NCBI GenBank assembly: GCA_016186425.1
Contig: JACPLR010000026.1
Span: 1-46,818 of the forward strand
Source: Candidatus Pacearchaeota archaeon
Lineage (GTDB): Archaea > Nanobdellota > Nanobdellia > Pacearchaeales > GW2011-AR1
Length of the DNA: 46,818 bases
Reading direction: 5' to 3'
A program made the translations under genes and the position numbers. Position 1 is the first letter of the stretch. Each line of letters opens with the position of its first letter. Positions 1 to 46,818 of this stretch are shown in pieces. The notes below the pieces were generated by a model. It was given only the letters and a program-made list of their open reading frames with translations. It did not search any database and had not been told where the DNA came from.

Positions 1-445
1 TTATCTCTTCTTTGTTTAAAATCATTTTTGTCGGTGTTGCTTTTCCAATGCTTCTTACTGAGATTAATTTTCCAGGACCCGGGCATTCAACACTTATGAC
101 TCCCTGATTTACAATAATTGGAGTTATTTTTCCAAGTTCTAATCCCTGATAATTAGAAAATCGATTAGCATTTTTTGGAATTAAACTTGGAGAAGGGACT
201 TGAATAGGTTTTATAGTTTGTCTTGGAGGGAGTGGCATTAATGGAAGAGTTTTCTGCTTTTCCTGAATTTCTTCATTAATAATTGAAGGCTCTAATTGAG
301 ATTCTTTATTAAGATCTTCCCCTAAAATTAACTCTTCATGCTTTTCTTGCTCTTCTTTTTCCAGTTTTTTTAAGAATTCTTTTGGAGTTGAGTTAATTAT
401 AAGCTCTTTTGTAAATTCCTGCAGAAATAATATATTATGTGGCAT
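1..445 (-). CDS. hypothetical protein, C-terminus cut by window edge
   Basis: Open frame on the minus strand from ATG at 445 (MPHNILFLQEFTKELIINSTPKEFLKKLEKEEQEKHEELILGED...) to the window edge; not in the ORF track because it is truncated. Confidence 0.7.
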   Translation of the reverse strand, partial: MPHNILFLQEFTKELIINSTPKEFLKKLEKEEQEKHEELILGEDLNKESQLEPSIINEEIQEKQKTLPLMPLPPRQTIKPIQVPSPSLIPKNANRFSNYQGLELGKITPIIVNQGVISVECPGPGKLISVRSIGKATPTKMILNKEEI

Positions 446-686
446 TTTTTATTTTTATTTAAAAGATTATTTGCTTTTATGATATCTTGAATTAATTGCT
501 TAAATAATGTTTAATTTATTGTTAATCAACTCAACTCTATTATTAAGTAGCTTAGTAGATTCATTTTTTTATATCTTCAAAACTATTACATAATTTCCCA
601 TCTATCTTATTATTCAATTTTTTCTTTTATTTTTTTACCTTAAAGTAATATGCGCTTTAGCATTATCATATAATTTGTTTAAACTA

Positions 687-1130
687 TTAAAATCTTGGGA
701 GCTGTCTTGGGCGTTGCATTGAAGGTTGTGATGGATTATTTTGTTCTGGCTGTCGCATAATTGGTTGTGAAGATGAAGGATTCATTTTTTCCCTTGCTCT
801 TTCTTCCATCATTGTCAGCCCCTTTGCAATTAGTTTGTTTTGATCAAGAAGCTTATCCAGCTTATCAAGGAATTCTTTGTCTTCTTTTGTTATTTTTCCT
901 GCATTTTTTTCAGCAAATGACTTGGCTGAAATTTCAAATAAATTCAGAAGCTTTGAAATTTGATCGCTTAGAGAATCAAATTTAACACTTAGATTAGTCA
1001 TTACTCTCTGCAGTGCAACAAAATTATCAATTAATTGCTTGTTAATTTCTGTCTGAGAAAGGCTTTTTGATTTGTTTGATGAACTTAAACCTGATGATGT
1101 TAATGAAGATACCTTCTTTTTACTTGCCAT
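687..1130 (-). CDS. hypothetical protein with coiled-coil core and Ser/Pro/Gln-rich ends
   Basis: 147-aa ORF, heptad-like centre, low-complexity termini. Confidence 0.7.
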   Translation of the reverse strand: MASKKKVSSLTSSGLSSSNKSKSLSQTEINKQLIDNFVALQRVMTNLSVKFDSLSDQISKLLNLFEISAKSFAEKNAGKITKEDKEFLDKLDKLLDQNKLIAKGLTMMEERAREKMNPSSSQPIMRQPEQNNPSQPSMQRPRQLPRF

Positions 1131-1261
1131 AATATATTATAATGGAGGGAATTTATAAATGTTTGTTCCACTTGAACATTTATAAATTGAATAGAATATT
1201 GATCAATTAAAATTACATAATTTAACTGACAAAGCAGGCAAAGATATTGCAGTATTTTCAA

Positions 1262-1341
1262 AATAAAGACAACCAAGGTTTTCTTTATGAAACTTTCCTT
1301 TTAAGTGCCAAGGTTCTCTTTATGAACTCTCCTTTTAAGTG
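1262..1341 (+). repeat. hairpin repeat family A, two units
   Basis: ataaagacaaccaaggttttctttatgaaactttccttttaagtg followed by ccaaggttctctttatgaactctccttttaagtg. Confidence 0.75.
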
Positions 1342-1448
1342 CATAATTATAATAATCTAATTATTTCCTTACTTATTCAAGATTAAATTTATTTAATAAT
1401 CTCTTCTTACATTTTCAAAAACTATATACTAACTGCGAAGCAGACTAT

Positions 1449-2279
1449 CTAAAGCCTTAGCTTCCCCTGTTGCCAGTCTCTAATAACATGCATTGCCAAT
1501 CTTGTTTCGTCAATTAAACCCTGTTTTTTAATAAATCCTCTTTTTTTGCAAATGGCTTCAATTATATCCTCTACCTCATTAGATTCAAGTTCTTCGATAT
1601 GGTATAATTTCTTTATTACTTGTTTATCATCAAATAATTCAAATATTTTCCATAAAACAATATCTAAATTATGAATTTTTTCAGGATTTTTTGATCCAAT
1701 CAATGCCAACCTTGCTTCATCCTCTTGCTTTAATGGAACAACTCCGGGAGAATCCACAATTTCTAAATTTGCAACTGATTTTATCCAGTGCTGGCCGTGT
1801 GTTGTGCCTGCTTTTGAAGAAACAGGGGCTTTTTTAGCCAGTGAAAGAGAGTTAATTAGGGAAGATTTTCCAGTGTTTGGATAACCTAAAACCCCTATCT
1901 TAAATCTCTCTTTATTTTTTCCATTTGCAATAAGCCATTCTCTTAATCTTTTTGTCCCTATTTTATCTTTGGTTGAAATAATAAAACACGGAAACTTATC
2001 TCTTAGTTTTTCATAGTTAATAGCTAATTGTTCCTTTGAAACTAAGTCAGCTTTATTTAGGATTAATATTAACTGCTTTCCAGATTCTTTAGTTAAAGAT
2101 TCAATTTCTTCATTTCTTGATAGCTCCGGCATTCTTGCATCAAGTATTTCAAGAATAATATCGCTGTTATAGATTATATCTTTTATAACATTCCAGTAGG
2201 GCTTCATATTTGTATCCCATGTTATTTTTGGCCTGTTTGCTTTGAATCTTCTTTGGATCATAATGCTAGACAGATTCAA
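1449..2279 (-). CDS. circularly permuted GTPase, RbgA/YlqF/NOG2-like ribosome assembly factor
   Basis: NKADLV before GYPNTGKSSLINSL and DSPGV: permuted G-motif order (G4-G1-G3). Confidence 0.9.
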   Translation of the reverse strand: MNLSSIMIQRRFKANRPKITWDTNMKPYWNVIKDIIYNSDIILEILDARMPELSRNEEIESLTKESGKQLILILNKADLVSKEQLAINYEKLRDKFPCFIISTKDKIGTKRLREWLIANGKNKERFKIGVLGYPNTGKSSLINSLSLAKKAPVSSKAGTTHGQHWIKSVANLEIVDSPGVVPLKQEDEARLALIGSKNPEKIHNLDIVLWKIFELFDDKQVIKKLYHIEELESNEVEDIIEAICKKRGFIKKQGLIDETRLAMHVIRDWQQGKLRL

Positions 2280-2299
2280 GGTAAATAAACTTTTATAAA

Positions 2300-2430
2300 C
2301 ATAAAAGACACCTGCGGTTTCTCTTATGACGCTTCCCTTTAATAGTTAAGGTTCTCTTTATGAACTTTCCTTTATAAAAACCTCCAGCGGGTTTCTATGC
2401 ATCCAGCAACCACTTATCAAACTTTCATTT
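2300..2430 (+). repeat. hairpin repeat family A, three different units
   Basis: ataaaagacacctgcggtttctcttatgacgcttccctttaatag / ttaaggttctctttatgaactttccttt / ataaaaacctccagcgggtttctatgcatccagcaacc. Confidence 0.75.
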
Positions 2431-2485
2431 TGGTTATTGATTTAAATAAATAAACTTTTATAAACGTGAGTTTAAGATTATATTC

Positions 2486-3595
2486 ATGAATAAATTAAAG
2501 GATTTGCAATTTTTAGAAGTTAAAAACAAAAAAATGCAGCTGCCTGCATTTCTTCCAGATGCAACACTTGGTTTTGTAAGAGGAGTTAGCAGTAACGACT
2601 TGCTTAAATGTGGGATAGAAGGAGTTGTTGTAAATATTTATCATTTGCTTCATGGAGAGCTGATTAATAAGATAAAAGAAAAAAAAGGAATAGGAAATTA
2701 TATGAAGTTTCCAGGAATTATTATAAGTGATTCAGGAGGATTTCAAGTAATGTCTTTAATACATGATAATCCACAAAATGGAAAAATAAATGATGATGGA
2801 GCAACTTTTCTTTATAATAACAAGAAAACACATTTAACTCCTGAAAAATCTGTTGAGCTTCAGCTAAGTATTGGAAGTGATGTAGTAATGTGCTTAGATG
2901 ATTGCACTTATCCTGATTCTTCTCTTGAAGAACAGAATATTTCTGTTAAGAGAACAGTTGAGTGGGCAGGAAGATGCAAAAAAGAATTTTTAAAACTAAC
3001 TAAAGATATGAAAGCAAATGAAAAACCCTTATTATTTGGAATTATACAAGGCGGAAATAATCTTGATTTGAGAAAAAAATGTGCTGATGCCTTAAAGGAA
3101 ATAGAATTTGATGGGTATGCTTTCGGTGGCTGGCCTGTTAGCCAGGAAGGAAATTTTCTAAATGATATTTTAAAATATGTTGCTGAATTAATGCCAGAGA
3201 ATAAACCTAGGTATGCAATGGGTGTTGGCAGGCCCGAGGATATTGTTGCCTGTGTTGGTTTTGGGTATGATATGTTTGATTGTGTTATTCCGACAAGAGA
3301 GGCAAGGAATAATCGGCTTTATAGTTTTAAAAGTAATTTTTTTGGATTTGGATTAAGAAAATTAAAGAATAATAAGAAATTTTATGAATATATTAGAATA
3401 AGAAATTTAAAATATAAAACAGACAAAAAGCCAATTTCAAAAAATTGTGATTGTTTTGCCTGCAGTAATCGCAATTTTACAAGAGAGCAGATATATAAGA
3501 TGTTCAAAGAAAGAGATAAAGAAGCAATAAGGCTTGCAACAATCCATAATTTAAGGTTTTACACAAAATTAATGGAGAGGCTGAGAAACCAATAA
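2486..3595 (+). CDS. tgt: queuine-type tRNA-guanine transglycosylase (TGT)
   Basis: SDSGGFQV, GIIQGG, MGVGRPEDIV, DMFDCVIPTREAR, and zinc ligands CDCFAC. Confidence 0.92.
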   Translation: MNKLKDLQFLEVKNKKMQLPAFLPDATLGFVRGVSSNDLLKCGIEGVVVNIYHLLHGELINKIKEKKGIGNYMKFPGIIISDSGGFQVMSLIHDNPQNGKINDDGATFLYNNKKTHLTPEKSVELQLSIGSDVVMCLDDCTYPDSSLEEQNISVKRTVEWAGRCKKEFLKLTKDMKANEKPLLFGIIQGGNNLDLRKKCADALKEIEFDGYAFGGWPVSQEGNFLNDILKYVAELMPENKPRYAMGVGRPEDIVACVGFGYDMFDCVIPTREARNNRLYSFKSNFFGFGLRKLKNNKKFYEYIRIRNLKYKTDKKPISKNCDCFACSNRNFTREQIYKMFKERDKEAIRLATIHNLRFYTKLMERLRNQ

Positions 3596-3625
3596 GCATA
3601 AATATTCCCAGGTATTCTATTTTTA

Positions 3626-4234
3626 ATGGTAAAAAGTAAAAAAGACGTGAGCAAAAATAAGGAAAAGATTAAAGTTGTAAAAGAAATAAAAAGCAATATT
3701 AAAGAAGTTGAAAAGAAAAAAAATAATAATTTAGAAGATGATATTGATGAAGAGGACCTGGATTTAGAAAAATTTGAAGAATTTATTATGCAAGAAACTC
3801 CTCTTGTTTCCAGTTCTGCTATAGTTAGAAATTTGCCAAGCAACCAGCCTGTTGAGGTTTTGGAAAGGGATGTTGGAACGGGTTTTATTGAGAGAAATGG
3901 AGAAGATAATGAAGATAATTTTAAGTATGCAAATGTTTCTTCTCAATATGCTTCTGGAAGAAATAATGAAAGCGGAACTAATAATATTAATGGTGGTTAC
4001 AGGACAATTGCTGATGAAGGGACAATACCTGTTGTAGACCAGTGGGATTCTTCAAGAGGAGAAAGCCTTCGTAGAAGGGGTATTGGTTTTTCCAATCCGG
4101 ATTTTGAAAAAATGCAGAATTATGTTCCTGCAGAAGAGCAAGACGCTACAAAATATCAATCAAATGTTAATGTATCTAATGCTGATGAAGAAAGAGAAAA
4201 ATTGCCTGGGGAGAGAAGGAGAAAAACGTTTTAG
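3626..4234 (+). CDS. hypothetical acidic, probably disordered protein
   Basis: 202-aa ORF with K/E/D/N-rich composition. Confidence 0.65.
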   Translation: MVKSKKDVSKNKEKIKVVKEIKSNIKEVEKKKNNNLEDDIDEEDLDLEKFEEFIMQETPLVSSSAIVRNLPSNQPVEVLERDVGTGFIERNGEDNEDNFKYANVSSQYASGRNNESGTNNINGGYRTIADEGTIPVVDQWDSSRGESLRRRGIGFSNPDFEKMQNYVPAEEQDATKYQSNVNVSNADEEREKLPGERRRKTF

Positions 4235-4286
4235 ATAGTTTTAAATATATTTTAATATTCTTTATAAGATAATTAATGAGGTTAAT

Positions 4287-6107
4287 ATGGCGGATTATAA
4301 TAATATTTTTTATGGCGGAACAAAATATGCTTTAGATAGTGGAGAGGATCCGCTTGATTATTCTACCAGAATTTCTGCATCTAATCTCGGCCTTGCAGTA
4401 GATCCTAGAAGTGCCAATCAGCTTCAGGAAGTTTCTAATAAACTGAATATTGGGCATAGCCAGGTTGAAGTTCAGGGAACATTTCCTAATATTCTTGAAG
4501 CAATACCAAAACAGCATTTGAAAGAAATAAATAGGATAAGTAAATTAACAGGAAGCAAGTTAAGTTTCCATGGACCTATGGTTGAACCGTCTGGATTTAA
4601 TCAGCAGGGAGGGAGATGGGATGAAGCAAACAGGCAACAGGTTGAAAGACAGTTGTCTAATGCTATTGAAGCCGGGCATGAATTAGATCCTAAAGGAAAT
4701 ATTGTTATTACACTTCATTCAAGCGCACAGCTTCCGGAATTATTATCAAGAGAAAAAGTTGGGAAAGAAGAAAAGATAAGGGCTATGTATGTTATTGATC
4801 CTTATACAGGAAACGTTCAAATGCTTAAGGAAAGTGAGAAATTTTTTCCAGAAAGTGTTGAAGCTGCTCCTTACAAATTTGAGCCAATTAAAGAAATCAA
4901 AAAAATAAATGAAGAAAAATGGGACGATACTTTAAATCATTTCGTTTATTATGCAGATGTTGCTGAATCAAGAGGAATGCGAGAATTGGAATCAAATCAG
5001 CATCTAAAAGAAATACAGGAAGCTATTAATTCAGGAAAAACTAATTATGAAGATGTAATAAAAAGTGAGCCAATGCTTCAAGAATATGGTGAGTTTCTTG
5101 ATCCTAAAAGCAGTTCTAATCAAAGGCGAGAAATATTTTTAAGAAATTCTTATAATGATTTGAGAAATCTTTTTGACATGGCTTATAGAAGTGCTAGAGA
5201 TACTAATAATAAAGAGGATTTAGCAAAATTAAATGAATTTAGGGAAGAAATTAGAAAAGTTTATCCAAAATTGGAAAAAAATGATTCTTCTGCAATGGGG
5301 CATGCAATATCAGAAGGTGTCGGAGTTCTCAAATCGCTAAGCGAAAAACCAAGAATTTTCAGGCCTTTTAATGATTTTGCAATTGAAAAATCTGCAGAAA
5401 CTTTTGCAAATGTAGCCTTGCATTCTTATAATAAATTCAAAGATACAGCTCCTATAATAAGCATTGAAAACCCGCCTGCTGGCGGCGGAATAAGCAGAGC
5501 AGAAGATATGAAGAAGCTTATTGATGAAGCAAGAAATAAGTTTATCAAAGGTTTATCTGAAAAAGGTATTTCTAAAGACGAAGCAGGAAAAATTGCTGAA
5601 AAAATGATTGGGGCAACCTGGGATGTCGGGCATATTAATATGCTTAGAAAATACGGATATGAAAAAGAGGATTTAATCAAGCAAGCTGAAATAATTGCAC
5701 CTTATCTAAAACATGTTCATCTTTCTGATAATTTTGGTTATGAACATACAGAATTGCCAATGGGTATGGGAAATGTTCCATTAAAGGAAGAATTTGAAAA
5801 ATTTGGAAAGAAATTAAATGAAGTTCAGAAAGTTGTTGAAACAGGCGATTGGTGGCAGCATTTCAAAACACCTCCTGCACTATATACATTAAGCGCTTTC
5901 GGCTCTCCTGTTTATTCAATGAAAATGGGCCCTTACTGGAATCAGGCTTCTTTCAGCCAGGGAAATTATTTTGCAGGCTACGGGACAATGCTTCCTGACC
6001 AGCATTTCCAGACTTATGGCGGAGGATTTTCTGGATTGCCGACAGAACTTGGAGGGCAGGTACAAACAAGAGGTACAAGGGCAACCGGCGGAACTCCGAT
6101 GGCTTGA
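4287..6107 (+). CDS. xylose isomerase-like TIM barrel / AP endonuclease family 2-like protein
   Basis: SFHGPMVEPSGF, ISIENPPAGGGIS, GATWDVGHIN and LKHVHLSDNFGYEHTELPMGMGNVPL pattern of PF01261-type barrels; ~100-aa C-terminal Gly/aromatic tail. Confidence 0.75.
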   Translation: MADYNNIFYGGTKYALDSGEDPLDYSTRISASNLGLAVDPRSANQLQEVSNKLNIGHSQVEVQGTFPNILEAIPKQHLKEINRISKLTGSKLSFHGPMVEPSGFNQQGGRWDEANRQQVERQLSNAIEAGHELDPKGNIVITLHSSAQLPELLSREKVGKEEKIRAMYVIDPYTGNVQMLKESEKFFPESVEAAPYKFEPIKEIKKINEEKWDDTLNHFVYYADVAESRGMRELESNQHLKEIQEAINSGKTNYEDVIKSEPMLQEYGEFLDPKSSSNQRREIFLRNSYNDLRNLFDMAYRSARDTNNKEDLAKLNEFREEIRKVYPKLEKNDSSAMGHAISEGVGVLKSLSEKPRIFRPFNDFAIEKSAETFANVALHSYNKFKDTAPIISIENPPAGGGISRAEDMKKLIDEARNKFIKGLSEKGISKDEAGKIAEKMIGATWDVGHINMLRKYGYEKEDLIKQAEIIAPYLKHVHLSDNFGYEHTELPMGMGNVPLKEEFEKFGKKLNEVQKVVETGDWWQHFKTPPALYTLSAFGSPVYSMKMGPYWNQASFSQGNYFAGYGTMLPDQHFQTYGGGFSGLPTELGGQVQTRGTRATGGTPMA

Positions 6108-6415
6108 CTAGAATAAAAAATGACTATTTATCTATTAAATTATTTATAAACTTTAATTATAAATCATATTAAATTTTTTTTAAATAAAAAATTTAGTCCC
6201 GTATTGATTTCAGAATTTTGACAACATACTCCAATTTACCCGATTCATTATACTTAGCTACTTTAATTTGATATTTATATTAATTATAAAAGTTTAATCT
6301 TGTGATTTGATGGCTGTTTAATTTATATTAAGTGGTTTTATGCTTAATTGGTTTTTCATTTTAAGTAACATTTAAAAAGAATTTTTACTTAATTAAAAGA
6401 GTAAAAAAGAGCAAT

Positions 6416-7249
6416 ATGGCAGGCAAGACTAAATCTGGAAAAACTAAGCAGGCAAAGAAATATCCAACTCTTGATTTGAAAACAGAGAGGGATATTGCAA
6501 TGGATTTTGCAGCAAAATCTTATCAGAAGTTTGATAAAATAGTTAAAAGTGTTATTCTTTTCGGCTCTTCAACTAAAAATACTGCAACTTCAACTTCTGA
6601 TGTTGACATAATCGTTGTAATTGATGATGCTTCAATTAAATGGGATCAGGAATTAATTGCATGGTATAGGGAAGAACTTGGAAAGTTAATTGCTGCAAAT
6701 CCGTATAAAAAAGATTTGCATATAACAACAATAAGATTAACAACCTGGTGGAATGACATGATAAAAGGAGATCCTGTTATTATTAATGTTTTGAAATACG
6801 GAGAAACCCTAATTGATGTCGGAGGATTTTTTGCTCCGCTGAAAATTTTATTGGAGCGAGGAAGAATCAAGCCAACTCATGAAGCTATTTACACTGCTTT
6901 GCAGAGAGCTCCAGAACATTATAGAAGAAGCAAGATTGCAGAGCTGGGAACAATTGAAGGATTGTATTGGACAATGGTTGATTCTTCACAGGCTGCTTTA
7001 ATGGCAAATAATATCATGCCTCCCTCTCCAGAGCATATTCCGATATTGTTGAAAGAAACTTTCGTCGACAATAAAAAGCTTAAAATGGATTATGTTCTTT
7101 GGTATAGAGACCTTTATGTATTTCACAGGAAAATAGTTCATGGAGAGGTCAGAGATGTTAAAGGAGCTGAGATAGACGAATGGCAGAAAAAAACTGATGA
7201 ATTTTTAAAAGAAATGATACGCCTTGTTAAAGAAAGCCTGCCTGCTTAA
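6416..7249 (+). CDS. nucleotidyltransferase-domain protein with C-terminal helical domain
   Basis: VILFGSSTKNTATSTSDVDIIVVID (GS-x-DxD NTase motif). Confidence 0.85.
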   Translation: MAGKTKSGKTKQAKKYPTLDLKTERDIAMDFAAKSYQKFDKIVKSVILFGSSTKNTATSTSDVDIIVVIDDASIKWDQELIAWYREELGKLIAANPYKKDLHITTIRLTTWWNDMIKGDPVIINVLKYGETLIDVGGFFAPLKILLERGRIKPTHEAIYTALQRAPEHYRRSKIAELGTIEGLYWTMVDSSQAALMANNIMPPSPEHIPILLKETFVDNKKLKMDYVLWYRDLYVFHRKIVHGEVRDVKGAEIDEWQKKTDEFLKEMIRLVKESLPA

Positions 7250-8088
7250 GCTGCTTTTAATCCTTCTTCATATTCCTTTTTAGTCTTTTTATCAGCTTTT
7301 GCCCTGGCTTTTTCTGCTGAATAAACACTATAAATTATGCCTAAACTTTCGTAAACATCCTGTTTATCTTTAGAACCTTCTACACAAAATGTTAAATATT
7401 CCTCCAATTTCTTAGGGTTTAAAAGTTTGTTGACTTTTTCTGTGTCTTCATCGTGCATTGCCTGAATTAATTCTGCTGGTTTTTTAGTAAAGTTTGCAAG
7501 GAATATTTGCTGTTCTATTCCAGCGCGCCTTTCAATATATTTTAATGCTGGAGAAGGATATTTATTAAATATTTCTTTTAAAACAGGATTCTGGATTTGT
7601 GCTATGTAAGCGTTTACATCTTTTTTTTCAAGCATATCTTTCCATTTTTTGGTTGATTCATGGGCTTTTTTTATTTCTGCATAAGTATCTTCAATATTCT
7701 CAGGAGCATTTAACTGATATATTAATCCAAGCCTTTTATTTCCATCATCTAAGTCTGCTATAACTTCTCTATATTCTGGTTCTACATTGCTAACAAGATC
7801 ATTTTTTGCTTTTTGATATGCTTTTCCTAGATATTTTGTTATAATTGGAGTTACTATTTCTGGAGGCATTTCTCTAAGAACTTCTAAATTTGCATGTTCG
7901 GGATCAACATCTCCTGCAAGAGTTATAACTGCCTGCATTATTCTAGGATCATATACTCCACTATCAGATGGGCCTTTTCCTGCCCTAATTCTTTCTTCAA
8001 TTGATTTTAAATTTCCAGCTAGGCCTCCTAATTGCGCTATATGATCGCTTTTCTTTACTTCCCCCATTACAATATCGTCAAGTGGCAT
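7246..8088 (-). CDS. hypothetical helical protein
   Basis: 280-aa ORF, overlaps the convergent upstream gene by 4 nt. Confidence 0.75.
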   Translation of the reverse strand: MPLDDIVMGEVKKSDHIAQLGGLAGNLKSIEERIRAGKGPSDSGVYDPRIMQAVITLAGDVDPEHANLEVLREMPPEIVTPIITKYLGKAYQKAKNDLVSNVEPEYREVIADLDDGNKRLGLIYQLNAPENIEDTYAEIKKAHESTKKWKDMLEKKDVNAYIAQIQNPVLKEIFNKYPSPALKYIERRAGIEQQIFLANFTKKPAELIQAMHDEDTEKVNKLLNPKKLEEYLTFCVEGSKDKQDVYESLGIIYSVYSAEKARAKADKKTKKEYEEGLKAA

Positions 8089-8486
8089 TTTTTGATTTAT
8101 CTCTTAATTATTTATACTTTTTAGAGAAATATTAAGTATTTAAATCTTTCGGTCTGTGTTACCTAGCTAGTAGTAACAATATAGAAAGGTTTAAAAATGG
8201 GGAACTTAAAAAAGATCATTGATTTACTGATAAATTAGGCAAAAATATAGTATGTTTTCAGAACAATATTTGAAAATGTAAAGAACTGTTAATTAAGTGT
8301 CATGGGTGGATTGATTAATAAATTAAATTGAACTTAGTAATCTCAATCACTTTAACATTAAAATCAGGTAAAATTATTGTGTGTTTAGCTAAATATTATT
8401 TAGAAAGATTTTCATGATCTTTAAGTTGGATATACTAAGATTTATAATTTAAGCGATTTTAATTAAAAAACAAAAAAAGAAATAGT

Positions 8487-11393
8487 TTAGAAGATGTCCA
8501 AAACTTCATCTTCGTTGCTGTCTTCTAAGTTATCGGCTTCTTTATTCTGCTTAGCGTCTTCTTGGTTTGCTTCTTTTTTATTTTCCATTGTGTTTGTATT
8601 TTTTTCTTGATTTTCTTGTTTTTCCCCATTTTCTCCGAAGAGAGATTTAAGTGCCAGGATTTCCTCCATTTCACTATGCCTGCTTTTTGGTATTTCCAAT
8701 AGGTCTAAAATGCCTGCAATGTATGCTGGAGGAGTTTGGGGTTTATTTATTTTATCATCTTGCCTTTCTTTATCCTGGTTTTTGCTGTTATTTTTAGTGT
8801 TATCCTGCTGTTTTCTGTAATTCTCTTTTGAAATTTGTTTAACTGCAATAGGAACTAGTTCTTTTTCTTTATTGCTAAAGCGTGATTTTTCCTCTTCTTC
8901 ACTTATTTCTTCGAATTCTTCCTCAATTTTATGTTTTACCTGCTGGATAAGTTGTTCTGGAGGGAGGTTTTTATGTTGATTATTTTTTTCTTTTATCTTT
9001 TGTTTTTCTTGCTGTTGAACTTGTGGTTTATTTATTTGATGATTTATTTTTTTATGCTCCTGATGCACTGTTTTTTCAGTTGATATTTCTTTATTATTGC
9101 TTTTCTCAATTTCAGATACAAATGCAGAAATATCATAAGCAGCATCAGCATTTACAGAAATGCTGTTTATTCCGTTTTCAATCAGGAATTTAACCATTTC
9201 TTTATTGCTTCCTGCCTGCCCACAGATGCTTGATTCAACATTAAATTCCTGGCATGTTCGCAAAACTCTTTTAATTGCATTTAAAACAGCTGGATGAGTT
9301 TCATTGTATAGATACTGAACCTGTTCATTTCCCCTGTCTATTGCAAGAGTGTATTGTGTTAAATCATTTGTTCCAAAACTTATAAAATCAATATTTGTTT
9401 TTAGCAAATGCTTAATAATCAGGCAAGCTGCAGGCGTTTCAACCATGATTCCTATTTTTATATTGCTTAATTTTAACAATCCAAGAGATTCTGCATGCTT
9501 CTTTGCTTCTATGGTCTCTTCAGTAGAAATTATTTGGGGGAACATTATACCAAATATCTTGTTTTTATGTTTTTCAGCGCATATTTTAATTGCTGATAAT
9601 TCTGCTTTAAAAATTTCTGGATTTTTTAAAGAGAATCTTATTCCGTGCATGCCTAGCATTGGATTTATCTCGGGTTTTTTTGACGAACCCTCTAAGTTAT
9701 TGAATTCATCACTTCTTATATCAGAAGTTCTTATCCATATTTCATTGAAATGCCTTGATATTTTTTCCACTCCTTCTTGGATTATTTTTTCATAATCGCT
9801 TATTTTATTTTCTTTTAAAAATGCAAGAGGGTGCTTTCCGCTTTCAGCAATTATTCCTTCTAGCCTTAATAATCCGACAGAATCAATGCCTGTTTGGGCA
9901 GCTCTTTCAGCATAATCCGGGAGATCTAGAATAATTTTTATTTTGGTTTTTGTGTTATTAATAATTTGTTTTATCTCAGCTTTCTTCTCTTTTGTTTCTC
10001 CTTCATATATTAATCCATTAAATCCGTCAACAGTTACTATCATCCCATCTTTCAGCAATTTGGTTGCATGGCCTGTTCCAACAACTGCTGGAATACCCAT
10101 TTCACGACTGACTATAGCTGCGTGAGCTGTAATTCCTCCTTCGTCAGTTATTATTGCAGATGATTTTTGCATTGTTACAACCATGTCTGGATTTGTCATT
10201 TGTGTAACAAGAATATCTCCTTTCTGCACTTTTTCCAGTTGAGAAAGATCATGAATTATTTTTACTTTTCCAGAAGCAATTCCTGGAGAGGCTGCTAAGC
10301 CAGAGAGAATAAAATTACCTTTAATTTCTTCTTTATTTTCCTTAACTTGCGTTGTTACCGGCCTTGACTGAACAATATAAATTTCTCTTGATTCAATTGC
10401 AAATTCAATATCCTGCGGCTTGCTGTAATGTTCTTCTATTTTTATTGCATAATCTGCGAGCCTTTTTATTTCATATTCTTCTAAAACTTGGGTTTTTGCT
10501 TTGCTTGAGCTTAGAGTTACTTCTTCAGTATCTCCCTGCGAGTTTCTTGTTATTGCTGTCTTTTTTTCAGAAATTAATTTACTTACTAACTTTAAATCTC
10601 TTGAAACTTCATAATTGTCTGGCTTTATTCTTCCTGAAACAATGCCTTCGCCTAAACCAAAAACTGCCTCAATCATTATATTCTCGTTATTTTTTACAGG
10701 ATTTCTTGAAAAAATAACTCCTGCCTTATCTGAATCAATCATTTTCTGAACAACAGCTGCTAATGCAAATTTTTCATTTGAAAATCCGCGTTTTTTTCTG
10801 TAATAAATTGCCCTTGCAGTGAATAAACTCGCAAAAACCTTTTTTACAGCTTCTAAAAGCTGGTGATTTCCTTTTATATTTAGGTAAGTTTCCTGCTGCC
10901 CTGCAAAACTTGAGTCATCCAAGTCTTCTGTTGTTGCACTTGACCTTACTGCTACAAAAATTGGCTCGCTGCTGTGCTTTAAAATGCTTAAGGCATATTT
11001 TCCAGCTGCTTCAAGAGTTGCCTTGTCTGTACTGATATTTTCATAAGATTCTAAAATTTCTGAGCTTAAATCATCTGGCATTTCTGAGCTTATAATTATT
11101 TCGCGTATTTTTTTGGCCTTTTCTTCCAGTTCCTCTGTGTTGTCAACATTAATTTCATTGAGAATTTCATTAATCTTGTTTTTTATTCCTGTTTCTTCAA
11201 TGAAATGATAATATGCTTTTGTTGTGATTACAAATGCTGGAGGAACTGGAAATTTAGAGTTATACATTTCAGCTAGGTTAGCACCTTTACCGCCGGCAAT
11301 TGGACCCGAGTTTTTATTCAACTCTGAAAGCCAGCGAACATATAATGTTTCTAAATTTAAATTAGAACTTGATTTTACACCTCTTGTTGCCAT
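8487..11393 (-). CDS. ppsA: phosphoenolpyruvate synthase with long disordered C-terminal extension
   Basis: GGKGANLAEM, VRSSATTEDL, TDEGGITAHAAIVSREMGIPAVVGTG, FGTNDLTQYTLAIDRGN, CGQAGSN; tail rich in Q/K/E/N. Confidence 0.93.
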   Translation of the reverse strand: MATRGVKSSSNLNLETLYVRWLSELNKNSGPIAGGKGANLAEMYNSKFPVPPAFVITTKAYYHFIEETGIKNKINEILNEINVDNTEELEEKAKKIREIIISSEMPDDLSSEILESYENISTDKATLEAAGKYALSILKHSSEPIFVAVRSSATTEDLDDSSFAGQQETYLNIKGNHQLLEAVKKVFASLFTARAIYYRKKRGFSNEKFALAAVVQKMIDSDKAGVIFSRNPVKNNENIMIEAVFGLGEGIVSGRIKPDNYEVSRDLKLVSKLISEKKTAITRNSQGDTEEVTLSSSKAKTQVLEEYEIKRLADYAIKIEEHYSKPQDIEFAIESREIYIVQSRPVTTQVKENKEEIKGNFILSGLAASPGIASGKVKIIHDLSQLEKVQKGDILVTQMTNPDMVVTMQKSSAIITDEGGITAHAAIVSREMGIPAVVGTGHATKLLKDGMIVTVDGFNGLIYEGETKEKKAEIKQIINNTKTKIKIILDLPDYAERAAQTGIDSVGLLRLEGIIAESGKHPLAFLKENKISDYEKIIQEGVEKISRHFNEIWIRTSDIRSDEFNNLEGSSKKPEINPMLGMHGIRFSLKNPEIFKAELSAIKICAEKHKNKIFGIMFPQIISTEETIEAKKHAESLGLLKLSNIKIGIMVETPAACLIIKHLLKTNIDFISFGTNDLTQYTLAIDRGNEQVQYLYNETHPAVLNAIKRVLRTCQEFNVESSICGQAGSNKEMVKFLIENGINSISVNADAAYDISAFVSEIEKSNNKEISTEKTVHQEHKKINHQINKPQVQQQEKQKIKEKNNQHKNLPPEQLIQQVKHKIEEEFEEISEEEEKSRFSNKEKELVPIAVKQISKENYRKQQDNTKNNSKNQDKERQDDKINKPQTPPAYIAGILDLLEIPKSRHSEMEEILALKSLFGENGEKQENQEKNTNTMENKKEANQEDAKQNKEADNLEDSNEDEVLDIF

Positions 11394-11735
11394 GAATAAC
11401 TTAGAAGTTTAATATTAATAAAGTTTTGTGTAACAAAACTTTATTGTGCTTTAGGAATTTTTTTGAAAATATATTGATCTCTTTATATAATTTTTAAGCT
11501 TGAAGTTCTTATATTTATTATTAACTAATTTAACTTAGTAAGTTTAGCTTAAAATCAGGCATAAATTTTCTATATGAAACTTTAGTATAGGGTATTTAGC
11601 TAATATTCATTTATAATTTATACAATATTAAAATCTTAAGCAGTTAATTGATAAACCTCAGCAACTTTCTTGTTTAAATTATGTAAGGATATAATCTGTT
11701 TTTCAGAACAATTTTGAATCTCTATTACACTAAAT

Positions 11736-11813
11736 AATAAAGACAACCAATATAAAAACCTCCAGCGGGTTTCTATGCATCCAGCAACCATTTATCAAAC
11801 TTTCCTTTTAATA
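11736..11813 (+). repeat. hairpin repeat family A, nested unit
   Basis: aataaagacaacca - [atataaaaacctccagcgggtttctatgcatccagcaacca] - tttatcaaactttccttttaa: one unit interrupted by another. Confidence 0.75.
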
Positions 11814-11881
11814 GGAGAAATTTAAAATAATTCATTGGGCAGTTATGTATGTTTTATATTAATATGCTGTTTAGTAACTTG

Positions 11882-12103
11882 TCATTTATTCTTTATTGCA
11901 GAATTCTGTTTTAACTCTATAATTAATAGAACAATTCCACATATTAGAAAAAATGAGCCAAAACCAAGATTAAGGGATGTTGAATTATTGCCCAGGCCAA
12001 TAACTGCACCCAAAGCGCTTAATTGAATGCTTAAAACTAAAAGAATTCCAAGTGCTATTGAAAATATGCTTAGACTTCTGTAAAAGATATTTGCTTTCTT
12101 CAT
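11882..12103 (-). CDS. small membrane protein, two predicted TM helices
   Basis: 73 aa, hydrophobic segments IFSIALGILLVLSIQLSALGAVIGL and FLICGIVLLIIEL. Confidence 0.55.
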   Translation of the reverse strand: MKKANIFYRSLSIFSIALGILLVLSIQLSALGAVIGLGNNSTSLNLGFGSFFLICGIVLLIIELKQNSAIKNK

Positions 12104-12154
12104 TTTTACTGATTATTTCAGGTATTTTTAGTATATAAAGATTTTTACTAAACG

Positions 12155-12300
12155 AAGTTTGAAAATACTGCAATAATTTTACCTGATTTATCTAATGAAT
12201 TATGCAAGTTTAATTTACTAATAGGATACTATTAATTTATTTATTAAAATTAGGCAAAGGTATAGTATGTTTTCAGAAATTAGTTTCGAAGATGCAATAT
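12155..12300 (+). repeat. palindromic intergenic repeat family B
   Basis: gtttgaaaatactgcaataattttacctgatttatc ... aaaattaggcaaaggtatagtatgttttcagaa. Confidence 0.55.
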
Positions 12301-12839
12301 TAACTTTTTTTCTCAACAACAATCTTTGTCTTACAAGGAAGCTTTGCCTTTATCTTTTCAAGAACAACTCTTACAGCTTTTATTTGCTTATCTCCAGAAG
12401 TTGCTATTAAATAGATTGTTTGGTTTGGATCAACCATTGCAGCCCTTCCAATTGTTTTTCCGAAAGATTTTGTCATGCCTGTTTGCATTCTATCTGCTCC
12501 AGCTCCTGTAAGCATTTTATTTTCCCTAATTATGTGATGTGGATGGACTTTTACCTCGAAATAATACTGATTTGGTATTGAAATATCAAGCTCTCTTGAA
12601 ATTGTCTGCCGTGCAGCTTCTAAGGCATTGTCTCTTATTTGAACTTTTATTTCACTTACTAATTTCATTGTTGTGTCAAATTTTCCTTGATCATATAACT
12701 GCCTGTTCCCCATATTATATTTGCTTATTTTCTGTGGCGGAGCTGCCTTTATAAAATTCTTAGTTCTTTGCTTAGACACTCTTGTATAAGGCCTTGCGTA
12801 TTTCTTTGAATATGCGCCTGCTTTGCGTAAAGTGGCCAT
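12300..12839 (-). CDS. rpl10e: large ribosomal subunit protein L10e/uL16
   Basis: MATLRKAGAYSKKYARPYTRVSKQ...KVHPHHIIRENKMLTGAGADRMQTGM. Confidence 0.95.
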   Translation of the reverse strand: MATLRKAGAYSKKYARPYTRVSKQRTKNFIKAAPPQKISKYNMGNRQLYDQGKFDTTMKLVSEIKVQIRDNALEAARQTISRELDISIPNQYYFEVKVHPHHIIRENKMLTGAGADRMQTGMTKSFGKTIGRAAMVDPNQTIYLIATSGDKQIKAVRVVLEKIKAKLPCKTKIVVEKKS

Positions 12840-12840
12840 T

Positions 12841-13167
12841 TTAGTTAATTCCTTCTGGAATGAATCTTGTTGCTAAAACAAGTTTTCCCTTTTTAAATTC
12901 AAATTTTCTTCCAGATAATAAATTTTCTTCACCAATTTTAACTAAATATGCCTGAAAACCATTCATCCATTCAATCATTTCTCTGCATGCCTTGCTGAAA
13001 GTTTCATAGCTTCTTGAATTAGCTTCAGATAAATTGCCAAGGTGCATGTTAAATCTTCTTTCATAATCTCCTAAAATACATTCATTGCTACTTTTTCTTT
13101 CATAATCTCCTAAAATACATTCATTGCTACTTTTTCTTTCATAATATGTTCTGTTATCTACTTTCAT
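12841..13167 (-). CDS. hypothetical protein with N-terminal 13-aa tandem repeat
   Basis: YERKSSNECILGD x2 encoded by a perfect 39-bp direct repeat. Confidence 0.65.
   Translation of the reverse strand: MKVDNRTYYERKSSNECILGDYERKSSNECILGDYERRFNMHLGNLSEANSRSYETFSKACREMIEWMNGFQAYLVKIGEENLLSGRKFEFKKGKLVLATRFIPEGIN
13062..13139. repeat. 39-bp tandem direct repeat, 2 perfect copies, inside a CDS
   Basis: cataatctcctaaaatacattcattgctactttttcttt at 13062-13100 and 13101-13139. Confidence 0.9.
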
Positions 13168-13424
13168 TTTATCTCCACTTCTGTTGTAATGGCTTGTCCT
13201 GGAAGGCCTTTTTCAAATATTGCTCTAACTAGGCCTTTATTTCCGTGCGGGCTGGAAATCTTTCCTTTTATTTGTTTTTTTATCTTTCCGGGAGAAGTCC
13301 AAGTAACTTCTTTGCCTACTAATTTATTTCCTTCCTCCCGGCTTTTCAAGCCAAGGTCTATTAAGAAGTGCTTTTCATGGATAACATGCCTTCCTCGCCT
13401 GAATTGAACTATTATTCCTTTCAT
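13164..13424 (-). CDS. rpl35ae: ribosomal protein L35Ae (eL33)
   Basis: GKEVTWTSPGKIKKQIKGKISSPHGNKGLVRAIFEKGLPGQAI. Confidence 0.92.
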   Translation of the reverse strand: MKGIIVQFRRGRHVIHEKHFLIDLGLKSREEGNKLVGKEVTWTSPGKIKKQIKGKISSPHGNKGLVRAIFEKGLPGQAITTEVEIK

Positions 13425-13493
13425 TTTATCAATTTATTTACTTTGTCTATATGCTAAAGATGGTTTAAAAATGCTTTGATGAGGTTTTTTTAA

Positions 13494-13835
13494 TTAAACT
13501 AATGCTGGTATACGCCATCTGCTAGAGTTGTATAATACAAAAAAAGAGGTGAATTCTATATTATTTATAGGTTGAATGCTAGAGTTAGGATTTTCATTAA
13601 CTATAGTTGTTATATTTTCTTTAGTAGGTTCAATTTCAAAAAATCTTTCCCCTAATATAAAAGATACCAAGATATCAATTCCAAACCCTTCTTTTGAAAG
13701 TTTTCGACCGTCTTTTTTATCCTGGACTGTAAATTCTCTCAAGTATAATTCTTTTTTATCATCATACCTAATTCTTTTGCTCCATAAAACATATCTTGCA
13801 TCAAGGTTAACATAAGTGTATTGTTTTTCAGGCAT
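13494..13835 (-). CDS. hypothetical protein
   Basis: 113-aa ORF with archaeal codon context. Confidence 0.55.
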   Translation of the reverse strand: MPEKQYTYVNLDARYVLWSKRIRYDDKKELYLREFTVQDKKDGRKLSKEGFGIDILVSFILGERFFEIEPTKENITTIVNENPNSSIQPINNIEFTSFFVLYNSSRWRIPALV

Positions 13836-13861
13836 TTTAATTGGTATAATAATATTTAGAA

Positions 13862-15673
13862 TTAAATAATAATTTCAAAGTCTCCAAGTTCTTTTATTAA
13901 GATTTGGAATATCTTTGGATCAGTTTTTGTCTGCAGTTTGCCCTTTTGAGCTGAAACAGCTGATTCAAATTGCTCTATTGTTGCGCTTTCAAGTTTGTTT
14001 GAATTATGGAGTATTTTGCTGATTGTAGAACCTCTTACTAAAAATGCCCCGGCATCAGTTATTATTAGCTCTGCTTTTTCCCCTGATTTTAACATTATTT
14101 GCATTCTTGATTTGTCTATTGTTATTAAATCACATCTCTGGCCGTAGTCTATTAAATGATTTATTAAAATTGCAGCGTCTTTTCTTGCATTTTCAATATC
14201 ATGCTTTTTTATTTTCCCGCTCTTGAATTCTTTCATTGCTTTTTCAATGTCTTTCAGTATCTGCAGCATCTTAATCGGCATTTTTCCCTTTTTCACAAGT
14301 TCTCTTTCAAATATTTCTACTAATTCATTTTTTGATTTCTTGCCAAAGAGATTTTCAAGAAGCTTGAAAACATCTGATTCAATCTGTTCAATTATATTTT
14401 TTTGTGATACTTTTTCGATTTCTTCCCTTAATTTCTTCATTCTTTTAATGAAATCATCTGTATCTTTTATTAATTCATCAACTTCACTGCCAGTTATCTC
14501 GGTTATTTTCCCGTGCTCGTAGTCTTTGTAAATTTTAATTATTTTATCTAAAATATCTGCATATTTTTTTTCAAGAATTTTTTCTTTTTCTACAAATGTT
14601 TCCTTGAAAATTTGCGCTGTTTCTTTAGGGACAGGCGGAGGCAGTCCATATAGCATCAATAATGCCTGTGCAGGAGTTATAACCCCCCAATAAACATCTC
14701 CGACAACAATATCTAATAATCTTCTTTTAGCTGTTTTTTCAACTTTGTCTCCCATTGACATAAACATATCAATGGCTTCTGGAGAGGGTTTTATTTTTCC
14801 CATTTTCAAAAGAAGTTTCCACGGTATAAACGTGCCACGATCATATAATGGGATTCCATCTCTGATAAAAGTGAACATTACTGGATGAGCATCTTTAACA
14901 GCTTCCCAGAAATCTGTTAAAAGATAAATCTGCGGCTCTAGCTTATTTTTTACTCCTGCAATTGCAGCTGCATCTGCAAGATAACCATAAATAATTCCCC
15001 TTAATCTTTCTCTTAATTCCAATCTTGGCATTCTTTTTACATCAGTGTCATCTATAATTATAAAAACATCAACATCAGAAGTTTTTGTTGCAGTTCCCCT
15101 AACCAATGACCCTGCAATTACATAACTGCTTACATATTTTTCAAATTTTCTTATAACCAGGTTTTTATGAACTTCTGCAACTCTTAAAGCTCCTAAAAGG
15201 CCTTTGTCATATAATGGAAAAGCCATTGCTATTGCCGTGCTTAAATCATACCTTGCATCCATGTAGAAATTCCATATGTCAACAGGAGTGATTATGTGAA
15301 ACCATAATTTTGGCTTTATATTTTTAGAATAATCAACAATTTCTTTTTTTAGCTTTGGAATATTTTTAAATTGTTCTTCTGGAACTAGCACAAGAATATG
15401 AGTTCTTTTTTCCTTTTTTTCAGCTTCTGGAATGTCTTCCTCTTCTTCAATTTTTGGAACAGACTGCGGAGGCAGAATTCCAACGGCAATTGTAAAAGGG
15501 TATTTTTTAACTATAAATTTCTGCACTTTATCAAGTTCTTCTTTCCTCTTTTCCATTTCTTTTTTTACTTCTTCAGAAAGCTCTGGCATTGAATCTTTGC
15601 CAAGGTATTTTCTTTCATTCATCTGTTCATTAAGGTCTTTCGGTTCTTTTGATATTGGTTTTTCGTTTGTCAT
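13862..15673 (-). CDS. nucleotidyltransferase-domain protein, larger paralogue of 6416-7249
   Basis: YVIAGSLVRGTATKTSDVDVFIIIDD plus shared helical domain (KPSPEAID...KETFVEKE...HGKI). Confidence 0.85.
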   Translation of the reverse strand: MTNEKPISKEPKDLNEQMNERKYLGKDSMPELSEEVKKEMEKRKEELDKVQKFIVKKYPFTIAVGILPPQSVPKIEEEEDIPEAEKKEKRTHILVLVPEEQFKNIPKLKKEIVDYSKNIKPKLWFHIITPVDIWNFYMDARYDLSTAIAMAFPLYDKGLLGALRVAEVHKNLVIRKFEKYVSSYVIAGSLVRGTATKTSDVDVFIIIDDTDVKRMPRLELRERLRGIIYGYLADAAAIAGVKNKLEPQIYLLTDFWEAVKDAHPVMFTFIRDGIPLYDRGTFIPWKLLLKMGKIKPSPEAIDMFMSMGDKVEKTAKRRLLDIVVGDVYWGVITPAQALLMLYGLPPPVPKETAQIFKETFVEKEKILEKKYADILDKIIKIYKDYEHGKITEITGSEVDELIKDTDDFIKRMKKLREEIEKVSQKNIIEQIESDVFKLLENLFGKKSKNELVEIFERELVKKGKMPIKMLQILKDIEKAMKEFKSGKIKKHDIENARKDAAILINHLIDYGQRCDLITIDKSRMQIMLKSGEKAELIITDAGAFLVRGSTISKILHNSNKLESATIEQFESAVSAQKGKLQTKTDPKIFQILIKELGDFEIII

Positions 15674-15748
15674 TTTTATTACTTTTAATTAATACAATCT
15701 GTGGATTTATAAAACATGTGGTTTATAAATGTGTGGTTTTAAGAAAAA

Positions 15749-16057
15749 TTATGATAGTAAAAATCCTTTTTTACCTGCAATTCCTGCCAGCCGATACCAT
15801 TCCATTAATAAATCAGAATCCATTACATTGTCTTTTTTTCTTTCATCATTAATTGGTATATTCTCTAAATTCTTGAAGGTACCACCAACGACATATCCTT
15901 CAATAGACATAACCGCTTCATCATGTTTTAGAATTCTATATACTCTTACATTTCCACGTTCACCATTTTCTCCGATTCCTATTCCAGTTATTTGAAATAA
16001 TCTCCCTTCGTAACCTCTTTCTTGAGTTAAACAATCTCCCAGAGTTAATTTATCCAT
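15749..16057 (-). CDS. hypothetical protein
   Basis: ORF start trimmed to MDKLTLGDCL because the upstream part of the ORF lies in the tRNA-Gly gene. Confidence 0.6.
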   Translation of the reverse strand: MDKLTLGDCLTQERGYEGRLFQITGIGIGENGERGNVRVYRILKHDEAVMSIEGYVVGGTFKNLENIPINDERKKDNVMDSDLLMEWYRLAGIAGKKGFLLS

Positions 16058-16107
16058 ATGTTTTTTGGATTTTAAGAATATATAAATATTATTATAATAA
16101 AGAAAAA

Positions 16108-16238
16108 TGCGCCACCCGGGAATTGAACCCGGTTCACCTCGTCTTTGCATTTCTTCTTTCCCAAGGAAAGTTTCATAAAGAAAACCATGGGTTGTCTTTA
16201 TTTGGCAACGAGATATTCTACCGGTAAACTAGCGGCGC
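16108..16238 (-). tRNA. tRNA-Gly(GCC) with 60-nt intron at 37/38
   Basis: Acceptor GCGCCGC/GTGGCGC, anticodon stem TCTCG/CGAGG around TTGCCA^...^A, T-arm CCGGGTTCAATTCCCGG; intron 16143-16202; central helix TTGC/GCAA and 3' bulge AG^A fit a bulge-helix-bulge. Confidence 0.9.
16143..16202 (-). repeat. tRNA-Gly intron containing a family A repeat unit
   Basis: Intron RNA: aataaagacaacccatggttttctttatgaaactttccttgggaaagaagaaatgcaaag; first ~45 nt match intergenic copies. Confidence 0.8.
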
Positions 16239-16310
16239 ATTGCTAGTATTTAATGATATAAAGCATTTAAAAAAGTTGTTAATTTTGGAGATATAATTTA
16301 TAATAAAATT

Positions 16311-16408
16311 AACTGATAAATAAGCTAAAAATAGGAGTTCAAGAGAATTAATTAGGGAATGATATGAATTGATTTCAGAATAATTTTGAAAATATCGCAA
16401 TAATAAAT
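16311..16408 (+). repeat. palindromic intergenic repeat family B
   Basis: aactgataaataagc ... gatttcagaataattttgaaaatatcgcaataa. Confidence 0.5.
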
Positions 16409-16529
16409 TTCTTATTGGAGAAATTTAACATAATCTATTAGCTTGATACATTGGTTTTTATACTTAAATAATTTTTAATTTTTTTCAAAGTAGAAATGTT
16501 TATAAGAGAAAAAAAGCTGTTTTGATTAA

Positions 16530-16600
16530 GGTCCAGTAGGCTAATGGCAGACCCTCTCGTTTACACCGAGATGACGGAGGTTCGATTCCTCTCTGGACCA
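16530..16600 (+). tRNA. tRNA-Val(TAC)
   Basis: GGTCCAG/CTGGACC acceptor, TCTCG-TTTACAC-CGAGA anticodon arm, T-arm GGAGGTTCGATTCCTCT. Confidence 0.93.
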
Positions 16601-16653
16601 TTCTTAGTTAATTATTTAAATTCGTCTCCCTTATAATTAAAATAAAAAATAAA

Positions 16654-16893
16654 ATGAATAAAAAAGAAAAATTGCACAAATTACCTCTAGATTTAAGAAA
16701 GGCCATTGCCTCTGACTTAAATGTGCAAAAACTCTGGGATGATATAACACCTCTTGCACGCAATGAATGGGTTTGTTGGGTTATCTCTGGCAAGAAGTCG
16801 GAGACAAGGAGCATTAGAATTAATAAAGCCATATCGAAGATGGGGGGCGGTATGCGCAGGCCTTGCTGTTGGGCTGGCTGCATTCATCGTTGA
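16654..16893 (+). CDS. YdeI/OmpD-associated-like protein
   Basis: LPLDLRKAIASDLNVQKLWDDITPLARNEWVCWVISGKKSETRSIRI...RRPCCWAGCIHR. Confidence 0.75.
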   Translation: MNKKEKLHKLPLDLRKAIASDLNVQKLWDDITPLARNEWVCWVISGKKSETRSIRINKAISKMGGGMRRPCCWAGCIHR

Positions 16894-17131
16894 AATATAA
16901 ATTTTTAATTTATAACCTATAATTTATAGAAGAATATATTAAACTTACCAGATCTAGCGTGAAACTTAGGGAAAAGTATTGTGATATTTCAGAATCTTGA
17001 ATCTCTACAATTAAAAATTTTTCATTTAAGAAAAATTTAGCATGATTTAATAAGTTGTTTAAGTTGGTTTTAAATTGATAATTATATTGGTAACTCGTTA
17101 GTGTTTTATAGCCTTTTCATATAGAGTTTAT

Positions 17132-17782
17132 TTAATTAACACAAACACCTACTTCTCCTAAAGGACTGCCAAGCATATCTGTCCATCCCCGAGATATTGT
17201 TGATGTTCTAATTGGCGGGTTAAAATCAGTTAGGCATTCATAGTCTATTGGACAGGAATAATTATTAGTACCTTTGCAAATGCAGAATTTATCCTGGCTG
17301 CAAAGAATATCAAAATAAGGGCCAGAACATAGAGCCTGATAAAAACCGCCCGAGTTATTACAAAGCTCTTCAGAAACATCTGGATTTTTATTGCAAAATG
17401 CATCTTTTTTGCAAGATATTTTTCCATTATTCTTACATTTGCATATTGAACAACCATCTTCAAATTTTTCTCCCGCAGAATATTTTCCATTAAGACATTT
17501 TGGACTGATAATTTTCTTGCATTCTTTCCGGCATTCAATGTTATCATTAACTACATTTCTTATGCAGATATTTTTTTCTTTTGCGCAAGCAAGTTTACAT
17601 AAGCTATTTTGGCAAGCGATTTTACATTGATTATGCTCATAGACACAGGCATCCCGCTCCCCTTCCTTATTTTCTGCACAATTTGCATTGCATTTCTGAT
17701 ATTCTCTCTTTTCTTCCTGTGTCGCTGCGAATATTATCGGCACAAGCAGGAGAGCAATCAAAATCATTATAACTTTTTTCAT
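17132..17782 (-). CDS. secreted cysteine-rich protein
   Basis: N-terminal signal peptide MKKVIMILIALLLVPIIFAA, >20 cysteines. Confidence 0.75.
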   Translation of the reverse strand: MKKVIMILIALLLVPIIFAATQEEKREYQKCNANCAENKEGERDACVYEHNQCKIACQNSLCKLACAKEKNICIRNVVNDNIECRKECKKIISPKCLNGKYSAGEKFEDGCSICKCKNNGKISCKKDAFCNKNPDVSEELCNNSGGFYQALCSGPYFDILCSQDKFCICKGTNNYSCPIDYECLTDFNPPIRTSTISRGWTDMLGSPLGEVGVCVN

Positions 17783-17973
17783 TAAAAATTATTTAAAAAA
17801 CAGTATTTAAAGATTGTTCGTATTGTTTGCTATCATTCAATTATAACCTTTCACAAATCTGCTTTTTTAGTTTATGAATTTCTGAAGTTTTGGGTATTTA
17901 AAAAATACTTTTAGTAAACAGAAAGGTTTATTAATTCTGAAACTTAACAATTGTTAATATAAAATTAAATAAA

Positions 17974-18285
17974 ATGGCAAACAAAAAAATAATTATTCGT
18001 GAAGTATTTGTTGCTAAGCCTGGACAGGCATCAAAGCTTGCCAAGTTGTTCAAGAAATCATTTGCAGCTGATCCTAATATGCCTTCTGTAAAAATAATGA
18101 CTGATTTAGTAGGCAATTACAATACTGTTATAATGGAAATGGAAGTTAATAGTTTGGCTGAATTTGAAAAATTCATGGATGAATATAAATCTGGAAATAT
18201 GGATCCTAAACTTGCAGAGGAAATGTCTCAGTATCATGACATGTTTTTGACAGGGAGAAGGGAAATATTCCAGGTTTTGGATTGA
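17974..18285 (+). CDS. hypothetical protein, dimeric alpha-beta barrel-like
   Basis: 103 aa; IIIREVFVAKPGQASKLAKLFKK ... NTVIMEMEVNSLAEFEKFMDEY. Confidence 0.7.
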   Translation: MANKKIIIREVFVAKPGQASKLAKLFKKSFAADPNMPSVKIMTDLVGNYNTVIMEMEVNSLAEFEKFMDEYKSGNMDPKLAEEMSQYHDMFLTGRREIFQVLD

Positions 18286-18309
18286 TAAATAAATCTTTAT
18301 AATTATATT

Positions 18310-18795
18310 ATGCAAAAAATAATTCCCTGTTTATGGTTTGACAGCGAAGCTGAAGATGCTGCTAATTTTTATGTTTCTATATTCAGGAATTCAAAGATAA
18401 AACATATTGAGAGATACGGAGAAGCTGCCTCAGAAGCTTCCGGCATGAAAAAAGGCAATGTTATGACAGTAACTTTTGAATTAAATGGCAATGATTTTAT
18501 GGCTTTAAATGGTGGGCCTATATTTAAATTTTCAGAGGCAATTTCTTTTATGGTGGAATGTGAAGACCAGGAAGAAATGGATTATTTTTACAATGGGCTT
18601 TCAGCACTGCCTGAAGCAGAGCAATGCGGTTGGATTAAAGACAAATTCGGTTTATCCTGGCAGCTTATTCCAAAAGATTTTGATAAGTTAATGAAAAATA
18701 CAGACCCGAAGAAAAAAGAAAAAGTAATAGCTGCACTTATGAAGATGAAAAGGGTTAATATAGATGAATTAGAGCTGGCTGCTGAGGGAGAATAA
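18310..18795 (+). CDS. VOC-family protein (PhnB / 3-demethylubiquinone methyltransferase-like)
   Basis: IIPCLWFDSEAEDAANFYVSIFRNSKI...GWIKDKFGLSWQLIP. Confidence 0.88.
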   Translation: MQKIIPCLWFDSEAEDAANFYVSIFRNSKIKHIERYGEAASEASGMKKGNVMTVTFELNGNDFMALNGGPIFKFSEAISFMVECEDQEEMDYFYNGLSALPEAEQCGWIKDKFGLSWQLIPKDFDKLMKNTDPKKKEKVIAALMKMKRVNIDELELAAEGE

Positions 18796-18833
18796 ATAGA
18801 AAGACTTAAAAATAACTTATATATCATGTTTTA

Positions 18834-18864
18834 GAGGTGAAAGCACCTCAGAACTTATTCTGAG
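18834..18864 (+). promoter_or_regulatory. two overlapping hairpins in a leader
   Basis: GAGGTGaaagCACCTC (18834-18849) and CTCAGAacttatTCTGAG (18847-18864) share CTC. Confidence 0.5.
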
Positions 18865-18872
18865 AAAATTAA

Positions 18873-19235
18873 ATGACTTCATGGGATTATTTTGTAGGAT
18901 TTGAAAGAGAACCTAAAAATTTAGATGATTTTTTAAATGTGCAAGGATATGATAGAATTCCTGTTGAAGGAGATAATACTAACAGAAACTATGAATCAAG
19001 AGAAGGAGGATCAGTAGATTTATTTTATTTTTCTAAATTACTTGAAATAACCCCGGGAGATGAACCAGATTGGAATAAATCAGGATTAAATATTGTTTGT
19101 GAGGTAATGATATCTACAAAAGATTCTGATGCAGATATTGAAGCAGAAAGAATAGCTGCTGAATTAACAAAAAGATACAAGGGTATTTTCTATGATCCTC
19201 AAGGGAAGGATTTTTTAAGAAGTGAAGATTTATAA
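18873..19235 (+). CDS. hypothetical protein
   Basis: 120-aa ORF after TATA-like sequence and structured leader. Confidence 0.65.
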   Translation: MTSWDYFVGFEREPKNLDDFLNVQGYDRIPVEGDNTNRNYESREGGSVDLFYFSKLLEITPGDEPDWNKSGLNIVCEVMISTKDSDADIEAERIAAELTKRYKGIFYDPQGKDFLRSEDL

Positions 19236-19332
19236 TAAGATAATTCAAAATTTTCAATATTCTGATTTATGTTATTTCTATTAAGTGATAACATATAGAA
19301 GGATTTAAAAACAAGCGTTTAATACCTGTTTT

Positions 19333-20175
19333 ATGAAAAATCAGGTTTATGAAGAGCAAAGAAGGATTGGAAGAGAAAATGGGGTTGAACTAGAGGTAAT
19401 AAGTTATTTTCAGGATAAAGAAGCACCCAAAATTGTTTTTGCAACGGGTTTCGGGGGCTGCGCTGAGAAATATCCTTTAATTGATTCTCTTACCAGAGAC
19501 TTTAATGTTGCGAGTATGAGCCCTAGAAATTTTGGAAGATCTACAGGAAGATATACTATTGACAATTATGCTAATGATTTAAAGTTCGTTGTTGATGATG
19601 TTTCTCAGATTGACGGCAAGAAACCTTATGCCATGGGACATAGCCTTGGAGGATATACTTTTGCTAAACTTGCTGGAGAAGATAAACCTGTTGAAAAATT
19701 AGTTTTGCTAGATCCTCTTATAAATCCGACTGAACAATTTCCTTCACTTGTTAACTGGTATTTTTCTGATTGTGTAAAGAAAAATAAAGTTCCACTTAAG
19801 CCAGTAATCAGATTAGGAAATGTTCCTGGTTTTGGTCTTTTAAAAAAACTTAGAACTTTTGGAAAAAGTGTTTTTAGCGAGGATGATGTTAAAACATTTA
19901 TTGATTCTTTATATAATGCTCAATCTTGCAGTAAAGAACTTTTAGTTCCTACTTATGCTGTTTTAAGCGGAAGCACTTATTTAATGATTCCCACAAGTAA
20001 ATCCTGGCGCGATAATCTTAGAGCTAAATGGGAGAATTTTGGAGCTGAAGTTGATGTTTATCCTCGTTTAAATCATTGGTTTTCTGGAGGATTATTAACT
20101 GGAGTTGGGGATGTTTTCTGTAAAATGGAAAAAGAAGGAATTACTGATAAGATAAAAGAGTTTTTTAGGGAATAA
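19333..20175 (+). CDS. alpha/beta hydrolase
   Basis: GHSLGG nucleophile elbow, FATGFGG oxyanion region, C-terminal LNHWF His. Confidence 0.85.
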   Translation: MKNQVYEEQRRIGRENGVELEVISYFQDKEAPKIVFATGFGGCAEKYPLIDSLTRDFNVASMSPRNFGRSTGRYTIDNYANDLKFVVDDVSQIDGKKPYAMGHSLGGYTFAKLAGEDKPVEKLVLLDPLINPTEQFPSLVNWYFSDCVKKNKVPLKPVIRLGNVPGFGLLKKLRTFGKSVFSEDDVKTFIDSLYNAQSCSKELLVPTYAVLSGSTYLMIPTSKSWRDNLRAKWENFGAEVDVYPRLNHWFSGGLLTGVGDVFCKMEKEGITDKIKEFFRE

Positions 20176-20373
20176 AAAGAATATAAATTAAATAAAAAAT
20201 AATCTTAAGTAAATGTAGCCATATATTTAATTAACTTTAAGTCATGTTAAATTTTCATCTAGAAAAATTTAGTGTTGTAATAATTCAAAACTCTGAAAAT
20301 ATTGCAATAATTCTACCTGATTTATTAGAGTAAGCTGCTTATTTTTATTGGTATAAAAGTTATTATCAGAATT

Positions 20374-20937
20374 TTACATCTCATCCCTGCAGGATTCGCA
20401 GATCATCCTGCCATCAATACGTGTTAAAATATCATAATTGCCACATTCTTCGCAAAGGTCTTCGTGGAACATGCCCTGCATTGAAGACTCGCTTTTCTGC
20501 ATTTTATTTGTTTCCTCTTTTATTTTTTCAAATTCTCTTGTTGATTCAAAGACTTCTGGCAGGAATTTTACAATGTCTTTTAGTGTTACATATCCAATAA
20601 TTTTTTTGTTAGATATAACCGGCATCCTTCTTATCTTGAATTTATTCATCTTATCGAGGGCTTCGTGAATTCCTGCTTCTGGCTTGATTGTTATTATTTT
20701 TTTTCTTGCAATATCCCTTACAGCAATGTTTTCAAAACCATTGTTTGCTTTTTTTGTCAGAGCCCATACAATATCTTTTTCAGTTACAATTCCATGCAGT
20801 TCTTCATTTTCCTTAACAACAAGGCTTCCAACCCGGTTTTTTATCATTGTCCTAGCACAATCAATCAGTTTTGTCTCCGGCTTTACATGCACAAAGTTTC
20901 TCGTCATTACATCTCCTACACGTATTCTTGATTCCAT
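20374..20937 (-). CDS. tandem CBS-domain protein with C-terminal zinc-ribbon-like motif
   Basis: Two CBS repeats (VGSLVVKENEELHGIVTEKDIV, RRMPVISNKKIIGYVTLKDIV), CEECGNY...CESC. Confidence 0.9.
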   Translation of the reverse strand: MESRIRVGDVMTRNFVHVKPETKLIDCARTMIKNRVGSLVVKENEELHGIVTEKDIVWALTKKANNGFENIAVRDIARKKIITIKPEAGIHEALDKMNKFKIRRMPVISNKKIIGYVTLKDIVKFLPEVFESTREFEKIKEETNKMQKSESSMQGMFHEDLCEECGNYDILTRIDGRMICESCRDEM

Positions 20938-21265
20938 GCAATATTAAGGTGGTTGAACTTTAAATATTCTTCGCAGAATTGTTATCTCTTTTCAGTTATT
21001 GTTTAAACTTGACTTTTGTAAATCACTAGGTTTCTTGGAAGTTATTAGTAAATATCACTAACTTTCATATAAATTTAATTTTGGGCGTAGCAGGTTATGA
21101 GAAAATTTTGAAAATATAACTATAATTCTATATAATTCATTAGTTTAACCTGTTAATCTTTATAATTTAAGCAATTTTGAGCTGTATTTTTTGTATATAA
21201 ATCTTTAAAAATTTTGAATATAGGAAATATATTAAAGAAATATAATAAAAATTAAATTAAAGAAA

Positions 21266-22861
21266 ATGACAGAGAAACCAATTTATGTTTTGCCTGAAAA
21301 TGTTCAGAGAATTCTCGGCCAGGATGCCCAGAGAAATAACATTCTTGCTGCTCGCATTGTAGCCGATACTGTTAAAACAACCCTCGGCCCGAAAGGCATG
21401 GATAAAATGCTTGTTGATTCTAATGGAGATATTGTTGTGACAAATGACGGGGTTACAATTCTTAAAGAAATGGAGATTGAGCATCCGGCTGCAAAAATGA
21501 TGGTTGAAATTGCAAAAACACAGGAAAATGAGGTCGGAGATGGAACAACAACTGCTGTGATGATTGCAGGCAAGTTGCTGGAAAATGCTGAAAAGTTGCT
21601 AGATAAGAAAATTCATCCCACGGTTATAACTAAAGGTTATCAGTTAGCTTCTGAAAAATCTTTGGAAATTCTTAATGCTTTGGCTACAAGAATTACAACT
21701 GATGATGACTACACATTGAGGCAGATTGCAATAACATCAATGACTGGCAAGGGAGTTGAAAATGTGAAGGAAAAATTTGCAAATTTTATTGTTGGCGCTG
21801 TGAAACAAATAGAGGATTTTGGAAATATCGATCTTGGCAATATAAAGCTTGAAAAAATTAAAGGGCATAGCATAAGAGATACAGAGATAATTTCCGGAGT
21901 GGTTTTGGATGTGGAAAAAGTAAATATTGACATGCCAAAAAGCATTGAAGATGCGAAAATTGCTCTTATTGATTTTCCAGTTGAGCTTAAAAATCCAGAG
22001 ATTGAGACAAAAATTAATATTTCATCTCCAGAGCAGTTACAGAGTTTTATTGATTCTGAAGAAAGAATGTTGAAAAGCATGATAGACAAGATAAAAAAAA
22101 CAGGAGCAAATGTTGTTTTCTGTCAAAAAGGCATTGATGATGTTGCGCAGTATTATCTTACAAAAGCTAAAGTTTATGCTTGCCGTAGGGTTAATAAAAG
22201 TGATCTGGAAAAATTGGCAAGAGCAACTGGAGGCAAGATAATCAGCAATATTGACGAGTTAAGCAATGAGGAGTTAGGAAGTGCGAAAAGTGTTGAAGAA
22301 TTTAAGCAAGGAGAAAATGTGATGACTTATGTTACGGGATGCATAAATCCAAAAGCAATCACAATAATTATAAGGGGGGGAAGTGAGCATGTTATGGATG
22401 AGACAGAGAGGGCAATTATGGATGGTTTGGGGGATGTTTCATCTGTTTTAAAAGATGGAAGAGTTGTTGCAGGGGGAGGGGCAATTGAGATTGAGCTTGC
22501 AAAAAAACTTAGAATTTTTTCTCAGAGTTTATCTGGAAGAGAACAATTGGCTGTTGAAGAATTTGCAGCAGCTCTTGAGCATATTCCAATAACTCTTGCT
22601 GAAAATGCCGGCTTGGATCCGATTGATATCCTTACAGAGCTAAAGGCAAAACATGATGAAGGAATGGAGCATTTTGGCTTGAATTTATTTAGCGGAAAAG
22701 TTGACGATACTTTTGAAGCAGGAATTATAGAGCCGTTGAAAGTAAAAACTCAGGCAATAAGTTCTGCTTCGGAAGTTGCAAATATGATTTTAAGAATTGA
22801 TGATGTTATTTCTTCTGGCAAAAGAAATAACAATGAAAAAATGATGCGGGAGCTTGAGTGA
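21266..22861 (+). CDS. thsA: thermosome subunit (group II chaperonin)
   Basis: [52 protein letters not shown]. Confidence 0.97.
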
Positions 22862-23095
22862 AATAAAAAAGAGATTAATGTCTAGTAGATTTAGCTAAAA
22901 AGTTGGTAAAATTATGATAATTAAATCTTTTTGAATCTATGCAATACTTAATTTCTCTTTTATGAGAAATTAACCCTATTTTATTGGCTGTTTAGTTAAT
23001 ATTTAATCTATAAGATAGGTGTTAGGTATTTAATTATCTTTATTTAAATTATTATTCAGCGTAATCTTTAAATACGCTCTTGATGTTATTACTTT

Positions 23096-23489
23096 ATGTC
23101 AGAAAAAGACAAGATTATTGAGCAGAAAATAAAAAGAGGCGGGATATTTGATTTTAAGGAAGTTTACCAGTTTACTTACAGATGGCTTAATGAAGAGGAT
23201 TATACTGTTGAAGAGAGAAAATATACAGAAGAAGTAACTGGAGATTCCAAGAAAGTCGAGATTCAATGGATTGCAACTAGGCAATTTTGAGCTGAAAATT
23301 GTCGGCAATCTTGTAAAAGACTGGGGCAGCACATGGGAGAAAAATCCGTTTATGAAGTTTTTAAGAGGCACTTATGATAAATATATTGTTGAAGGAAGAA
23401 TAAAACAGTATGAGATTAAGCTTTACGATGTTGTTAATGAACTGACAGAGCAAATTAAGGCTTTCTTGACTGTTGAGGGGATGAAGTAA
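23096..23489 (+). pseudogene. hypothetical gene split by a +1 shift at about 23280
   Basis: ORFs 23096-23290 and 23271-23489 overlap in different frames with no independent ATG/SD for the second. Confidence 0.5.
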
Positions 23490-23645
23490 ATAAAAAGAAC
23501 CAAGGTTCTTCCTATGCCATCTCCTCTGATACTAATATATTTTAAATGATAATATTAGAAGTAATTAAGGAAGTTTCATAAAAGAAACCATTGGTCTATT
23601 AAAAGGAAGTTTCATAAAAGAAACCATTGGTGTCTTTTATTAAGA
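23490..23645. repeat. hairpin repeat family A, units in both orientations
   Basis: aaaaagaaccaaggttcttcctatgccatctcctct, then inverted ggaagtttcataaaagaaaccattggt x2. Confidence 0.75.
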
Positions 23646-23711
23646 GTAAAAGAACAGCAAAATATTTATATATAACGTCATCATTTTATTGTATTATAAG
23701 GATATTTTAAT

Positions 23712-25139
23712 ATGATAAATAAAAACAGAGGCATTTTTTTGATTTTTGCAAGTTGCTTTACATTAATTTTAAGTTTATCTTTTGCCAGCGCACTTTCTGT
23801 TACTGTAAGCTCAAAACCTATTGTTGATAGCATTGTCAATGATCACGGAAAGCCGGCGATTTTTAGCGTAACTATTACTAATAATGAAGCAAGAGATGTG
23901 AATCTTGAAATTTATGCCTTTGAAAGATTTAAATTAATTCCAAGTGAACTGAATTTATCTACAGGAGAGAGCAAGACGCTGGAACTTGAATTCCTTCCTT
24001 TTGGGCCTATGGAAGACAATGTTGGCTATGTAACTGTTCCTTTTTATGTTAAAGAAAAAAGCGGAAGTGATAATGTGCAGAGCAAGGCAGTTGTCAAACT
24101 TGTTGATTTCAGGAAAGCCTTTGAGCTTAAGTCGGAAAATGTAAATCCTGCTGCCAATAGTGTCAAGGCTTATTTTTATAATTTAGAGAATATTAATTAC
24201 CAAGATTTGGAGGTTATTTTTTCTTCTGTGTTTTTTGATGATAAAAAAGAGACCATTGATTTAACTCCCTATCAGAGATACGAGACAAATATTCCTATAA
24301 GCAATGAAAAAATCAAGAAACTTGTTGCAGGCAATTATAATATTAAGGCAACTTATTTAATTAATGGAAAAACAGAAGCTGTTGATAGCTTGATGAAAAT
24401 ACTTGAGAAAACAGGGCTTTCTGTTAACGAGCAGAAAAGCGGAACAATTATAAGAAAGCTTACAATTGATAAGTTAAATGAAGGAAATATTCCAAGTGTT
24501 GCTGAGATAACTATTAAGAAAAATGTTATTTCAAGATTGTTTACAACATTTTCTCTTGAGCCAAATAAAATTGAGAGGCAAGGATTTTTTATTTCTTATA
24601 CCTGGCAGAAAGAATTAAACCCTGATGAGAAGTTAAGTGTCAGAGCAACAACAAACTGGACATTTCCGCTTATAATTACAATTTTAATCGTAATAATTGT
24701 GTTCTTAATTTATTGGTATACCAGACAGGACGTAATTATCAAGAAAAAGATTGGTTATGTCAAGACTAAGAGCAATGAATTTGCCTTAAGAGTTACTGTA
24801 AAGGTTAGGGCAAGGAGATTTGTTGAAAAAGTAACTCTTTATGACAGGCTTCCTGGAATTACTAAGATTTATGAGAAATTTAGTTCTCCTACTCCAACAA
24901 GAACTGATGAATCAAGCGGCAGGGTTCAGTGGGATATTCCTAAGCTAATTGAAGGAGAGGAAAGAGTATTTTCTTATTTAATGTATTCCAAATTGAATGT
25001 TGTTGGCAAGTTTGAGATACCTTCTGCAACAGCGGTTTATGAATTAAATGGCAAGCCAGGCCAGGCAAAATCAAACAGGGTTTTCTTCGTAAACGAGCCA
25101 AAAAGAATTGTTGAGGATAAAGAGAATAAAAATTTCTAG
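23712..25139 (+). CDS. secreted/membrane-anchored protein with Ig-like region and C-terminal TM
   Basis: Signal peptide GIFLIFASCFTLILSLSFASA and TM FPLIITILIVIIVFLIYWY. Confidence 0.8.
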   Translation: MINKNRGIFLIFASCFTLILSLSFASALSVTVSSKPIVDSIVNDHGKPAIFSVTITNNEARDVNLEIYAFERFKLIPSELNLSTGESKTLELEFLPFGPMEDNVGYVTVPFYVKEKSGSDNVQSKAVVKLVDFRKAFELKSENVNPAANSVKAYFYNLENINYQDLEVIFSSVFFDDKKETIDLTPYQRYETNIPISNEKIKKLVAGNYNIKATYLINGKTEAVDSLMKILEKTGLSVNEQKSGTIIRKLTIDKLNEGNIPSVAEITIKKNVISRLFTTFSLEPNKIERQGFFISYTWQKELNPDEKLSVRATTNWTFPLIITILIVIIVFLIYWYTRQDVIIKKKIGYVKTKSNEFALRVTVKVRARRFVEKVTLYDRLPGITKIYEKFSSPTPTRTDESSGRVQWDIPKLIEGEERVFSYLMYSKLNVVGKFEIPSATAVYELNGKPGQAKSNRVFFVNEPKRIVEDKENKNF

Positions 25140-25214
25140 GATAATATTTATTTGAGAATATTCTAATATAACTTTTAGCGATATTTTATAAATATAAAAT
25201 TATTCTATATTTTT

Positions 25215-25505
25215 ATGGAATATATTCTTGAAGTTATTGATAAAAACGGGAGGAAGATTAGGCTTACTAAAAAATAATGGAGTCATATAGGAAAAGAGCT
25301 TCCTATTGTTAATGATCTTGAGGAAATTAAACAAACTCTCTTAAAACCCATTAAAATTTCTACTCATAAGTATGGAAATGTCTGCGATTATTATTCTTAT
25401 TTTAAGAGCAAAAAATCTATATCTAAATATTTTAAGGTAGTAGTTAAATATTTAAATGGGGACGGATTTGTTATTACAGCATATTTTGTAAGGAGAATAA
25501 ATTAA
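25215..25505 (+). pseudogene. putative toxin gene with in-frame TAA at codon 21
   Basis: MEYILEVIDKNGRKIRLTKK*WSHIGKELPIVNDLEEIKQTLLKPIKI...YFKVVVKYLNGDGFVITAYFVRRIN; frame otherwise open up to the next gene. Confidence 0.65.
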
Positions 25506-25507
25506 AA

Positions 25508-25738
25508 ATGAAAGGACAAATGAGGGTCTATTATGATGAAGAAGCGGACTTTTTAGAAATTAGCATAGCAGAGCCAAGACAGAACTATGGAGACCATATT
25601 AGTGAAGATGTAGTATTATATAGGGATGAAGAAACAGATGAGATTGTAGGTATTGGGATATTTAATTTTAAGACAAGATCTAAGGATTTGCAAGAAATTA
25701 AGCTTGATTTGCCGGTTAATATTTCTTTGTTTTCTTGA
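25508..25738 (+). CDS. DUF2283-like protein, putative antitoxin
   Basis: MRVYYDEEADFLEISIAEP...DVVLYRDEETDEIVGIGIFNF. Confidence 0.85.
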   Translation: MKGQMRVYYDEEADFLEISIAEPRQNYGDHISEDVVLYRDEETDEIVGIGIFNFKTRSKDLQEIKLDLPVNISLFS

Positions 25739-25781
25739 TTATTTTATTTAGTTCTGCAAAAATTAAAATACTTTATTTAAT

Positions 25782-25830
25782 CATTCAGAACAATTTTGAA
25801 AATGCTGCAATAACTTTACCTGGCTTATAC
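25782..25830 (+). repeat. palindromic intergenic repeat family B (half copy)
   Basis: cattcagaacaattttgaaaatgctgcaataactttacctggcttat. Confidence 0.6.
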
Positions 25831-26116
25831 ATCTTAAGTACACTAAACCATAATTAGTTATCCCTATTAGTTTGAGGGCTACAAAAATCAAGAAAAAATG
25901 TAAAAACTATTATTATATTCGGTAAAATAAACAATTTATTTATCAGAAAGAAAATGTTAATATTATGTAGCCGTAAAACGATTTTGTTATATTTCAAAAA
26001 ATATTATAATTTTATCAACGATAATCTACTAAAAAGGTGTTATAATGTAAACTTTATAGCATTTTTCAATTAAGAACAAGTATTTATGACTTGGTGCACT
26101 TAAGTTACTTAATCTA

Positions 26117-26197
26117 GCTGATAAATTATGTAAGGATATGGCATGATTTCAGAATAAGTTTTGAAAATAATGCAATAACTCTCCCTGCCTTATTCAA
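26117..26197 (+). repeat. palindromic intergenic repeat family B (full copy)
   Basis: ctgataaattatgtaaggatatggcatgatttcagaa / ttttgaaaataatgcaataactctccctgccttattca: halves are imperfect reverse complements. Confidence 0.65.
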
Positions 26198-26283
26198 TGT
26201 ATTATGTAAGTTTAGTTGGTTATTACCCTTGATTACATCTTAACGATATATTTAAAAGTATATTCTTTTTTAGATTGTTGAAT

Positions 26284-26468
26284 CCCCCTATAGCTTAGTG
26301 GTAGAGCGCTCGGCTGTAGCATATAAAAAGAACCTAGGTTCTTCTTATGACATCTCCTCTTGGAGATTAGCTAGTGCGGATATTCCATATGGATTAAAAT
26401 GAAGCACGATTAGCCGAATGTTTAATGCAGATCCCGAGAGATCCCCAGTTCAATTCTGGGTGGGGGGA
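26284..26468 (+). tRNA. tRNA-Tyr(GTA) with 113-nt intron at 37/38
   Basis: CCCCCTA/TGGGGGG acceptor (C1-G72), anticodon stem CTCGG/CCGAG, loop CTGTAG^..^C, T-arm CCCAGTTCAATTCTGGG; intron 26320-26432 with central helix CTGT/GCAG and bulges AG^C, AT^C. Confidence 0.9.
26323..26368 (+). repeat. family A repeat unit inside the tRNA-Tyr intron
   Basis: ataaaaagaacctaggttcttcttatgacatctcctcttgg, matching 23490 copy aaaaagaaccaaggttcttcctatgccatctcctct. Confidence 0.75.
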
Positions 26469-26485
26469 TTTTTTTATTTTCAAAA

Positions 26486-26926
26486 ATGAACAAAGATAAA
26501 ATGGATGATATTAATATTATGCGAGAAATGAAAAGAGGAGACAAAGCCATAAAAAAAGAAATAAGGGCAACAAAACTTTATTCTACAAAAGTTGGAGATA
26601 GAACTTTAACACCTGCACAGAAAAGAAATGATAAAAAAGGAGCAGGTTATAGGTGTGCGAGATGTAAGAGGAAATTCAGTTTTGAAGAGGCTCAAGATTA
26701 TTTGCAGGTTCACCATAAAAAATCAGTTGCAAGCCATAAGGATAAATTCCTAGGAGTTGATATACCTATAGTGACATTCGGAAAAAAGCATATCCCAAAG
26801 TATGGCAGACGAAAAAGTAATCGTGAAGTTTTGTGTATTAAATGTCATAAGTTCATAGAAAAGAAAAGACATAAAAGAAAAGCCGCCCAAAGAAAGAAGC
26901 AAAAAGCTTGGTGGAATACTCTCTAA
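26486..26926 (+). CDS. HNH-like / zinc-binding protein
   Basis: CARCKRKF...LQVHHKKS...EVLCIKCHKFIEKK. Confidence 0.75.
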   Translation: MNKDKMDDINIMREMKRGDKAIKKEIRATKLYSTKVGDRTLTPAQKRNDKKGAGYRCARCKRKFSFEEAQDYLQVHHKKSVASHKDKFLGVDIPIVTFGKKHIPKYGRRKSNREVLCIKCHKFIEKKRHKRKAAQRKKQKAWWNTL

Positions 26927-26929
26927 AAC

Positions 26930-27517
26930 ATGAAATCAAAAGATCAACTACATCGTTTTAAATACCAGATAGAAGAAGGAGGTAGGATCAAAAAAGGAGT
27001 TTATTATGTTAATACTTCAGAGATAAATAGATTTGTTTCTTCTAATAAAAAGGTTATAGATGATGCAATTAAAAGTCGCAAGATTAATAAAACAAAGGGA
27101 TTATTGGTTCAGGAACTTATTATTCCCTTATGGAAAGATAAAGTAGTCTATATTGCTATTCAAGGGAAGAGGAATAATACTATATCTGAAATAAAGGACA
27201 TAATAACTATGAATTTACTCCAATATTATTCAGAACTAGAATTTAGAAAAATAAAGAAAGTGGATTATAAAAAAGATTGGTTGAAGTTTTTTAATGATCA
27301 TTCTACTAAAAGTCTTTTTTCTTCTAAACGTAGAATAAATTTTAATGGTGAAAATTTAACAAAAGAAAAATTTATTAAACAATTATTAGAAGAATACGAT
27401 AGCCGAGATTATGAATCTTCTAACACTTCACAATTAAGTGGCAAAACTAATATTGAAGTGTTTAATGAATACTTATATATTGGGACTAATAAAAATAAAA
27501 TGAAACTACCTAAATAA
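26930..27517 (+). CDS. hypothetical protein
   Basis: 195-aa ORF, start 3 nt after the HNH-like gene. Confidence 0.65.
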   Translation: MKSKDQLHRFKYQIEEGGRIKKGVYYVNTSEINRFVSSNKKVIDDAIKSRKINKTKGLLVQELIIPLWKDKVVYIAIQGKRNNTISEIKDIITMNLLQYYSELEFRKIKKVDYKKDWLKFFNDHSTKSLFSSKRRINFNGENLTKEKFIKQLLEEYDSRDYESSNTSQLSGKTNIEVFNEYLYIGTNKNKMKLPK

Positions 27518-27563
27518 ATAATTTGGATATAATACATACACTAATATTTATATAAATAATTTC

Positions 27564-28235
27564 TCAAAGCAGTTTATTTTCCCCTCTTGGATCATCGTAC
27601 TCAAGAATCTTAGCCGCTTTTATTTCAATTGGATCAGCTTTTCTCAGATTTTTTATCTGAGATCTACTTAAGATATTATTATGCGGCAGCTTGCACAAAT
27701 AATCATTAATATACCAAAGCTCTTCATCAGAAGCCATCCAGTTAGAAGTATCAAACATTTTTAGATTAACAGGATTTGAGTATTTTCTTAGTGTTTTTTT
27801 TCCGTCTGCAAAAAGAAAATACTCGTGAAAATAAGACATTGCAAGTTCTCTTAGGCTTTTGTATACTGGTTCTCTGTATCTTAATATAGAATGATTTGTT
27901 TTGCTTATCGCCCCCCAGTAGCCTTTTTTATTGTAAACAGCAATAACATGATCTTCATCTCCATGCGCTGCCTCGAAGCTCATAACTAAGGGCGGATAAC
28001 CATGGAATCTTAACACAGCTGCAGCAAACATTGCAGCTTCCATGCAATGGGCTTTTCTTGTTCTTAACACTTTAATTGGAGACCTGCATGTTTCTTTTCC
28101 GTCTTCCTCAAAATTTATTTCTATTGAATCTAAAAAATCCTGAATTTTGCTTGGAGTATTAAGTTTTTTTAAAAGTTTTATTTCCTCTTTGCTAAATCCT
28201 GAAAATTCTTTTTTTGCTTTCATGCTGAATATCAT
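27564..28235 (-). CDS. transglutaminase-like protein
   Basis: RTRKAHCMEAAMFAAAVLRFHGYPPLVMSFEAAHGDEDHVIAVY: Cys-His-Asp triad pattern. Confidence 0.8.
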   Translation of the reverse strand: MIFSMKAKKEFSGFSKEEIKLLKKLNTPSKIQDFLDSIEINFEEDGKETCRSPIKVLRTRKAHCMEAAMFAAAVLRFHGYPPLVMSFEAAHGDEDHVIAVYNKKGYWGAISKTNHSILRYREPVYKSLRELAMSYFHEYFLFADGKKTLRKYSNPVNLKMFDTSNWMASDEELWYINDYLCKLPHNNILSRSQIKNLRKADPIEIKAAKILEYDDPRGENKLL

Positions 28236-28275
28236 GAGTAATCTAAGAAAATATTATTTATATATTTAATCTTTA

Positions 28276-28452
28276 ATAAAGACAACCAAGGTTTTCTTTA
28301 TCAAACTTTCCTTTTAAGTGCCAAGGTTTTCTTTATCAAACATAAAAGACACCTGCGGTTTCTCTTATGACACTTCCCTTTAATAGCCAAGGTTCTCTTT
28401 ATGAACTCTCCTTTTAAGTGCCAAGGTTTTCTTTATCAAACTTTCCTTTTAT
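28276..28452 (+). repeat. hairpin repeat family A, five concatenated units
   Basis: aataaagacaaccaaggttttctttatcaaactttccttttaagtg...cataaaagacacctgcggtttctcttatgacacttccctttaatag...ccaaggttctctttatgaactctcctttt... Confidence 0.85.
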
Positions 28453-28557
28453 TGGGAAAAATTTAACCTAATTTGATATTTATTAAAGTGATATAATTGA
28501 TTTAAATTATACTTAGACACTTACTACCTATAAATTATGTAAGGATATAGCATGTTT

Positions 28558-28842
28558 TCAGAAGTTTATTTTACCATTTAATTTAGGTCTGAATAAAAAT
28601 ACTTTGTAAATATAATCTAATTTATCAATTGATAAATAAATAGTAGCATCCTCTGGAAACCATAAATGTGATTGTCCTATATATGGTATCGCATTAACTG
28701 GTAATGCAATAACTGAACAGGATTCTATTTCATATCCTAATTCCGCTCTGGCTTTTTCTAATATTTCTTCTTCATTATCATGGTAATCTTGTTCAGAGCT
28801 TATTGTGAATGATAGCCCTTTAAGTGTTTTTCTGCTGCTCAT
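28558..28842 (-). CDS. hypothetical protein
   Basis: Start trimmed to MSSRKTLKGLSFTISSEQDY. Confidence 0.55.
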   Translation of the reverse strand: MSSRKTLKGLSFTISSEQDYHDNEEEILEKARAELGYEIESCSVIALPVNAIPYIGQSHLWFPEDATIYLSIDKLDYIYKVFLFRPKLNGKINF

Positions 28843-29453
28843 TTTATAGCTATTTTTATAGTTCTGCGGTTTATAAGCATTTTTATAAATGGGTACTGTC
28901 AAGTTAAAGCGATATAGAAATAAATAATATTCGAAAATAAAATTACTTAAATTTAAGTTATTCATTATATTATGAATTAAGTAAATATATAGTCATAATT
29001 TCTGAAACTGAACACAATTATAATTTTTACATAATTAAGTTAATTTAGGTTATACATTAAAAAATAGGTTATGCCATGATAAGTTGGCAATATCTTATAA
29101 ATGATGATTTTTGAAAATATGCGGAACAGATTATTAAGTTAAGCAAGTTTAAATTTAGAATATCTGACACTTTCCCCCCAATAAATTACTCAAAGGTATG
29201 AAAATATTTCAAAATTTTACTTTTTTATTCTTCCTAATACCCAATAGTCTTGCTGTGGGGATAAAACCATAACCTGTAATAATATAAAATAATAGAAACT
29301 AGTTTAGCTATAAATTAAAAGTTAATGAATGTAAATCAGGGTTAAATTTTTCACATGAAAAATTTCTTATGGTATGTTTTCAAATAGACATAATCAATTA
29401 AATATTGGGTTTATATAAATTTTGGATGCCCGGTCTTCTTAGCATGGGGAGGT

Positions 29454-30545
29454 TCACTTCTTCAAATGAACATCCATTTGAGGGAATGGTATTCTTATTC
29501 CGGCATCATTCAGGGAATTATAAATTTTTGTGTTCGCTTCATCTATGGAATTGTCCCTGTTTGCTAAAGAAGTCATATGTATATAAAAGTAAGCTTCAAA
29601 ATTAAGAGAAGAATCTCCCATTTTCATAAATCTTACAAATGGTTTTGGCGAGGCATATGCATTTTTAATTGTTGTTATTTCTTTTATAACAATTTTTTTA
29701 ACTTTTTCAATATCTGAACCATAGGCAACACTAAACGGTATTACAATGCGAGTTTTCGGCTCTGGGAGGGATATGTTTTCTATCCTGCTTTCGGCTAGCT
29801 TATTATTTGGCACAATTATTATTTCATCATTAGAAGTTATTATTTTTGTGCTTCTTAACCCTATTTTTTCAACTCTTCCTTCTGTTTTTTCATCAAGGTA
29901 AATTACATCTTCTTCTCTTATTGATTTGTCCAAGATTAAAGATATTCCAGCAATTATATTATTTAATGTTGGTTGCAATGCAAGAGCTACTGCAATACCT
30001 GCTATCCCTAATCCTGCCAGAATTGGAGTAACTTCTATTCCCCACAAGTTTAATATAAACACTATTGCCAGGACTATTAGTGATGTCTGAAGTATTCCGT
30101 GAATTATTGAAATTAAATTGTCATCAATTTTCGATTTTGTTTTTTGAGCAAGTTTTCTCCACCACCCAAAAATAAGAATATCAAGCAGAACGAATCCTAG
30201 ATATCCAATTAATATTATGACTAGGGAGTAAAGTGTTATTCTTAAAGTTGCTTCAAATCCGGGCCATTCCGAGGCTATTTCATATAAAGAGAACCGTATT
30301 ATTATCAAAAAAGCTATGATTATTAATGGTACTGCAAGCCGCTTAATTGGCGAATTGCTTAAGCTTCTTTTTCTAGAAACTAACTGAAATAATTTTGAGA
30401 AAATAAAAACAATCAATGTGAGAGCGATTAACAAAACAAAAGCAATTATGGCTGCCCTTAAATACGGATTAGTTACATACTGATCTAGATACTGGTTTAA
30501 AACCATGAAATTTTCCTCTTTTTTATTTAATATTAGCAATTTCAA
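29454..30545 (-). CDS. mscS: MscS-family mechanosensitive channel
   Basis: GLGIAGIAVALALQPTLNNIIAGISLILDKSIREEDVI and IVPNNKLAESRIENIS. Confidence 0.93.
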   Translation of the reverse strand: MKLLILNKKEENFMVLNQYLDQYVTNPYLRAAIIAFVLLIALTLIVFIFSKLFQLVSRKRSLSNSPIKRLAVPLIIIAFLIIIRFSLYEIASEWPGFEATLRITLYSLVIILIGYLGFVLLDILIFGWWRKLAQKTKSKIDDNLISIIHGILQTSLIVLAIVFILNLWGIEVTPILAGLGIAGIAVALALQPTLNNIIAGISLILDKSIREEDVIYLDEKTEGRVEKIGLRSTKIITSNDEIIIVPNNKLAESRIENISLPEPKTRIVIPFSVAYGSDIEKVKKIVIKEITTIKNAYASPKPFVRFMKMGDSSLNFEAYFYIHMTSLANRDNSIDEANTKIYNSLNDAGIRIPFPQMDVHLKK

Positions 30546-30657
30546 TGTTTTAAACCTTTTTCTTTTGTATTTTTATTACTGCAAATATTATCTTTGAGAA
30601 TAAAAACATTTAAAAACATCATATATCTTAGAAAATAGATTAAAATAAAGAGGATAG

Positions 30658-30786
30658 ATGGTAAGGAAACATTCTGAAGATAGCGATATAGGCATAGATA
30701 ATAAGTTTGTTGATGAGATTTACACAGATGAAGAGGTTGATGACTTTACTAAACTTGATGAAGATTTGGATGCCGATTTAATTTAA
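30658..30786 (+). CDS. small acidic protein
   Basis: MVRKHSEDSDIGIDNKFVDEIYTDEEVDDFTKLDEDLDADLI. Confidence 0.4.
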   Translation: MVRKHSEDSDIGIDNKFVDEIYTDEEVDDFTKLDEDLDADLI

Positions 30787-30875
30787 TTTTTTCTTTTTCT
30801 CTTTTTATTTTTTTGTACAAAGACTGATTATAATTTATTGCGTTTTGATTGTTAATTGATAAAATACATATGACT

Positions 30876-30952
30876 TATAGATTAAAATTAAGCAGAGGTA
30901 TAACATGATTTCAGACCAATTTTGAAAATAATGCAATAACTTTCCCTTATTC
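30876..30952 (+). repeat. palindromic intergenic repeat family B
   Basis: agattaaaattaagcagaggtataacatgatttcagaccaattttgaaaataatgcaataactttccctta. Confidence 0.6.
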
Positions 30953-31047
30953 TTAAGCTTGAAATATTAATCTTTATAGTTTAAGTATCTTAACTATTGT
31001 CTATTTTATATGCTAATATATTTAAAGACACTTTTTTTACATTTATT

Positions 31048-32223
31048 ATGTTAATTGGAATTGTCGGCAGGCCTAATTGCGGAAAAAGCACTTTTTTCAA
31101 AGCAGCGACCATGTCTGATGTGCTTATAGCAAATTATCCTTTTGCAACTATAAAGCCGAATCATGCCATGGCTTATGTTAAAATAAAAGATTTAGCAGCT
31201 GATTTTGGCAAGGTTTCCAATCCGAGAGAAGGTTATATAAAACATGGCTGGAGATTTGTGCCTTTTGATTTATTAGACGTTGCAGGCCTTGTTGCTGGAG
31301 CAAGCGAAGGAAAGGGATTAGGAAATGAATTTTTAAATGATTTGGCTGGAGCTGATGCATTTATTCATGTTGTTGATCTAAGTGGAGAAACAAATGGAGA
31401 GGGAAAACCAACTAGCAATTATTATCCGGGAGAGGATATTAAGATTATTGAGAATGAGCTGGATTTATGGTATGCGGGAATATTGAAAAAAGTCTGGAGA
31501 ACTTTTTCAAGAAGTGTAGAAGTGCAGAAAACAAATTTTGCAGATGCAATATTCAAGCAGTTTTCAGGGTTAAAGGTTAGCGCAGATGATGTCAAGCATG
31601 TTATTCTTAAATATAAATTTAATGTTGATAAGCCAAGCAGCTGGAGCGAAGATGAAATATTAAAATTTTCCCAGGCATTGAGAAAAGAAACGAAAAAAAT
31701 GATAATTGCAGCTAATAAACTTGATAGGCCAAAAGCAAAAGAAAATTTACAAAAAATAAAGAAAGAATTTGATTATCCAATTATTCCTTGCTTTGCAGAA
31801 GGTGAATTGAGCTTGAGAAGCGCTGACAAAGCTGGATTAATTGATTATATTCCCGGAGATAATAAATTTGAAGTAAAGAAAACACTTAATGATAAACAGA
31901 AAGAGGCTTTAAATGAGATTAAGGAAGTTATGGAAGAGTATGGAAGTACTGGAGTGCAAGAAGTTTTGAATAAAGTTATTTTTGATATTTTGGAATATAT
32001 TGCAATATTTCCTGCTGGAGATAAATTAGCAGACAGCAAGGGAAATATACTTCCAGATTGTTTTTTAATGCCTCCTAATTCTACAGCTCTTGATTTTGCT
32101 TACAGGCTTCATAGTGATATTGGAAAGAATTTTGTTAAGGCAATTCATATTAAAACAAAGCAAGCTGTTGGCAAGGATTACAAGCTGAAGCATCTTGATG
32201 GTCTGGAGATAATGACGAAATAA
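31048..32223 (+). CDS. ychF: OBG/YchF-type GTPase with TGS domain
   Basis: MLIGIVGRPNCGKSTFFKAAT, DVAGLVAGASEGKGLGNEFL, AANKLD, C-terminal TGS-like region. Confidence 0.93.
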   Translation: MLIGIVGRPNCGKSTFFKAATMSDVLIANYPFATIKPNHAMAYVKIKDLAADFGKVSNPREGYIKHGWRFVPFDLLDVAGLVAGASEGKGLGNEFLNDLAGADAFIHVVDLSGETNGEGKPTSNYYPGEDIKIIENELDLWYAGILKKVWRTFSRSVEVQKTNFADAIFKQFSGLKVSADDVKHVILKYKFNVDKPSSWSEDEILKFSQALRKETKKMIIAANKLDRPKAKENLQKIKKEFDYPIIPCFAEGELSLRSADKAGLIDYIPGDNKFEVKKTLNDKQKEALNEIKEVMEEYGSTGVQEVLNKVIFDILEYIAIFPAGDKLADSKGNILPDCFLMPPNSTALDFAYRLHSDIGKNFVKAIHIKTKQAVGKDYKLKHLDGLEIMTK

Positions 32224-32234
32224 GAACAATTAAA

Positions 32235-34040
32235 ATGAAAAAAGAAAGCAAAAATCCCAATTGCTCTGAATGGAATCTTGGACTTATAATTAGCGAGCGA
32301 GATATTGAAGAAAATAGGAGAATAATTGAAGAAAGACATGATAAATTCGCTAAAAAATGGCAGAAAAATAGAGATTATTTGATTAATCCTGAGGCATTGA
32401 AAGAAGCTTTGGATGATTATGAGGAACTGCAGAGATTTTATACTAGTGGAAGCGGAGAACATTATTATTTCTTGCTTAAATCATATCTAGAAATGGATAA
32501 TCCTAGCATAAAATCAAGATTTAACCAATCATTGGATTTTGTCAATAAATTAAATGATAAAATAAGGTTTTTTACATTATCTTTATCTAAAATTACCAAA
32601 GAAAATCAGAAAATATTTTTGCAGAGTTCGATGCTTAATAAATATAAACATTTCTTAGAAAAGCTTTTTTTAAAAGGAGAATATATGCTCAGCGAAAATG
32701 AAGAAAAAATTCTTGCATTAAAGGAAAAAGTAGCATATGATAACTGGGAAAAGTTGACACAGGAATTGCTTAATACTTCTGAAGATGAGATAATTGACTC
32801 TACAGGTAAGAAATTAATAAAGAACTTTAATGAGATCCGAGACATGCTTTTAACTAAAGATAATGATATAAGAAAAAAAGCGTCTGAAGTTTTTGACAAA
32901 ATTGTAAGAAGCAAGTTAGAAATTGCTGAAATAGAACTTAATTCCCTGCTTGAAAATAAGAAGATTGATGATGAATTAAGAAAAATGCCTAGACCTGATT
33001 TTTCCAGGCATTTAAGTGATGATATCAGTTCAGAAACAATTGATATTCTTGTTAAATCTGTGTCTAGCAGATTTGACGTTTCTAATAGATATTATAATTT
33101 AAAGCTAAAATTACTGAGATTGCCAAGATTTTATTATAGTGATAGAAATATTGAATATTTAGACTCTAATAAAAACTATTCTTATGAAGAATCTGTTAAA
33201 ATTGTTAGAAGCTGTTTTGAAAATCTTGATAGTGAATTTTTAGACATATTTGATCAATTTATTAAAGAGGGACAGATTGATGTCTTTCCTAAAAAAGGTA
33301 AGAGGGGAGGGGCTTTCTGCTTTCATTATTTAATTTCACATCCGACTTACATTTTATTAAATCATAACAATACTCTAAGCAATGTGTTAACTCTTGCACA
33401 TGAACTGGGACATGGAATCAATAATGAATTTATGAAGAAAAAACAAAATTCTTTAAATTTTGATACTATAAAGTCTACAGCAGAGGTTGCGAGCACTTTT
33501 ATGGAAGATTTTGTGTTACAATCTCTTTTAAAAAAGGCAGATGATGAATTTAAATTAGGCCTGATGATGGCTAAACTTCAAGATGATATTCAGACTATAT
33601 TCAGGCAAGTTGCTTGTTATATGTTTGAACAGGAGATTCATGCTAAGTTTAGAGAAAAAGGTTATCTTTCAAAAGAAGAGATTGGAAAAATTTTTAGTAA
33701 GTATATGTTAAACTATCTTGGAGATACTTTTCAAGAAGATGACTCTATGACTCTTGGTTGGGTGCATTGGCCCCATATAAGGGATTTTTTCTATAATTAT
33801 TCTTATGCTTCCGGGCTTTTAATTTCTAAATTTATGCAGGCAAGAGTTAAGGAGGATAAATCTTTTATAGATAATGTTAAGGAGTTTTTATCAACTGGAA
33901 CTTCAGATTCTCCGAGAAATATTTTTTTGAAAATGGGTATGGATATTTCTAAAGAAGAATTCTGGCTTAATGGTATCAAGGAAATAGAATTTCTCCTTGA
34001 TGAAACTGAAAAACTTGCTAAAAAGCTTGGGAAGATATGA
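32235..34040 (+). CDS. M3-family oligoendopeptidase F-like metallopeptidase
   Basis: AHELGHGINNEF active site, M3 helical scaffold. Confidence 0.92.
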   Translation: MKKESKNPNCSEWNLGLIISERDIEENRRIIEERHDKFAKKWQKNRDYLINPEALKEALDDYEELQRFYTSGSGEHYYFLLKSYLEMDNPSIKSRFNQSLDFVNKLNDKIRFFTLSLSKITKENQKIFLQSSMLNKYKHFLEKLFLKGEYMLSENEEKILALKEKVAYDNWEKLTQELLNTSEDEIIDSTGKKLIKNFNEIRDMLLTKDNDIRKKASEVFDKIVRSKLEIAEIELNSLLENKKIDDELRKMPRPDFSRHLSDDISSETIDILVKSVSSRFDVSNRYYNLKLKLLRLPRFYYSDRNIEYLDSNKNYSYEESVKIVRSCFENLDSEFLDIFDQFIKEGQIDVFPKKGKRGGAFCFHYLISHPTYILLNHNNTLSNVLTLAHELGHGINNEFMKKKQNSLNFDTIKSTAEVASTFMEDFVLQSLLKKADDEFKLGLMMAKLQDDIQTIFRQVACYMFEQEIHAKFREKGYLSKEEIGKIFSKYMLNYLGDTFQEDDSMTLGWVHWPHIRDFFYNYSYASGLLISKFMQARVKEDKSFIDNVKEFLSTGTSDSPRNIFLKMGMDISKEEFWLNGIKEIEFLLDETEKLAKKLGKI

Positions 34041-34267
34041 AAATGATAATCTCTGTAAAAGCAAAACCAAAAAGTGGCAGAAGCGAAATAGTTGAGATTG
34101 TTAAAGATAAAGAGTATATTGCTTATCTTAAAGCTGAAGCAGAGAATAATAATGCAAATATTGAGATGATTAATCTACTATCAAAATACTTTAATACTCC
34201 ACATTTCAATATTAAGGTAAAGAGAGGAAAAACCTCAAGAAATAAGGTTGTTGAGATAAAAGTTTAA
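34037..34267 (+). CDS. DUF167/YggU-family protein (copy 1)
   Basis: ISVKAKPKSGRSEI...YIAYLKAEAENNNANIEMINLLSKYFNTP. Confidence 0.85.
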   Translation: MKMIISVKAKPKSGRSEIVEIVKDKEYIAYLKAEAENNNANIEMINLLSKYFNTPHFNIKVKRGKTSRNKVVEIKV

Positions 34268-34291
34268 ATAATGTTTATTCTTAACTAATAT

Positions 34292-34471
34292 ATGAAAATG
34301 AGATCAAAGACAACAAAGAATCTATTGTCTGTTTTCGGAGTTATTTCTTTAGTTATTGCTGTTACAACCGCTATTCCTTCATTTATAAATAATTCTTATA
34401 TAGGGTTAGGAATCAGCATGATTTTTGTTATTTTGGGAGCTGTTTTTTTATCAATAGCTTATGGCGATTAA
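34292..34471 (+). CDS. small membrane protein
   Basis: MKMRSKTTKNLLSVFGVISLVIAVTTAIPSFINNSYIGLGISMIFVILGAVFLSIAYGD. Confidence 0.5.
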   Translation: MKMRSKTTKNLLSVFGVISLVIAVTTAIPSFINNSYIGLGISMIFVILGAVFLSIAYGD

Positions 34472-34739
34472 TATGAACTTAAAGGTTCATTTACTGGAGT
34501 TACATTTTCATAAATATTTACAATATAAAATTTTGACTATTACTATTTTATTTGCATATATTATTGCGATATTAATTCCTTTTTTAACAGGACAATTAAG
34601 CTTGAGTAATTTTAATTCTATGTTTTTAGTAGCAGTTATATCTTCAATCTTTTTTAGTATAGTAGCAATACTTATTAATGATTTTAACTATCACTTAAAG
34701 AGGATTCCAGAAGAATTGATATTGTTGGATAAAAAATAA
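34461..34739 (+). CDS. small membrane protein
   Basis: 92 aa with two hydrophobic helices. Confidence 0.6.
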   Translation: MAINMNLKVHLLELHFHKYLQYKILTITILFAYIIAILIPFLTGQLSLSNFNSMFLVAVISSIFFSIVAILINDFNYHLKRIPEELILLDKK

Positions 34740-34961
34740 ATGAACAGAAAAATAACTATTAAAGTTAAGCCCGGAAGCTTGAAAAGAAGCATAGAAACAT
34801 TTGGATCAGACAGATATTTAATAAAAACAACTGAAACTGACAATGCTAAAGTTAATGAGGATATTCTTTTTATGCTTTCAAAATATACCGGAACTCCTCA
34901 GCATAGGCTTAGGATAATTGCCGGTATTAATAGTGATGATAAGATAATAACGATTGAGTAA
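34740..34961 (+). CDS. DUF167/YggU-family protein (copy 2)
   Basis: ITIKVKPGSLKRSIE...YLIKTTETDNAKVNEDILFMLSKYTGTP. Confidence 0.8.
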   Translation: MNRKITIKVKPGSLKRSIETFGSDRYLIKTTETDNAKVNEDILFMLSKYTGTPQHRLRIIAGINSDDKIITIE

Positions 34962-34969
34962 TGTAGATT

Positions 34970-35025
34970 AAATAAAAACCTCCTGCGGGTTTTTATGAAT
35001 CCAGCAACCTTCTGAATCACTCCAA
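34970..35025 (+). repeat. hairpin repeat family A, single unit
   Basis: ataaaaacctcctgcgggtttttatgaatccagcaacc. Confidence 0.7.
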
Positions 35026-35234
35026 TGATTTAATGGTTTAATATGTTAATGTTATAATTTTAAGAGTTTAACTTGGTAAGTTTACATATTTTCAAATTAT
35101 TTTCATAATCATAATTTAGCTGGACTATGGATGCTAAATTTAATAGTTATTATGATTATTTACATTATAGCAATCTTTAATAATTAGGCATTATAGTATT
35201 TTTATAATAAAAAAGAAGTTAAAATAATAAAAAG

Positions 35235-35675
35235 ATGGGAATAAAATACGAACATGCTCCGGATTTGCAATTTAAGGCTGAAGAAATTTCCAAACATGTT
35301 TTTCCGCATATTAAACTAGATAGAGTTAAGTGTTTTAGAAGCTACGGAAGCAGCTCGAGAGGCACTATAGCTCGCTGCCATGCTCTTGGCAAACTTATGC
35401 AACATACACTTAATGTTAAAGCACACTATACATTAGAATTCTTATCTGAAAGGTTTGATAAATTAAGCGAGGAGGAGAAAACAAAAGTGATAATTCATGA
35501 ATTAATGCATATTCCTAAAAGCTTTGGGGGCGGGTTTAAGCATCATGACTGGGTTTGCGATAAGAATATTAATATGTTTTATAAACAATATATGGCTTTA
35601 AAGATAAAAGATGTTAATATTGGCAATATAACTAATGAAACTGATAAAAAAACTGAAAATTGGTTTAGATGGTAA
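35235..35675 (+). CDS. putative metallopeptidase (SprT-like/DUF-type)
   Basis: VIIHELMHIPKSFGGGFKHHDWVCDKNI. Confidence 0.75.
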   Translation: MGIKYEHAPDLQFKAEEISKHVFPHIKLDRVKCFRSYGSSSRGTIARCHALGKLMQHTLNVKAHYTLEFLSERFDKLSEEEKTKVIIHELMHIPKSFGGGFKHHDWVCDKNINMFYKQYMALKIKDVNIGNITNETDKKTENWFRW

Positions 35676-35994
35676 GCATATTGTAATAAATAATGTTTTT
35701 CTGGAAGATAAATTAGGCAAATTCATTGGCTTGATGTTCTCTGAAAGAGAAAAAGCCCAGATTTTGCTGTTTGAAATGCAGAGACCAAGTAGCATTCATT
35801 CTTTTTTTGTGTTTTGCCCCTTTATTGCTTTATGGTTGGATGATAAAAATCGCGTCGTAGAATTCAAAATTGTTAAACCATTTACATTTTCTGTTATTTC
35901 TAAGAAGAAGTTTTCAAAAATACTTGAGATTCCAATTTCCCGAAGACACTACGATATAGTGAAGCGTATCGTCGGAGAAAGGTTTAAAAACTAG
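35635..35994 (+). CDS. hypothetical DUF192-like/short protein
   Basis: 119 aa, overlaps previous gene by 41 nt. Confidence 0.5.
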   Translation: MKLIKKLKIGLDGKHIVINNVFLEDKLGKFIGLMFSEREKAQILLFEMQRPSSIHSFFVFCPFIALWLDDKNRVVEFKIVKPFTFSVISKKKFSKILEIPISRRHYDIVKRIVGERFKN

Positions 35995-36035
35995 ATTCCC
36001 CTCGTAAAATTATAATTTTAAAAGGAGGTTATGCA

Positions 36036-36158
36036 ATGGGAAGTATTTTAGTAAGAAATGTTGTTAAGAGAAAGCCAGGGTATCTTTACTATGTTGATGG
36101 AAAAGGCAATGTATGTGAAGCTAAGATGGCTAGAGGCGGCAAGAAAAAAAGAAGATAA
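36036..36158 (+). CDS. small basic protein
   Basis: MGSILVRNVVKRKPGYLYYVDGKGNVCEAKMARGGKKKRR preceded by SD aaaggagg. Confidence 0.7.
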   Translation: MGSILVRNVVKRKPGYLYYVDGKGNVCEAKMARGGKKKRR

Positions 36159-36349
36159 GTTTTCTTTGTGATTTTTATTTCTTTTTCACCTTTTTCTTTT
36201 TTTATAATCTATTTATTTAAGTAAATTAAGTTTAAATTTTAGTATATGACTTCTAGAATATTCTAATCTCTATGATACTCAATAAAAATCAGAAACTTGC
36301 CTAGGATAAATTAGGGAGAGATATTGTATAGATTCAAGAATTTTTGTAA

Positions 36350-36541
36350 TTATATATCCATTGGTTTAGATAATCTTTCTAGTGATATAGGTCTTCTTGC
36401 ATTTCCTAATGCTTGATGTAATTCATTGCTTTTCCTAGATGCTTTACCATATCTTTTTTTACCTTCATCAGATTCTAAATATGTAATCATTTCTTCTCTT
36501 AATGCTAATTGCTCTGGTGTATACTCTCTTTCCTCTGCCAT
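36350..36541 (-). CDS. hypothetical protein
   Basis: 63-aa ORF. Confidence 0.5.
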   Translation of the reverse strand: MAEEREYTPEQLALREEMITYLESDEGKKRYGKASRKSNELHQALGNARRPISLERLSKPMDI

Positions 36542-36592
36542 ATATTTATACGGGTTAGATAAGTTTATAATATTTATAGTGGATTAAATATT

Positions 36593-37580
36593 ATGATCCT
36601 TGGAATTGAAAGCACGGCACACACATTTGGAATTGGAATTGTAAACAATGGAAAAATACTTTCAAATGTCAAAGATAGCTATACAACTGAGAAAGGGGGT
36701 ATAATACCAACAGATGCTGCTACACATCATAAACAAGTTGCAGAGAGTATTTTATATAAAGCACTTACTGAGGCTGGAATTAGTGAAAATGCTATTAAGA
36801 AAAAAATAAAAGCTTTCTCAAGGCCCTGGATTATCTCCGTGCTTGCTTGCTGGAATGCATTTTGCTAAAAAATTAGCTAAAGAAAATAATTTACCATTAA
36901 TTGGAGTTAATCATTGTGTTGCGCATTTGGAAATTGGGAAAGTTACAGGGACAAAAGATCCAGTACTATTATATGCAAGCGGAGCAAATACACAAATAAT
37001 TGCTTATGCTGGAGGTAAGTATAGGGTTTTTGGAGAGACTTTAGATATAGGTGTTGGGAATTTTATTGATACTTTTGCAAGATATGCTGGATTAGGTTTT
37101 CCAGGAGGTCCTAAAATTGCAAAAATAGTTGAGGAAAATAAGAACCCAGAATATTTGGAACTTCCTTATTCAATTAAAGGAATGGATGTTAGTTTTTCAG
37201 GAATGCTAACAAAATTGCAGCAGATGCTTAATTCTAAAAAATATAAACTTGAAGATTTGAGTTTCTCTTTACAAGAAACTGCTTTTGCAATGCTAGTTGA
37301 AGCTACTGAAAGAGCTTTAGCACATACTAGAAAAAAGGAATTAGTTATTGGAGGAGGGGTTGGATGTAATAAAAGGCTGCAGGAAATGTGTAAGATAATG
37401 TGTGAAGAGCGAAATGCTAAATTTTTTGCTCCTTCAAATGGTTTGTTAACTGACAATGGAGCAATGATTGGGTTTTTGGGTGAAGTAATGTTTAAAGCAG
37501 GAATTAAAGAAAAGAATATTGATAAAGTTGATATTATGCCAAGGCAGAGAACTGATGATGTTGAAGTTAGGTGGAAGTAA
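36593..37580 (+). pseudogene. kae1: Kae1 (t6A synthesis, KEOPS) with frameshift at about 36820
   Basis: [22 protein letters not shown]...HHKQVAE in frame 1, [12 protein letters not shown]...GVNHCVAHLEIGK...YASGANTQI...GGGVGCNKRLQEM in another frame; break at IKAFS|GPGLSPC. Confidence 0.85.
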
Positions 37581-37644
37581 AGTGCTGGTAAATTAATTGA
37601 TAGCTAAGAAATATTTAAAAACTCTTTTTTTATCTTTATTAACT

Positions 37645-37782
37645 ATGGTAAAAATTTTTGATTATAAAGAGATTATTAGAAACTTAAGATACATTCCAAT
37701 AACAAGGCTTAATCCTAGAAGATGTTCTTATGCAGTTTATAAGGCCTTTATAGGTCCTATAGGAAATTGCAGAAAAGATTAT
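37645..37782 (+). pseudogene. 5' part of kinase-like gene interrupted by IS5-like element
   Basis: MVKIFDYKEIIRNLRYIPITRLNPRRCSYAVYKAFIGPIGNCRKDY, continues in frame at 38785. Confidence 0.8.
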
Positions 37783-38781
37783 GAGCCTATCCACAAAGGC
37801 TCTTTTTCCAAACAATAATTCCACAAGCAAAATAGATTAATGCCAAATAATTATCTAATTTTTTATTCCATCTTATTAATAATCCTCTAAATCTATTTAT
37901 CCAGCTAGCAGTTCTTTCAACAACCCATCTTCTTGCTTTTTTCAAAAGTCTTTTTTCAAGTTGTTTCTTTTCTTCTCCTCTTGGGCGAAGATGCATGATA
38001 TATGATAACTCATTACATAAATCTTCAATTTCTTCGCCTTGATATCCTGCATCTAAATAGAGATGTTGTTTTCCTCTTTCAATTTTTTTGCGATTGAACG
38101 GAATACTCTCCATGGTTTTTCTGGCAAGTTTGCAGTCATGCCTGTTGGCTCCAGCAACAGCAATTCCGATAGGAATTCCATTTGCTTCTGTAAGAATACT
38201 TCTTTTTGCCCTTTTTTTGCCCTATCAGTTGGATTAGCTCCTGTTTCTTCCCCACCTAACGGAGCTTTTGTTGTAGAACCGTCGAGAGATTGCCATTTTA
38301 ACTGCAATCCCTTTACTTCATCATAAAACATTAATCCTCTCCACCAAAACTCAAAGAATACTCCTGCTTTTGCCCATTCCTGAAATCTTTTATGGGCTAC
38401 TGAATGCCTACAAATATCGGTATTATCTAATGTCTGCCATTGGCATCCTGTTCTCATAACAAAAAATATTCCATCCATTGCTTTTCTGTCGTCAATTCTT
38501 CTTTTATGGCATTTCAATGGATGATTATCAATTGGTTTAGGAATTATCTGCTTCATTTCTTCCCAAATAAAATCTGGAATTCTTCCACCATCGTCTTTGA
38601 CGATATATCCCATTTTACCTCCTTTTTGATAATTTCATTTATTTCCAAGAATGAACTTTTTTCCTTCTATTCTCATTCTTGGCAAAGAGAGAAAAGAGAG
38701 AAAGTAAAAATCAGACTATATTTATAAATCTGTCGATTAATCAAAATTTTGTTAGAAATTATTTCCTATAGGGATAGGCTC
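37783..38781 (-). mobile_element. IS5-family-like insertion sequence, 999 bp
   Basis: 10-bp perfect terminal inverted repeats GAGCCTATCC (37783-37792) / GGATAGGCTC (38772-38781), flanking TAT direct repeat, DDE transposase inside. Confidence 0.88.
37787..38613 (-). CDS. IS5-family transposase, expressed across a -1 frameshift
   Basis: SLDGSTTKAPLGGEETGANPTDRAKKG (frame 0) then AKRSILTEANGIPIGIAVAGANRHDCKLARKTMESIP...LYLDAGYQGEEIEDL...ARRWVVERTASWINRFRGLLIRW (-1 frame); A_AAA_AAA at 38212-38218. Confidence 0.9.
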
Positions 38782-38784
38782 TAT

Positions 38785-39228
38785 GTTATTATTAAAATGA
38801 TTAGTGATGGAAATGACCGCTTGCCTTTATGGGATCCAAGAGAGTCTTTAACTAGAGAAGGAGAAATTTTGCAAAGATTTCAGGGATTAAATGGCATCCC
38901 CGAAGTTCTTGATTTTTACGATGAACATAGTGATAGTGAAGAAATGGTTTTAGTTAGAAGATATATTCACGGAAAGGTTATTCATTTTGGAGATAGAATT
39001 AAAGGAACAAAAATTCAACAAAGAGCAGAAGGAATAGTGAGAGAATTACATGATAATGGTTTTGTTGGGTTAAATTTAGTTTCTGAAAATTTAGTTTTAT
39101 CAAAAAATAATCCTTATATAATTGATCTCGGTAGTGCAGTTTCTTTGAGTGAAGATGAAGTTTCTCTAAGAAGATTTTCTGAATTAGCTTATAGAGACTT
39201 GAAAGATTTAGAAGCTCTTTGTGATTAA
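38785..39228 (+). pseudogene. 3' part of interrupted kinase-like gene
   Basis: VIIKMISDGNDRLPLWDPRESLTREGEILQRF...HDNGFVGLNLVSENLVLSKNNPYIIDLGSA. Confidence 0.8.
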
Positions 39229-39328
39229 TTTGCATTTTGTTCCCGTAATGTTTATAAACCCCCTTTTTTATTGATTATCAGCCAATGATGTTAAAGTCAT
39301 GGATTGATTAAATATTACGGAGGCCATA

Positions 39329-39628
39329 ATGGACTTCTATACAATTGTTGAAAAAGCAAAAAAAACCGGAAAAATTGAGAAAGGAACAAATGAAGTTACA
39401 AAAGCAATAGAAAGAGGAACTGCTAAATTAGTAGTTGCTGCTGCAGATGTTTCTCCAAAAGAAATTACACAGCATTTAAGCTATTTGTGCAAAGAAAAAG
39501 GAATAAAATACGGAGAAGTTGACAGCAAACAAAAATTAGGAATTTCAGTCGGAATCAGGGTTGCCTGCTCAAGTGTTGCGGTTATAGATTCTGGCGAAGC
39601 CGGAAATGACATTAAAAATTTAAAGTAA
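39329..39628 (+). CDS. rpl7ae: ribosomal protein L7Ae
   Basis: [41 protein letters not shown]. Confidence 0.94.
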
Positions 39629-39651
39629 GGTATAAAAATTATTTTAAGAAA

Positions 39652-40077
39652 ATGAGCCAAGATATAAAACCATTAGAATTTGGAGAAGAAGAGCTTTACG
39701 ATAATAATGAATTTAGAAAAAATCAAATCTTAAGAGCTAGTTTTCCAGAATTTCTTAATCAAATCCCTATTATTAGGCTTAATAGAAAAGTAAAAGATAT
39801 AGCTGATGTTGTTGAAGTTGATGGTTATTATCGAATTGAAGAAGATGGATTGAATGTTGCAAGAAGGCAAATAAGAGAATATAGGGCTAAAAGTTTTGAA
39901 GATGCTGTTCAACAAGCAAAAAATGAAGGATTATTAAAAGGCATTATGGTTGAACAGCCTTTAACTCCTGAACAACTTTGTGTACTTAGATTAATTGGGT
40001 TTAATGAAGAAGAGAGAAATAAGGTGATTAGAGAACATAATGAATATTTGGATAAATTTTATAGCAAACTAATTTAA
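39652..40077 (+). CDS. hypothetical protein
   Basis: 141-aa ORF in ribosomal gene cluster. Confidence 0.65.
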
Positions 40078-40078
40078 A

Positions 40079-40378
40079 ATGGGATCTGATAAAGGGCAAA
40101 AGATGAAAGAAGTTAAAGAGCAAACAACTAAAAGATTAGATAGACTTGGTAGTGAGGAAGCTGTGCCTGCGGTTGTTGAGGAAATTCTTGGAAGAACAGG
40201 ATTTAGGGGAGAGGTTACTCAAGTAAAAGCAAAAATTCTTGATGGAAGAAATAAGGGAAGAAGCATGAGAAGAAATGTTAAAGGCCCTATAAAAATTAAT
40301 GATGTGCTAATGTTAAGAGAAACCGAGATTGAGGCAAGAAGAATAAGAAGCAAGGTTACAAAGGGGGTTTATACTTAA
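40079..40378 (+). CDS. rps28e: ribosomal protein S28e
   Basis: [61 protein letters not shown]. Confidence 0.93.
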
Positions 40379-40379
40379 A

Positions 40380-40688
40380 ATGGTTGAATATGATGTTGAA
40401 ATTAATAGTTTGGATGAATTGAATCATTATTTTGAAATTGTTGAAACATTTTTTGGGCAGGTTAATGCGCATTCACTTAAGTTAAAATTGCCTTATGAAG
40501 ATGTTAATCATATTGGAGATAATTTTAAACCTTTAAAAAATTATTTTAAGAGAGCAAGAGATTTAGGATATTCTATAAAAGCTGAACAAATTGGTGAGCC
40601 AATTGGCGATCCATTTATAATTACTCATGTGACTTTTTCACACCCAGGTCTTGCTGAATTACTTGAAAGAGATAGGGAGGCTGCATAA
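40380..40688 (+). CDS. hypothetical protein
   Basis: 102-aa ORF in ribosomal gene cluster. Confidence 0.65.
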   Translation: MVEYDVEINSLDELNHYFEIVETFFGQVNAHSLKLKLPYEDVNHIGDNFKPLKNYFKRARDLGYSIKAEQIGEPIGDPFIITHVTFSHPGLAELLERDREAA

Positions 40689-40689
40689 A

Positions 40690-40992
40690 ATGCCTAACCA
40701 GATTTTAAGAGTTAAACATAATGGGGGGATTGAAGCTTTAAGGAAAAATTATTTAGAATTATTAAGCACGGACTTGTCAGCTAGAAATTATATGCCTCAT
40801 TCTTTAATTGTAAAAGTTAAAAAATCGGAAAGCGATAGGTTAAATGACTTTTTAGAAGAAGCTAATAAAATGAGAAAATTTGGTTATCATGTTATCTCTT
40901 TTGATGGAGATATTTTTCAAAATAATGCTGAAATTTTACATACCTTGATAATTTATCATTTTGCAAAGAACAATGGGGGTAAATTAAATTAA
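40690..40992 (+). CDS. hypothetical protein
   Basis: Start trimmed to MPNQILRVKHNGG. Confidence 0.6.
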   Translation: MPNQILRVKHNGGIEALRKNYLELLSTDLSARNYMPHSLIVKVKKSESDRLNDFLEEANKMRKFGYHVISFDGDIFQNNAEILHTLIIYHFAKNNGGKLN

Positions 40993-40993
40993 A

Positions 40994-41191
40994 ATGCCAC
41001 AATGTTCATACTGCAAAAAACATTATGAAATTCCAAGAGGTCTGACTTTTGTTTTATCTAATGGAGAAATACTTTATTTTTGTTCTAGCAAGTGCAGAAA
41101 AAACTGGGGTATGGGGAGAAGATCTGATAAGATGAAATGGATAAGCAAGAGAAAAGACGAAGAGAAGTTTGTTGAGGAAAAGGCGGAGTAA
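40994..41191 (+). CDS. rpl24e: ribosomal protein L24e
   Basis: CSYCKKHYEIPRGLTFVLSNGEILYFCSSKCRKNWGMGR. Confidence 0.93.
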   Translation: MPQCSYCKKHYEIPRGLTFVLSNGEILYFCSSKCRKNWGMGRRSDKMKWISKRKDEEKFVEEKAE

Positions 41192-41422
41192 GTTTTGAAT
41201 CATTGTAACTCTAAATTTCTTGTTTAAAGAAATTTAACCTGATTTAATAGCTGTTTAAATATTCAATGTTTATATCTAGATAATAGATTAATTATTATTT
41301 ATACTTTCAGATAAATTACAAATTTAGTTGGACATTGGACACTAAATTATTTGTATGCTTATTTAAGTTTATTAAAATTATACAATAACAATTTTTTTAA
41401 ACTGCTTTTGATTACATTCTTT

Positions 41423-41932
41423 ATGCCTGCTGATAAAATAAGTTTAGATAATGCAAAGCATGACAAGTTATTTTATTTTGTTGCAAATGTTGTCATTTTC
41501 AGAGAGGATGATGGAAGATGCTTGATTCTTAAGAGAAGTGAAAGCGAGAAAGTTCATCCTGGAAAGTATTGTGTTCCTGGAGGCAAGCTTGAATGGAGCA
41601 ATTTGAATATTGCAAAGCCAACAAGAATGAATGGAGAGGTTATTGATTTTGAAAATAGTGTTGAAGAGCTATTGAAAAGAGAAGTTTTAGAAGAAGCTGG
41701 AATTGAAATTAATGATAATTTAAAATATATTAACAGCGTGGCATTTGTAAGACCTGATGGCATTCCAGTTATTCTTGTGAAATTTGCAGCTAAATACAAA
41801 TCAGGAGATGTTAAGCTTGAAGATGGAAGCTTTACAGATCACGCATGGGTTAATCAGGATGAAATAAAAGATTACGATTGCATTCTCGGAGTTCATGCAG
41901 AAGTTGAAAAGACAATTGGGTTGTTTATTTAG
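41423..41932 (+). CDS. NUDIX hydrolase
   Basis: GGKLEW...EELLKREVLEEAGIEI. Confidence 0.88.
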   Translation: MPADKISLDNAKHDKLFYFVANVVIFREDDGRCLILKRSESEKVHPGKYCVPGGKLEWSNLNIAKPTRMNGEVIDFENSVEELLKREVLEEAGIEINDNLKYINSVAFVRPDGIPVILVKFAAKYKSGDVKLEDGSFTDHAWVNQDEIKDYDCILGVHAEVEKTIGLFI

Positions 41933-41943
41933 TGAGGTTAGAT

Positions 41944-42279
41944 TTAATATTTAAATCTCTTTTCATAGTCTTTATGAGACATCCATTCTAGAATTAAACT
42001 TACAACTACTGCTTTTCCGCCTCGTATTGTGTAAATTAATCTCCAAGCATTTGGAAGGTCATATTTCCATAAATTTGATGCTCCATAATTTTTAATATAT
42101 TCTTTTGGTATAAGATTTTTAGGTATTTGTATGCCACAGAAAGCATTTTTTTCTATATTGTCCATTGCCTGATTTATGAAATTAAATAATTCTTTTTCTG
42201 AATTATCTCCATTTTCCAGCTTGTAAAAAGCTTTTTTCAAATTTTCATCAGCAAATCTTATTTCTGATGGCAGGATCAT
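41944..42279 (-). CDS. RelE/ParE-like toxin, putative
   Basis: NLWKYDLPNAWRLIYTIRGGKAVVVSLILEWMSHKDYEKRF. Confidence 0.75.
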   Translation of the reverse strand: MILPSEIRFADENLKKAFYKLENGDNSEKELFNFINQAMDNIEKNAFCGIQIPKNLIPKEYIKNYGASNLWKYDLPNAWRLIYTIRGGKAVVVSLILEWMSHKDYEKRFKY

Positions 42280-42280
42280 T

Positions 42281-42898
42281 ACATACGTGGCAAGGATACC
42301 TCTGCTTTTAAGCAGAGTGAGGAATTGCCACCCTCAAAATTTAATTCTTCTAAGTTGTTAAAATAACTGAGGCTCTGTTGAGCCCCAGAATCTAAATTAT
42401 CAGATTTAGCATGAGCTATATTCTGAGGAGATAAAAAATGAATTTGACAAGTACTAAACACGCATTCGGACAAAATGCTTTCCATTTTGTTTGGAAGTGT
42501 AAATATGCCAAAGACCCTATGAAGTTTTATGGGGTTAGGATGGATTGTGAATTCTTTATTAGACAAGTCGCTTACAGACATGGATTCAAAATTTATGAAT
42601 TGCATATTGCTGTTGACCATATCCACTTGTTTGTTGAAATGCCGACTACTATGAGTGTTAGTAAAGCTTTGCAATTGTTCAAGGGGTATTCTGCCTACAA
42701 ACTTTTGCAGAAACATCCCTGGCTGAGAAATTATTTCACCAAAGGGCATTTCTGGAGTCCAGGAAAATTCTTTAGAAGTGTTGGAAATACAACTAGTGAA
42801 GCTGTTGAACATTATATCAGTTCTTCTCAACCTTGGCTTGATTTGTGATAACATTTTTTTATTTGGTGATACCTCGCCCTTTAGGGCGGGGTGATTCA
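42281..42898 (+). mobile_element. IS200/IS605-family element, tnpA only (boundaries approximate)
   Basis: Y1 transposase flanked by subterminal palindromes gatacCTCTGCTTTTAAGCAGAG (left) and gatacctCGCCCTTTAGGGCG (right); no inverted terminal repeats. Confidence 0.85.
42438..42848 (+). CDS. tnpA: IS200-type Y1 transposase TnpA
   Basis: HIAVDHIHLFVEMP (HUH), FWSPGKFFRSVGNTTSEAVEHYISSSQ (catalytic Tyr region). Confidence 0.93.
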   Translation: MNLTSTKHAFGQNAFHFVWKCKYAKDPMKFYGVRMDCEFFIRQVAYRHGFKIYELHIAVDHIHLFVEMPTTMSVSKALQLFKGYSAYKLLQKHPWLRNYFTKGHFWSPGKFFRSVGNTTSEAVEHYISSSQPWLDL

Positions 42899-43195
42899 TT
42901 TTCTTCTTCCTAATTCTTTTCGTTTAAAATAAAAATTTGCAGAATCAGGATAGTAAATCCACCCTATTTTTCCTTCAGAATCTATTGATATCTTTCTTGA
43001 ATATAATAAATAATCAATTATAACACAAAAGGTTTGATACATTGTTTTTTTTGGCAAGTTTTCCCATAAACTTCTTTTTTTATACTCTCCATCATATTTT
43101 TTAATGAATTCCTCGACCATTAAAACAGTATCCAGTCTGGGAAAACGCAGGATTCCATTAATTTTAATTTCTTTGTCTTTTTGTAATTGTTCCAT
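42896..43195 (-). CDS. putative antitoxin/wHTH-like partner of the RelE-like toxin
   Basis: 99-aa ORF upstream of the toxin on the same strand. Confidence 0.55.
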   Translation of the reverse strand: MEQLQKDKEIKINGILRFPRLDTVLMVEEFIKKYDGEYKKRSLWENLPKKTMYQTFCVIIDYLLYSRKISIDSEGKIGWIYYPDSANFYFKRKELGRRK

Positions 43196-43314
43196 GTTAT
43201 ATCAATGGATATAACAATATTTAAAACTTTCTATGTGAAGGCTCTGTTGAAAATCTCAATTGAACTAAGCCGGCTGATAGAAAGATTTATTTAAGAATTT
43301 TAATTAAGACTTAA

Positions 43315-43446
43315 ATGGCAATTAAAATAAAAAAGCTTTTTGAGAAAGCTGGAAAGAAAAAGTCGGCCAGGAAGATGATAGATGATTTTAGGAAGGATTT
43401 TGAGAGCAAATGGTTAGATAAGCATGTTGAGTTTAAGAAGAAATAA
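43315..43446 (+). CDS. small basic protein
   Basis: MAIKIKKLFEKAGKKKSARKMIDDFRKDFESKWLDKHVEFKKK. Confidence 0.55.
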   Translation: MAIKIKKLFEKAGKKKSARKMIDDFRKDFESKWLDKHVEFKKK

Positions 43447-43519
43447 TTTTTCTTAGTGTTACTACTTATTAATTAATATATACCGAAAAGTTTAAAAAGA
43501 GGGTATTTCTAGAAAAGAT

Positions 43520-44311
43520 ATGGCATTAAAACTAAATGCAACAAGAGAAGCGTACCAAGAATTTTACGGCAGAAATGTAGAGCAGATGCCGAAATTAATA
43601 GCCGACGGCAGAGTTCCTATGAATGTTGCTCAATTGATGCAAAGACGACTTGATGTTAGAAATTCTGATAAGGCAGTTAAGAGTTCTTATATGGATAATT
43701 ATTTTGATACAGGAGATGCTGTTGTATATCATCCTGATAGTAGAGTAAAGATAGTCCTTGATTCTCAAACTTTAAGAGATATGGCTCCTGAAAACAAGAA
43801 AGTTAACGGAGCGTTAATTCTAACAGATGAGGTTTATAAAGAATTGCAAGGTGAAGAATTTAAGAAAGGAAGATTAGGAAAAACAGAAAGTTCCCTTTCA
43901 AGAGAAGATGTTAAAGCTCATCCAGTTTGGAAAGTTCTAGCAAGAGACCAAGGATTGCTTAATGATTATGTTGATTATATCTTTGCAGAGGGTAAAGAAA
44001 GATTTGATTATGATACTGCAATGGGAGTTTACCTAGATTCAACAAGTAATGATGTGAAAATGAGGGCGTGGTGTGTCAGCAGGCTCGAGAACAGGTCTTA
44101 TGCCTATGGCTGGTACTACCTTGACTACGACAATGGTCGTTTCGTTGGAATAGCGCCAGAGGCGCTTAGTGCGCTGGGCAAAGGTGCTTCAAATATAAGA
44201 GCTTACACAATGGCTGATTTACAAGCGGTTGATAAAGCAATGAATGGTTTAGAAAGAACCTTACATCCTGATGTATTAAAACCATTCCAAGAATTAAGAA
44301 AAAAACTATAA
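43520..44311 (+). CDS. DGR target (variable) protein
   Basis: 263 aa; contains VR-encoded MRAWCVSRLENRSYAYGWYYLDYDNGRFVGI; fold probably C-type-lectin-like by analogy. Confidence 0.88.
   Translation: MALKLNATREAYQEFYGRNVEQMPKLIADGRVPMNVAQLMQRRLDVRNSDKAVKSSYMDNYFDTGDAVVYHPDSRVKIVLDSQTLRDMAPENKKVNGALILTDEVYKELQGEEFKKGRLGKTESSLSREDVKAHPVWKVLARDQGLLNDYVDYIFAEGKERFDYDTAMGVYLDSTSNDVKMRAWCVSRLENRSYAYGWYYLDYDNGRFVGIAPEALSALGKGASNIRAYTMADLQAVDKAMNGLERTLHPDVLKPFQELRKKL
44064..44152 (+). repeat. DGR variable repeat (VR), 89 bp
   Basis: 80/89 identical to 44532-44620; all 9 differences at template adenines (6 A>T, 3 A>G). Confidence 0.95.
44152..44166 (+). promoter_or_regulatory. hairpin immediately downstream of VR (DGR target-recognition-like)
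   Basis: AGCGCC-AGA-GGCGCT, 6-bp stem, absent after TR. Confidence 0.65.
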
Positions 44312-44390
44312 TTATCTTTTACAATTTCTTAGGAAATAAAAGTTGAAAATTATTACAACAATCTTTTTATAATCTGTTTATTAAATCTCT

Positions 44391-44531
44391 ATGTCCTGGC
44401 AACCGTGGAAACATGAGAAGCTGGGTTATACGCTCTTTCACGAGGGCAATATAGCTGTCATAAAATACACCCACAACACCTAATGTGTGAAGTGGTGGTG
44501 ATAAATTAATAAGTGAAAGGGCTATGCTCTG
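44391..44531 (+). ncRNA. putative leader of the TR transcript (may contain a 30-aa mini-ORF)
   Basis: Upstream tttttataatc TATA-like box; GC richer than flanks; ORF 44391-44483 MSWQPWKHEKLGYTLFHEGNIAVIKYTHNT; hairpin CACC..ACACctaatGTGT..GGTG. Confidence 0.4.
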
Positions 44532-44620
44532 GGGCGTGGTATGTCAACAGGCTCGAGAACAGGTCTAATGCCAATGGCAGGAACAACCTTGACAACAACA
44601 ATGGTCGTTTCGTTGGAATA
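44532..44620 (+). repeat. DGR template repeat (TR), 89 bp
   Basis: Noncoding copy of VR with 27 adenines, 9 changed in VR; ends 3 nt from the RT stop codon. Confidence 0.95.
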
Positions 44621-44622
44621 AC

Positions 44623-46083
44623 TCATTTTGTTGCAGGACATTTTTTATTTTCACTCCATTTTCTTTTTGATTTAATACTTGCTATTACACAAGCAATTTC
44701 ATCGTAGGTTATCAAATCGTCTTTTAATCTCTTTTTAATATCCTTTAATCTTTCTTTATAACTATAAGTTTTATTTAGGATTTTATGTATTTTTTCTCTT
44801 GATAAAATTTCCCAGACAGATAATTGTTTATATTCTATTAAATTAATTAAATGCCTCCAAACAGTAGCTTCTTTGATTCTCTCTTTAATTGCAATTTCTT
44901 TTATGCTCAGACCATTTTTATAATGAAATAATGTTTTTTGAACAGAAAATAATAATTCACTTTCCTTAACTCTCTTGATATAATTTGCGTAATTTTTCTT
45001 ATTATGAACTAATAACTTTTCCCCATGAGAAAAGTTTTTATTGAAATTTCGAATCAAATGTTTTCTATACTTATGAGTGTTCGCATGTGAACAATAAGCC
45101 AGCCATCCTTCTAATGATTCAAGGGCTTTTTCTCTTCCAATAATTCCTTCGTCAAATAATATTCTGAGATGGTTATATTTTCTTTCAAAATTCTTTAAAT
45201 TACTCTTTCTTATAAGTTTGTGATAGTAGAAAATTCTAAACCCTAGAAAGTTTATTCCACCACTTAATTTTAGAACATGAGACTTGCTGGGATGCAATTC
45301 TATTTTTAATTTATCTTTTAGAAAATCATTAATCTTAATTTTCCATTCTTCAAGCTGTTCTTTTGACTCATGTAAGATAACAAAATCATCAACATACCTG
45401 ATATAATACTTAACTTTCAATTTATGTTTTACAAATTGGTCTAATTTATTCAGATAAAGATTTGCGAAGAATTGGCTTGTTAAGTTACCCAAAGGCATTC
45501 CTTTATTTCTGATATGATAAGATTGGCTTCGCCCCCCCCCGATTTGGTTATTTTTTAATATTTGCTTAATTAACCAAATAACTTTTTCGTCTGCGACTTT
45601 TGTTCTTATTATCTTTATTAAAATTTCATGATTAATTTCTTCAAAATAATGCTTAATATCAGCTTTCAAAACATAACATTCCCTTGTATTATTTCTAGAT
45701 ATTTTTCTTTTGAATTCATCAAATCTTTTTATAGCTTTTAGAGTTCCTTTTCCTATTTGATTGGCATAAGAATCATAAATAAAACCTTTTTCAAATATAG
45801 GCATTATAATTAGACATAGTGCATGATAAATAATTCTATCTCTGAAAGCAGATTTTGAGATTTTGCGTGTTTTTGGGTCTCTTAATATGAATGTTTTTAA
45901 TACATAAGGCTCATAAGATTGATTTTTTAGTTCTTTTTGTAATTTGCTTAAGTTATTTTTAAGATTTTTCTGAAAACGCTTTACATATCTTCTTTTAGTT
46001 TTCCCTCTTTTAGCATTTTGCCAAGCCATTAGAAGATTGTTATCATCATATATTTTAGAGTAAATGTTATTATTAATATCCAT
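44623..46083 (-). CDS. DGR reverse transcriptase with C-terminal HTH_40-like extension
   Basis: GMPLGNLTSQFFANLYLNKLDQF (DGR LGxxxSQ), YIRYVDDFVIL, HPSKSHVLKLSGGINFLGFRIF; tail LSIKEIAIKERIKEATVWRHLINLIEYKQLSVWEIL. Confidence 0.95.
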   Translation of the reverse strand: MDINNNIYSKIYDDNNLLMAWQNAKRGKTKRRYVKRFQKNLKNNLSKLQKELKNQSYEPYVLKTFILRDPKTRKISKSAFRDRIIYHALCLIIMPIFEKGFIYDSYANQIGKGTLKAIKRFDEFKRKISRNNTRECYVLKADIKHYFEEINHEILIKIIRTKVADEKVIWLIKQILKNNQIGGGRSQSYHIRNKGMPLGNLTSQFFANLYLNKLDQFVKHKLKVKYYIRYVDDFVILHESKEQLEEWKIKINDFLKDKLKIELHPSKSHVLKLSGGINFLGFRIFYYHKLIRKSNLKNFERKYNHLRILFDEGIIGREKALESLEGWLAYCSHANTHKYRKHLIRNFNKNFSHGEKLLVHNKKNYANYIKRVKESELLFSVQKTLFHYKNGLSIKEIAIKERIKEATVWRHLINLIEYKQLSVWEILSREKIHKILNKTYSYKERLKDIKKRLKDDLITYDEIACVIASIKSKRKWSENKKCPATK

Positions 46084-46133
46084 TTTTTTAATGTAATCTT
46101 CAGATTAATAAACCCTTCTTATATTTTTTCTTC

Positions 46134-46185
46134 CCGTCGCCAAAAAATGCCAATTTACCGACGGAAAAAGGCATTTTGTCGATGG
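46134..46185. promoter_or_regulatory. inverted repeats upstream of the RT gene
   Basis: CCGTCGccaaAAAATGCC aattta CCGACGG aaaaa GGCATTTTgtCGATGG. Confidence 0.5.
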
Positions 46186-46286
46186 AAAGGTTTTTAAAGC
46201 AAAGTATCTTTTTTGAAAGGGAAATAGAGCGAAAAAATTGATCTAAAACTGGTCTAAATCTAAATTCTATTTTCTACTTGCTAAAA

Positions 46287-46460
46287 ATGGCAGATGAATT
46301 ATTTAATCTTAATAGAACCTATAGAAAAGCTTATAAATATGGGCATAATGGTAATTATAACATGATCCCCAGTGATCCTAATGGGTCGCTGGATGAGTCT
46401 TTTTTTAATTTTAATCTTTCAATTCATATTTTGGCTATAGGAGGGCTTTATCATGGATAA
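46287..46460 (+). CDS. hypothetical short protein
   Basis: MADELFNLNRTYRKAYKYGHNGNYNMIPSDPNGSLDESF... Confidence 0.45.
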   Translation: MADELFNLNRTYRKAYKYGHNGNYNMIPSDPNGSLDESFFNFNLSIHILAIGGLYHG

Positions 46461-46818
46461 AACTCTTGTTTTCTTGGATGCAGGTTTTTTGTCTAAACTT
46501 TCTAAACATTTTGGCAAAGGCCAATATTTAAAATATGATATTATTAAATTTGCTAAGAATTTAGCTGAAAAACAAAATTTGCTTTGCGAAAAGATTTTTT
46601 ATTATACTGCCCCCCCATTTCAAAGCGAGAAACCTACTAAAGAGGAATCTAATAGATATAAAAAATATGAGAATTTTATAACAAAACTTTCTAAAAATAA
46701 GATTATTTCAGTAAGAGAAGGCAGATGCCAAAGGCTAAAATTTAATGATTACTTTATTTTCAAACAAAAAGCTGTAGATTCTTTAGTTGTTATAGATTTA
46801 TTATCTGTTCCAATAGAT
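46453..46818 (+). CDS. NYN/PIN-like (LabA/DUF88) protein, truncated by window end
   Basis: MDKTLVFLDAGFLSKLSKHFG...CEKIFYYTAPPFQSEKPT...KAVDSLVVIDLLS: DxG start and (D)S.. pattern of NYN domains. Confidence 0.7.
   Translation, partial: MDKTLVFLDAGFLSKLSKHFGKGQYLKYDIIKFAKNLAEKQNLLCEKIFYYTAPPFQSEKPTKEESNRYKKYENFITKLSKNKIISVREGRCQRLKFNDYFIFKQKAVDSLVVIDLLSVPID

Follow-up and report, generated by a model that had tools for sequence, protein, structure and literature searches.

A slippery poly-G tract in the reverse transcriptase gene of a Pacearchaeota-group diversity-generating retroelement: a probable phase-variable switch on targeted hypermutation

The closest described systems are the diversity-generating retroelements (DGRs) of DPANN archaea and Nanoarchaeota (Paul et al. 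2015, PMC4372165; Roux et al. 2021, PMC8144416), with which the locus analyzed here shares a DGR-type reverse transcriptase (RT), adenine-specific differences between template repeat (TR) and variable repeat (VR), and a domainless orphan target protein; several DGRs per genome likewise occur, in this case in relatives of the locus. In contrast to these systems, the RT gene contains a poly-G tract, the RT is fused to an HTH_40 domain, and it is encoded convergently with the TR. The DGR of Bordetella phage BPP-1 has in common the RT fold and motifs, the hairpin at the VR and an RNA leader beside the TR; however, the loop preceding motif B of its RT is short and repeat-free, whereas the corresponding loop here contains nine G. 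A further parallel is provided by bacterial slipped-strand contingency loci (PMC11868660), in which a poly-G or dinucleotide tract inside a gene is found in all three phases while the rest of the gene is conserved; there, the switched gene encodes a surface structure or a methyltransferase, whereas here it encodes an archaeal hypermutation enzyme. Phasevarions, i.e., phase-variable DNA methyltransferases (PMC11868660), are similar in that the switch resides in one enzyme acting on other loci, but their downstream effect is methylation rather than targeted sequence diversification. How widely such loci occur across archaea is described as still to be explored in a review of phase variation.

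In the window, by which we mean the entire analyzed stretch of 46,818 nucleotides, the DGR target gene occupies positions 43520–44311 of the plus strand and encodes a 263-aa protein of an orphan family, with the VR (44064–44152) situated inside the gene, 52 aa short of the C-terminus. The TR is located at 44532–44620 of the same strand. Direct alignment of the two repeats is gapless, with 80 of 89 positions identical, and all nine mismatches fall on adenines of the TR (six A>T and three A>G, with 27 adenines available); if mismatches were distributed randomly over the 89 sites, this would occur with a chance of about 7e-6. Every one of the nine differences is nonsynonymous in the target (Y>C, N>S, five N>Y, R>W and N>D). 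These values reproduce exactly what the initial annotation had read from the repeat, including its list of codon changes; under a DGR-tolerant score, the match extends by 2 bases, adding a tenth A>G. The genome-wide TR search for additional VRs proposed there was carried out on all 868,632 bases of the genome (88% complete) and returned only the TR itself and the one VR. An IS200-like transposase gene (Y1_Tnp) is located at 42438–42848, approximately 0.7 kb upstream of the target gene, and a transposase-like gene, split between two overlapping frames, lies on the minus strand at 37787–38613.

A hairpin following the VR is known from the BPP-1 DGR. At the window locus, a perfect 6-bp stem (AGCGCC-AGA-GGCGCT, 44152–44166, plus strand) lies directly 3' of the VR, in the position of a DGR-target recognition hairpin. 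Across 108 cassettes, a stem of at least 5 bp was present within 45 nt 3' of the VR in 72, whereas the TR had one in 25 cases and shuffled sequence in 16. The RT gene (44623–46083, minus strand) is an intact ORF of 486 aa containing RVT_1 and a C-terminal HTH_40 domain, and its end lies 3 bases from the TR on the opposite strand; the RT and TR run in opposite directions in few cassettes (10 of 108).

The template-RNA leader was identified through Rfam: a match to RT-16 (RF03019) covers the model end to end at 44395–44530 of the plus strand, scoring 72.8 bits against a gathering score of 50, and the TR starts one base past its end. Each of the 29 relatives that were searched (L041–L114) has RT-16 adjoining the TR, i.e., 15 of 15 loci whose RT gene is out of frame (see below) and 14 of 14 in-frame loci, and all 15 out-of-frame loci score above the curated RT-16 score. 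This invariable placement indicates that RT-16 is the template-RNA leader of the DGRs in this group. The target protein itself had no match in Pfam, NCBIfam, PADLOC, PHROGs or the PDB sequences, and its model, which is of low confidence, VR region included, had no fold match in the PDB; a C-type lectin or Ig fold was matched neither by sequence nor by fold with this low-confidence model of the VR region. Homologous proteins serve as DGR targets in L048, L041, L068, L289 and other loci.

Domain search of the window RT recovered RVT_1 (1.2e-24) and HTH_40 (1.4e-14), and the LGNLTSQ and YVDD motifs reported in the initial annotation are both present in the intact ORF. A profile of 17 family RTs searched against the PDB gave a DGR RT, 8ub7, as the best match (E 1.5e-58), followed by group II intron RTs (6e-33). 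Similarly, a Foldseek search with a moderately confident AlphaFold model (pLDDT 67) placed DGR RTs in the top five positions, led by 8ubd and 8ub7; we take the entries 8ub7–8ube to be RT structures of the BPP-1 DGR. Judged by sequence profile and predicted fold, the window RT is of the DGR type. Among the best 80 matches, named RT relatives were found first in Candidatus Pacearchaeota, then in Woesearchaeota and Nanoarchaeota, and the host is a tiny, groundwater-type member of the Pacearchaeota group of DPANN archaea. The assignment of the locus as a DGR is supported by the TR/VR pair, the nonsynonymous VR differences in the target, the RNA leader, the hairpin, which follows the VR and not the TR, and the RT type, all in agreement with the archaeal DGR proposed at the outset. 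Membership of the DGR family and the adenine-only differences predict that adenine-mutated cDNA would replace the VR at the window locus. A search with PF05635 for the accessory protein Avd gave no match, and its control likewise gave none. A viral origin was considered and rejected, as the RT alone had no match in IMG/VR and the loop repeat was present in none of the 53 viral RTs recovered by an alignment-based search.

The RT gene contains GGGGGGGGG at 45532–45540 (minus strand), which is the sole run of eight or more G on either strand of the 868-kb genome. The nine G encode three glycines (codons 182–184, in the context IGGGRS) in a loop just ahead of GMPLGNLTSQ, and the tract is in frame in the window assembly. 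This loop is strongly variable in length in the RT alignment, is short and devoid of repeats in the solved DGR RT, and at residues 181–199 has some of the lowest confidence in the RT model. As read from its predicted frame, the window copy is in the ON state, with nine G keeping the gene open. The related locus L048 has the same layout with ten G and is out of frame; its RT shares 80% identity with the window RT across the 294 C-terminal residues that aligned. The view of the initial annotation that the system type was known stands for the cassette, but the feature most out of the ordinary was overlooked, namely the slippery poly-G in the RT and the frame-shifted counterparts in relatives. In 29 of 41 poly-G loci, the tract in the RT loop is followed by CGAA (CGAAGCC in the window), which is rare after other runs of at least six G; a CGAA flank was also observed at some non-RT tracts. 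In addition, a C7 run at 46610–46616 lies in a partial ORF (46453–46818) that adjoins the RT gene and leaves the contig, and may be slippery too.

To analyze the variability of the loop, 160 RT loci were fetched, of which 153 could be scored. Family loci were drawn from the matches listed and class-level loci were partly hand-picked, so that the frame ratio at class level is not a census; the family census served for counting frames, since the scan of the best 80 matches in named genomes favors in-frame genes. With one assembly per species, all frame comparisons are between species. Across 181 family genomes, many RT matches appeared as two pieces in different frames, with the break exactly at the loop, and the repeats found there were poly-G (6–27), (GA)n of up to 54 nt, or poly-C. 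A repeat was present at the loop in 64 of the 153 scored loci and, among the family matches listed, in 54 of 105. Within these listed matches, the 31 poly-G loci were distributed over the three frames as 11/10/10 and the 22 (GA)n loci as 8/4/10 (14 out of frame), one locus carried poly-C, and 49 of the 51 loci without a repeat were in frame. Poly-G at the loop was also detected in other orders of the class. Considering all scored loci, the RT gene was out of frame in 41 of 64 cases with a repeat compared with 2 of 89 cases without (P 3e-18), and the frames of the repeat-bearing genes (23/16/25) were compatible with a random distribution (P 0.35). The two repeat-free exceptions are an interrupted poly-G (L101) and a deletion (L094). 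In out-of-frame genes, the shifted frame reaches a stop 13 to 53 codons past residue 172, and motif B and YVDD are consequently not made. L116 and L117 come from different genera, and their RT fragments show no difference across the part of the loop region that was compared, which points to a recent transfer or a binning error.

The repeats are strongly concentrated in the RT loop. In 1.13 Mb of these loci, the density of G or C runs of at least nine in the loop was about 1,200 times that of the non-RT flanks, and all 12 runs of (GA)7 or longer fell within the loop. Four loci (L270, L271, L274 and L276) are repeat-free at this position, but a different loop, past YVDD, contains a poly-G tract of 10 or 12; in each of the four this tract breaks the frame, and the frame downstream of it is open and conserved. 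In L325, poly-C14 lies between the RT and HTH_40 (at about 4792, minus-oriented strand) and puts only HTH_40 out of frame, and in L264, poly-C10 close to the RT C-terminus is in frame. Together, these tracts indicate that repeats entered the RT gene at several positions. The first codons of surface-protein genes are the usual place for contingency loci, and in eight further loci of family genomes (L334, L336, L337, L339, L345, L349, L351 and L353), a long ORF whose start resembles a signal peptide, as judged by eye, has poly-G or (GA)n in its first codons. One genome, G114, contains six poly-G9 tracts, and 10 of the 20 (GA)7+ tracts in the 181 family genomes lie within DGR RTs. Slippage loci thus seem to be more generally used by these archaea, the DGR RT being a favored one.

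Two features of slipped-strand loci were observed: a repeat of short units lies inside the coding frame, and a gene that is otherwise intact occurs in both in-frame and out-of-frame forms between species (23 in frame and 41 out of frame among repeat-bearing RT genes). It is probable, in our assessment, that the DGR RT is a phase-variable contingency locus in which replication slippage turns hypermutation on and off. One alternative is that these are ordinary DGRs, the out-of-frame repeat-bearing RTs being recent pseudogenes and the repeats the weak points at which RTs die first. DGRs can indeed be lost, and random frames are in line with this reading, as is the excess of long tracts that are out of frame: no more than 8 of 48 keep the frame, less than the expected one third (P 0.014). 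However, the out-of-frame loci resemble the in-frame ones in the other features compared. Only 1 of the 41 has stops elsewhere in the gene, 40 of 41 keep the catalytic motifs, both RT halves and RT-16 are retained, and a seed-and-extend search found TR/VR pairs in 31 of 41 out-of-frame and 18 of 23 in-frame loci, with similar rates of non-A mismatches (0.0082 and 0.0065, respectively; P 0.66). In a tree of 146 RTs built with the loop left out, repeat presence tracks the phylogeny (31 changes against 47.9 when shuffled, with none of 200 shuffles as low), whereas the in/out state does not (19 changes against 19.1). Repeat presence is thus inherited, and the frame changes faster than the sampled lineages split. 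This scatter of frame states over the tree, the roughly 1,200-fold concentration in the loop, the three unit types and the recurrence of repeats in a second loop all argue against pseudogenization, and neutral decay would leave the gain and upkeep of slippery repeats unexplained; we consider this alternative unlikely.

A technical origin of the out-of-frame calls was also considered, since the records are mostly metagenome assemblies and indel errors favor homopolymer runs. We rejected a homopolymer artefact and regard sequencing or assembly error as extremely improbable: the repeats themselves are real, the dinucleotide (GA)n is out of frame equally often (14 of 22), repeat-free RTs are in frame in 87 of 89 cases, and frame shares of about one third each differ from the small excess that errors would produce. 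Finally, recoding at slippery homopolymers occurs in other genes, and the tract could be a site of ribosomal frameshifting or transcriptional slippage that yields some full-length RT, at a low dose, from any genomic frame, a reading with which the clean TR/VR pairs of the out-of-frame loci would agree. The occurrence of all three frames speaks against any fixed programmed shift, which was rejected as the main reading on this ground, and (GA)n and poly-G share no common known recoding signal. Recoding as the explanation of the tract is accordingly very unlikely, although recoding and phase variation could coexist.

Under the phase-variation model, a tract length that is in frame, such as the nine G of the window, would allow the full RT to be made, which would reverse-transcribe the RT-16/TR RNA and introduce errors at adenines, and the resulting cDNA would replace the VR of the target as far as the 3' end marked by the hairpin. 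Slippage adding or removing a repeat unit would end translation shortly past the tract, before LGxxxSQ and YVDD; a truncated RT without motif B and YVDD should be dead, diversification would stop, and the current target variant would be frozen until a further slip restored the RT frame. The benefit may be bet-hedging, with the target protein diversified in some cells and fixed in others. The DGR anatomy, the tract, the broken frames of other species and the otherwise preserved loci were observed directly, whereas slippage within one population, its reversibility and its benefit are inferred. The long tracts, so rarely in frame, could include some that are permanently off, or the off state could be favored. 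About half of the family RTs carry no repeat, and the switch is therefore not required for DGR function. More broadly, we consider it probable that the Pacearchaeota group and related DPANN archaea place a heritable random on/off switch on targeted hypermutation through poly-G/(GA)n slippage in the RT, separating diversifying from fixed-target lines, and that the RT belongs to a wider archaeal set of contingency loci that includes surface proteins.

While the cassette type is known, a slippage-driven on/off switch of the DGR RT appears to be new as far as the literature was searched. Term searches of PMC8144416, PMC4372165, PMC10907252 (PNAS 2024) and the review PMC8867640 revealed no mention of an RT switched by a repeat or frameshift, and targeted literature searches returned no report of a switched DGR RT, their coverage stopping short of Paul et al. 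2017, where an earlier mention is possible.

How a dangerous built-in mutator is controlled is a poorly answered question of DGR biology, as constant rewriting of the target would destroy good variants. If the model is true, a slippage switch on the RT would offer a simple answer, with some cells diversifying while others freeze the variant they hold. It would also couple phase variation with retroelement-driven hypermutation, both of them well-known strategies of diversification, and add uncultured archaea to the organisms with contingency loci.
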